Source: Draconibacterium orientale (GTDB lineage: Bacteria > Bacteroidota > Bacteroidia > Bacteroidales > UBA12170). From it: a DNA stretch of 45,413 nt. Position numbers and translations under genes: made by a program. The DNA lies in NCBI GenBank assembly GCA_020718205.1, contig DYSN01000020.1, positions 1-45,413 of the forward strand, read 5' to 3'. Below the pieces are notes generated by a model. It worked only from the letters and a program-made list of their open reading frames with translations, ran no database searches and had not been told where the DNA came from. Below are positions 1 to 45,413 of this stretch, piece by piece. Within the stretch, counting starts at the first letter, position 1. Every line of letters starts with the position of its first letter.

Positions 1-49
1 TTATATTTCTGCTAAAACTTAGATATGTTTTTTCACTCAAAAACTTGTA

Positions 50-145
50 GTGCCATATCTTTTAACCCTTGATTTTGACAATGCGGTAATTGACGGCATA
101 CAAAAGAAAAATGTGATTGATTGGTTAATGGAGAACCAATTATAA
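50..145 (+). pseudogene. Possible C-terminal remnant of a coding region
   Basis: Thirty-one codons run open from a TTG at 50 to a TAA at 143-145 and read like the end of a soluble protein (TLDFDNAVIDG, then an amphipathic KKNVIDWLMENQL end). An in-frame TAG lies immediately upstream at 47-49 and the other two frames are also closed, so it cannot be joined to a longer gene inside the window. It may be the tail of a gene decayed by frameshift or stop, or chance. I do not recognise the family. Confidence 0.2.
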
Positions 146-552
146 ACTACCCCAATTTATTCTTAGCAAAGCCCAATCAAACAGGTGGGCTTATGCTTGA
201 AAGTTTCTGAATTATTTTAAATCACTTTTCTATAACGCGTTAAATACCAGTCAAAATTTTCGATTATTATCCTGAGATGAGTTCAACTCATGTGAAATTC
301 AAAACTTCCTTATTGACGAAAAATAACATTTTTGGGTATTTTCGTTAATAAGCTTGAAATTGATAAAACTTCCGCCCAAACATCAAATTAAAGCCACATA
401 AAATCCTTCTCCCCAAAAAAATCTGATAAAATCATCCCCAAATAGGAACCAATTCAATTTAAATACGCTATGAAGAATATTTAATAATCAGCATTTTCTT
501 CGAAGAGTTTTTCTTAAATTTATGGGCTGTATAAACATTAAAAACCTGGTTT
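146..552. other. Intergenic region, no gene seen
   Basis: AT-rich non-coding DNA upstream of the GH127 gene. Apart from the inverted repeat at 309-352 I see no ORF, RNA gene or clear promoter. The closest -7 match before the GH127 start is TAAATTTA at about 515-522, one base off the Bacteroidota consensus and without a TTG at the right distance. Confidence 0.5.
309..352. repeat. Imperfect inverted repeat (16-17 bp arms)
   Basis: Left arm CTTATTGACGAAAAATA (309-325) and right arm TATTTTCGTTAATAAG (337-352) pair with one mismatch and one bulged A around an 11-base loop containing TTTTTGGG. No T-tract follows on either strand, so it is not a standard intrinsic terminator. It could be a regulatory hairpin, a protein-binding palindrome or the scar of a small element. 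Confidence 0.5.
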
Positions 553-3000
553 ATGTCATTGAAAAAAATTCTGTTCTTTTGGGGGATTTCTCTTTTATTG
601 GTCTCGTGTACTTCGAAAAAATCCGAACCTTCTGCCACCGATTATCCCATTCAACCGGTTGAATTTACGAACGTTAAGCTCACCGACAATTTCTGGCTCA
701 ATCGTATCAATACCAATAGAAAAGTAACCATCCCCTTCGATTTCGACAAGTGCGACCAAACTTCGCGAATTGCCAACTTCGCTGTGGCGGCGGGCATTGC
801 CCAGGGAAAATTCGAAGGCTTCAGATATAACGACAGCGATGTGTTCAAAGTGATGGAAGGCGCGGCATACTCGCTCCACACCTACCCCGATGCTAAACTC
901 GAACAATATCTCGACAGCCTCATCAACCTGATTGCCCATGCCCAGGAACCCGATGGCTATCTATACACCTCCCGAACCATCAATCCGGCTTTGCTGCCCA
1001 AAGGCGCCGGCGATACCCGTTGGTCGAATCTCAAAGACAGCCACGAACTCTATAATATTGGCCATATGTACGAAGCTGCGGTGGCTCACTTTTTAGCCAC
1101 CGGCAAAACCAATTTTCTGGATGTAGCCACCAAAAGTGCCGATTTAATCTGCAAAACTTTTGGTCCTGCCGAAAACCAACTCCACGATGTTCCTGGTCAT
1201 CAGGAAATTGAAATCGGTTTGGTTAAGCTCTACCGCGTCACACACCAGGAAAAATACTTAGCCATGGCCAAATATTTCCTCGACCAGCGGGGAAATTCCA
1301 AAAACAGAACCCTTTATACCCACGGCGAAAACGGGTCGAACAAGGATTATACCCAGGATCATATTCCGGTGATTGAGCAAAAAGAAGCTGTGGGTCATGC
1401 CGTGAGAGCCGCCTACATGTATTCGGGCATGGCCGATGTGGCTGCATTGACTGGCAATCAGGATTATATAAATGCTCTCGACCATCTGTGGAACAATGTA
1501 GTGGGGAAGAAAATGTATATCACAGGCGGAATTGGCTCCACCTACGATGGCGAAGCCTTTGGCGAAAACTACGAACTTCCAAATCTCACCGCCTATTGCG
1601 AAACCTGCGCCGCCATTGCCAATATGCTCTGGAACCAACGGATGTTCCTCCTTCATGGCGATGCAAAATATATGGACGTTTTTGAGCGAACGCTCTACAA
1701 TAATTTTCTGGCGGGTGTTTCGGTAAATGGTAATCAGTTTTTCTATCCCAATCCCTTAGAGTCCGATGGAAGCCACGAGCGAAGCCCCTGGTTCAGCTGC
1801 GCCTGTTGCCCAACCAATGTGGTGCGGTTTCTGCCTTCGCTGCCGGGCTATATGGTTGCCCATAACAACAACAATCTCTATATCAATCTCTATGCATCCA
1901 ACAAGTCGACCATTCCAATGCCTTTTGGCGATTTACAACTGGAACAAAAAGCCAACTATCCCTGGAGTGGCGAAATAGAAATGCTGCTTACAAATATCCC
2001 CAAAAATTCCCCCATGAAACTTCATCTTCGCATTCCGGGTTGGGCTCGTAATCAGGCCGTTGCCACCGATTTATATACTTTTATTGAAACCGAATCGCAA
2101 AATATTTCCGTTAAATTGAATGGCGAAGAAATCTCCTATACCATGAACAAAGGATACGCTGTCATCGACAGAAACTGGAATCCGGGCGATCGCATTCAGC
2201 TCTCACTTCCCATGGAAATTAAGCGGGTTTTATCCTCCGATAGCGTGGAGAATAATCGGGGGAAAATGGCCATACAGGTAGGTCCTTTGGTTTATGCCGC
2301 CGAAGGGGTTGACCATAATGACAAAGTGGTGAACCTGTTGCTCGATAAAGATATTTCACTCGCCTTTGAAACCAATAACAACTGGATTGATGGAATGAAA
2401 ACACTTGTGGGTAAAGGTTTGGCTGTAAGCAAAAACGAAAGCGGGGAAATTCTAAAATCAGAAACCGACCTCACCCTCATCCCCTATTTTGCCTGGGATC
2501 ACCGTGGTCCCAACGAAATGCTGATATGGTTTCCATACAATGAATCTGCATCCTCTCCTGCTCCACCGCCATCGTTAGCTTCGCGAAGCAAAGCATCGGC
2601 CTCCTATATCTACGACCAACTCCGGGCAGTTAACGATCAGGTTGACCCTAAAAATTCCGCCGACGAAACCATTCCCCGTTTGACCTTCCGGGATAAAAAA
2701 GGAACCGAAGAATGGGTGGTTTACGAATTCCCAGAAAAGGCAAACATCAGTCGTGCAGCTATTTATTGGTTCGACGATGGCCCAAACGGGGGATGCCGAA
2801 TTCCAGCTTCGTGGAGGCTTCAATACCGCGATCAAAAAATATTGGAGTGGAAAAATGTAACCATTTACAACGACTATACGATTAAGATAAATGAATTTAA
2901 CTCCGTGACTTTCATGCCCGTAACCACCAATGCAGTTAGGTTGATGGTTCAACTTCAGCAAGATTATTCAGGGGGCATTTTAGAATGGAAAATACAATAG
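553..3000 (+). CDS. Glycoside hydrolase family 127 lipoprotein (beta-L-arabinofuranosidase-like)
   Basis: An 815-residue predicted lipoprotein of GH127 (DUF1680), a family whose characterised members are retaining beta-L-arabinofuranosidases with a zinc-bound cysteine nucleophile. Residues 1-18 are a signal peptide ending in a lipobox (LLVSC, Cys19). The family's active-site signature is visible: Glu350 and Cys352 in YCETC, and Cys418-Cys419 in CACCP, matching the Glu/Cys/Cys-Cys zinc site known from the bifidobacterial enzyme. The (alpha/alpha)6-barrel core spans about residues 35-450, followed by beta-sandwich regions. The extra C-terminal part (about 690-815) looks like an F5/8 type C (discoidin) carbohydrate-binding domain. 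It is the first gene of a three-gene exported sugar cluster; the next gene starts right at its stop codon. The exact linkage cleaved is inferred from the family. Confidence 0.9.
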   Translation: MSLKKILFFWGISLLLVSCTSKKSEPSATDYPIQPVEFTNVKLTDNFWLNRINTNRKVTIPFDFDKCDQTSRIANFAVAAGIAQGKFEGFRYNDSDVFKVMEGAAYSLHTYPDAKLEQYLDSLINLIAHAQEPDGYLYTSRTINPALLPKGAGDTRWSNLKDSHELYNIGHMYEAAVAHFLATGKTNFLDVATKSADLICKTFGPAENQLHDVPGHQEIEIGLVKLYRVTHQEKYLAMAKYFLDQRGNSKNRTLYTHGENGSNKDYTQDHIPVIEQKEAVGHAVRAAYMYSGMADVAALTGNQDYINALDHLWNNVVGKKMYITGGIGSTYDGEAFGENYELPNLTAYCETCAAIANMLWNQRMFLLHGDAKYMDVFERTLYNNFLAGVSVNGNQFFYPNPLESDGSHERSPWFSCACCPTNVVRFLPSLPGYMVAHNNNNLYINLYASNKSTIPMPFGDLQLEQKANYPWSGEIEMLLTNIPKNSPMKLHLRIPGWARNQAVATDLYTFIETESQNISVKLNGEEISYTMNKGYAVIDRNWNPGDRIQLSLPMEIKRVLSSDSVENNRGKMAIQVGPLVYAAEGVDHNDKVVNLLLDKDISLAFETNNNWIDGMKTLVGKGLAVSKNESGEILKSETDLTLIPYFAWDHRGPNEMLIWFPYNESASSPAPPPSLASRSKASASYIYDQLRAVNDQVDPKNSADETIPRLTFRDKKGTEEWVVYEFPEKANISRAAIYWFDDGPNGGCRIPASWRLQYRDQKILEWKNVTIYNDYTIKINEFNSVTFMPVTTNAVRLMVQLQQDYSGGILEWKIQ

Positions 3001-3002
3001 CT

Positions 3003-4229
3003 ATGATGAAATTTTACAGTTTTTTACTCGCATTTCTCGCATGGACATTGGTTGCCGTAGCAATCATTTCCTGTGGCACTGAACCGAAAAAGTCTGGCAA
3101 TTCGGCAACATCGCAGGAACAAATTCAGTCGGATACCTCCGCTACCATAGATAAACAAACAAATGAAGTAAACATGGCCGAATCCCATCCGCTGGCTGAT
3201 AAAATCAAAACTTTTACCCTTACCAACGATCATGGTAATGATGTGAAAATCACCAATTTTGGGGCTAAAGTAATGTCTATAGTGATTCCCGATCGCGATG
3301 GAAACAAATCTAATGTGGTGCTTGGCTACGATTCTGCCTGGGAATACCTCAATGGCAATCTGTATTTTGGTGCCATCGTTGGCCGCTATGCCAATCGCAT
3401 TGCGCACGGTGAGTTTGAGCTGGATCAGATAAAATATCATCTCGACAAAAACAATGGCCCCAATCATTTGCATGGAGGCTCCGGCGGATTTCATAATGTT
3501 ATCTGGGATGCTCACCATTTTCAAAACGATGAAGACGACATACTCGAACTCTCCTACGAAAGCAAGGATGGCGAAGAAGGTTATCCCGGAAAACTCACAG
3601 TCAAAGTTATTTATACCTGGACCAACCGCAACGAGCTCATGATTGATTATGAAGCCAAAACCAACAAGAAAACAGTGGTAAATCTTACCCACCACTCGTT
3701 CTTCAACCTTCTCGACGGGGGAAAATCTTCCATCACCAATCACAAACTAATGCTCAACGCCGAGTCCTATTTGCCTGTAGATAGCACCCTTATTCCTACC
3801 GGAGAAATAGCTGCAGTTTCCAATACGCCCATGGATTTCAGAGTCAGCCGCCCCATTGGCGAATTGATCCAGCAGCCTTTTCCCCAGCTTATTGTGGGAA
3901 GAGGCTACGACCACAATTTTGTACTCGACTATTACGAAGATTCCATGATTCTGGCCGCCGAAGTTTATGAGCCTGTGACTGGAAGGGTTATGCACGTTTA
4001 CACCGACCAACCCGGAATGCAATTCTATTCGGGCAATTTTCTCGATGGTACCGATATTGGCCACGACAAAACCAAATACAAATTCAGATCGGCTTTTTGT
4101 CTCGAAGCGCAACATTTCCCCGATTCACCAAACCAACTCAGCTTCCCATCCACCATTCTCGAACCTGGCGAAACTTACACCCAATCAACCATTTACGAAT
4201 TCTCAACCGATTATCATCTTGGGGAATAA
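3003..4229 (+). CDS. Aldose 1-epimerase (galactose mutarotase) lipoprotein
   Basis: Aldose 1-epimerase of the GalM family, interconverting alpha and beta anomers of free sugars, here with an export signal. I chose the ATG at 3003, 2 bases after the GH127 stop, because it gives a normal signal peptide (MMKFYSF.. to IISC); the in-frame ATG at 2985 adds six polar residues and overlaps GH127 by 16 bases. Counting from 2985, GRYANR (133-138), NHLHGG (160-165), the catalytic His in THHSFFN (236/237), GYDHN (307-311) and the catalytic Glu374 in FCLEAQHFPDSPN are all present, so it should be active. A linker of about 35 residues rich in Ser, Thr and Gln separates the lipid anchor from the enzyme. The context suggests it equilibrates sugars released by the flanking glycosidase-like proteins at the cell surface or in the periplasm. 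Confidence 0.9.
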   Translation: MMKFYSFLLAFLAWTLVAVAIISCGTEPKKSGNSATSQEQIQSDTSATIDKQTNEVNMAESHPLADKIKTFTLTNDHGNDVKITNFGAKVMSIVIPDRDGNKSNVVLGYDSAWEYLNGNLYFGAIVGRYANRIAHGEFELDQIKYHLDKNNGPNHLHGGSGGFHNVIWDAHHFQNDEDDILELSYESKDGEEGYPGKLTVKVIYTWTNRNELMIDYEAKTNKKTVVNLTHHSFFNLLDGGKSSITNHKLMLNAESYLPVDSTLIPTGEIAAVSNTPMDFRVSRPIGELIQQPFPQLIVGRGYDHNFVLDYYEDSMILAAEVYEPVTGRVMHVYTDQPGMQFYSGNFLDGTDIGHDKTKYKFRSAFCLEAQHFPDSPNQLSFPSTILEPGETYTQSTIYEFSTDYHLGE

Positions 4230-4232
4230 ACC

Positions 4233-7067
4233 ATGAAAACGCATCTTTTTCAACTTGGCCGAGCTATTCTTTTTCTGGCATTTCTGGTTCTATCTGCTGT
4301 TGGGCTAAAAGCTCAAAATTCTTTCGAACCCGTATTTTCTGATAAAGGATTGATATTGAAAAAAATAGGGGAAGTTGAAATACCAGGAAATATTCCACTG
4401 ATTTCCTTCCAATTGAACGGGGAATGGCAGGATGTGAAAGACGGGAAAGTTTCGATATTTCACGATTCTCTCACAGAACTTGGTCTGCAGAAACTTAATA
4501 TCACGTTACAGACAAAACAGAATTTCAATTTGGGTTATAAAGGCCTCATCACCTTTAAAAATATCTCCACCGATACGCTTTCGCTGAGCAATGTATTACC
4601 ATTTTCACCATTTCATAATGAAGTTTACATTACCGGCAAGGGCGATCACCGGCTATCGCGAACTCATTTATTCAGACCGGGATTTTCGCCTGTTAATGTG
4701 ATTGTCCCCGACAATGCCTGGGAGCTGGGTTTCAGCACCATGACTCAAAGTTCGCATCATTTCTGCGGCTTAACCCGACGAACCGGAAAATCGGAAAAAG
4801 CTCAGCGCCACCGCTTCGAAACCATATTGCCACCCGGCGAATCGGTCACCTATACCCTTTGGATTGAACCCTTCGTAGGCGATTGGCATCAGGCTCTTGA
4901 ACTCATGTTCCGCCAGCGAATGCTCTACGATGTGGAGCCAGGAACCTTCAACAATGCCATGTATGAGCGACAAGATTTAAAATGGATCAGAAAAGCCTAT
5001 GTTTCACATCTCATGATGACCTGGGACGAGAATTTCTATTCCCCCGAAAAAAATTACGAGCCCTTCCTACAATTTATTGAGCGGGGAAAAAAATGGTATG
5101 GTGGCGACGATTTCATTGGTATTTGGCCCACCTGGCCCACTTTGGGTCTGGACCTACGAAACCAATGGGATTTGTATGAAGATTTGCCCGGCGGATTGGG
5201 TCAACTCCAGAATTTAGCCACCAAAACCCGCCAAAAAGGAACCCGTTTTTTCATCAGCTACAATCCCTGGGACACAGATACCCGCAACGAGAATCATTAT
5301 AGCGGAATGGGACGACTTATCCATCAAATCACCGCCGATGGCGTGGTGCTCGATACTCAGGGCAGCTCATCCCGACAGCTTCAAAATGCTGCCGATAGTG
5401 CCAGAGAAGGCGTGATCATGTACAGCGAAGGAATGGCCGTTCCGCGCGATATGGAGAATATTATTTCGGGTCGGGTGCACAATGCGCTGTATTACCCGCC
5501 CATGCTCAACCTCAACAAGTTCATAAAACCCGACTTTGCCATTTTTCGGGTGGCAGAAATCAAATTCGAACGCATCCGCCGCGAATATCTGTTGTCGCTC
5601 TTCAATGGCTACGGAACAGAAATCAATCTTTTTCCTCCCGGCCGTCCCGAGTGGATTGAAGAAGACTACCGCCTGTTGGGCAAGACAAGTCGAATTCTCC
5701 GCGAGCACAGCTCCAATTTCAACTCCACACATTTTCAGGTGCTCGTTCCAACCCTTTCCGACAGCATTTGGGTGAACGAATGGCTCACCGAAAACAATAC
5801 CATTTACACAGTTTTCAGTCTTCATCCTCAGGGGTTTGATGGTCCGCTTTTTGAAAAATCAATAGCGCCAAATGAACATATTGTAGATATATGGAATCAC
5901 AAAGAACCGGAATCCATATCTTTAAACAACAAAACCTATATTCCCGCTTTTACCGAAAGCTTTCATAAATCCAATTTGGGAACCAATAACGAAGGAGCAG
6001 CAACTGTTTTGGCTATTTTCCCAAAACTTCTTGCAACTCAGTTTTTAAATGGAGATCAACTATCCATTACTGCGAAAGAAGGCGATGAAATCAGAATCTG
6101 GAAACATGAACCTGATTATGAAAATACACCCATTAAACTCAGCCCCGGGAACAACCTCATCAATCTGACTCAGAAATGGCATGGTTACGAAGGCAAAATA
6201 GTGATTCAGCTTTTGAAAGACGGAGAATTAATCGACGAAACCATTCACTATCTGGAGCCATCAACTCCCGGACTTATCAGCAAGATTGTCTCCACAAAAC
6301 CCACCACCAAAACTCCCGAAGGAATGGTGTTTGTTTCAGGTGGATCCTATAAATTCACCACCAATCAGGGCGACAATTTTATTCCTTATCCAAAAAATTC
6401 GGACGATTCTGTGGTGGTAAAGAGCTTTTTCATGGATCAATTTCCCGTGACAAACAAGCAATTCAACGAATTTTTAAAAGCCACAGCCTATATTCCGCAA
6501 GATACCAACCGCTTTTTGAAGCATTGGACTGAAGGAAAAATTCCGCCGGGACAAGAGAATTTTCCGGTGGTTTATGTGAGTTACGAAGATGCACAAGCCT
6601 ATGCAAACTGGGCCGGTAAAAGACTTCCCACCGAATGCGAATGGCAGTTTGCAGCCCAAAATGGCGACGATACCAAACTTTGGCCCTGGGACATTCAGCA
6701 GGTTAAACCCATGAGCACAGAGAGCATCACATCTACCCTTACGGTAGCTATATTTAGCGTATCCGACTCGCTACTTTGTAATCCCGGTAACGGAATTCCG
6801 CAGGCAGTGGGAAGCTATCCAAACGGAGCCAACCCACTAGGAATAAACGATTTAACAGGATGCGTATGGCAACTCACCAACGATATTTACTATAACGGCA
6901 CATATCAGTTTATCATGATGAAAGGCGGAAGCTATTTCAATCCGGGCTCCAGTTGGTGGTATGTTCAAGGCGGGCCGCGACCTCTAAACTGGAATCAAAT
7001 GCTATTACGTGTTTCCCAGGGATTTGAACGCAACGCCACTATGGGTTTTCGGTGTGTTGCAGATTAA
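4233..7067 (+). CDS. Secreted glycosidase-like protein fused to an FGE-fold (sulfatase-modifying-factor-like) domain
   Basis: A 944-residue exported protein with a signal peptide (1-27, cleavage near LKA-QN). Residues about 30-235 look like a beta-sandwich, about 245-495 like a TIM-barrel hydrolase domain (WDENFYS, GIWPTWPTLGLDLR, GVVLDTQGSSS with Asp374, IMYSEGMAV with Glu399), and about 500-690 like beta-rich linker domains. Residues 696-944 form a formylglycine-generating-enzyme-like domain: GMVFVSGGSY, MDQFPVTNKQFNEFL, YVSYEDAQAYANWAGKRLPT, GINDLTGCVWQ, KGGSY, MGFRC. The two catalytic cysteines that follow RGGSW in true FGE are absent (KGGSYFNPGSSWWY), so this domain probably binds ligand rather than oxidising sulfatase cysteines. 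I cannot assign the hydrolase-like part to a numbered GH family; Asp374 and Glu399 as catalytic pair is inference. It starts 3 bases after the epimerase stop, so all three genes probably form one operon. Confidence 0.7.
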   Translation: MKTHLFQLGRAILFLAFLVLSAVGLKAQNSFEPVFSDKGLILKKIGEVEIPGNIPLISFQLNGEWQDVKDGKVSIFHDSLTELGLQKLNITLQTKQNFNLGYKGLITFKNISTDTLSLSNVLPFSPFHNEVYITGKGDHRLSRTHLFRPGFSPVNVIVPDNAWELGFSTMTQSSHHFCGLTRRTGKSEKAQRHRFETILPPGESVTYTLWIEPFVGDWHQALELMFRQRMLYDVEPGTFNNAMYERQDLKWIRKAYVSHLMMTWDENFYSPEKNYEPFLQFIERGKKWYGGDDFIGIWPTWPTLGLDLRNQWDLYEDLPGGLGQLQNLATKTRQKGTRFFISYNPWDTDTRNENHYSGMGRLIHQITADGVVLDTQGSSSRQLQNAADSAREGVIMYSEGMAVPRDMENIISGRVHNALYYPPMLNLNKFIKPDFAIFRVAEIKFERIRREYLLSLFNGYGTEINLFPPGRPEWIEEDYRLLGKTSRILREHSSNFNSTHFQVLVPTLSDSIWVNEWLTENNTIYTVFSLHPQGFDGPLFEKSIAPNEHIVDIWNHKEPESISLNNKTYIPAFTESFHKSNLGTNNEGAATVLAIFPKLLATQFLNGDQLSITAKEGDEIRIWKHEPDYENTPIKLSPGNNLINLTQKWHGYEGKIVIQLLKDGELIDETIHYLEPSTPGLISKIVSTKPTTKTPEGMVFVSGGSYKFTTNQGDNFIPYPKNSDDSVVVKSFFMDQFPVTNKQFNEFLKATAYIPQDTNRFLKHWTEGKIPPGQENFPVVYVSYEDAQAYANWAGKRLPTECEWQFAAQNGDDTKLWPWDIQQVKPMSTESITSTLTVAIFSVSDSLLCNPGNGIPQAVGSYPNGANPLGINDLTGCVWQLTNDIYYNGTYQFIMMKGGSYFNPGSSWWYVQGGPRPLNWNQMLLRVSQGFERNATMGFRCVAD

Positions 7068-7115
7068 ATTCATTAAGAATCTCGAAACCAAACTTAAATT
7101 AGAAAATATTGGAGT

Positions 7116-8822
<1,707 letters not shown>

Positions 8823-8887
8823 TTATTAATTCGCCATTTCAACTCCACAAACCATGTGCCTGCCATTAGGCTCGTTATACCTATAGC

Positions 8888-8914
8888 AAAAAAAAAACGG
8901 GGCTTTCGCCCCGT
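8888..8914 (-). terminator. Intrinsic terminator of the T9SS secreted protein gene
   Basis: Read on the minus strand, ACGGGGC, loop GAAA and GCCCCGT form a perfect 7-bp GC-rich stem followed by a run of T residues (A-run 8888-8897 on the plus strand). It begins 24 bases after the stop codon of the gene ending at 8938. Confidence 0.9.
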
Positions 8915-8937
8915 CACAGAATTATTCTATTGATGAA

Positions 8938-10860
8938 CTATTCTACTATCATTTTTTGAGTAACACTTTCGTTTCCAATGGTTACTGTGTAGAAATAAAC
9001 CCCGGCATTTAGATTTTCAGCATTTATTTCAATACTTTGAGTTCCATTGATTGTTCCGGCATTGATTGTGGAAACAGTTTGGCCTAACATATTGGTTATA
9101 TTGACCTTGGCTTCACCTGGTTTCACTGTGGATACTTCAATGGTGGTTGTTCCACTAAAAGGATTGGGCTGATTTGAAGAAACTCTGAAACCAATTTCGG
9201 TATTCTGCTCACTAATTCCAACAAAATCGCCTAAAGCAGGAAACTCAATTCCAGTAACATAACTAATGGATACAGGTGATGTTGCTCCGTTGGATGCAAA
9301 TTCACCAGGACTTATGGTTTGCATATAAGGAATGGTATAACTGTGTGTCCCTTCATCGTAGATGGCACGCTCAGCACCATAGGTATAATAATAGAAAGTT
9401 TCGTACAAAGTTCCCTCAGTAAAGCAAACCGATTCGGATACCTCATTGGTATGAATATTTTTCGACCAGCCAAAAATATCGGGGTTCGTATTATAACCCG
9501 AAGTTAAATCGCGGCTATCTATCCAGGTGAGGAATACTTCGTTTTCGAAATGGTTTTTAGCACAGCTGATGCGGTGTTGCCAGCCATCGCCATTGTAGTT
9601 TCCCTCGGTGGTTGAAATTAAATTCTCGGTATTCAGAGAATCAACCCAAATGATATCGACAATCCCTTCGTCGCCAATGGTGATATTAAAGATGTTCCCT
9701 GGATCATCTAATATGCCATATCCCAAAGAATCAGGATAGGTTAAAACATCGGCAAAATGGCTCGCTGCTGCTACAAACATTTGAAGATTTCCTCTGTGGT
9801 CAACAACCCCAGTGCTCTCAAATATAGAAGGAATCATAACTCCCTCGCTGTTTTCGATAATATATGGTTCTAAAAAGGCTTGCATTTCGTCGTTAAGAAA
9901 ATCTATCTCAATAAAATCCCAGCTATCGCCACCATCTACAGTTTTAAAAAGCAATGGGCGGTAACCCGATGGTGTACTGTTATTTACGCCAATCATCCAC
10001 ATATATCCAACCTGACCATAGTCGCTCCAGGCCATTTCGATTCCGCCGTCGTGAGCCTGATAGCCCCCAATCCAGGCCATAGTGCCATCTTCGCTATTTT
10101 GATACAAATCCATTTCAAGGTATTGTGAATCATCCCAGTTGAAAGAGGTACCATTAAACTCACCATAAATTGGTTGCAATTCGGCGGTTTGATAGTTTCC
10201 CCAGTCACCTGTAGGCAACATATTTAAACAACGAACTTCGTTTCCAATTTGTGTCAGGCCAAACTGATTCCAGTATCCATCTTCAATATTATCAGGATTG
10301 TGCGATATTTCAATGGCTCTGTTGTCGCCATTAAGCTGAATACTCGACCACATTTTGTAACCCCAGTCGCCACCAACATGGCTGATGTTTTGAACTACTC
10401 CAAAAGCATTGTCTAATTCACTATTTCCAGCGGGATTGAAAACAATACCCGAAGGGAAATCGTTGGTAAAAGAACCACCATTATTCACTACATTAATTGC
10501 CTGAGACCAGGTTTCGCCCATATCGGTGGAATAAACCATCCCAATATCAGTTCCTGTGGAACCATAGGTTGCAGGATCCATAATAAATGTAATGGTAATT
10601 ACGCCCAACTCAGGATTATAAGAAATAGCGCGGGTGTCTTCTTTTCTAACGCTTCTGTAATCCTTGGCTTTGCCCACATATATTCTGTTGACATCATTTA
10701 TAGCCTTGGCTGAGGTATTCAACACAGGTTCCGGAAGATTGTTCTGCTGTGTGAGATCAATATCTTTCGATTTTTTTAAAAGGTTGGTTTGCACTTTGTT
10801 CTGGGCCATTATACTGACCGAGAATACAAGCACCAATGCGAATAGTAAAAATTTTTTCAT
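8938..10860 (-). CDS. Secreted BNR/Asp-box protein with type IX secretion (Por) sorting domain
   Basis: A 640-residue exported protein. The start is the ATG at 10860, which opens a standard signal peptide (MKKFLLFALVL..SIMAQ); an upstream in-frame ATG at 10923 would add 21 non-signal residues and lies upstream of the -7 element at 10886-10893. Two Asp-box motifs, YSTDMGETW and FKTVDGGDSW, and repeated WSDYG/WIDSRD-type strands suggest a sialidase-fold beta-propeller. The last 80 or so residues are a T9SS type A sorting domain (NPFSGTTTIEV, VNITNMLGQTV, LNAGVYFYTVT, TQKMIVE), so the protein should cross the outer membrane by type IX secretion and be released or anchored. No catalytic sialidase residues are evident, so the enzyme role is unknown. 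It is single-gene, with its own promoter and terminator. Confidence 0.8.
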   Translation of the reverse strand: MKKFLLFALVLVFSVSIMAQNKVQTNLLKKSKDIDLTQQNNLPEPVLNTSAKAINDVNRIYVGKAKDYRSVRKEDTRAISYNPELGVITITFIMDPATYGSTGTDIGMVYSTDMGETWSQAINVVNNGGSFTNDFPSGIVFNPAGNSELDNAFGVVQNISHVGGDWGYKMWSSIQLNGDNRAIEISHNPDNIEDGYWNQFGLTQIGNEVRCLNMLPTGDWGNYQTAELQPIYGEFNGTSFNWDDSQYLEMDLYQNSEDGTMAWIGGYQAHDGGIEMAWSDYGQVGYMWMIGVNNSTPSGYRPLLFKTVDGGDSWDFIEIDFLNDEMQAFLEPYIIENSEGVMIPSIFESTGVVDHRGNLQMFVAAASHFADVLTYPDSLGYGILDDPGNIFNITIGDEGIVDIIWVDSLNTENLISTTEGNYNGDGWQHRISCAKNHFENEVFLTWIDSRDLTSGYNTNPDIFGWSKNIHTNEVSESVCFTEGTLYETFYYYTYGAERAIYDEGTHSYTIPYMQTISPGEFASNGATSPVSISYVTGIEFPALGDFVGISEQNTEIGFRVSSNQPNPFSGTTTIEVSTVKPGEAKVNITNMLGQTVSTINAGTINGTQSIEINAENLNAGVYFYTVTIGNESVTQKMIVE

Positions 10861-10885
10861 AGCTGATTTTATTAATGATAAAAGG

Positions 10886-10893
10886 CAAATATA
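10886..10893 (-). promoter_or_regulatory. -7 promoter element for the T9SS protein gene
   Basis: Minus-strand TATATTTG, a full match to TAnnTTTG, 25 bases upstream of the ATG at 10860. It supports the downstream start codon, because the alternative ATG at 10923 would lie upstream of the promoter. No -33 TTG at the usual spacing. Confidence 0.5.
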
Positions 10894-11040
10894 TACAAAA
10901 AGCCGCCGAATTTCCTCGGGCATTTCCCTGAGTCTTGAATATCAATGCATTTTATTGCTTCAATTCTTAATATCAGCTGCCAACAGCAACTAAATCAGCA
11001 CGTAACAAAAAAAACTCCGAAAGCGTAGAAGCCATTAGAA

Positions 11041-11071
11041 TTGACAGATTTTTCATTTTAACCTAAGTTTA
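11041..11071 (+). promoter_or_regulatory. Bacteroidota-type promoter for the broken lipoprotein gene
   Basis: TTG at 11041-11043, then 20 bases, then TAAGTTTA at 11064-11071, which is seven of eight bases of TAnnTTTG. Transcription would begin near 11076, exactly where the structured leader begins. Confidence 0.5.
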
Positions 11072-11074
11072 TGA

Positions 11075-11145
11075 AATATCCATGCATAAAGGTTTCGCAC
11101 AAACCGGGATTGTTTATCATGGATATTCCCCCGAAAGAATCGGGG
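11075..11145 (+). other. Structured 5' leader or palindromic element
   Basis: Three helices are visible. AATATCCATG (11075-11084) pairs perfectly with CATGGATATT (11118-11127); inside it GGTTT (11091-11095) pairs with AAACC (11101-11105); directly after it CCCCGA (11129-11134) pairs with TCGGGG (11140-11145). The predicted transcription start coincides with the base of the first helix. No T-tract follows, so it is not a plain terminator. It does not match a riboswitch class I can recognise. A REP-like palindromic unit is the alternative. Confidence 0.5.
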
Positions 11146-11182
11146 CAAGCTATCTGACCAATAAAAATAAAATTATAGACAG

Positions 11183-12330
11183 ATGAAAGAATTACACTGG
11201 TTTTTGCTCTCAGCCTTGCATTGTTCGCTTGCAATAAAACGAATGAAACTCAGGATTTGCCTGCCCAAACAACCGATTTAACAACGAAAACTGCCGTTGA
11301 AGAACTTTCCACAAGAATAGATTATCTAAACCAGCCCGTGATTTTCGAAGGGAAAAGCAAATCACTCAACTACAATCTTGTTGCCGGTATTCAGCCCGCC
11401 GAAATCAATGGCGTCAAATTATCGGCCACCTGCGTAGTAGCAGCCGATAACAAAGCCTGGGTGAGTTTTCATACAAAAGGCAGCCTGGTGGGGGGCGAGT
11501 TGCTAACCATTGATATTACAGAACCCGCAACACCTGTAATAGTTCAATCGGCACAAAGTGAAAGCCACTATTTTAACGATGTGTATAAAAGCTTTGATAA
11601 TCAATCGCTTCTTGTGTGCGGAGACCAAAAAAACGAAAACAATGTTCGCACCTTTTTCGCCGGACTCAATCTGGATGAAAATTCGGTTCCTGAAAGCAAT
11701 TTTGGCTGGGTAAAAAACAGCAATGCCTCCTCGGGCAACTCCATAACCTATACCAACAGAAATAATAACCAATACCTTTGGATGACCAATGGTAGCAATG
11801 GCTGACTGGAAGTGTCTTCTCCGTCCAATCCCACCGAATCCATATTTTCCGTGGAGGCTTCCTATACCAAGCATTTCGATGCTGATAGAAACTGGGGAGC
11901 TTTGGTATTTGGCCAACAAGAAAATCTATCGGTAATCAGAGTGTTCGATATGAACCATTTATTCAACTTTACCGACTATCAAATACCCTACGATGTTACG
12001 CTTCTGGGCAAAAACAGCTTGGTGGTTGAACGAAATCTGGCCTACCTGGCCATGGGTTCGAGCGGACTGGTGGTTTTCAATCTGGAGTCGGGAAATATTG
12101 TGAATACTTTTAAAACCGATGGTGACACCGCCAATGCAGTTTTTGTGGAGAAAGACTATATTTATCTGGCCTATGGAAGTGCCGGTTTGTTTATCTTAGA
12201 TGCCGCAACCATTGAAAATCTGGGCAATTGGCGCTACGAAGGAAGTTGCAATTTTGTGTTTGTGGATCATGAAACGGTTTTTGTAGCCAATGGCGATGGT
12301 GAAGGTTTTTTGGTTCTCCAAAAGAATTAA
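11183..12330 (+). pseudogene. Broken lipoprotein gene, LVIVD-like beta-propeller
   Basis: The reading frame contains two lesions. First, the ATG at 11183 is one base out of frame with the rest; adding one A to ATGAAAGA restores MKRITLVFALSLALFAC, a textbook lipoprotein signal peptide, in frame with the body. Second, an in-frame TGA at 11803-11805 splits the body (..MTNGSNG, stop, LEVSSPSN..) while the same frame continues to a TAA at 12328-12330. The intact protein would be about 382 residues, with repeats of the LVIVD/propeller type (GELLTIDITEPATPVIV, LAMGSSGLVVFNLESG, LAYGSAGLFILDAAT). Its function is unknown. Sequencing error is possible for either lesion, but both in one gene favour decay. 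Confidence 0.75.
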
Positions 12331-12387
12331 TACCGGCAAAGGCCAACGATTCCGATTGATTGAATTTTCGAAATTAAAATATGTATT

Positions 12388-13104
12388 TTACTCATCTTCA
12401 TTATGTTGGGTAATAAGAAGACGGCTATTGAGCTCAAAAGCCAACAGATTTCCAAATCCTGCTTTTCGGGTCATATAAACTCCGTTGTCCAGGTCAATAA
12501 ACTCGTGCTTCTCCTGATTGATGCAGTGATGGATATATTCCAAATCCACAGGAGTATGACCGTGAATAAGTTGTCGATAGCCAATTTTTGATGGAATAAT
12601 TTTAAACTCCTTGGCCCAAAGCATGCTTTTTTTATCCATAAAAACATTGTCGGGTTTAAAATTCAAACCCGCATGAACTATCACATAGTCATTGAATTCC
12701 AGATAATACTCCAGATTCTCCATCCATTGAATATATTTAACGGGAACCTGCTTCACCGTTTTTACCTTAAACGACTTCAAAGTATCTTTTCCCCCAAATT
12801 CATACCACTCCTTACGCATCATATTGGTCTCAAAGAGCCGGCCCAAGCCTTTTTTCTCGTGTAAATAATAGAGATTCTGAAGCAAAAACTCCTCGTGATT
12901 GCCCAGCAATGTGGTAGTCTTATAGCCACTTTCCTGCAATTTCATAATCTCGTCAATCACGCCTTTCGAATCGGGTCCACGATCGATATAATCGCCCAGA
13001 AAAATCAAATGATCTGTTTTATTGGGTCTTATCTGAGCCAACAATGACTTTAATGTGTTCGAATAGCCGTGAATATCGGGTATTACCCAGCGCTTTTGGT
13101 TCAT
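12388..13104 (-). CDS. PPP-family metallophosphatase (serine/threonine phosphatase-like)
   Basis: A 238-residue soluble calcineurin-like phosphoesterase of the bacterial PPP type (PrpA/ApaH-like). The metal-binding motifs appear in order: DIHG near residue 10, GDYIDRGPDS near 37-46, GNHEE near 69-73, a single His in VIVHAGLN, and HGHTP near 182-186. Members of this group dephosphorylate phosphoproteins or cleave diadenosine tetraphosphate; the sequence does not decide which. It has no signal peptide, so it is cytoplasmic. It is convergent with the broken lipoprotein gene and divergent from the polysaccharide deacetylase, with overlapping promoters in a 50-base gap. Confidence 0.85.
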   Translation of the reverse strand: MNQKRWVIPDIHGYSNTLKSLLAQIRPNKTDHLIFLGDYIDRGPDSKGVIDEIMKLQESGYKTTTLLGNHEEFLLQNLYYLHEKKGLGRLFETNMMRKEWYEFGGKDTLKSFKVKTVKQVPVKYIQWMENLEYYLEFNDYVIVHAGLNFKPDNVFMDKKSMLWAKEFKIIPSKIGYRQLIHGHTPVDLEYIHHCINQEKHEFIDLDNGVYMTRKAGFGNLLAFELNSRLLITQHNEDE

Positions 13105-13130
13105 AATGATATTTTTCCGGGGCTAAATTA

Positions 13131-13138
13131 CAAATTTA
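13131..13138 (-). promoter_or_regulatory. -7 promoter element for the metallophosphatase
   Basis: Minus-strand TAAATTTG is a full TAnnTTTG match, placing transcription start about 20 bases before the ATG at 13104. It lies 3 bases from the oppositely oriented -7 element at 13142-13149. Confidence 0.55.
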
Positions 13139-13141
13139 CTT

Positions 13142-13149
13142 TACTTTTG
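13142..13149 (+). promoter_or_regulatory. -7 promoter element for the polysaccharide deacetylase
   Basis: Plus-strand TACTTTTG is a full TAnnTTTG match ending only 5 bases before the ATG at 13155. If used, the mRNA would begin at or within a base or two of the start codon, leaving no room for a leader. Confidence 0.5.
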
Positions 13150-13154
13150 CTTTT

Positions 13155-13781
13155 ATGTATTTGGTTAAAACTCCGGTAATATTATCAAAATTGTCAAGCA
13201 AATTGCTGGTGTGGAAAATTGAAACCACCCAACCCGAAATGTTTCTCACCTTCGACGATGGCCCAATTCCCCATTTAACCATGGAAATCCTAAGCATTTT
13301 AGCCGATTATGAGGCCAAAGCCACTTTCTTTTGCGTGGGCGAAAATGCGCAACGAAACCCCCAACTTGTCCAACGAATTTTGAACGATGGTCACGCCGTT
13401 GGAAATCATTCTCATCAACATATCAGCGGATGGGATACGCCTTTAACCACCTATGTAAACAATGTTCACGAAGCTTCCAAACATATCAGCAGCAAGCTTT
13501 TCCGCCCACCCTACGGGCAAATCAACTATCAGCAAATCAAAGAGTTGAAAAATGATTTTCGAATCATCATGTGGTCGGTTTTAAGCGGCGATTTCGACAA
13601 AAACATCAGCCCCCGGCAATGTCTGTTCCACTCGCTTCAGGCGGTGAAAGGCGATATTATTGTATTCCACGACAACCTTAAAGCTCAGGAGAATATGCTC
13701 TACGCTCTTCCTCGTTTCCTGGAGCATTTTACCTCTAAAGGCTTTCGATTCAGTACCCTGAAAAATCAATTTGCTGATTAA
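13155..13781 (+). CDS. Polysaccharide deacetylase (NodB homology domain)
   Basis: A 208-residue carbohydrate esterase family 4 protein, which removes N- or O-acetyl groups from chitin-, peptidoglycan- or polysaccharide-type substrates. NodB motifs are complete: motif 1 TFDDGP (32-37, with the catalytic base and metal Asp), motif 2 HSHQH (85-89), motif 3 RPPYG (117-121), the WSVLSGDF segment for motif 4, and DIIVFHDN for motif 5. There is no clear signal peptide, only a short hydrophobic N-terminus, so its location is uncertain; family members often act in the envelope. It is almost exactly the NodB domain with no accessory part. The next gene starts 26 bases later and may be co-transcribed. 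Confidence 0.85.
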   Translation: MYLVKTPVILSKLSSKLLVWKIETTQPEMFLTFDDGPIPHLTMEILSILADYEAKATFFCVGENAQRNPQLVQRILNDGHAVGNHSHQHISGWDTPLTTYVNNVHEASKHISSKLFRPPYGQINYQQIKELKNDFRIIMWSVLSGDFDKNISPRQCLFHSLQAVKGDIIVFHDNLKAQENMLYALPRFLEHFTSKGFRFSTLKNQFAD

Positions 13782-13807
13782 CTCATCAATTTTTCCCTAT
13801 TTAATAA

Positions 13808-15718
13808 ATGATGATTAAATTTGTCCCCCTAAACAGATTCATTTTGAAATTCAACCGACTATACCTTTCATTCATTTTTCTGCTCATGGCCTCAGCCATG
13901 CAGTTTTGCGCCAGTCCGGGACCACTTGTAGGGGGCGAGAAAGATGAAGACCCACCCGTTTTTCTGGGAAGCAATCCTGCCAAATATGACAGAAACATAA
14001 AACCACGAAAAATTACTTTGCAATTCGATGAGTTTCCGGTACTTGACGATTTAACAAAACATCTCATCATTTCTCCGCCCATAAACGAAAACCCTGATAT
14101 TAAACTCAAGGGAAAAAAAGTTCTGATTAAAAACGATAAAGACCTTGTTTTAGAAGACAATACAACCTATACCTACTATTTTGGCGACGCCATTTGCGAC
14201 CTTCACGAAACCAACCCCATCCGTAACTTTGAATTTGTTTTCAGCACCGGGCCCAATCTCGATAGCCTTAGCATTCGTGGCGCACTTCGACAAGCCAAAA
14301 CAATGTCGCCCATTGAGGGAGCTTTCGTATGTCTGTATAAACCCAATACCAACGATACCATTCCTTTCGATAGTCTTCCCTATTTGGTTCGACCCTATTA
14401 TATCGCCCGCACCAACGAAATGGGAGAATATAATTTAAATAACTTAAAACCCGATACTTACCTCATGTTTGCCATCGTTGATGCCAATGGAAATTACTTT
14501 TTCGATATGCCCAACGAAGAAATTGCCTTTGTCGACACCCTGGTTTTCCCCCAGGAAGTGTTCGAGATTATTCCCGATTCTATTCCGGTTTCCGACTCCG
14601 ACTCAGCACTTATGGACAGCCTTTGGGAGTACCATAGCTATACCCTGATTCATAACCCCGTCGACTTATTTATGTTTCTGGAAGACGATAGCATCCCACG
14701 CCTAACGGAAACCAAAGTTGAACCCGAAAAACGGATTGATTTTGTATTCAAATATCCCATACGCGATAGCTTTAATATCAGCATAGTAGGCGATTCTATG
14801 CAAGCGAATTGGTATTTGGAAGAATTTTCGTCAATGAAAGACAGCCTAACCTTGTGGCTCAAAGTAATACCCAAAGACACCATTCAGCTTCGCGTGCAAA
14901 TCGATACCATAAGCGCCGATACACTCACCCTGGTGCTTAGAGAACCCGAAAAAAAGGTAGTGAAACCAAAGAAATCTTCACGCAAAAAAGATTCGGGCAA
15001 AGGCAAAAAAGATGAAAAACCTGTAATTAAATACGCCACCAATACCAAACAAACCCACCTTTTCAGCACCGATGTTCTGGTAAATTTCGAAACTCCATTG
15101 GTCTATGCAAACCGGGAAAACATGGTGATTCAGGAAGACTCCAGTTGGGTTAAAGGAAATTTCGTTTTCACCGATTCTCTCAAGCGGAATCTGAGAATTC
15201 AATACCCCTGGAAAGAGGCCACAAAATATAAGATAATTATTCCTCAGGAGGCTCTGCGCGATATGTTTGAAGTGGAAAACGACAGCATAAAAATCGATTT
15301 CAAAACCACCTCCACAGAAAATTACGGGAAAATAATGTTGGATTTAAAAACTGACTCTTCTTTCACATATCCGGCTATTATTCAATTAGTTAAAGGTGAA
15401 GCTGAAAAAGAACAGATTCTTCAGCAGCACCTGTTGAAGTGCGATACATTAATCGAGCTGCCCTTTATTGGCGAAGGTGAGTTTTATATAAAACTCATCG
15501 AAGACCGGAATAATAACGGGCACTGGAACTCCGGACATTTTGGCTATAGACAACTTCCTGAATCAGTTTTCTATCTTCAAAAAATAATCCCGGTAAAAGT
15601 TGGGTGGGAAGTTCAGGAAATTTGGCAAGTAAAATCGGGGGATAAAAAGAGACCTCCTGCCCTGAAAAAGGAACGCAAGAAGGACAAGAAGACAAGCAAA
15701 ACAAATAGTGGGAAATAG
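13808..15718 (+). CDS. Ig-like (Big_5) domain lipoprotein of Bacteroidota
   Basis: A 636-residue exported protein. An N-terminal hydrophobic segment (about 17-33) leads to Cys34 and the sequence CASPGPLVGGEKDEDPP, which resembles the lipid-attachment region of a conserved Bacteroidota family with an N-terminal Ig-like (Big_5) domain (about 45-140). A beta-sandwich segment with a carboxypeptidase-regulatory look follows (GAFVCLYKPNTNDT..YNLNNLKPDTYLMFAIVDANGN). The middle has a Lys-rich linker near 380-400, and the C-terminus is again strongly basic (KKRPPALKKERKKDKK). The function of the family is not known to me; the architecture suggests an envelope structural or scaffold role. The lipobox is weak (MQFC), so lipidation is inferred from the family. 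Confidence 0.7.
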   Translation: MMIKFVPLNRFILKFNRLYLSFIFLLMASAMQFCASPGPLVGGEKDEDPPVFLGSNPAKYDRNIKPRKITLQFDEFPVLDDLTKHLIISPPINENPDIKLKGKKVLIKNDKDLVLEDNTTYTYYFGDAICDLHETNPIRNFEFVFSTGPNLDSLSIRGALRQAKTMSPIEGAFVCLYKPNTNDTIPFDSLPYLVRPYYIARTNEMGEYNLNNLKPDTYLMFAIVDANGNYFFDMPNEEIAFVDTLVFPQEVFEIIPDSIPVSDSDSALMDSLWEYHSYTLIHNPVDLFMFLEDDSIPRLTETKVEPEKRIDFVFKYPIRDSFNISIVGDSMQANWYLEEFSSMKDSLTLWLKVIPKDTIQLRVQIDTISADTLTLVLREPEKKVVKPKKSSRKKDSGKGKKDEKPVIKYATNTKQTHLFSTDVLVNFETPLVYANRENMVIQEDSSWVKGNFVFTDSLKRNLRIQYPWKEATKYKIIIPQEALRDMFEVENDSIKIDFKTTSTENYGKIMLDLKTDSSFTYPAIIQLVKGEAEKEQILQQHLLKCDTLIELPFIGEGEFYIKLIEDRNNNGHWNSGHFGYRQLPESVFYLQKIIPVKVGWEVQEIWQVKSGDKKRPPALKKERKKDKKTSKTNSGK

Positions 15719-15730
15719 CTCTTGATATCT

Positions 15731-16024
15731 CTAATTGCAACGACTCAAACAATTCACAATTTCGCTGATTATTTCGCTGTTCAAGCTGTAAACAATATTT
15801 TTTCCTGAACGTTCAGATTTTAGTATTCCCCTGTTTTTCAATATATTGAGATGATGCGATGCGCTTGCCTGCTCAATATCCAACTTAACAAAAATATCGC
15901 TAACACACAATGAACCATTCACTTCCAACATTTCTATAATGGCAATTCTAACAGGGTGTGCCATCGCCTTCAATCGGTTGGCAGCCTTCTCCAGATGATT
16001 TAAGTCGAAATCGGTCTTATTCAT
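15731..16024 (-). CDS. ArsR-family winged-helix transcriptional regulator
   Basis: A 97-residue ArsR/SmtB-type regulator: MAHPVRIAIIEML helix, VSDIFVKLDIEQASASHHLNILKNRGIL helix-turn-helix (about 41-68), and a beta-wing SGKNIVYSL. I chose the ATG at 16024; the frame also opens at a TTG at 16036, which would leave only a few bases after the promoter. The usual ELCVCDL metal-thiolate site in the recognition region is reduced to SLCVSDI (one Cys at 40); two further cysteines lie at the C-terminus (92 and 96), so metal sensing is possible but not of the standard alpha-3 type. No metal-resistance gene is next to it. It ends 12 bases from the convergent lipoprotein gene. Confidence 0.85.
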   Translation of the reverse strand: MNKTDFDLNHLEKAANRLKAMAHPVRIAIIEMLEVNGSLCVSDIFVKLDIEQASASHHLNILKNRGILKSERSGKNIVYSLNSEIISEIVNCLSRCN

Positions 16025-16049
16025 GTTTGGTATCAATATTTTAAGGGGG

Positions 16050-16057
16050 CAAATTTA
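16050..16057 (-). promoter_or_regulatory. -7 promoter element for the ArsR-type regulator
   Basis: Minus-strand TAAATTTG, a full TAnnTTTG match, about 25 bases before the ATG at 16024. It separates the regulator transcriptionally from adenine deaminase upstream. Confidence 0.5.
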
Positions 16058-16076
16058 GTAAAAACACCACTATACA

Positions 16077-16120
16077 GGGCTTATTCAATGGTAGTTTATA
16101 ACCATTCTACAATAAAGCCC
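16077..16120 (-). terminator. Two-tier hairpin after adenine deaminase
   Basis: Outer arms GGGCTTATT (16077-16085) and AATAAAGCCC (16111-16120) pair with one bulge; inner arms AATGGT (16087-16092) and ACCATT (16101-16106) pair perfectly. It starts 9 bases past the adenine deaminase stop on the minus strand. No immediate T-run follows, so it may be a weak or factor-assisted terminator or an mRNA 3'-end stabiliser. Confidence 0.45.
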
Positions 16121-16129
16121 CACAGCTTG

Positions 16130-17755
16130 TCAGTCTTCAACCAAACTTGTAAACTCAAATGTCTTTCCGTCGAAGAGCCCCTTGTCGCTCAGTTTCAATT
16201 CGGGGATAACCAAAAGAGCCATAAACGAAAGCGTCATAAAAGGCGCACGCAGCGGGCTCCCCAGGCCTTTAACCATGCCGTCTATTTGTTCATATTGCTC
16301 TGCAACCCAATACCCATCGGCATTCGACATTATTCCTGCCACAGGCAGTTCTACTATCATTTCTTGTTCACCATACACACAACACACTCCGCCGCCACAT
16401 AAGTTTATAAGTTCCACAGCCCTCAATAAATCGGCATCGTGAACACCCACCGCCACAATATTATGGCTGTCGTGAGCCACGCTCGAAGCAAAAGCTCCCC
16501 TTTTTAAACCAATTCCCTTGATAAAGCCAAGCGCAGGCTTCGACGCCTCATAGCGATTGAGAACCAATATCTTCAGAATATCCGAACTGGGGTCACTGTT
16601 TAAAAATTGAGCACTCGATTTCATGTCCACTATAAGTTTATTGGTAATAAGCTCCCCTTCCAAAGCTTCAATCACTTTCACAGGTTTAAAACTGTTTTCT
16701 ATTCTCAAATCGTTGATATCCAGAGAATTTATATAAAACTTATTGACGGGCTTTTCAGGAAAAGACTGCATTTTGGTGACTCCATTTTCCGCAATCAGCT
16801 GGCCATTGACATAGGTTTTCAACACATTGAAGTCTTGTAGATTATCCACAACAATACAATCGGCCGAATGTCCTTGCTGAAGCATTCCCACATTCAGTTT
16901 ATAATGAGCAACGGGGTTCAAAATACAGCTTCTCAGCACATTCATTAGCGGAAATCCATCGGCCAAAGCTCTTTTAATCAATTGATTGATATGTCCCTTG
17001 ACCAAATCATTTGGATGTTTGTCGTCGGAGCAAAGCATTACCATGTCCGGATGCGAATTTAACAGCGATTTGAGGCTTTCGTAGTTTCGGGCTGCGCTGC
17101 CTTCGCGTATTTGCACCATCATTCCACGGTTAATTTTATCTATTGCTTCATCCAAGGTGAAGCACTCATGGTCGGTCGTGATTCCCGCTTGGATATAAGC
17201 ATCGGCGTCCGCTCCTTTTAAGCCGGGCGCATGGCCATCAATGGGTTTATTAGCTTTTCGGGCAGCATCCAGCTTGGCCCAAACTTCTTTATCATGAAAT
17301 AAAACCCCGGGAAAATTCATCATTTCCGAAAGATATTTGATATCATCCATTTGAAGCAACAATTCTACTTCACTGCTACTGAGCGCTGCACCGCTGGTTT
17401 CGAAAGGAGTCGCCGGCACACAACCGGGTGCTCCAAAGAAAAATTTAAATGGTACTTTTTCCCCATTCTCTATCATAAAAACAACTCCGTTCATGCCCAA
17501 AACATTGGCAATTTCGTGGGGATCGCTCACAGTTGCCACAGTGCCATGAACCGAAGCCAACCGGGCAAATTCCGAAGGGATGAGCATGCTGCTTTCTATG
17601 TGAATATGAGCATCCACAAGGCCTGGAAGAATAAAAAGTTGCTCATCAATATCATCTCTTTCAATTATTTTGGTTATTTTTCCAGCTTCTATAATGAGTT
17701 CGCCTTTAAAAATCCGTTGTGCAATGATATCCACAATTTGTCCGCGTAGTTTCAT
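16130..17755 (-). CDS. ade: Adenine deaminase
   Basis: A 541-residue amidohydrolase-superfamily adenine deaminase, converting adenine to hypoxanthine and ammonia in purine salvage; cytoplasmic and metal-dependent. The metal motif PGLVDAHIHIESS (His50, His52) is followed by family-specific SDPHEIANVLG, PIDGHAPGLKG, the second-His region TDHECF, and SDDKHPNDL with the metal-binding Asp; the C-terminal half carries SSVAHDSHNIVAVG and CGGGVC, typical of Ade. The length is slightly below the usual 550-600, with no missing motif. It is transcribed away from pdxA across a 190-base gap. I found only partial promoter matches on its side. Confidence 0.95.
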   Translation of the reverse strand: MKLRGQIVDIIAQRIFKGELIIEAGKITKIIERDDIDEQLFILPGLVDAHIHIESSMLIPSEFARLASVHGTVATVSDPHEIANVLGMNGVVFMIENGEKVPFKFFFGAPGCVPATPFETSGAALSSSEVELLLQMDDIKYLSEMMNFPGVLFHDKEVWAKLDAARKANKPIDGHAPGLKGADADAYIQAGITTDHECFTLDEAIDKINRGMMVQIREGSAARNYESLKSLLNSHPDMVMLCSDDKHPNDLVKGHINQLIKRALADGFPLMNVLRSCILNPVAHYKLNVGMLQQGHSADCIVVDNLQDFNVLKTYVNGQLIAENGVTKMQSFPEKPVNKFYINSLDINDLRIENSFKPVKVIEALEGELITNKLIVDMKSSAQFLNSDPSSDILKILVLNRYEASKPALGFIKGIGLKRGAFASSVAHDSHNIVAVGVHDADLLRAVELINLCGGGVCCVYGEQEMIVELPVAGIMSNADGYWVAEQYEQIDGMVKGLGSPLRAPFMTLSFMALLVIPELKLSDKGLFDGKTFEFTSLVED

Positions 17756-17921
17756 GACTTTTTTTTGAGGTAAAGTTAATTATGTTTTCAAAGCGATAAC
17801 ATGGGGCACCTTTGATATTTTTAGGTTGCATAGCTTGCAATTTTTTCTTTATTGCCCAACCCAATTATCATTTTATGCTGAGTAAGTCAATAATACTGAT
17901 AGACCAATAGGCACAAACTTG

Positions 17922-17929
17922 TATATTTG
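17922..17929 (+). promoter_or_regulatory. -7 promoter element for pdxA-murF/alr
   Basis: TATATTTG, a full TAnnTTTG match, ending 16 bases before the pdxA ATG. No -33 TTG at standard spacing. A GGAG lies just ahead of the start codon. Confidence 0.55.
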
Positions 17930-17945
17930 CACAAAATAGTGGAGC

Positions 17946-19076
17946 ATGGAAAGAAAGAACAACGATGATCGCCCTATTATTGGCATTAGCCACGGCGATA
18001 TCAACGGAATTAACTACGAAATTATAATTAAAGTACTGGAAGACAAAAGAATATACGAGCTTTACAATTGCGTTTTATACGGTTCATCGAAAGCACTGAC
18101 TCACTATCAGACCAGTCTTGGCCTTCAACCCATCAGTTTTCAATCTTCCAAACGATTGGAGCAGCTGAGTCTCAACTCCCTGAATCTCATTCAAATCAAC
18201 GACAACGAAATAAAAATAGATACCGGAAAAAGCACAGAAATGGCTGGTAAAATGGCCTACGAAGCACTCAGAAAATCGGTGAGTGATTTATCGAAAGGCG
18301 ATCTCGACGCTCTGGTTACAGCTCCTATCGACAAAAGCAATATCCAGTCGGACGAGTTTAAATTCGCTGGTCACACCGACTATCTGGCCGCCGTTTTCCA
18401 GACCAAAGATTATCTCATGTTTCTGGTATCGAACAATCTGCGGGTTGGTGTGGTAACCGGTCATATTCCCATTAGCAAAGTAGCTGAAACCATTACTACC
18501 GAATTGATAATGAGCAGACTGATGGTAATGCATAAATCGCTTAAGATTGATTTTGGCATTAGAAACCCCAGAATTGCCGTTTTAGGTCTCAATCCACATG
18601 CATCGGACAGCGGGCTTATTGGCAACGAAGAAGAAAAGAAAATTCTTCCAGCCATTGAGAAAGCACAACGCGATAAAATGCTGGTCTATGGCCCCTACCC
18701 TGCCGATGGATTTTTTGCTTCGGATGCTTTTCAGAAATTCGACGGAATTCTGGCCATGTATCACGATCAGGGATTGATACCATTCAAATCGTTCTCGTTT
18801 AAAGACGGGGTAAATTTTACCGCAGGGTTACCAGTGGTTCGCACTTCTCCTGATCATGGTGTGGCCTTTGATATCGCTGGAAAAAATAAGGCATCGGAAG
18901 ACAGCTTGCGACAGGCCATTTACTTGGCAGCGGAAATAGTTCACAACAGAAAAGAGCATGAATTCTACAGCAAAAACCCTCTTAAAACCAAAAGTACTCA
19001 AGATAGTGGTAAAGATGAAGATATCTCCAGCCTTTTGGAACAACTTCCCGATAGCCCCATAGGTTTAAGCATATAA
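17946..19076 (+). CDS. pdxA: 4-hydroxythreonine-4-phosphate dehydrogenase
   Basis: PdxA oxidises 4-phosphohydroxy-L-threonine in the DXP-dependent route to pyridoxal phosphate; cytoplasmic, NAD- and divalent-metal-dependent. Family motifs: GISHGDINGINYEII at the N-terminus, DALVTAPIDKSNI, FAGHTDYLA (substrate and metal His), GLNPHASDSGLIG (second metal His), MYHDQGLIPFK (third metal His), and TSPDHGVAFDIAGKNKA. The 376 residues include a polar C-terminal extension of roughly 30 residues (KNPLKTKSTQDSGKDEDIS..) beyond the usual enzyme. It is followed after 2 bases by the murF-alr fusion, so the PLP-biosynthetic enzyme and a PLP-dependent racemase are almost certainly co-expressed. Confidence 0.95.
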   Translation: MERKNNDDRPIIGISHGDINGINYEIIIKVLEDKRIYELYNCVLYGSSKALTHYQTSLGLQPISFQSSKRLEQLSLNSLNLIQINDNEIKIDTGKSTEMAGKMAYEALRKSVSDLSKGDLDALVTAPIDKSNIQSDEFKFAGHTDYLAAVFQTKDYLMFLVSNNLRVGVVTGHIPISKVAETITTELIMSRLMVMHKSLKIDFGIRNPRIAVLGLNPHASDSGLIGNEEEKKILPAIEKAQRDKMLVYGPYPADGFFASDAFQKFDGILAMYHDQGLIPFKSFSFKDGVNFTAGLPVVRTSPDHGVAFDIAGKNKASEDSLRQAIYLAAEIVHNRKEHEFYSKNPLKTKSTQDSGKDEDISSLLEQLPDSPIGLSI

Positions 19077-19078
19077 TT

Positions 19079-21568
19079 ATGTCAGAAAACAATTATACCA
19101 TTTCGCAAATCGCAAAGATCGTAAATGGCCAACTCCACATGCAATCTGGTATCGATGTGCAAATTAATGAATTACTTATCGATAGCCGCAAACTCATCAA
19201 TACTGAAAATTGCTTGTTTTTTGCTCTAAAAACCAAACGTAACGATGGCCATAAATACATTGGCAATCTTTATCAGGCTGGTCTTCGAAATTTCATGGTG
19301 AGTCAGTTGCCCGATGAAGTAGAAGAATATCCCGGTTCTAATTTCATTGTGGTTGCCGATACTTTAAAAGCCCTGCAAAAATTAGCTGCAAATCACAGGG
19401 CTCAAATGAAATATCCTGTGATTGGAATCACCGGAAGCAATGGAAAAACTGTGGTTAAAGAATGGCTGTTTCAGGTGCTTCAAAACGATATGCGGGTATA
19501 CAGGAGTCCAAAAAGTTATAACAGTCAGGTGGGCGTTCCGCTGAGCGTTTGGCAAATGACCCCTAACTACGATTTGGCCATTCTCGAAGCCGGCATTTCC
19601 GAACCCAACGAAATGGAGAATCTTCAAAAAATAATACAACCCACCATTGGCATCTTTACCAATGTGGGCGAAGCTCATGGGGAAAACTTTATCAACAAAA
19701 CCCACAAAGCCGGCGAAAAGCTAAAGCTGTTTACCAAAGTTAAAACACTCATTTACAGTATCGATCAGGATCATATTCAGCAGGTTCTTCTCCGGTCGGA
19801 ACTACTCGAAAACATTACAGGATTCACCTGGAGCATGTACCAGTATGCCGATTTAAGAATAGAAAATATTGAACGTCAGTCGTTTCAAAGTCAGATTTTT
19901 GCCAAATACAAAAACGAAAAAATAAGCATAACCATTCCTTTTAGCGACGATGCATCCATCGAAAATGCCATTCAGGTTTGGTGTTTATTGCTGGTAATGA
20001 ATTATAATCAGGCAGATATTGCCGATAGATTTCTACAGTTGAACCCGGTGGCCATGAGACTGGAGCTAAAAAACGGAATCAACAATTGCAGCATTATCAA
20101 CGATAGTTATAATTCCGACATCAACTCCATTAAAATTGCCCTCGATTTTCTTCAACAACAAAATCAACACACCAAAAACACGGTGATACTCAGCGATATT
20201 TTTCAAAGTGGCAAAAACGAACCCGATTTGTATGAAGAAATTGCCAACCTAATCCGTAAAAAAAACATAGACAGGTTTATTGGAATTGGCCATGCCATTA
20301 AAAAATATGCCGATAAGTTTTCTGAGCCAAAAATTTTCTTCGATTCCACCAACGACTTTTTAAAGAACTTCAGCTTAAATGAATTCAAAAACGAAAATAT
20401 TCTTCTAAAGGGAGCCCGATATTTTGAATTTGAGCAAATTAGCAAAATTCTTCAACAAAAAAGTCATCAAACGGTACTGGAAATCAATCTGGATCACATG
20501 ATTGCCAACCTCAACTATTTCCGCTCCAAACTGAAGCCACAGACCAAAATCATGCTCATGGTTAAAGCTTTTTCCTATGGCAGCGGAAGTTTCGAAATTG
20601 CCAATCTCATGCAATATCACCATGCCGATTACCTCACCGTGGCCTATGCCGACGAGGGTGTTGAACTACGCAAAGCTGGAATTACGCTGCCAATTATGGT
20701 CATGAGCCCCGACGAAGACAGCATGGATACACTTTTAAAACACGACTTGGAACCCGAGATTTATAGTTTTAAAATCTGGAATGAGCTGGAAAAATCCATT
20801 CGCAGATATTATAAAGAATCGAACCCTGTGAAGATTCACATAAAACTCGATACGGGAATGAAACGCCTGGGTTTTGAAGAAAACGACCTCCCCGAATTAA
20901 AAACCCGAATAGCAAACAGCGGACTGATAAAGGTTCAGTCAGTTTTCAGTCATTTGGCTTCGAGCGACAATACCCACTCCAACCAGTTTACTCACACACA
21001 ATTCAATCGGTTTATGGCCATGTGCAACGAGCTGGAAACCAGTTGTGGCGAGCCTCTGATAAAACATATCCTGAACTCAGCCGGCATCACACGATTCCCC
21101 GAATATCAACTGGATATGGTGCGACTTGGGCTTGGGTTATATGGATTTTCTCCGGTGCCGGAGGAGGAAGACAAGCTCCAAAACATTCACAAACTCAAAA
21201 CAAGCATCACGCAGATTAAACAAATTAGCAAAGGCGAAAGTGTTGGTTACGATCAGGCATTTGTGGCCGAAAGCGATATAACAATTGCTACCATTGCCAT
21301 TGGTTATGCCGATGGCATTCACCGTTATCTAAGCAACGGCAACTACGAAATGTTTGTAAATGGCAAACCGGCTCCTGTTGTTGGTAGAGTTTGCATGGAT
21401 ATGCTCATGCTGAATATCAGCGGTATCGATTGTCAAGAAGGCGACGAAGTGGTTGTTTTTGAAAACCAAAAGCACATTAGAAAAATAGCTCAAAAAGGAC
21501 AAACCATTCCCTACGAAATCTTAACCGGCATCTCACAACGGGTTAAAAGAGTTTATTTTAAAGAATAA
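19079..21568 (+). CDS. murF-alr: Bifunctional MurF ligase / alanine racemase
   Basis: An 829-residue fusion of UDP-MurNAc-tripeptide:D-Ala-D-Ala ligase and alanine racemase, an arrangement common in Bacteroidota. MurF part (1 to about 455): N-terminal substrate domain, ATP P-loop GITGSNGKT (116-124), AGISEPNEME, TNVGEAHGENF, and NDSYNSD (341-347). Alr part (about 465-829): PLP lysine Lys496 in MVKAFSYGSGS, the KLDTGMKRLGF segment, HILNSAGITRFPE, the catalytic Tyr in VGYDQAFVA, and GRVCMDMLML. Together they make D-Ala and add D-Ala-D-Ala to the cell-wall precursor. The Alr lysine motif reads KAFSYG rather than the common KADAYG, as is usual for this fusion subfamily. It is in an operon with pdxA. 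Confidence 0.95.
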   Translation: MSENNYTISQIAKIVNGQLHMQSGIDVQINELLIDSRKLINTENCLFFALKTKRNDGHKYIGNLYQAGLRNFMVSQLPDEVEEYPGSNFIVVADTLKALQKLAANHRAQMKYPVIGITGSNGKTVVKEWLFQVLQNDMRVYRSPKSYNSQVGVPLSVWQMTPNYDLAILEAGISEPNEMENLQKIIQPTIGIFTNVGEAHGENFINKTHKAGEKLKLFTKVKTLIYSIDQDHIQQVLLRSELLENITGFTWSMYQYADLRIENIERQSFQSQIFAKYKNEKISITIPFSDDASIENAIQVWCLLLVMNYNQADIADRFLQLNPVAMRLELKNGINNCSIINDSYNSDINSIKIALDFLQQQNQHTKNTVILSDIFQSGKNEPDLYEEIANLIRKKNIDRFIGIGHAIKKYADKFSEPKIFFDSTNDFLKNFSLNEFKNENILLKGARYFEFEQISKILQQKSHQTVLEINLDHMIANLNYFRSKLKPQTKIMLMVKAFSYGSGSFEIANLMQYHHADYLTVAYADEGVELRKAGITLPIMVMSPDEDSMDTLLKHDLEPEIYSFKIWNELEKSIRRYYKESNPVKIHIKLDTGMKRLGFEENDLPELKTRIANSGLIKVQSVFSHLASSDNTHSNQFTHTQFNRFMAMCNELETSCGEPLIKHILNSAGITRFPEYQLDMVRLGLGLYGFSPVPEEEDKLQNIHKLKTSITQIKQISKGESVGYDQAFVAESDITIATIAIGYADGIHRYLSNGNYEMFVNGKPAPVVGRVCMDMLMLNISGIDCQEGDEVVVFENQKHIRKIAQKGQTIPYEILTGISQRVKRVYFKE

Positions 21569-21579
21569 AAACGGGGGAC

Positions 21580-21640
21580 AAAAAAAAAGCCCACGAAGGA
21601 CTCGCGGACTTTGCATTTACCAATTATCTATCTCGATTCG
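21580..21640 (-). ncRNA. Candidate small RNA, cassette C
   Basis: A short minus-strand transcription unit between argS and murF-alr: promoter TTG-N19-TATCTTTG at 21645-21674, a predicted start near 21640, a leader of about 30 nt containing TTGGTAAATG (21614-21623), then a 10-bp hairpin and a 9-T tract. The predicted RNA is about 60 nt. No gene follows on the minus strand; the next DNA is antisense to the 3' end of murF-alr. The leader resembles cassettes A and B only partly (TTGGT, then ATG). Confidence 0.5.
21587..21611 (-). terminator. Intrinsic terminator (end of cassette C, also serves argS)
   Basis: Minus strand AAGTCCGCGA, loop GTCCT, TCGTGGGCTT: ten pairs including two G-U wobbles, followed by nine T residues (A-run 21580-21588 on plus). 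It is the only terminator between argS (stop at 21742) and the opposing murF-alr gene. Confidence 0.8.
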
Positions 21641-21644
21641 CTTA

Positions 21645-21674
21645 CAAAGATAAGGCATAAAAAAATTTTGTCAA
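21645..21674 (-). promoter_or_regulatory. Full consensus promoter of cassette C
   Basis: On the minus strand TTG (plus CAA at 21672-21674), 19 bases, then TATCTTTG (plus CAAAGATA at 21645-21652). Both elements and the spacing fit the Bacteroidota consensus TTG-N19-21-TAnnTTTG exactly. It lies downstream of the argS stop and points away from any minus-strand gene. Confidence 0.65.
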
Positions 21675-21741
21675 GTGTTTTTTCCACTTTTTTTTAATTT
21701 TTTTTCAACGCTTTTTGTAAGTAACTGAACTTCTATATGTT

Positions 21742-23529
21742 CTACATTCTTTCAGGTACATGAATACCCAAAATTCCCATACCGCTTTTAATTATTTGAG
21801 CCACTTGAGCCGATAAATCCAATCTAAAAGACCGCTTTTCCTGATCCGATTCTTTCAAAATACTCAAATCCTGATAAAACTTATTATAATCCTTTACCAT
21901 TTCGAAAATGAAATTTGCAACCATGCTGGGGCTATAATTTTTTGCTGCCTGAACAATCACCGCCGGATAGTTGGCAATATGTTTCAGCAACTCTTTTTCT
22001 CTGCCGTCGAGTAAAAGATTGGGGGAATATGTTCCTTTGTCAAACCCATTTTCACGGGCTTTGCGAAGCACCGACTGAATGCGGGCATGTGTGTACTGAA
22101 TAAACGGGCCTGTATTTCCATTAAAATCAATGCTTTCTACAGGATTAAACATCATTTGCTTTTTGGGATCCACTTTTAGAATAAAGTATTTCAACGCCCC
22201 CAAACTTACCGTTCTATAGAGCACATTGGCTTCGTCGCTGGAAAAATCGTCAATCTTCCCAAGTGCTTTGGTTGTTTCAATGGCTGTTTCGAGCATATCC
22301 TGCATCAAATCGTCGGCATCGACCACCGTTCCTTCCCTCGATTTCATTTTGCCATGGGGCAATTCGACCATACCATAAGATAGGTGATGGATATTGTTAG
22401 CCCACTCCTTCCCCATTTTTTGCAGAACGATTTTTAAAACATCGAAATGATAATTTTGCTCATTTCCAACCACATAAATCATTTCGGTGGGATGAAAATC
22501 CAATTGACGAAGCTGAGCGGTTCCCAAATCCTGAGTCATATAAACCGAAGTTCCATCGGCCCGCAAGAGTAACTTCTCGTCCATACCATCCTGCGTCAAA
22601 TCGCACCAAACGGAGCCATTTTCCTTAACAAACAGAACCTTATCCTTCAAGCCCTCTTCCACCAACTCTTTTCCAAGCAAATAGGTCTCCGATTCGTAAT
22701 ATACTTTGTCAAAATCCACACCCATTTGAGAATAAGTGGTATTGAAACCGGCATAAACCCATTGGTTCATAGTACTCCACAATTGGCGGGTTCTTTCGTC
22801 GCCCAATTCCCATTTTCGCAGCATTTCCTGGGCTTCCAGAATCAATGGCGCATTCTTTTTGGCTTCACCTTCCTCCATGCCTGCATCCATGAGTGCCTTA
22901 ATTTCCTCCTTGTAATATTTATCGAACATCACATAATAATCGCCCACAAATTTATCGCCTTTCTTTTGAGTGCTTTCGGGAGTTGCACCATGACTCCACT
23001 TTTCCCAGGCAAGCATCGATTTGCAAATATGAATGCCGCGATCGTTTATCAGGTTCACTTTTTTCACATTTTTCCCACTGGCTTTTAACAATTCGGCCAC
23101 CGACCAACCCAGAAGATTGTTGCGTATATGGCCCAAATGCAGCGGCTTGTTGGTGTTTGGCGAAGAATATTCGAGAACAACCACGTCGTTTTCGTTCATT
23201 TTGGCTCTGCCATATTGTGGAGTCGCCAGTGCATCGGTCAGAATTGAAATAAAATAACGGTTGTGCAGCTCCAGATTTAAAAACCCATTCACTACATTAA
23301 ATTTTTCGATGTGTGGCTCAAACTCCAGCAACTTGTTGCCCAGCTCTGTAGCTGTTTCTTGTGGCGATTTTTTCGAAAACCGGGTAAAAGAAAAAACGAT
23401 CAAAGTGAAATCGCCTTGCTGGTCTTTGCGGGTTTGTTGCAGTGGAATTTGCTGCAAATCAAGCTCTTGGTTATACAATTCAACGATTGCCTTTTGGGCA
23501 TGCGCAAGGAGCTGGTTTTCCATATTCAT
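21742..23529 (-). CDS. argS: Arginyl-tRNA synthetase
   Basis: Class I arginyl-tRNA synthetase, about 595 residues, charging tRNA-Arg in the cytoplasm. Motifs: HLGHIRNNLLGWS (the HIGH box), NLINDRGIHICKSM, the GKMKSREGTVVDADDL region near the KMSKS position, and a C-terminal anticodon-binding DALR helical domain ending LGIHVPERM. The frame opens further up at 23568, but a full -7 element lies at 23548-23555, so transcription should start near 23541 and that start would not be in the mRNA. The ATG at 23529 (or 23523) is therefore preferred and gives the usual N-terminus. It is monocistronic and divergent from the MscS gene. Confidence 0.95.
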   Translation of the reverse strand: MNMENQLLAHAQKAIVELYNQELDLQQIPLQQTRKDQQGDFTLIVFSFTRFSKKSPQETATELGNKLLEFEPHIEKFNVVNGFLNLELHNRYFISILTDALATPQYGRAKMNENDVVVLEYSSPNTNKPLHLGHIRNNLLGWSVAELLKASGKNVKKVNLINDRGIHICKSMLAWEKWSHGATPESTQKKGDKFVGDYYVMFDKYYKEEIKALMDAGMEEGEAKKNAPLILEAQEMLRKWELGDERTRQLWSTMNQWVYAGFNTTYSQMGVDFDKVYYESETYLLGKELVEEGLKDKVLFVKENGSVWCDLTQDGMDEKLLLRADGTSVYMTQDLGTAQLRQLDFHPTEMIYVVGNEQNYHFDVLKIVLQKMGKEWANNIHHLSYGMVELPHGKMKSREGTVVDADDLMQDMLETAIETTKALGKIDDFSSDEANVLYRTVSLGALKYFILKVDPKKQMMFNPVESIDFNGNTGPFIQYTHARIQSVLRKARENGFDKGTYSPNLLLDGREKELLKHIANYPAVIVQAAKNYSPSMVANFIFEMVKDYNKFYQDLSILKESDQEKRSFRLDLSAQVAQIIKSGMGILGIHVPERM

Positions 23530-23547
23530 TGGTTTAAAATTGGGCTG

Positions 23548-23555
23548 CAAATATA
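23548..23555 (-). promoter_or_regulatory. -7 promoter element for argS
   Basis: Minus-strand TATATTTG, a full TAnnTTTG match, 18 bases before the ATG at 23529. It decides the start codon, since the more upstream ATG at 23568 precedes it. Confidence 0.55.
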
Positions 23556-23665
23556 GGTTTTTAACCATAACCTGTGGACTTCTGCTTGAACCGATACCTA
23601 TAAAATATTCGATATCTTATCAATTTTTTAAACGAATCGGTCAATGGCTTTTCGTAAAATAATAC

Positions 23666-23673
23666 TATTTTTG
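23666..23673 (+). promoter_or_regulatory. -7 promoter element for the MscS channel gene
   Basis: TATTTTTG, a full TAnnTTTG match, ending 14 bases before the ATG at 23688. Confidence 0.5.
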
Positions 23674-23687
23674 GCAAAAAAAATTAA

Positions 23688-24518
23688 ATGGATCAATCGA
23701 AACATATTGATAAAATAAACTCCTTTTGGGAGCAATATACCCCGCTTGCCATAGAATACGGCACCAATCTCATATTTGCCATTCTGGTTTTAGTGCTGGG
23801 ATTCTGGTTTTCGAAACTTTTTTCATCGTCGGTAAAAAAAATGATGCTCAAAAGCAATCTCGACAAATCGCTGGTTCCTTTTCTATCGAGTTTGCTTCAG
23901 ACTGTTCTTAAAGTTCTGGTAGCCATCACGGCTTTGGGGGTTCTTGGCATCGAAATGACTTCGTTCATTGCCATTTTGGGCGCCGCAGGTTTGGCTGTTG
24001 GTATGGCATTATCGGGAACGCTGCAAAACTTTGCCGGCGGCGTGATGATTCTCATTTTCAAACCCTTTAAGGTGGGCGATTTCATTAGTGCTCATGGACA
24101 TAGCGGATCGGTAAAAGAAATTCAGATTTTCAACACTTTGCTCACAACCCCCGATAATAAAGTCATTATTATTCCCAATGGCGGATTGAGCACCGGGAGC
24201 ATGATTAACTATTCCGGAATGACCATGCGTCGCGTAGATTGGACCTTTAGCATTTCCTATGGAGATGATTACCAACATGCTGAGCAGGTTTTAAAGGGTT
24301 TGATTGAAGCTGACAAACGGATACTGACCACCCCCGAACCCTTTATCGGAATCAATGAATTGGCCAGCAGTTCGGTGAATATTGCATTGAGAGTTTGGGT
24401 AAATATTGACGATTACTGGGATGTTTTTTTCGACATGAACAAAAACGTTTTCCTGGTTTTCAAACAGGAAAACCTTCATTTCCCCTTTCCGCAGATGGAT
24501 ATTCATACAAAAAATTAA
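23688..24518 (+). CDS. mscS: Small-conductance mechanosensitive channel, MscS family
   Basis: A 276-residue MscS-type channel of the inner membrane that opens under membrane tension to release solutes on osmotic downshift. Three hydrophobic segments lie at about 20-40, 60-85 and 88-120. The third is the pore helix, Gly/Ala-rich as in the family (GAAGLAVGMALSGTLQNFAGG). It is followed by the MscS beta domain (FKVGDFISAHGHSGSVKEIQIFNTLL, DNKVIIIPNG) and an alpha/beta C-terminal domain (SISYGDDYQHAEQVL). The length is close to that of the E. coli prototype (286), so it is the minimal form without extra domains. It has its own promoter. Confidence 0.95.
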   Translation: MDQSKHIDKINSFWEQYTPLAIEYGTNLIFAILVLVLGFWFSKLFSSSVKKMMLKSNLDKSLVPFLSSLLQTVLKVLVAITALGVLGIEMTSFIAILGAAGLAVGMALSGTLQNFAGGVMILIFKPFKVGDFISAHGHSGSVKEIQIFNTLLTTPDNKVIIIPNGGLSTGSMINYSGMTMRRVDWTFSISYGDDYQHAEQVLKGLIEADKRILTTPEPFIGINELASSSVNIALRVWVNIDDYWDVFFDMNKNVFLVFKQENLHFPFPQMDIHTKN

Positions 24519-24585
24519 CAGGATTCTCAGCTGTTTTTACGCAATTGAAAAAAATGAAAAATCGGTGCAGACCATTGTTTTTGCT

Positions 24586-24593
24586 TAGTTTTG
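24586..24593 (+). promoter_or_regulatory. -7 promoter element for the radical SAM/HhH-GPD-like pair
   Basis: TAGTTTTG, a full TAnnTTTG match, ending 12 bases before the ATG at 24606. The alternative TTG start at 24591 lies inside this element, which favours the ATG. Confidence 0.5.
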
Positions 24594-24605
24594 CATAAAA
24601 AATTT

Positions 24606-25379
24606 ATGGGAACTTTTTTGTTCAACGAAATAATCTTTGGACCCGTAAGTAGCCGCCGACTGGGGGTTTCTTTGGGTATCAATCTACTTCCAACCGACTA
24701 TAAATTCTGCACATTCAATTGTGTTTATTGCGAATGTGGCTGGACTTTGAAATCTGATAAAAAAATTAAACTTCCAACCGCTGCCGAAGTCAACGAAGCT
24801 TTGGAGCAAGTGTTAGAAGATTATAATCAAAAGGGCAAAACCATTGATTCCATCACTTTTGCCGGAAATGGAGAGCCTACCATTCACCCTGATTTCGAAA
24901 AAGTAATAGACGATACCATTGCCTCCAGAAACCGCTTCATGCCACAAGCACTTATTTCTGTGCTGAGTAACGCCTCTCAACTCAACAAACCCAAAGTTAC
25001 CAATGCACTGGCTAAAGTGGATAGAAATATTTTGAAGCTCGATGCCGGAACCGAGAAAACCTATCAGCTTATTAATCAGGCTCAATCGCATCTGAAATTC
25101 GATAAAATTGTAGATTATTTAAAGAATTTTCAGGGGAATCTGATTATCCAGACACTCTTTATCAGGGGCGAACATGGTGGCGAAAAGTTTGATAATACCA
25201 CCGAAGCAGAAGTGAGTGCCTGGCTCAAGCTCTTAACCGAAATCAAGCCAAAATCGGTGATGATATATCCCATTGAACGCGATACGCCCGAAGAAAAATT
25301 AGAAAAAATTGACCATAAAACGCTCCGGAACATTGCATTGCGGGTGGAGAAGTTGGGCTTTAAAGCTGAAATGTACTGA
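24606..25379 (+). CDS. Radical SAM protein, COG0731 type (TYW1-like Fe-S oxidoreductase)
   Basis: A 257-residue radical SAM protein. The 4Fe-4S motif CX3CX2C is at Cys35, Cys39 and Cys42 (FCTFNCVYC), followed by an extra Cys44. Downstream are the SAM-binding segment ITFAGNGEPTIHPDF (the GGEP-type motif reads GNGEP), KLDAGTEKTY, and IIQTLFIRGEHGG. The N-terminal GPVSSRRLGVSLGINLLP is typical of the COG0731 group related to the wybutosine enzyme TYW1; the substrate in bacteria is not established. The start at ATG 24606 is supported by the promoter at 24586-24593. Its stop codon overlaps the next start (TGATGG), so the following Fe-S-type protein is translationally coupled and likely works with it. 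Confidence 0.85.
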   Translation: MGTFLFNEIIFGPVSSRRLGVSLGINLLPTDYKFCTFNCVYCECGWTLKSDKKIKLPTAAEVNEALEQVLEDYNQKGKTIDSITFAGNGEPTIHPDFEKVIDDTIASRNRFMPQALISVLSNASQLNKPKVTNALAKVDRNILKLDAGTEKTYQLINQAQSHLKFDKIVDYLKNFQGNLIIQTLFIRGEHGGEKFDNTTEAEVSAWLKLLTEIKPKSVMIYPIERDTPEEKLEKIDHKTLRNIALRVEKLGFKAEMY

Positions 25380-26368
25380 TGGAAAAAGCTGTCCACGTAA
25401 ATAAGATTCAATGTGAGTTAACCGCAAAGATACTATCGGAAGTAAAATTCCGAACCTCCTTTCTTCAAAGACCTTTCTTAGTTAACCCACTTTCTGATGA
25501 GCTCAAAGCCCGTATGTACTTTTTTGCGGTGGGCATATGTCATCAAACATACCAATTGGCAAATAAGGAACAAAATCTATTTGGCTGGGACTATTTAGAG
25601 TATGGGTTTCTGGAAATTGCTTACCAAAAACCCGATTTATTCTCACCGGAATTTATACTTTCAATGTCTCAAAATGAACTCGTTGAACTTATTAAACCCT
25701 TTTTCTCCCCCAATCATCAACCCCAAAACTGTACCCTTGACAGGTTGGATGAAAGAATGCAACTTTGGCAAAATATGGCAGATTTTCTGGGGAAAAACGG
25801 GGGATTGATTCAACCGCTGATTCAGCAATCAGGTGGCAATGTTATTTGGTTTTACGAGACTTTAAAAAGCATGGAAGCCTTTTCAGATCCTTTGCAAAAG
25901 AAAACCGGTTTTTTTATCAAACTACTGGAAGACAGTGGGTTGTTTAGCCCTAAAAATCCCGAAGAACTTATCCCAATCATGGATTATCACATGCAACGGG
26001 TTTTATTGCGTACTGGTTGTGTGGAATTGCCCGACGAGACCCTAAAAAAGAAACTTCGCAACCATATTGAGCTTGACACCGATCAGGAAATAAGGGAAAA
26101 ATGCATAGAAGCCATGCAATTAATTGCCGACGGTGCGGGAATTCCTGTGCTCAAAATGAATGATATTTTCTATATGCTGGGCAGAAGTTGCTGCAACGAA
26201 AACCCACTTTGCGATGGTGGAAAATGCAGCAAATCGCCATGTAGCCTCAGCCTAACCCTTGAATTGGAAGAACATATTGACTGCCTTTTGGAACCAGCAT
26301 GCAAGGGAGCCAACTCATTCGACTACCGCAGCATATTTGAGCCTCATGTGATTACACATTTTTACTAA
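25379..26368 (+). CDS. HhH-GPD-like protein with C-terminal cysteine cluster
   Basis: A 329-residue protein I cannot assign to a named family, but it has the layout of the HhH-GPD (endonuclease III-like) superfamily. PLQKKTGFFIKLL (171-183) aligns with the region holding the catalytic Lys of Nth-type enzymes (Lys174 or Lys175), and PIMDYHMQRVLLRTG (199-213) matches the catalytic-Asp segment VDTHVxRVxxR, giving Asp202. At the C-terminus GRSCCNENPLC..CSKSPC supplies Cys271/272, 278, 283 and 288, at the position of the 4Fe-4S loop of endonuclease III but with altered spacing. The glycine-rich hairpin of canonical HhH is not obvious. It may be a divergent DNA glycosylase or a nucleoside/queuosine-type N-glycosidase. 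It overlaps the radical SAM gene by one base. Confidence 0.55.
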   Translation: MEKAVHVNKIQCELTAKILSEVKFRTSFLQRPFLVNPLSDELKARMYFFAVGICHQTYQLANKEQNLFGWDYLEYGFLEIAYQKPDLFSPEFILSMSQNELVELIKPFFSPNHQPQNCTLDRLDERMQLWQNMADFLGKNGGLIQPLIQQSGGNVIWFYETLKSMEAFSDPLQKKTGFFIKLLEDSGLFSPKNPEELIPIMDYHMQRVLLRTGCVELPDETLKKKLRNHIELDTDQEIREKCIEAMQLIADGAGIPVLKMNDIFYMLGRSCCNENPLCDGGKCSKSPCSLSLTLELEEHIDCLLEPACKGANSFDYRSIFEPHVITHFY

Positions 26369-26437
26369 CCCCACAATCTGGATTCAGCTCTTTTTAGATT
26401 CACTTTTTTTCTTTCGATGGGTCACAGTGGTATATTT

Positions 26438-26460
26438 TGCAATTATTTTTATAAATTGCA
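26438..26460. repeat. Inverted repeat upstream of the BASS transporter
   Basis: TGCAATT (26438-26444) and AATTGCA (26454-26460) form a 7-bp perfect inverted repeat with a 9-base centre. It overlaps a near-consensus -7 element (TATATTTTG at 26431-26439, one extra base), 22 bases before the transporter ATG. This position would suit an operator. Confidence 0.35.
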
Positions 26461-26481
26461 GGCTTATTTAATACTAATCAC

Positions 26482-27480
26482 ATGACAGATACACTACAAG
26501 CGCTGGATCATATTCGGTTAAACTTTAGCCCATCGAACCTTCATGCCCTCAATATTGCCATAGGAATAGTAATGTTTGGGGTGGCTTTGGAAATAAAGCT
26601 CCGCAGTTTTAAAGAAGTTTTTTTATCACCAAAACCAGCCATTATTGGGTTTGCATCCCAGTTTATATTATTGCCGACTATCACTTTTCTCCTTATTATT
26701 TTATTGAAAGACTGGTTAACTCCTACCATGGCTCTTGGTATGGTGCTCGTAGCTGCATGTCCGGGCGGGAACATCTCCAATTTCATTACATCCTTAGCCA
26801 AAGGAAATGTGGTCTTATCGGTGAGCCTGACGGCCATTGGAACACTGGCAGCAGTGGTACTAACCCCCCTGAATTTTGCATTTTGGGGCAAATTAGTCAT
26901 TCAGTTTTTCGAAAATCAAAGCGCGGGAAATCTGATTCACCCCATCGAAATTGATATTGCTCAGGTTTTTCAAACCATTTTCATCATTCTTGGCATTCCC
27001 CTGATTTCCGGAATTATTATTAACACCAAATTTCCTGAATTTACCAAAAAAATTTCCGGCATCGTTAAAAAGATATCCCTTGTTATTTTTGTGGTCATCA
27101 TTATCATTACCCTATCTAAGAATTTCAATTTCTTTTTGCATGCCATTCAATACATCTTCATTATAGTACTCATTCACAACGCAGTAGCACTATTAACAGG
27201 CTACGGAATCAGCAGTGTTTTTAAACTAAACCCGTTCGACAGAAAAAGTATCAGCATCGAAACCGGCATTCAAAACTCGGGGTTAGCCTTGGTTCTCATC
27301 TTCAACCCCAAAATATTTCCACCCGAACTTGAATTGGGAGGCATGGCCATTATTGCCGCCTGGTGGGGAATTTGGCATATGATTTCGGGATTAGCCATTG
27401 CCGGCTATTGGGGATCATCGTTCAATTTTTTCGGTCTGAAAAAAGCTTCACTTAGTAATTCGAGTCATGGGGATAAATAA
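26482..27480 (+). CDS. Bile acid:sodium symporter family (BASS) transporter
   Basis: A 332-residue inner-membrane transporter of the BASS/SBF family, which couples uptake of organic anions to sodium. About nine to ten hydrophobic segments are visible. The family's crossover/sodium-site signature ACPGGNISNFITSLAKGN is present at about 92-109, together with the second-repeat motif ETGIQNSGLALVL. Substrates of bacterial members vary (bile acids, pantoate, keto acids), so the substrate cannot be told. The gene overlaps the acyltransferase gene by 14 bases, indicating one transcript. Confidence 0.9.
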   Translation: MTDTLQALDHIRLNFSPSNLHALNIAIGIVMFGVALEIKLRSFKEVFLSPKPAIIGFASQFILLPTITFLLIILLKDWLTPTMALGMVLVAACPGGNISNFITSLAKGNVVLSVSLTAIGTLAAVVLTPLNFAFWGKLVIQFFENQSAGNLIHPIEIDIAQVFQTIFIILGIPLISGIIINTKFPEFTKKISGIVKKISLVIFVVIIIITLSKNFNFFLHAIQYIFIIVLIHNAVALLTGYGISSVFKLNPFDRKSISIETGIQNSGLALVLIFNPKIFPPELELGGMAIIAAWWGIWHMISGLAIAGYWGSSFNFFGLKKASLSNSSHGDK

Positions 27481-28798
27481 AGTTGACCAGAAATCAATAG
27501 GCTATAATATTCTTTGGTATTCTATAAAACTCTGGCATCATGTGTTTTACTACCAAAATATTGAAATTGCCCACAAAGAACTGGTGCCAAAAAAAGGCAC
27601 TCTAATCTTTACGCCAAACCACCAAAATGCATTGATGGATGCGTTGGCGGTTCTTTTTGGAACCAAAAGGAAGCTGGTTTTTTTGGCCAGAGCCGATATT
27701 TTCTCAAAAAAATTCTTTGCCGAAATACTCTACTTCCTTCGGATTCTTCCGGTTTTTCGCCCACGCGACGGCCAAGGTGAGGTGAAACGAAACGTAGAAA
27801 CCTTTTCGAAAACATCGGAAGTGCTAAGAAAAAACCTGAGCCTGGTGCTTTTCCCCGAAGGAACCCACTCCGAAAAACAAAGTTTGATGCCACTTAAAAA
27901 AGGATTTGTAAAGATTGCCCTGCAATCTGAAGAAGCCAACGACTTTAAGCTGGGAATTCAATTGATGCCCATGGCCATTAGCTATTCCAACTATGAGCAA
28001 TGCCAATCCAAACTATCTATAAATTATGGCCATCCCATTGATTTACAACCATATTACGAGTCGTACAAGGAACACCCGGCTGTAGCTTTCAATGCCGTGA
28101 GAAATGCGTTGGAAGAAGAGCTGAAAAAAATAATGATTCATATCGACGACAACGAGTTTTATAAAACCAATGAGTTCCTGATGATGGCTTTCGCAAAAAA
28201 AGTTCTTAGAAAGCACAATGAGTTACAACATCACAGAATTGTGGATGGAAGGAATTTTCTCGACAAACTCAAAGCCTGGCAAGTCGAAAATCCTGCGCAA
28301 TTCGTTCAAATTCACCAAAATACTCAGCAATTTCTGTCCTTATCGAAAAAGCTCAAATCCAGACAAAGAATTGTTTTTGCCAATTTTTCTTTCGCTGAAT
28401 TTATTTTGAATGGGCTGTTATTATTGATTTTTTCGCCAATCATTTTACCTGCAGCCACCATACATTTTCCAAACTACTATCTCTCCAATTTACCTTCGCA
28501 ATTTATCAAAGACAAGCAATTTGTGAGCTCGGTGCGGTTTGTGGTTGGTTTTCTGGTAGTTCCGCTGGTTTTTCTGATGGAATGGGGCATTTTTAGTGTG
28601 GTTTTCCATGCCTACGATTTCTTTCAATTTAGTTTAATATACATTTTTGCCCTTTTACTGAGCACCATTACCTTGAGCTGGTTGAGGAAAACCAGTGCAA
28701 TGACCAAAGTTTTCTGGATGTCGGTTTTCCATAAAACCGATTTTAACAAAATGAAATCTGCGATAACCGAAATACAAAAAATCATTCGAACGATTTAA
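27467..28798 (+). CDS. PlsC-like phospholipid/glycerol acyltransferase
   Basis: A 443-residue membrane protein with an N-terminal PlsC-type acyltransferase domain, which transfers acyl groups to (lyso)glycerophospholipid-type acceptors. Block I reads TPNHQNALMDAL with His52 and Asp58, an HX5D spacing instead of the classic HX4D; the same spacing occurs in related acyltransferase subfamilies. Block III is FPEGTHSEKQ. The C-terminal 130 residues contain three hydrophobic segments (about 308-330, 350-375 and 385-402), unlike the short PlsC enzymes. The acceptor is unknown; it may act in phospholipid remodelling or on an aminolipid. It overlaps the BASS gene and lies 37 bases before RNase Z. Confidence 0.8.
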   Translation: MGINKVDQKSIGYNILWYSIKLWHHVFYYQNIEIAHKELVPKKGTLIFTPNHQNALMDALAVLFGTKRKLVFLARADIFSKKFFAEILYFLRILPVFRPRDGQGEVKRNVETFSKTSEVLRKNLSLVLFPEGTHSEKQSLMPLKKGFVKIALQSEEANDFKLGIQLMPMAISYSNYEQCQSKLSINYGHPIDLQPYYESYKEHPAVAFNAVRNALEEELKKIMIHIDDNEFYKTNEFLMMAFAKKVLRKHNELQHHRIVDGRNFLDKLKAWQVENPAQFVQIHQNTQQFLSLSKKLKSRQRIVFANFSFAEFILNGLLLLIFSPIILPAATIHFPNYYLSNLPSQFIKDKQFVSSVRFVVGFLVVPLVFLMEWGIFSVVFHAYDFFQFSLIYIFALLLSTITLSWLRKTSAMTKVFWMSVFHKTDFNKMKSAITEIQKIIRTI

Positions 28799-28835
28799 AA
28801 TCAATGTAAAAATCTCATAACCAAACGCATTTATC

Positions 28836-29771
28836 ATGGAAAACTTTTCCGTTACCATATTAGGAAGCAGCTCGGCATCGCCCACAAGCCAGAGGAATAC
28901 CACCAGCCAGCTTGTAAATTTTTTCGATCGATTGTACCTCATCGACTGCGGCGAAGGAACTCAAACACAACTGCGTCGCAATCATACCCGCTTATCCAAA
29001 ATCAACCACATCTTCATCAGCCATCTTCATGGCGACCATTTCTTTGGCTTGGCAGGACTTATCAGTAGCTTAAACCTGTTCGGACGTAACAGACCTCTGC
29101 ATATTTACTCCGACCCCAGAATTAAGCAAGTAATTGATATTCAACTCGAAATTTCTGAAACCGTTCTGTTGTTTGAAATTGAATATCATCCGTTGAATTT
29201 CCGGCAGAAAGAGCTGATTTTTGAAGATAAAAAATTAGAAATATTCAGTTTTCCGCTGGAACACCGGGTGCCAACCTGTGGATTTCTGTTTCAGGAAAAA
29301 CCTTCAGCCCCGAATGTAAACAAGAAATCCATTTCGAAATACGATTTGTCGGTGGATCAAATTAAATCTATTCTGGCTGGAAAAGATTTATTAGTGGGAA
29401 ATGGGGAAAAAATAGCGAACAGCGAGCTTGTGATACAACCAAACCCACCCCGTTCCTATGCTTTTTGTAGCGACACAAAATACTTCGACAGTTTATACCA
29501 GAATTTTGAGCATGTTAATCTTTTGTACACCGAATGTACTTTTATGAACGATTTGCAGGAAGTTGCTCACCAAAAATTTCATATGACTACCCAAGATGTT
29601 GCCCAATTAGCAGTGGAATCAGCGGCTAAAAAACTTATTGTAGGCCATTTTTCTGCCCGCTATCGCGACACTACACTGCTGCAAAGCGAAATTCAAAGCC
29701 TGTATCCGCAAACCATATTGGTTAACGACTTCGATACTTTCTTTATTAACAATTCTGAGCCCGATTCTTAA
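28836..29771 (+). CDS. rnz: Ribonuclease Z
   Basis: A 311-residue tRNase Z, the metallo-beta-lactamase-fold endonuclease that trims the 3' trailer of tRNA precursors. The metal-binding motif SHLHGDH has His63, His65, Asp67 and His68; the short-form signature LGSSSASPT opens the protein, PLEHRVPTCGF contributes the flexible-arm/metal region, and HMTTQDVAQLA and VGHFSARY provide the later metal ligands. The length fits the short bacterial form (about 300). It is probably the last gene of the BASS-acyltransferase transcript or has a promoter inside the preceding gene; I see none in the 37-base gap. Confidence 0.95.
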   Translation: MENFSVTILGSSSASPTSQRNTTSQLVNFFDRLYLIDCGEGTQTQLRRNHTRLSKINHIFISHLHGDHFFGLAGLISSLNLFGRNRPLHIYSDPRIKQVIDIQLEISETVLLFEIEYHPLNFRQKELIFEDKKLEIFSFPLEHRVPTCGFLFQEKPSAPNVNKKSISKYDLSVDQIKSILAGKDLLVGNGEKIANSELVIQPNPPRSYAFCSDTKYFDSLYQNFEHVNLLYTECTFMNDLQEVAHQKFHMTTQDVAQLAVESAAKKLIVGHFSARYRDTTLLQSEIQSLYPQTILVNDFDTFFINNSEPDS

Positions 29772-29789
29772 TAAAACGATTCTGTACCT

Positions 29790-31120
29790 TTATTGAATTC
29801 GATAAAAATTCAATAAATCCGAAGAGAAAATAAGCTCCGAATTTGATGGCGGAACCGGTTCTTCCAACTGATTGGAAGACCCTAAATCCTGTGGTTTTTC
29901 ATGACTCACCAGATAAAAGATGTGCGCATACTTTGCCCAATCATCTTTCATAAAACCCTTGGTTTGTGCTATTTTGGTTTCACATTCCCATGCCACCCAC
30001 CATTCTACCCCGTGTTTGGCCACAATAATTGTTTTGTCAATATCTTTTGGCAAATAAACTTTCAGGTTTTTTAAATCAGAATTCATTTCGTCACTAATAG
30101 CCGCCGATTTCGGATGCACAATAAAAAAAAGGTCGATAACACACTAAAAGCAGCGAGCCCAAAACTCATCTTTCGCAATAAAGAATCAGATAACCAAGGA
30201 GTTAAAAAAAGAATGAGCAATACCTGAGCAATACATAGAAACAGGTTAAACCGACGCAAATACTCCAAATCGAGAAAAGGGAAGGAATAAACTAGCAAAA
30301 CCACCATGAGCGAAAAAATAATGCTTCGTTGCATTTTAGTAATCTGAATCTGATTATTGCGCAGGATTCTATAACCCAATATGACCAATATCCATGAGAA
30401 TATTAATAAAATCAGCTCAGGTAACAATGGAATTCCTGCCTGAAAAGCAGGATGCGAAAATATTTCTCCCCCAATGGTGAGCAATCGGTAAAATCGGGTT
30501 TCATCGAGAATAAAAATAAGGAACAAGGAGGTCACCAACAAGCCTGAAAGAAGCATAATTGCCTGTCTCTTATACCATTTCAAGATAAAAACGGCCATAA
30601 GAAACAGGAGAAATATAAAAGTGCCAAAATGAGTTAAGGCCACTGCAACTAAAAACAGCATTCAAATTCCAAGCGATGTTTTATTCCCCGATTGAAGGAA
30701 ATGCAGAATAAACATAAAGAAAAAAAGCAAGAACACGATGGCCAATGCGTTTTTTTGCAAGTCGCTAGTTAATACCAACGGAGAAAAGGAAAATCCAGTA
30801 AAAACAGCCAAAGTGAGAGCCAATAGTCTGTTGGACAGTAATTTCTGCGAATGTAATATTTGGTATAATGGAATAAGTCCCAGCGGAATAAAAAGAGAAT
30901 CAATTGCCTTATTCACCAATATAATTGCCTGATTATCTATGGATAAACCAAATATCGAAAATAATTTCAAGACCATAACATTCAGGTAAAAAACCAGTGG
31001 CATGTCGTTAAAGCCCAGCGCACCTGTTCTTAGGATTGTTCTGATTTGCAGGGGATAATAACCCCCATTGGTGCCGGGAATTAATTCGTAGGAAAAGTTG
31101 AGATATACCTTTACAAGCAA
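29790..31120 (-). pseudogene. Decayed multi-pass membrane protein gene
   Basis: Three fragments read as one damaged gene on the minus strand. The segment from 31120 (YLNFSYELIPGTNGGYYPLQ) ends at an in-frame TGA at 30662-30664, and the same frame continues with LFLVAVALTHFGTF through about six hydrophobic segments to about 30130. There a T8 homopolymer (about 30123-30130) marks a frameshift: the tail continues in the next frame (HPKSAAISDEMNSDL, VYLPKDIDKTIIVAKHGVEW) to 29790. A TAG at 31124-31126 separates still more upstream in-frame sequence (to 31378). The intact protein would exceed 440 residues and looks like a large integral membrane protein with a C-terminal soluble domain, possibly glycosyltransferase-like; the family is not certain. 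Three lesions make sequencing error an unlikely full explanation. Confidence 0.75.
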
Positions 31121-31449
31121 AGCCTAAGCTCCCGGAAGGAAAAAATAAACTTTCAAATTTAGATGATGTCCTGTTTTGTCCAAAATCATGATAACAGTCT
31201 TTTCCTGAATACAAATTATGCCAAATAAAAACAATATATAATCCAATAAATGAATTGTGTAATGCCGATGCAATAGCTGTTTTGTCCAATTCATATTGGA
31301 CTTCCGAACAAGTTCGGAACACGGTCTTACAGATATGCTTTCGGTATTAAACGAACCAACCAGAGGATGGAAGCCCAAAAATAAATGATAATTAAATGAG
31401 CGGGGGATTAAAAAACTATAAATTCCTGAGAAAAATCAGGATTGAAATT
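31121..31449 (-). other. Degraded 5' portion of the membrane-protein gene and spacer
   Basis: Two overlapping minus-strand frames are open here, one ending at the TAG at 31124 and one crossing into the gene body out of frame. Both contain a short hydrophobic stretch that could be the original first membrane segment, but neither gives a convincing intact N-terminus. No promoter or RNA gene is evident. Confidence 0.4.
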
Positions 31450-31881
31450 TTATTCATCATCATCTGAATGATGAAAATCGACCTTTTGCAAAACATTGAG
31501 CTGGCCTTTGCTGTCGACACATTCGGTTATTTTTTTCTTAAATTTCCAGCATGTCATTTGTCTTATTTCCATCACTCTGCCAATCTCGTGCGAGGAAATG
31601 TCAGGGTTTTGGCAGACCATAAAGCTCAGTTTAAATGCTTCGGGCAGAGCTATTTTGCACCCGTGATAAAGAGTATGTGCGGTGGCCGATTCCTGATGTT
31701 TGCATTTGGTACAACGGCGACTGTAGGGCTGTCGTCCCTCGCAACTGTTGGTGTGGCCACATTTTTTACACACAAAGCCATGCTGCCATTTTTCGTTTGC
31801 CAAATAGGACAAACAATGCTCCACGGTGGTAAACCTTTGCTCAAACTCACTTAATGACATATCTTTAAAGGAGAAGTCCAT
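31450..31881 (-). CDS. Stand-alone IS1595-type transposase zinc-ribbon protein
   Basis: A 143-residue protein matching the N-terminal zinc-ribbon and helical region of IS1595/ISXO2 transposases: FVCKKCGHTNSCEGRQPYSRRCTKCKHQESATAHTLYHG holds a CX2C..CX2C ribbon, followed by the family's SFMVCQNPDISSHEIGRVM helix-turn-helix-like part. The DDE catalytic domain is absent and the protein ends in an acidic tail (HHSDDDE). No flanking DDE remnant or terminal repeats are seen. The ORF is intact and has a full -7 promoter element at 31904-31911. This suggests either a truncated remnant still expressed or a domesticated DNA-binding protein. Confidence 0.7.
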   Translation of the reverse strand: MDFSFKDMSLSEFEQRFTTVEHCLSYLANEKWQHGFVCKKCGHTNSCEGRQPYSRRCTKCKHQESATAHTLYHGCKIALPEAFKLSFMVCQNPDISSHEIGRVMEIRQMTCWKFKKKITECVDSKGQLNVLQKVDFHHSDDDE

Positions 31882-31903
31882 AATATTTATGACAATTTGA
31901 CCG

Positions 31904-31911
31904 CAAAATTA
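31904..31911 (-). promoter_or_regulatory. -7 promoter element for the zinc-ribbon protein
   Basis: Minus-strand TAATTTTG, a full TAnnTTTG match, 22 bases before the ATG at 31881. Confidence 0.5.
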
Positions 31912-31976
31912 AAAAATATTTGTTGGCACATAAATTGAAAGCAAAAAAAGTGATATTAAAGCGATTTATTTTTTTA

Positions 31977-31984
31977 TAAATTTG
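31977..31984 (+). promoter_or_regulatory. -7 promoter element for the thioredoxin lipoprotein
   Basis: TAAATTTG, a full TAnnTTTG match, ending 29 bases before the ATG at 32014. It is divergent from the zinc-ribbon gene promoter. Confidence 0.5.
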
Positions 31985-32013
31985 CGCAAATTTTAAACTT
32001 AAAAAAATCTATA

Positions 32014-32529
32014 ATGAAGAAATTAGGAATTCTAACAGTCTCTGCCATCATGGGTTTGCTGAGCATTAGCTGCGAAGGTAATGCCACCGAAAAAGGTAAA
32101 CCAGTTGTTAAAGAAACAACTGAAGCCAATCCACAAGCTCCTGCAAATACAGGTGGCAAAGTCATAGTATTGGACGAAGCCGCTTTCAAAAAGCAAGTTT
32201 GGGACTACGATGCCAACCCGCAAGCATGGGTATATCAAGGCGAGTTACCAGCAGTAATCGACTTCTACGCCGATTGGTGCGGACCATGTAAACGCGTGGC
32301 TCCAATCATGGAAAAGCTGGCTAAGGAATACGAAGGAAAAATCGTAATTTACAAAGTAAATACCGACAATAACAAAGAGCTTTCATCAGTATTCGGAATC
32401 AGAAGCATACCATCCATTCTTTTCATCCCCAAAGAAGGTCAGCCGGCCATGCAGGCCGGAGCCATGCAGGAAGAACAATATCGCCAGATTTTCGAAGATT
32501 TTGTTCTGGGCAAAAAGAAAACAGAATAG
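32014..32529 (+). CDS. Thioredoxin-domain lipoprotein
   Basis: A 171-residue exported thioredoxin. Residues 1-19 form a signal peptide with lipobox LSISC (Cys20); a low-complexity linker (20-50) leads to a thioredoxin fold with the active site DWCGPCK (Cys89, Cys92) and the cis-proline segment GIRSIPSILF. It should act outside the cytoplasm, anchored to a membrane, reducing or exchanging disulfides. A paralogue of very similar sequence but without a signal lies 58 bases downstream; both share the pre-active-site pattern (VWDYDANPQAWVYQGELP against VFNYEENKEWKFEGELP), showing recent tandem duplication. Confidence 0.9.
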   Translation: MKKLGILTVSAIMGLLSISCEGNATEKGKPVVKETTEANPQAPANTGGKVIVLDEAAFKKQVWDYDANPQAWVYQGELPAVIDFYADWCGPCKRVAPIMEKLAKEYEGKIVIYKVNTDNNKELSSVFGIRSIPSILFIPKEGQPAMQAGAMQEEQYRQIFEDFVLGKKKTE

Positions 32530-32587
32530 TTCTCGTCTTTTATTTCAACAGATTATTAAAATTTAAAAAACACATAATATTTTTCAG

Positions 32588-32938
32588 ATGGAACATTTAA
32601 CAAAAGAAACATTTTTACAAAAAGTCTTCAATTACGAGGAAAACAAAGAGTGGAAATTTGAAGGTGAGTTACCTTGTATTATTGACTTTTACGCCGATTG
32701 GTGTCAACCTTGCAAAATAGTTGCCCCCATTCTGGAGGAACTTAGTAAGGAGTATGACGGCAAAATTAATATCTACAAAGTAGATACCGAAGACCAGCAG
32801 GAATTGGCAGGTGCTTTTGGCATCCGCAGCATTCCTTCACTGTTGTTCTGCCCTCAAAACGCACAGCCTCAAATGGCACAGGGAGCACTTCCAAAAGACA
32901 CTTTAATTCAGGCAATTAACGACGTACTTTTAAAGTAA
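32588..32938 (+). CDS. Cytoplasmic thioredoxin with WCQPC active site
   Basis: A 116-residue thioredoxin without an export signal. The active site is DWCQPCK (Cys39, Cys42), with Gln replacing the Gly of the standard WCGPC; the X residues tune redox potential, so its activity may differ from that of its neighbour. The cis-Pro segment is GIRSIPSLLF. An additional Cys30 precedes the core strand and Cys90 or so follows it. It is a paralogue of the preceding lipoprotein, giving a matched inside/outside pair. The 58-base gap has a near-consensus TATTTTTC just before the start, so it may be transcribed independently as well as with its neighbour. Confidence 0.9.
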   Translation: MEHLTKETFLQKVFNYEENKEWKFEGELPCIIDFYADWCQPCKIVAPILEELSKEYDGKINIYKVDTEDQQELAGAFGIRSIPSLLFCPQNAQPQMAQGALPKDTLIQAINDVLLK

Positions 32939-32963
32939 TCTCTCGACCCGAATAATACAAGAT

Positions 32964-32971
32964 TAGATTTG
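32964..32971 (+). promoter_or_regulatory. -7 promoter element for the WbqC-like gene
   Basis: TAGATTTG, a full TAnnTTTG match. It predicts transcription starting at about 32977, the first base of the perfect hairpin at 32977-33010. Confidence 0.45.
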
Positions 32972-32976
32972 TTTTT

Positions 32977-33010
32977 AAATGATGCGGCGACTATTTTTGC
33001 CGCATCATTT
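32977..33010 (+). terminator. Perfect 12-bp hairpin between thioredoxin and WbqC-like gene
   Basis: AAATGATGCGGC (32977-32988) and GCCGCATCATTT (32999-33010) pair perfectly around a 10-base loop (GACTATTTTT), followed by a weak T/A stretch. It lies 38 bases after the thioredoxin stop and can act as its terminator. Because a -7 element sits just upstream, it may instead, or in addition, form the 5' end of the next mRNA. Confidence 0.6.
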
Positions 33011-33016
33011 ATTTAT

Positions 33017-33637
33017 ATGCACATACTACTTTCCACCGCTTATTTCCCCCCCATTGCCTGGATGGGAATCTTTGTAAATCAGCCCTCTGTTCTCATCGAC
33101 TTATGGGAAACCTATCCCAAACAAAGTTATAGAAACAGATGCCGGATTGCCACTTCGCTGGGGGTTTTGGATCTGAACCTCCCCGTAAAAAAACCCAATG
33201 GCAACCAAACCAAATCGAAGGATATTCTTATCGACTATCAGCAAAAATGGCAGCAACTCCACTGGAAATCCATAAAAACTGCTTACGAGTCAGCCCCATA
33301 TTTTCTTTATTATCAAGACGATATAGAAGAGATAGTTTTTACGAATCACAGCCATCTCCATCTGCTAAACGAGACCGCCATTCTGCGAATTTCTAAACTC
33401 CTGGGCTTCGAAAATCCCGTATACTATACAGCCGATTTTATAAAACCCCTAACACATCACAGCGATTTTCGTTTCTCCATTCATCCAAAATCTCCACAAT
33501 TCATTCCAACGCCCAAGTACTATCAAACCTTCGATGAAAAAACAGGTTTTCTGGGGAATTTATCAGTGCTCGATTTACTCTTTCATTTGGGACCGGAAGC
33601 TGCCATTTATCTTTCCAAACTCAAAATGGACATATAA
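33017..33637 (+). CDS. WbqC-like family protein
   Basis: A 206-residue cytoplasmic protein of the WbqC-like family, found in polysaccharide and envelope gene neighbourhoods and of uncertain biochemical role. The start is the ATG at 33017, which opens with MHILLSTAYFPPIAWM, the family's typical beginning; an upstream in-frame start at 32969 would translate the hairpin and is rejected. Family features: YKQSYRNR-like YPKQSYRNRCRIATS, LNLPVKKPNG, the WQQLHWKSIKTAYESAPYFLYY block and the C-terminal YYQTFDEKTGFLGNLSVLDLLFHLGPEA, where the Leu-rich end is highly characteristic. No other polysaccharide genes are adjacent here. Confidence 0.85.
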   Translation: MHILLSTAYFPPIAWMGIFVNQPSVLIDLWETYPKQSYRNRCRIATSLGVLDLNLPVKKPNGNQTKSKDILIDYQQKWQQLHWKSIKTAYESAPYFLYYQDDIEEIVFTNHSHLHLLNETAILRISKLLGFENPVYYTADFIKPLTHHSDFRFSIHPKSPQFIPTPKYYQTFDEKTGFLGNLSVLDLLFHLGPEAAIYLSKLKMDI

Positions 33638-33764
33638 TACTGCCATCGTTAACAGAAAAATGGCTGGCTTGCAAGTTTTTCCCTGAAGAATACGGCACTT
33701 TTTTTTAAAGCAAACGCTCTGAAAAAACAATAAATCACCCCAAAAAACGTATTAGCTTAAAGAT

Positions 33765-33772
33765 TATCTTTG
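33765..33772 (+). promoter_or_regulatory. -7 promoter element for the beta-helix lipoprotein
   Basis: TATCTTTG, a full TAnnTTTG match, ending 5 bases before the ATG at 33778, so the transcript would start at or next to the start codon. Confidence 0.5.
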
Positions 33773-33777
33773 ACCCC

Positions 33778-35256
33778 ATGATTAAAACCAGATATTTCAT
33801 CGTCATTATATTTTCCATCTTAGGAATAGTTTTATCCATCTTTTCATCCTGCCGAAAAGAGGAATCTTTCAGCACCGATCCTTCGCTCAAGCTGAGTTTT
33901 TCCAACGACTCCATCATTTTCGATACTGTTTTCACCACCATGGGCTCTGTTACCCAACAGCTTAGAGTCTATAACCGCAATAATAACGCTGTTACCATCA
34001 GTAAAATTAGACTGGCAGGAGGCAGCGAATCGCCCTACCGAATTAATGTTGACGGTGCTTCAGGGGTCGAAATGAATAATATTGAAATTGGTGGAAACGA
34101 CAGCATTTACATTTTTGTAAAAGTGACCGTCGATCCACAAAACAACAATTCGCCGATGGTGGTAAAAGATTCAGTGGTTTTTGAAACCAATGGGAATCAG
34201 CAAGATGTGGACTTAGTGGCCTGGGGTCAGGATGCACATTTTATTCTTGGAGTGAAACAGCAGGAAGGTTTGCCTCCCTATAAAATTATTGCTGAATCGG
34301 GCGAGCAAGCCCATTGGGTCAACGATAAACCCTATGTGATTGTTGGTTATGCGGTGGTAGACTCCGCTGCATCCTTAACCATTGACGCCGGTTGCCGAAT
34401 TCATTTCTACAACGGCTCGGGCCTCTGGATTTATAAATATGGCAGTATCCAAGTGAATGGTAGTCTTGAAGAACCAGTTAATTTTCAGGGAGTTAGATTA
34501 GAAGAAGACTACCAAAACATTCCTGCGCAATGGGACAGAATCTGGATAAATGAAAGCGATGTTAATTCCGAAATAAACTATGCCATTATAAAAAACGGAA
34601 CCATTGGAATACAGGCCGAAACACTGAAAAGCGGGCTTGGCAACAAGCTTACCATCAACAATACAAAAATATTGAACATGCAAGGCTGGGGAATTTTTAC
34701 CCGCTTTTACAATATCGAAGGAAACAATCTCCTAATTGCCAATTCCGGCAGCAGCACACTCAACCTCACTACCGGCGGCAGCTATCAATTTAAAAACTCC
34801 ACATTTGCGAACTTTTATGGCTTCGACATTCGAAAAGATCCTATTTTACATTTGGCCGACTATTATATTTTTTATAGTGGCTCCGATCAGATTGTTTATT
34901 CGGGCGATTTGGCAATGGCTAATTTCATCGACTGTATATTTTATGGCAACCTTGATAATGAGATATTTCTGGATAGATATCCTGAGAATTTTACAGTTTT
35001 CAACTATAGCTTCGACCATTGTTTACTCAAAACACTCCATACTTCCGATGCCAATTTTACATCGTGCCTTTTTAACCAGGATCCCCTTTTTGTGGAATAC
35101 CAGGAAAACAATTTTCATTTAGATAGCCTCTCGCCCGTGCGAAATTTAGGCATTCCCACCGGGTTCACTCACGATCTTGATGGGGTTCTTAGAACAGAAA
35201 CTCCCGATTTAGGGGCTTTTCAATGGGTTCCAACCGTGGTTGAAGATAGAAGATAG
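33778..35256 (+). CDS. Lipoprotein with predicted right-handed beta-helix
   Basis: A 492-residue lipoprotein: signal peptide 1-24 with lipobox FSSC (Cys25), then an Ig/ASH-like beta-sandwich (about 35-150; LSFSNDSIIFDTVFTTMGSVTQQLRV resembles the abnormal-spindle/hydin type strand pattern) and a parallel beta-helix region (about 175-480) with repeated GSLEEPVNFQG, INYAIIKNG, LTINNTKILN, YQFKNSTFANF and FTSCLFNQDP coils. The C-terminal DLDGVLRTETPDLGAFQW is a common end of secreted beta-helix proteins of Bacteroidota. The function is unknown; it is likely surface-exposed. The DUF554 gene starts 2 bases after its stop. Confidence 0.75.
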   Translation: MIKTRYFIVIIFSILGIVLSIFSSCRKEESFSTDPSLKLSFSNDSIIFDTVFTTMGSVTQQLRVYNRNNNAVTISKIRLAGGSESPYRINVDGASGVEMNNIEIGGNDSIYIFVKVTVDPQNNNSPMVVKDSVVFETNGNQQDVDLVAWGQDAHFILGVKQQEGLPPYKIIAESGEQAHWVNDKPYVIVGYAVVDSAASLTIDAGCRIHFYNGSGLWIYKYGSIQVNGSLEEPVNFQGVRLEEDYQNIPAQWDRIWINESDVNSEINYAIIKNGTIGIQAETLKSGLGNKLTINNTKILNMQGWGIFTRFYNIEGNNLLIANSGSSTLNLTTGGSYQFKNSTFANFYGFDIRKDPILHLADYYIFYSGSDQIVYSGDLAMANFIDCIFYGNLDNEIFLDRYPENFTVFNYSFDHCLLKTLHTSDANFTSCLFNQDPLFVEYQENNFHLDSLSPVRNLGIPTGFTHDLDGVLRTETPDLGAFQWVPTVVEDRR

Positions 35257-35258
35257 CC

Positions 35259-35948
35259 ATGATTGGAACAATTGCAAATGTTCTGGCTGTAGTGCTTGGA
35301 AGTGGTATTGGTCTACTGATTCATCGGAATCTTCCTTTAAAATACGTTCAGGTCACATTTCAAATCATGGGACTTTTTACCCTGGTTTTGGGAATGAAAA
35401 TGGCTTTGACAAGTGCAAATCCTTTGGTAATGGTTTTTAGCCTGATTGTTGGGGGATTGGCAGGAACTGCTTTTCAGCTGGATCAAAAAACCCAGAATCT
35501 TTCAGCAAAGCTGAGCACACTTACCAGAAGCAAAAACGAGAATTTCTCCAAAGGGATTATCACCGCATTTTTATTATTTTGCGTAGGTTCCATGACCATT
35601 CTCGGGGCTCTTGAAGAAGGTCTTAGAAATGACTCGGAATTATTGCTGATTAAATCGGTGATGGATGGTTTTTCGAGCATTGCTTTAGCCGTAACTTTTG
35701 GAGTTGGGGTTATGTTCTCGGCCATTCCGCTTTTGATTTTTCAGGGAGGAATCACTTTAATGGCCATGTGGCTTGGCGATTGGATTCCAGCAAATTATAT
35801 CTCGGAAATAAGTGCCACTGGAGGAATCATTCTGTTGGCTTTGGGCCTTAACCTTCTCGAAATTACCAAAATAAAAATCATTGACCTGTTACCCGCTCTC
35901 ATCATGGTTCCGGTGGCTATGTGGGTTTGGGGACTCATTCCACAATAG
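35259..35948 (+). CDS. DUF554 family membrane protein
   Basis: A 229-residue inner-membrane protein of the DUF554 (YdfK-like) family with about six to seven hydrophobic segments. It begins with MIGTIANVLAVVLGSGIGLLI and carries the conserved CVGSMTILGALEEGL, KSVMDGFSSIALA and SATGGIILLALGLNLL blocks of this family. The biochemical function is not established. It probably shares a transcript with the beta-helix lipoprotein because only 2 bases separate them. It is convergent with the minus-strand Dabb gene. Confidence 0.9.
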   Translation: MIGTIANVLAVVLGSGIGLLIHRNLPLKYVQVTFQIMGLFTLVLGMKMALTSANPLVMVFSLIVGGLAGTAFQLDQKTQNLSAKLSTLTRSKNENFSKGIITAFLLFCVGSMTILGALEEGLRNDSELLLIKSVMDGFSSIALAVTFGVGVMFSAIPLLIFQGGITLMAMWLGDWIPANYISEISATGGIILLALGLNLLEITKIKIIDLLPALIMVPVAMWVWGLIPQ

Positions 35949-35976
35949 TAAAAATCCCTCATCAGCAAAGATTACT

Positions 35977-36276
35977 TTAAACCCAATAATCAACCACTTT
36001 GGATTCCTCCACTACCTGATCGATGTATTTTAATACTTCGACATGTTGTGGATGAAAACGATAGGCGCTCAAATCGTCTTCGGTTTTAAAAGTACTCACC
36101 AAAACCAAATCCATGGCCTGTGAACGTGTAGAAAAATTGATTCCAACTTCCATGCTCTCCAACTCCAAAATTTGATTTCGAAGACCCAGCAACAGTGCTT
36201 CAAGCGTTTGTAATCTATTCTCAAATACTTCAGGCTCAGCAGCTTTAAGCTTCATCATTACAATGTGTTTCAACAT
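35977..36276 (-). CDS. Dabb family (stress-responsive alpha/beta barrel) protein
   Basis: A 99-residue dimeric alpha/beta barrel (Dabb) protein. It opens with MLKHIVMMKLK and contains NFSTRSQAMDLVLVSTFKTEDDLSAYRFHPQHVEVLKYI, the family's YxxHPxH-type block. Members include stress-related proteins and small enzymes; the role here is unknown. The ATG at 36276 is chosen over an in-frame TTG at 36288, leaving 1 base between the miaA stop and this start, so it is the distal gene of the cca-miaA transcript. Confidence 0.85.
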   Translation of the reverse strand: MLKHIVMMKLKAAEPEVFENRLQTLEALLLGLRNQILELESMEVGINFSTRSQAMDLVLVSTFKTEDDLSAYRFHPQHVEVLKYIDQVVEESKVVDYWV

Positions 36277-36277
36277 A

Positions 36278-37186
36278 TTACAATTCAATTATTTCGTTAA
36301 ACAAATCCTTGGTCAATGGGGTTTTATCGGTTTCGATCCATCGAATATCGTTGTTTTTTGTGAACCAGGTCATTTGCCTTTTGGCGTATCGGCGGCTATT
36401 GGTTTTTATTTTCTCCACAGCCCACTCGTAGGTTTCCTTTCCATGAAACCAACTGAATAATTCTCTGTATCCCACTGTATTCAAAGCATTTAAGTGCTCC
36501 AAAGGCCAAAGCTGCCTCGCTTCTTCTATCAAACCATTTGCGAGCATTTTATCGACTCTCGAATTAATGTTTTCGTAAAGGCTGTTTCTATTCCGCGTGA
36601 GTCCAATCCATTTAATTTGAAAATCCCGCTCCTTTTTTTTCCCAAGTCGAAGTTGAGAATATGGCAGACCTGTGGTGAGGCAAACCTCAATGGCGCGTTT
36701 AATACGGTTTGGATTGTGCAAATCGATGGTTTTATAGAATTCCGCGTCCAATTTGAGCAAAAGATTTCTTAATCCGGGTAAACCTTCATCGGCAAAAACC
36801 TGATTGAGATATTGGCGGGTTTCTTCGGATGGGTCGGGCAATTCGTCAATTCCATAGGCCAAAGCATTGAGATATAAACCCGAACCACCCACAACAACCA
36901 CCCGGTTGTAATTTATAAAAAGTTTCTCAAGCAAAGCCAGTGCGTCCTGCTCAAACCGATGAACATTATAATCTTCGTGAATGCTCAGATGCTGAATAAA
37001 ATGATGGGGAATGCAATTTAATTCATCGGTTGAAGGAACAGCAGTTCCTATTGTCATTTCGCGGTAAAACTGTCTGGAATCGGCAGATAGTATCTCGATG
37101 CCAATATGGGTTGCCAGTTCAATAGCAAATGAAGTTTTGCCCACCGCTGTTGGGCCAACAACCATAATGACTTGTTTATTTCTCAA
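36278..37186 (-). CDS. miaA: tRNA dimethylallyltransferase
   Basis: MiaA transfers the dimethylallyl group to A37 of tRNAs reading UNN codons. The 302-residue protein has the P-loop [11 protein letters not shown] near residues 11-21, [16 protein letters not shown], the LVVGGSGLY-type [26 protein letters not shown] and the C-terminal [19 protein letters not shown]. The most upstream start is a TTG at 37186 overlapping the cca stop as TTGA; an ATG seven codons in (37165) begins just before the P-loop and would remove the first beta strand, so the TTG is preferred. It is coupled to cca upstream and the Dabb gene downstream. Confidence 0.95.
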
Positions 37187-38619
37187 TTTCCCGAATTGTT
37201 TGTTAAAGGCATTATTCCATGTTTTAAGGCTTCCTGAATCATATAACCGAACGCCTGCTCATAATCATTGGGAATGATTCCATCGAGAATGGCGTCTTTC
37301 ACAGCATTTTTTATCAATCCAATCTGCCGACAGGGCTTCAATCCAAAGGTGTTCATAATTATTTCGCCGTCGATGGGGGGTTGCCAGTTTCTGATTCGGT
37401 CTTTGGCCTCAATCTCCACCAATTTTTGCCGAACCAACTGAAAATTCTTTAAAAATCGCCGCACTTTTTCCTCATTCTTTGAAGTGATATCGGCTTCACA
37501 AAGCGTCATTAAATCATCAATATCGTCGCCGGCATCGAATAAAAGTCGTCTAACTGCTGAGTCTGTGACGATTTCCTGTGATAAAACAATGGGTCGCAGA
37601 TGCAATTGAACTAATTTTTGAACGTACTTCATTTTTTCGTTGAGGGGCAACCGAAGTTGAGTAAATATTTTTGGGATCATTTTTGCCCCCAAAAACTCGT
37701 GTCCATGAAATGTCCAGCCAATGCCTGGTTCAAATTTCTTGGTGGCCGGCTTTGCAATATCGTGGAGCATGGCAGCCCATCTCAACCATAAATCCGAAGT
37801 ATTTGGCGCTATGTTATCGAGCACCTGAAGGGTATGATAGAAATTGTCCTTATGCCCAATTTTGTCTCTTGTTTCAACACCTTTAAGTGCCTGAAGCTGT
37901 GGAAAAAACTTTTTGAGTAAGCCAGTCTCTTCCAGCATTATAAAGCCCACCGATGGTTTTCTTGACAGCATAATTTTGTTCACTTCCTCCGTAATTCTTT
38001 CGGCGGAAATAATATCCAAACGATGTGCATTTCGGGTAATGGCTTCGTAGGCCGATGGTTCAATGGAGAAATTGAGCTGACATGCAAACCTGATGGCACG
38101 CAGCATTCGAAGAGGATCGTCGGAAAAAGTAATATCTGGATCGAGAGGCGTGCGAATGATTTTGTTTTTCAAGTCGTTCATGCCACCAAAAGGGTCGATT
38201 AGTGTTCCAAAATCGCTGTTGTTCAGACTAAAAGCCATGGCGTTGATGGTAAAATCGCGTCTTGCCTGATCGTCGGCCAGGGTACCATCCTCAACTATAG
38301 GTTTGCGGCTGTCCGATCGGTAGCTCTCTTTTCGGGCTCCTACAAACTCAACCTCAAGGCGGCCATTGGCATCTTCTAATGAAAACATGGCTGTGCCAAA
38401 GTTTTTAAACACTTTTACCTTCTTGCTGCCCATTTTACCAGCCACTGCTTCGGCCAATTCAATGCCGCTGCCCACTACCATGATATCCACATCGTCGGAA
38501 AGGCGGTTTAACAAGATATCGCGAACATAACCCCCAATTACATAGGCCTGAACATTTAACTCGCTGGCTATTTGCGCAATAGTTTTAAAAATGGTATGAT
38601 TTATTTGTGGTTGAATCAC
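37183..38619 (-). CDS. cca: CCA tRNA nucleotidyltransferase with HD domain
   Basis: A 478-residue class II nucleotidyltransferase of the CCA-adding/poly(A) polymerase family. Head domain: [12 protein letters not shown], the metal motif DDVDIMV (two Asp), [11 protein letters not shown] and the [14 protein letters not shown] template motif. An HD phosphohydrolase domain follows (MLHDIAKP, with [13 protein letters not shown] before it). It most likely adds or repairs the 3' CCA of tRNAs. The start is a GTG at 38619. Together with miaA and, further off, argS, tsaD and rnz, it makes this window rich in tRNA functions. The gene overlaps miaA by 4 bases. Confidence 0.9.
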
Positions 38620-38644
38620 TATCGGGTCTGATTTAAAATTGGTG

Positions 38645-38652
38645 CAAATTTA
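38645..38652 (-). promoter_or_regulatory. -7 promoter element for cca-miaA-Dabb
   Basis: Minus-strand TAAATTTG, a full TAnnTTTG match, 25 bases before the GTG at 38619 and just downstream of the tamB stop. A TTG upstream is at 15-base spacing, outside the usual range. Confidence 0.5.
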
Positions 38653-38670
38653 CAAAAACAAAGTTTTCAA

Positions 38671-41600
38671 TTATTTGGGTGGTGCTATTTGCAGTTCTTC
38701 TTCGTTTTTTATGGTCAGGAGTTTACGCTTCTCTATTTCTTCGCGTCTTTTTCTCTCCCGTTGTTTTTGGCTTTGAAACAGCTCTTTCAGGTGATTGAAT
38801 TCCTTACGATAGAAAATACCAACCCCCTGAGTATAGGGCGATGTATTGTCGAGCAAATCCACGGTATTGGTTCTGTTAAAGGCCTTTAGCCTCAGGCGAC
38901 CGTCGCTGGTAATTTTAACTTCCACATTGATATCGCCCACTATATTCGAAGTATTTGAGTTTGTGTTGTTTTGAATGTTCTGATAACCAAAGTTTCCATC
39001 TATGGTCACCCTCTCATCAAAAAGCTGGGTACTAAGTGCCACTTCAACTTCTTCGTTGGTCAATTCGCCCCCCGGCCTGTAGTTTATGCCTATGTCCACA
39101 TCTTTGCTTATTTGCGAAAGCCATTTACTAAGCTGATTGGCAACTATTTGCATAGATGTACCACTCACACTGTTTGCCAAACTTGTATTTCCACCCGTTC
39201 CACTATTGAAGCTGAAAGAATTGAATATTAATAAAGAAAGCATCTGTTGCGACATTTCCGATGCGTTGGTGGTATCTATTTTGGTAAAAACAAACTGTTT
39301 AACTTCCTCTGTGGCATTGGGAAAATCGAAGCGGAATTTAACATTGGGATTCATAATAGGTCCGGTGAGACCAATAATGCAATCTACCGGTACACGGCTC
39401 TTGAACGATGAATCCTGCTCCAAACCCAAGCTGCTCAGGCTGGTTTTGAGCTGGTATTTGGCATTCATTCCCAATATTCCGTTGTATGGGTTTCCTGTCC
39501 AACTGATGGTTCCGCCTTCGGTGAGCTCAAATTTGCGGTTCAGTAAATTCCTGATTTTAAACAAAAACTGTCCGTTGTCAACAGTGTAGTCACCCGACAT
39601 TCTAAAATTACCAGTTCGCGATAAATTCATATTCAAATCGCCGGTTCCCTTTGCCTGAATGAGCCCCAACTGCGCCGGCAAACTAATTTCTACCTTGGCT
39701 TCGTTGGTAATGGTGAGATCCATATTCAGTGAAAAATTCGAAACCTGTGGCGTGTATTTCTTATTGGGCAATAGATTTGATGTATCGGTGGTCGAGACAA
39801 AAACAATAAAATTGTTTTCTGAGACTCCAAGTGTTGTGCTAATGGGAATATGCATATCAGTGCCGCTACGCAATGTAGCCTTGATATCTAAGAAAACATT
39901 GTCGAAAGAACCATCTATCAGCACTTCGCCGTCTACAATTGCTTTGCCATAGAACAATTCATTCATGCCTTTATGTGTATTCATGGCTACAAAGTTCTTT
40001 GGCACAACCTTCAAATCCACACCAAAATCTTTAAGTCGGTTATGGGTAAGTCCGCCATATAAAAGTGCAGAACCACCAAGAGTATCGTACACTGTTATTT
40101 CGTCGAAACCAATTCTGTTATTATCGAGAATCAGGTTTCCTGACATAGAGTATAAAGTATTGAGATAGGAGATTCGGAACTGTGTTCGCGACAAATCGAG
40201 ATTTCCCGAAATATTGGGTTCATTAATACTACCCGTTAAACGAATTCCCCCTGTTGCCTTTCCCTCGATATTGGCCACATATTCGTTGAGAAATGGGGTG
40301 AGAAAATCGATGGATAAGTTTTGAAGAGCGATGTCTAAATCGAGTTGCTCTGTTTCTTCGTTCGGGTAATAGTATCCTTCCACAAACAATGGTTTGAAAT
40401 AGCCCTTGTTTCCTTGCTTTTGCAGGTTGATATTCAGAAAGATAGATTGGTCGATATTGTAAGTGGAGTTGATGTCGGCTTGTCCTAAAAACTGCCCGTT
40501 TAAGGTAAATTCTGTCAATTTCAGGTTTGCAAGAAAATCGAAATTATTATATACGTCCAAAATCTCGAAGTTGCCGGATAAGTCTCCCTGCAAAGTAATG
40601 CCAACTGGCTCTGTAACAATATTTAGCGCTGCAACATTAAACCGTTCGAAATGCATTCCAAATCCTTTGTGCAGGGAATCGGATATTACACCATCGAAAA
40701 CGATGCTTTGTTGAAGCGATTTAAAATACAGACTGTCAACCACAATAGTTCTGTCATAAATCGAAATCCTGCCGGGCTGGGCAAGTGTCCACGAAGTGTC
40801 GTTTATAACAAAATCGGCTTGTTGAAATGAAATCTGGTATTGATTGGAATCGCCGATAATGGCATGGCCAATGATATCGCCATTGTTTTTCACTTCCTGA
40901 TTCAAATTGAGCCAGTCGAGATGATAGTAGGCACTGTCATTTTTAATCTTTATATCGAACATCAACTGGTCGAGACCCAAACGCAGACTGTCATCTTTTT
41001 CGGGCTCTTTAAAAACCATATGATGCAGATAAAATTTAGCATGAGCAGCCTTGGGGCCGGTATTTATCCGAAAATCGGGTTTGTGAAAGGCAATTCCCTG
41101 ATAGTCTATTTCGGGGGTTTTAATTTCGGTTACCAGATTTTGAGTAAGTGAATTGAACGATCCCCGGAGTGTAAGTGTATCGTGAAGCCGAAGCTCTGGA
41201 ATAAATAAATCGGAGAGTTCGTCGGTATGATTTATTTCGAAATTAAAACTAAAATCCTGATGGACATTGGTTTCTTTTATCTCCCCCTGACCAAACCTGG
41301 TCAAATAAGTGCTAAGCAATCCGCTAAAAACACTGGGCAATTTGTCAAGTTGGTAGAGGCCTGTTATTTGACCATTGATAAAATCAGATTTAAGCTCTAT
41401 GGTCTTTCTATGTCCGCCTTGATCTACATTAAATGATGCCACCGACATGTTATCCATGTCGTAAAGATCATTTTTATACTTCAGCACGGTACTGTCGATA
41501 GTAATGCTTCCCAGGAATTCGTCCACTGTGGCTCCTGTAAAATCCATATGAATTTTGCTTGACAAATTTGTGGAGGAATCTATCGGCATCAGACCCAAAT

Positions 41601-43209
41601 GGCCAAGCATTACATGTCGGAAGTTGGCGCTAAAATCGAAGGCTGGTTTGGTATCATTAAAATCGATAAGCCCTAAAAAATCGGCTTCAATGAGCTGGTC
41701 TTCAATAGATAATGATCCCTGAAATTTCTTTTCACTTATCAGGGCATCGATAAAAATGGTTTCCAGATGATTTCCCCGAAAGGTTAATCCATCAATTTTC
41801 CCATCAACTTGCGAATTGAGTGTTGGCAGTGTCATGCCCTCCCCTTTCACCCTAAAATCGAAATCGAGCACCCCAAGATCCGACTCCATTTCCAAAAAAT
41901 GGCCTATCCGAAATCCAACTCCCTGAAAAGCACCATTATATACCAGGGTTTCTTTTGTAGGGTCATTTTTAATTTGAACATCGGTCGATAGTTTTCCCAA
42001 ATCGGTATAAAATTGGGCATTCGACACAAAATCGTTATAAAACCCTGTAAATCTTCCTTGTAGCCTGATTCTCCCAAATTTCTCAATCTCCTGAGGAATC
42101 ATATCGAGACTTGTGTGACCCGGCAGGTTAAAGGCTTGCAAATCGCTTAAATCAGTTACAAAATCATCCACTTTAAGGTTTACAAAAGTTTCGTAAATAT
42201 CTGGCAATCCGGTCATTTGAGCATCACCGCGAAACAAGGTACTATTCCCGAATGAAAGCTTCAGGTCTTTGCCTTTCATGTTTTTTATGGATCCCTTTAC
42301 CACTCCCTGCAACCTGACTTCGTTCTCCATTCCATCGATATCCGGAGCAAAATAAACAATATCGTTCATATGCAAAACCGATGGTTGAATATCGGCAATC
42401 ATGTTCACTTCTTCAATAAAATTGAGATAACTATTCCAGCCTTGATAGTTAAAGGTTAAATTGAGATTGGCATGAGAAAGTGGCGTGATGAGCTGAGCAT
42501 CGGTAAGTACCATGGTTGTGGAGCTTACAATGGCATTTCCTTCCAGATTTTTTAACACAACTCCACATCGATCTGTGCCTGACAATGTTTTAATATGAGC
42601 CGAAATGCTATCATCGACCACTTCAATATCTTCCATTTCCAAATTTATGGAAGAAATATCCAAATGCTCGTAGTTCATGTAGGGGCTATTATCCACGCTG
42701 TCGGTTTCTACATAATAAACAAAACGTGAATTATTGAGTGTCAGGTGTCTGAGAGCCAGCAAAAAAGGCCCCTGGCTTGGGGGGAAATTTTCAATGGTAT
42801 CGGTTGACGAGTCTATCTGGTCAATGAGAATATTGAGATTCAGGTCGTCGTCACCTTTATACTGCACCAGATTGAATAAAGCACTATCGATGGTTATGTT
42901 TCCAAACAACAATTTATTTCTCAAAGCCTGTGCCAGGGGATAATAAACTTTGATGCTTTTGGCGGTAATCATCGGTTGGTTTTTATGGTCGTTAACCACC
43001 ACATTTTCCAGGTTTAGATGAATAAATGAAATGATGCGAATTTTGTCTATCCACACCGATACACCTAAATAATTAGAAACGTAGGTAGAACCCAACCTTC
43101 CAAGATAGGATTGAACTCCACTATTCCGCAAAACAGATAATAGAAAACCCAGGCTGATTGCTACAATCAGCAAAATCCTTGTCAGGCCTTTTATAATTTT
43201 CCAAATCAA
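38671..43209 (-). CDS. tamB: TamB-type translocation and assembly protein
   Basis: A 1512-residue envelope-spanning AsmA/TamB-like protein. A single N-terminal membrane anchor (about 8-27, GLTRILLIVAISLGFLLSVL) is followed by more than 1400 residues of repetitive beta strands, the hydrophobic-groove architecture linked to outer-membrane protein assembly and lipid transport, and a C-terminal TamB (DUF490) domain (about 1070-1470; GNPYNGILGMNAKYQLKTSL, PVDCIIGLTGPIMNPNVKFRF, LIFNSFSFNSG, VGINYRPGG-like DIGINYRPGG). The tail after it is basic (KQRERKRREEIEKRK). No ATG or GTG is available before the anchor, so the start is a TTG at 43209. It is divergent from tsaD across 34 bases. Confidence 0.9.
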   Translation of the reverse strand: MIWKIIKGLTRILLIVAISLGFLLSVLRNSGVQSYLGRLGSTYVSNYLGVSVWIDKIRIISFIHLNLENVVVNDHKNQPMITAKSIKVYYPLAQALRNKLLFGNITIDSALFNLVQYKGDDDLNLNILIDQIDSSTDTIENFPPSQGPFLLALRHLTLNNSRFVYYVETDSVDNSPYMNYEHLDISSINLEMEDIEVVDDSISAHIKTLSGTDRCGVVLKNLEGNAIVSSTTMVLTDAQLITPLSHANLNLTFNYQGWNSYLNFIEEVNMIADIQPSVLHMNDIVYFAPDIDGMENEVRLQGVVKGSIKNMKGKDLKLSFGNSTLFRGDAQMTGLPDIYETFVNLKVDDFVTDLSDLQAFNLPGHTSLDMIPQEIEKFGRIRLQGRFTGFYNDFVSNAQFYTDLGKLSTDVQIKNDPTKETLVYNGAFQGVGFRIGHFLEMESDLGVLDFDFRVKGEGMTLPTLNSQVDGKIDGLTFRGNHLETIFIDALISEKKFQGSLSIEDQLIEADFLGLIDFNDTKPAFDFSANFRHVMLGHLGLMPIDSSTNLSSKIHMDFTGATVDEFLGSITIDSTVLKYKNDLYDMDNMSVASFNVDQGGHRKTIELKSDFINGQITGLYQLDKLPSVFSGLLSTYLTRFGQGEIKETNVHQDFSFNFEINHTDELSDLFIPELRLHDTLTLRGSFNSLTQNLVTEIKTPEIDYQGIAFHKPDFRINTGPKAAHAKFYLHHMVFKEPEKDDSLRLGLDQLMFDIKIKNDSAYYHLDWLNLNQEVKNNGDIIGHAIIGDSNQYQISFQQADFVINDTSWTLAQPGRISIYDRTIVVDSLYFKSLQQSIVFDGVISDSLHKGFGMHFERFNVAALNIVTEPVGITLQGDLSGNFEILDVYNNFDFLANLKLTEFTLNGQFLGQADINSTYNIDQSIFLNINLQKQGNKGYFKPLFVEGYYYPNEETEQLDLDIALQNLSIDFLTPFLNEYVANIEGKATGGIRLTGSINEPNISGNLDLSRTQFRISYLNTLYSMSGNLILDNNRIGFDEITVYDTLGGSALLYGGLTHNRLKDFGVDLKVVPKNFVAMNTHKGMNELFYGKAIVDGEVLIDGSFDNVFLDIKATLRSGTDMHIPISTTLGVSENNFIVFVSTTDTSNLLPNKKYTPQVSNFSLNMDLTITNEAKVEISLPAQLGLIQAKGTGDLNMNLSRTGNFRMSGDYTVDNGQFLFKIRNLLNRKFELTEGGTISWTGNPYNGILGMNAKYQLKTSLSSLGLEQDSSFKSRVPVDCIIGLTGPIMNPNVKFRFDFPNATEEVKQFVFTKIDTTNASEMSQQMLSLLIFNSFSFNSGTGGNTSLANSVSGTSMQIVANQLSKWLSQISKDVDIGINYRPGGELTNEEVEVALSTQLFDERVTIDGNFGYQNIQNNTNSNTSNIVGDINVEVKITSDGRLRLKAFNRTNTVDLLDNTSPYTQGVGIFYRKEFNHLKELFQSQKQRERKRREEIEKRKLLTIKNEEELQIAPPK

Positions 43210-43222
43210 TGAATGATTATTT

Positions 43223-43230
43223 TAATTTTG
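43223..43230 (+). promoter_or_regulatory. -7 promoter element for tsaD
   Basis: TAATTTTG, a full TAnnTTTG match, ending 13 bases before the tsaD ATG. It sits inside the 34-base gap shared with the tamB start. Confidence 0.5.
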
Positions 43231-43243
43231 TAAAAATTTCTTT

Positions 43244-44269
43244 ATGAGCACTTATATTCTGGGAATAGAATCATCTTGCGACGACACTTCAGCTTCTGTA
43301 ATAAAGGACAACATTATTCTATCCAATATTATAGCCAATCAGAAAGTTCACCATAAATATGGCGGGGTGGTTCCTGAGTTGGCTTCCAGATCGCATCAGC
43401 AGAATATTATTCCGGTTATACACAGTGCACTTATGGAAGCAAATATAAATAAAAATCAGCTCCATGCTATAGCTTTCACCCGAGGCCCCGGACTTTTGGG
43501 AAGTCTTTTGGTGGGCACTTCTTTTGCCAAGTCATTTGCCATGGGATTGAAAATTCCACTGATAGAAATCGACCATTTACAGGCTCATATTCTGGCTCAT
43601 TTTGCTCAAAAACCCAACCAACCTAAAGATACCCCCAATTTCCCCTTTCTTTGCCTCACAGTTTCGGGCGGGCATACCCAAATAGTGCGTGTAGACAGCT
43701 ATTTCCAAATGCAAATAATTGGCCAAACCATTGACGATGCAGCGGGCGAAGCTTTCGATAAATCGGCCAAAATAATGGGCCTACCCTATCCGGGCGGACC
43801 TGTTATCGACAAACTTGCAAAATCCGGTGACCCCAACCGATTTGTTTTCCCCATTCCCCAAATTCCCAACCTGGATTATAGTTTTAGCGGACTCAAAACT
43901 TCGATTCTATATTTCCTTCGCGATCAATTAAAACTGGACAATGATTTTATAGAAAAAAACAAGAACCATATTGCTGCCAGCATTCAGCACACCATTGTAA
44001 AAATTCTGCTTAAAAAGCTGGTAAAAGCTTCGGAAAGTACAGGTATTAAAGAAATAGCCATTGCTGGTGGAGTGAGCGCCAATAGCGGGCTGCGAACTGC
44101 TATTAAAAATGGGGAGAAGGAATATAGCTGGAAAACCTATATTCCGAATTTTGAATTTACCACCGATAATGCTGCCATGATAGCCATAACGGGGCTTTTC
44201 AAATATCGCGAAGGCCTTTTCAGTGACCAAAAATCAGCACCCTACACCCGCTCCGTATTAAAAACCTAA
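43244..44269 (+). CDS. tsaD: tRNA N6-adenosine threonylcarbamoyltransferase
   Basis: TsaD (Kae1/YgjD) transfers threonylcarbamoyl from TC-AMP to A37 of ANN-decoding tRNAs. The 341-residue ASKHA-fold protein shows GIESSCDDTSASV at the N-terminus, the metal-binding HLQAH with His111 and His115 exactly as in the family, FTRGPGLLGSLLVG, CLTVSGGHTQIV, IDDAAGEAFDKSAKIMGLPYPGGP and FTTDNAAMIA with the third metal ligand Asp. It is complete and should be active with TsaB/TsaE encoded elsewhere. The tyrosine phosphatase gene follows after 12 bases, likely on the same transcript. Confidence 0.97.
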   Translation: MSTYILGIESSCDDTSASVIKDNIILSNIIANQKVHHKYGGVVPELASRSHQQNIIPVIHSALMEANINKNQLHAIAFTRGPGLLGSLLVGTSFAKSFAMGLKIPLIEIDHLQAHILAHFAQKPNQPKDTPNFPFLCLTVSGGHTQIVRVDSYFQMQIIGQTIDDAAGEAFDKSAKIMGLPYPGGPVIDKLAKSGDPNRFVFPIPQIPNLDYSFSGLKTSILYFLRDQLKLDNDFIEKNKNHIAASIQHTIVKILLKKLVKASESTGIKEIAIAGGVSANSGLRTAIKNGEKEYSWKTYIPNFEFTTDNAAMIAITGLFKYREGLFSDQKSAPYTRSVLKT

Positions 44270-44281
44270 ATCAAAATAGCG

Positions 44282-44752
44282 ATGATTAAAATATTAATGA
44301 TTTGTCTGGGAAATATTTGCCGTTCGCCTATGGCCGAAGGAATAATGAAGTCAAAAATCATGCAGCATGGATTGAATGCGGAAGTTGACAGCTGCGGCAC
44401 AGCCAATTATCATGTGGGCGACAGTCCTGACTACAGAGCTCAAAAAACCTTAAAAAACCAGCAAATTGACATTTCATCGCATCTGGGCCGACAATTTCAG
44501 GTTGAAGACTTCGACAAATTCGATTTTATTTATACCATGGATGAGTCAAACCACAACAATATATTGGCTTTGGCCAGAAATGCAGCTGACCAGCAAAAAG
44601 TTAAAATGATACTCGACGAAATTTATCCTGGTAAGAATTTAGATGTCCCCGACCCATATTATGGAAGTCTGAGCGATTTTCAAAGCACTTTTAACCTGCT
44701 CGATGAGGCTTGTGACGCGATTGTTGACAAGGTTAAAAAATTAAAGGTGTGA
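44282..44752 (+). CDS. Low-molecular-weight protein tyrosine phosphatase
   Basis: A 156-residue cytoplasmic LMW-PTP. The phosphate-binding loop CLGNICRS gives nucleophile Cys8 and Arg14 in the CX5R motif, with Asp124 in VPDPYYG as the general acid. Such enzymes dephosphorylate tyrosine kinases of capsule synthesis or arginine/tyrosine phosphoproteins; no kinase is adjacent, so the target is open. Its last codons and stop lie inside the hairpin at 44741-44768, which on the minus strand is the terminator of small-RNA cassette A; the two transcripts would therefore overlap by about 17 bases in antisense. Confidence 0.93.
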   Translation: MIKILMICLGNICRSPMAEGIMKSKIMQHGLNAEVDSCGTANYHVGDSPDYRAQKTLKNQQIDISSHLGRQFQVEDFDKFDFIYTMDESNHNNILALARNAADQQKVKMILDEIYPGKNLDVPDPYYGSLSDFQSTFNLLDEACDAIVDKVKKLKV

Positions 44753-44768
44753 GAAACCACACCTTTAA
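44741..44768 (-). terminator. Intrinsic terminator of cassette A
   Basis: Minus strand TTAAAGGTGTG, loop GTTTCT, CACACCTTTAA: a perfect 11-bp stem followed by TTTTTT (plus A-run 44735-44740). On the plus strand no T-tract follows, so it would be a poor terminator for the phosphatase gene, whose stop codon it contains. Confidence 0.75.
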
Positions 44769-44770
44769 AC

Positions 44771-44793
44771 ACAAACCATAATTAACCAAAAAA
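44771..44793 (-). repeat. Shared leader element, copy A
   Basis: A 23-base sequence, minus strand TTTTTTGGTTAATTATGG plus TTTGT, identical at 22 of 23 positions to 45341-45363 and in the same orientation and place (between promoter and hairpin). Confidence 0.8.
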
Positions 44794-44813
44794 TATTAAT
44801 ATAAATTAATACC

Positions 44814-44844
44814 CAAATATACATGGTGTATGATAACTTGTCAA
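44814..44844 (-). promoter_or_regulatory. Full consensus promoter of cassette A
   Basis: Minus strand TTG (plus CAA 44842-44844), 20 bases, TATATTTG (plus CAAATATA 44814-44821). It matches both promoter elements and the spacing expected for Bacteroidota. Confidence 0.65.
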
Positions 44845-45304
44845 GAAAATGAGCAAAAAACTTTATAAAATTTTAATTTTTTTTAAGAAATCCAGTGTTT
44901 TCAATACTTCTGGAATGACTATAGATGCCATTCATAAAGATTTTATGCACAAACACTTATAAATTTTTGTATTAGTTAAAGCACCTTTCTAAATTATTTA
45001 TTAAACATTCGCAGTATTAATATCAAATTTTTTGAACTCTAAAACCCAAATTTCTTAAATTATCATTAATACTTGCTTTTCGTAAAATAACAATAAAATT
45101 CACTAAGCATACCACAATGCAACTTGCCATCAAGACTTTGAATGATAATAATAATATCTCCTGACCTTTTCAACAGGAAAAAGAGAAAATACCACATTTC
45201 GACTGCCCTCCCTGCAAAAATCTATAAAATCCAAAACCATCGTTGAAAACAACATTTGCCCCCAATTTTATAACTCTAATCAACCGGGCAAATTCAAATG
45301 ATAT
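44845..45304. other. AT-rich intergenic DNA between cassettes A and B
   Basis: About 460 bases with no convincing ORF on either strand and no tRNA or rRNA. The longest minus-strand frame, from an ATG at 45350, would run through the cassette B terminator for about 60 codons and has no coding character. I see no further copy of the shared leader element here. Confidence 0.5.
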
Positions 45305-45311
45305 AAAAAAA

Positions 45312-45336
45312 AGGTGTCGAATGAAATCCGACACCT
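45312..45336 (-). terminator. Intrinsic terminator of cassette B
   Basis: Minus strand AGGTGTCG, 9-base loop, CGACACCT, then eight T residues (plus A-run 45305-45312). Confidence 0.8.
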
Positions 45337-45340
45337 CAAT

Positions 45341-45363
45341 ACAAACCATATTTAACCAAAAAA
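45341..45363 (-). repeat. Shared leader element, copy B
   Basis: Minus strand TTTTTTGGTTAAATATGG plus TTTGT; differs from copy A at one base (plus 45351 T against 44781 A). The hairpins that follow share the AGGTGT/ACACCT start but differ inside, so structure is kept while sequence changes. Confidence 0.8.
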
Positions 45364-45375
45364 TTCAATATGGGT

Positions 45376-45405
45376 CAAAAATAGTATTAAATGGTATTAC
45401 CTCAA
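45376..45405 (-). promoter_or_regulatory. Full consensus promoter of cassette B
   Basis: Minus strand TTG (plus CAA 45403-45405), 19 bases, TATTTTTG (plus CAAAAATA 45376-45383). Both elements and the spacing match the Bacteroidota consensus. Confidence 0.65.
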
Positions 45406-45413
45406 CTAACTAT

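Follow-up and report, generated by a model that had tools for sequence, protein, structure and literature searches.

A candidate family of paralogous small RNAs with a near-invariant linker in uncultured Bacteroidales

Results

Two minus-strand cassettes of like layout lie at the end of a Draconibacterium orientale contig (Table 1). The window, meaning the whole stretch of 45,413 nt analysed here, is the complete contig C146 of a 393-contig genome (99% complete, 6% contamination), and the cassettes, A and B, fall within its positions 44735–45405. Each combines a promoter, a 23-base element, TTTTTTGGTTAAWTATGGTTTGT, and a terminator hairpin. As a preliminary description of this DNA had claimed, the promoters have the form TTG-N19/20-TAnnTTTG (TTG-N20-TATATTTG in A, TTG-N19-TATTTTTG in B), the element is identical at 22 positions with the W base alone differing, and both hairpins start with AGGTGT and have unlike interiors. 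With up to three mismatches allowed, the 23-mer matched the window twice and none of 100 shuffles; a shorter 17-base part averaged 0.51 matches per shuffle at the same tolerance, with 11 of 100 shuffles reaching two, and both of its window matches are exact. A further cassette that the same description had placed near 21.6 kb fell away as a member: a terminator-like hairpin stands there, and the element is absent at up to three mismatches.

No minus-strand ORF of at least 60 aa overlaps 44735–45405, in agreement with the earlier statement that neither A nor B is followed by a minus-strand gene. The stretch of about 460 bases that separates the B terminator from the A promoter (44845–45303) contains neither an ORF of 60 aa nor an Rfam match. 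Across the window, ARAGORN found no tRNA or tmRNA gene and Rfam gave no match at gathering cut-offs. The neighbouring tsaD and ptp genes were identified by protein search, and ptp, which converges on RNA A, ends within the RNA A terminator.

The end of C146 (window 45280–45413) overlaps the start of a second contig of the same genome, C130 (L002 1–130), in near-identical sequence. The two are probably strain variants, and within the overlap the B terminator carries a compensatory change from U-A to C-G. C146 would then extend towards a GlmM-like gene.

Table 1. Positions of genes and RNA features in the window
Feature	Position	Strand	Details and basis
tsaD	43244–44269	+	Precedes ptp within the conserved neighbourhood
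ptp	44282–44752	+	Low-molecular-weight protein-tyrosine phosphatase; converges on the A/B locus in five genomes
RNA A terminator hairpin and U-tract	44735–44768	-	Hairpin 44741–44768; sequence, fold
RNA A invariant linker (23-base element)	44771–44793	-	Predicted mostly unpaired; element search, family alignment, fold
RNA A 5' hairpin, predicted	44793–44812	-	Fold (z −3.95, for the whole RNA)
RNA A promoter	44814–44844	-	TTG 44842–44844, 20-base spacer, TATATTTG 44814–44821
RNA B terminator hairpin and U-tract	45304–45337	-	Hairpin 45311–45337; sequence, fold, covarying stem
RNA B invariant linker (23-base element)	45341–45363	-	W = A; element search, family alignment
RNA B 5' hairpin, predicted	45346–45373	-	(CC)ATATT with AATAT(GG); fold, kept in aligned B copies
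RNA B promoter	45376–45405	-	TTG 45403–45405, 19-base spacer, TATTTTTG 45376–45383

Copies in related genomes take three forms that join different predicted 5' hairpins to the same linker. Subtype A has an ATTAAT..ATTAAT hairpin, the linker and a AAAGGTGTG..CACACC or CGCACC terminator, and subtype I, which lies at other loci, has a GAAAT..ATTTC hairpin, the linker and a GAGGTGCGA..TCGCACC terminator. In subtype B, the linker itself supplies AATAT(GG) as the partner of (CC)ATATT, and the predicted hairpin takes in part of the linker; the CC may stand before the transcript start. Folding thus leaves the linker open in A and I and partly closed in B. The predicted RNAs measure 66–103 nt, and each of five tested folded better than all its 200 shuffles (z −3.8 to −5.8). 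A 20-nt core within the linker is invariant in aligned copies; the exceptions are the W base and, in B, rare T/C changes. The predicted 5' hairpin, the third subtype and the synteny of the loci are features beyond those of the preliminary description. A mini-ORF in A and I (ATG GTT TGT GTT stop) was considered and set aside, because the B frame has no stop there and the ATG lies inside a predicted stem.

Promoter motifs precede the copies consistently. TAnnTTTG occurs within 80 bases upstream of all 21 copies examined, and in 17 of them TTG stands 19–21 bases before it; among random 80-base pieces of the window's own genome, 80 of 2000 hold TAnnTTTG. TTGAC and TATATTTG are unchanged across the three aligned A copies.

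The linker core recurs throughout the window's GTDB family, and far beyond chance. Searching for the 20 bases TTTGGTTAAWTATGGTTTGT with up to two mismatches returned 27 places in 11 of 11 family genomes, all of one genus, against one place for a reversed-pattern control. A hairpin follows on the 3' side at 21 of the 22 places with no or one mismatch (L053 being the exception) and at none of the five with two. A covariance model of our own gave 22 matches at E < 1e-8, again in 11 of 11 genomes; 13 of these had built the model, and nine, including the three A copies, had not. We count about 20 distinct loci, because C130 and C146 of the window's genome, and likewise the contig ends C112 and C185 of genome G010, each appear to represent a single locus. 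Each genome carries one to three loci; subtype I is present in 10 genomes, B in seven and A in three. Homologous cassettes in related genomes, and their recovery by a covariance model, had been named beforehand as checks on the cassettes, and both gave a positive answer.

Wider searches point back to the same group. Across 84,980 genomes the exact core appears in 12 stretches, nine of them in contigs entitled Bacteroidales bacterium (seven isolates) and one in Draconibacterium orientale; the other two, in a Mucilaginibacter and an Actinomycetota metagenome-assembled genome, have no hairpin and look like chance matches. No viral contig holds the exact core. An order-wide pattern search with up to two mismatches matched 32 of 198 genomes, only two of them from the genus, and none of the 28 loci inspected in the 30 others (L056–L083) had a hairpin context. 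The covariance model matched 25 of 344 genomes of the order, four of them from the genus. In the 21 others the model gave 22 matches, all weak (E 9e-6 to 0.01), and none was seen at a syntenic place; about three would be expected at this E limit, so composition or remote kinship has some part in them. We also ran the model on the place upstream of ffh in the order. Of 41 genomes searched, 40 have ffh; the 30 loci scanned (29 outside the window's own genome, two with little upstream sequence) held no RNA, and the controls L032 and L040 were detected. In the window's own genome the RNA falls outside the stretch scanned at ffh.

Conservation is concentrated on the RNA-coding stretch. Over seven subtype I copies (21 pairs), mean identity reaches 0.95 across linker and terminator and drops to 0.48 over the preceding 60 bases and 0.40 over the following 60. 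Six B copies average 0.78 inside (15 pairs), 0.57 upstream (10 pairs) and 0.43 downstream, and the three A copies range over 0.80–0.93 inside against 0.38–0.58 and 0.43–0.50 outside. The genomes represent separate species, as Ffh proteins are 79–97% identical among six of them.

Changes within the stems preserve pairing. In the model alignment of 13 sequences (12 distinct; three A copies were left out because a first all-type alignment had misplaced them), 98.3% of terminator stem cells are paired. In five of its 10 pairs both bases have changed; shuffles give 2.4 such pairs, and five of 500 do as well as the real alignment. For further pair types the alignment does not exceed its shuffles (203 of 500). 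The subtype I 5' hairpin is 97.3% paired, with two of 11 pairs changed on both sides, in an alignment of seven of the 10 copies (the near-identical or identical copies of G003 and G006 and the G010 copy, of another hairpin length, were dropped); its signal is modest, because 12 of 500 shuffles reach it for the whole structure. At the level of sequence, these comparisons show the RNA-coding stretch to be the unit under selection and its terminator stem to be held by compensatory change. The earlier proposal of a structured RNA family under selection is supported by the compensatory stem changes, the conserved promoters and the homologous cassettes.

The loci occupy recurrent genomic positions. 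Judged from protein pieces, all 10 subtype I loci have the same kind of gene upstream, which in the window's genome (G000) is peptidase-like, with short weak matches to M23-type endopeptidases. On the 3' side, ffh is the next gene in five genomes; in G000 it shares the contig but lies about 4 kb off. G001 has other ORFs within 1.5 kb, and in three genomes the contig ends. At the A/B loci, G000, G002, G004, G007 and G010 have ptp as convergent neighbour, G001 and G006 have other genes in its place, and B is flanked on its opposite side by xseA in G001, G004, G006, G007 and G008. Ffh, XseA and the GlmM-like mutase were named from one example each and their other copies by likeness. In the window's own genome, an opposite-strand gene that reads as T9SS-like sits between subtype I and ffh (L001, G000:C118 33216–38557).

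The family is new: Rfam 15 holds no match to it at its cut-offs. None was found for the window and nine related loci at gathering cut-offs, as the preliminary description had asked to be checked, and none at E up to 1 in a permissive scan of the window and eight related loci. Weak matches, including McaS, FopS, rteR and the greA leader, came up only when short stretches were scanned. Cassette B scored 18.2–19 bits against the FopS model RF04319 (E 0.41 to 4.4, depending on stretch length; cut-off 56), in an alignment spanning GGUUAA and the terminator. McaS, an enterobacterial family, matches B equally weakly and with lower E-values, so such scores mean little. With the FopS model, none of the 11 genomes passes 56 bits and several other places outscore the RNA loci; those inspected look like ordinary sequence or terminators. 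We therefore rejected FopS as the identity of these RNAs, the score being far below the cut-off and no genome passing it. Nor is the family named in the titles and abstract openings of the literature searched.

FopS (BTncRNA_FopS) of Bacteroides thetaiotaomicron offers a close comparison (PMC11697453): it too consists of paralogous sRNAs with Bacteroidota-type promoters, and in both families an intrinsic terminator is preceded by a conserved, U-rich segment that contains GGUUAA. In the alignment with B, GGUUAA and U-richness are common to both, a resemblance that may or may not extend to the FopS R1 seed; outside GGUUAA the linkers differ. FopS has 12–15 copies, whereas the new family has one to three loci per genome, and FopS begins with a single-stranded 5' seed stretch followed by the terminator, whereas folds predict a 5' hairpin here. 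The FopS partner is the RRM-1 protein RbpB; in the new family's genomes, some of them incomplete, an RRM_1 protein appears in two of 11 and in none of the other nine, the window's own included. FopS pairs with the start regions of SusC-like mRNAs, and no clear sign of SusC targets emerged from the word searches at starts described below.

GibS resembles the new family in part of its layout. It is intergenic and has a long conserved, mostly single-stranded segment and a terminator, as here (PMC7366714); its single-stranded stretch lies at the free 5' end, with two hairpins in the middle. In the new family, by contrast, the linker is next to the terminator, and the predicted hairpin comes first or takes up some of the linker.

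Several paralogs with a common recognition segment also make up the multicopy sRNAs known from Bacillota and Pseudomonadota. Their relation to the new family was checked through the Rfam scans. One of them, LhrC, is named in PMC11697453.

Searches for mRNA targets gave no clear support to the earlier suggestion of base pairing through the T/G-rich leader. At 329 starts of the window's own genome, 26 pairing energies fell below −15 kcal/mol against 19.7 ± 5.1 for shuffled linkers, which is no clear excess. In a sampled tenth of that genome, AAACCAT, a word chosen after scanning many, occurred upstream of starts 10 times against 2.8, at the top of 105 letter permutations. Its enrichment was not clearly replicated in related genomes (7 against 3.6 at 584 starts), and four outgroup genomes gave 3 against 4.0 (586 starts). 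Candidate sites were not kept in orthologs of three gene pairs, nor in a cytochrome-c-like gene of five genomes or in pyruvate kinase of G002 and G003, the remaining matches to that enzyme being too distant or without a clear start.

Near-full complements of the linker (14 or 15 of 15 bases) occur at 33 places outside the RNAs, 27 of them within ORFs and five within 120 bases before a same-strand ORF start; inspection by eye showed no gene in which such a site recurs. The word TTAACC shows no enrichment at 330 starts (2 against 6.0) and is absent from the upstream stretches of 20 SusC-model loci, of which several have uncertain starts and one a short upstream part. Against E. coli rRNA, a stand-in for the organism's own, the linker pairs no better than its shuffles.

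Discussion

From the sequence evidence, A and B very probably belong to a real family of paralogous small RNA genes. Each appears to be a stand-alone gene, with its own promoter, no ORF and an intrinsic terminator, and conservation that stands out from the flanks, with changes that keep the structure, is what such a gene would be expected to show. We propose that they are independently transcribed, paralogous regulatory RNAs of one uncultured Bacteroidales family, each made from its promoter as a 5' hairpin, a long U/G-rich linker with a near-invariant 20-nt core, and an intrinsic terminator. Once transcribed, the RNA would act in trans through its exposed linker. Its most likely mode would be imperfect pairing with mRNAs near their start codons; pairing with mRNA start regions is described for GibS (PMC7366714) and FopS (PMC11697453) of Bacteroides thetaiotaomicron. 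The 5' hairpin may have a protective role or may control how accessible the linker is. On the present analysis we lean slightly towards such pairing in trans.

The main rival to trans pairing keeps the sRNA family and makes the linker a protein-binding site, the RNA sequestering or guiding an RNA-binding protein with its hairpins as scaffolds. We consider this unlikely, if worth taking seriously. A near-invariant core of 20 nt is longer than the usual short seeds, and the complement searches yielded no conserved partner; however, a search for RRM_1 proteins brought no candidate to light, one of the RbpB kind being present in just two of 11 genomes. Length alone is no argument for a protein, since the long conserved single-stranded stretch of GibS pairs with mRNAs (PMC7366714). 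That the RNAs are distant relatives of the FopS and GibS of Bacteroidaceae, diverged past recognition, seems improbable to us. The weak match of B to RF04319, the shared promoter class and the terminator layout would fit such descent, but the equally weak McaS match, the failure of all 11 genomes to exceed 56 bits, the nine without RRM_1 and the extra predicted 5' hairpin speak against it.

It is also quite improbable that the cassettes are cis elements, acting as terminators or attenuating leaders of neighbouring genes and not as free RNAs. In five genomes the subtype I core does lie 179–238 nt before the ffh ATG on the same strand, yet ffh has a TAnnTTTG box of its own 31–40 nt before the ATG in those five, and a TAATTTTG box in G000, where the RNA is about 4 kb away. 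Since ffh has its own promoter box, subtype I is not simply its leader, and we set aside the reading as an ffh attenuator. Within the window, A and B are not followed by any minus-strand gene, and the A hairpin has no T-run on the ptp strand. Repeat or mobile element ends (REP-like sequences or an IS end), or chance, can scarcely account for the family: several similar copies per genome might suggest a repeat, but these are only one to three largely syntenic loci, viral contigs yield no exact core, phages show no match to B, and plasmid matches to A are weak and partial (39 records, none covering more than 80% of the query, best E 0.2). Chance is opposed by the single place found with the reversed pattern and by the compensatory stem changes. 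The earlier description had named an IS end or a terminator repeat as an alternative to be checked, and no sign of an IS or a dispersed repeat was found.

Returning to trans-acting RNAs, we offer a doubtful but specific extension. The family may be modular, with one fixed 20-nt recognition core set behind three 5' hairpins and different promoters; separate signals would then converge on one regulon, and in most species, those without an RRM chaperone, the RNAs would work with some other partner protein or none.

Bacteroidota sRNA biology, going by the literature surveyed, rests largely on Bacteroides thetaiotaomicron. The present family is a clear, alignable one from an uncultured Bacteroidales family in which nine of 11 genomes show no RRM_1 protein, and this raises the question of what, if anything, replaces the known chaperone there. 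It also raises the question of what the near-unchanging 20-nt core recognises, and it offers Rfam a new family complete with promoter, structure and synteny.

Several minor observations accompany these loci. A degenerate copy lies between B and ptp in genome G004 (L110 1501–1550, G004:C84; E 9.5e-4), with ATGGTTTGT and an AAGGTG hairpin kept and GGTTAAT absent. Weak model matches near position 1501 of L111, L125, L128 and L133, one in the genus and three outside it (two of those in one genus), have a T/G-rich leader and a hairpin and adjoin a similar gene that reads as a sensor histidine kinase; they are perhaps another conserved RNA. A palindrome, CG(A/G)AAACGTTTGCG, is present at five B loci beside xseA (L034, L042, L046, L047 and L048), in the −35 region of the B promoter as worked out for L034 only; no such palindrome was found in B of G000 or G002. 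We take it to resemble a LacI-family operator, and it may place B under repressor control.
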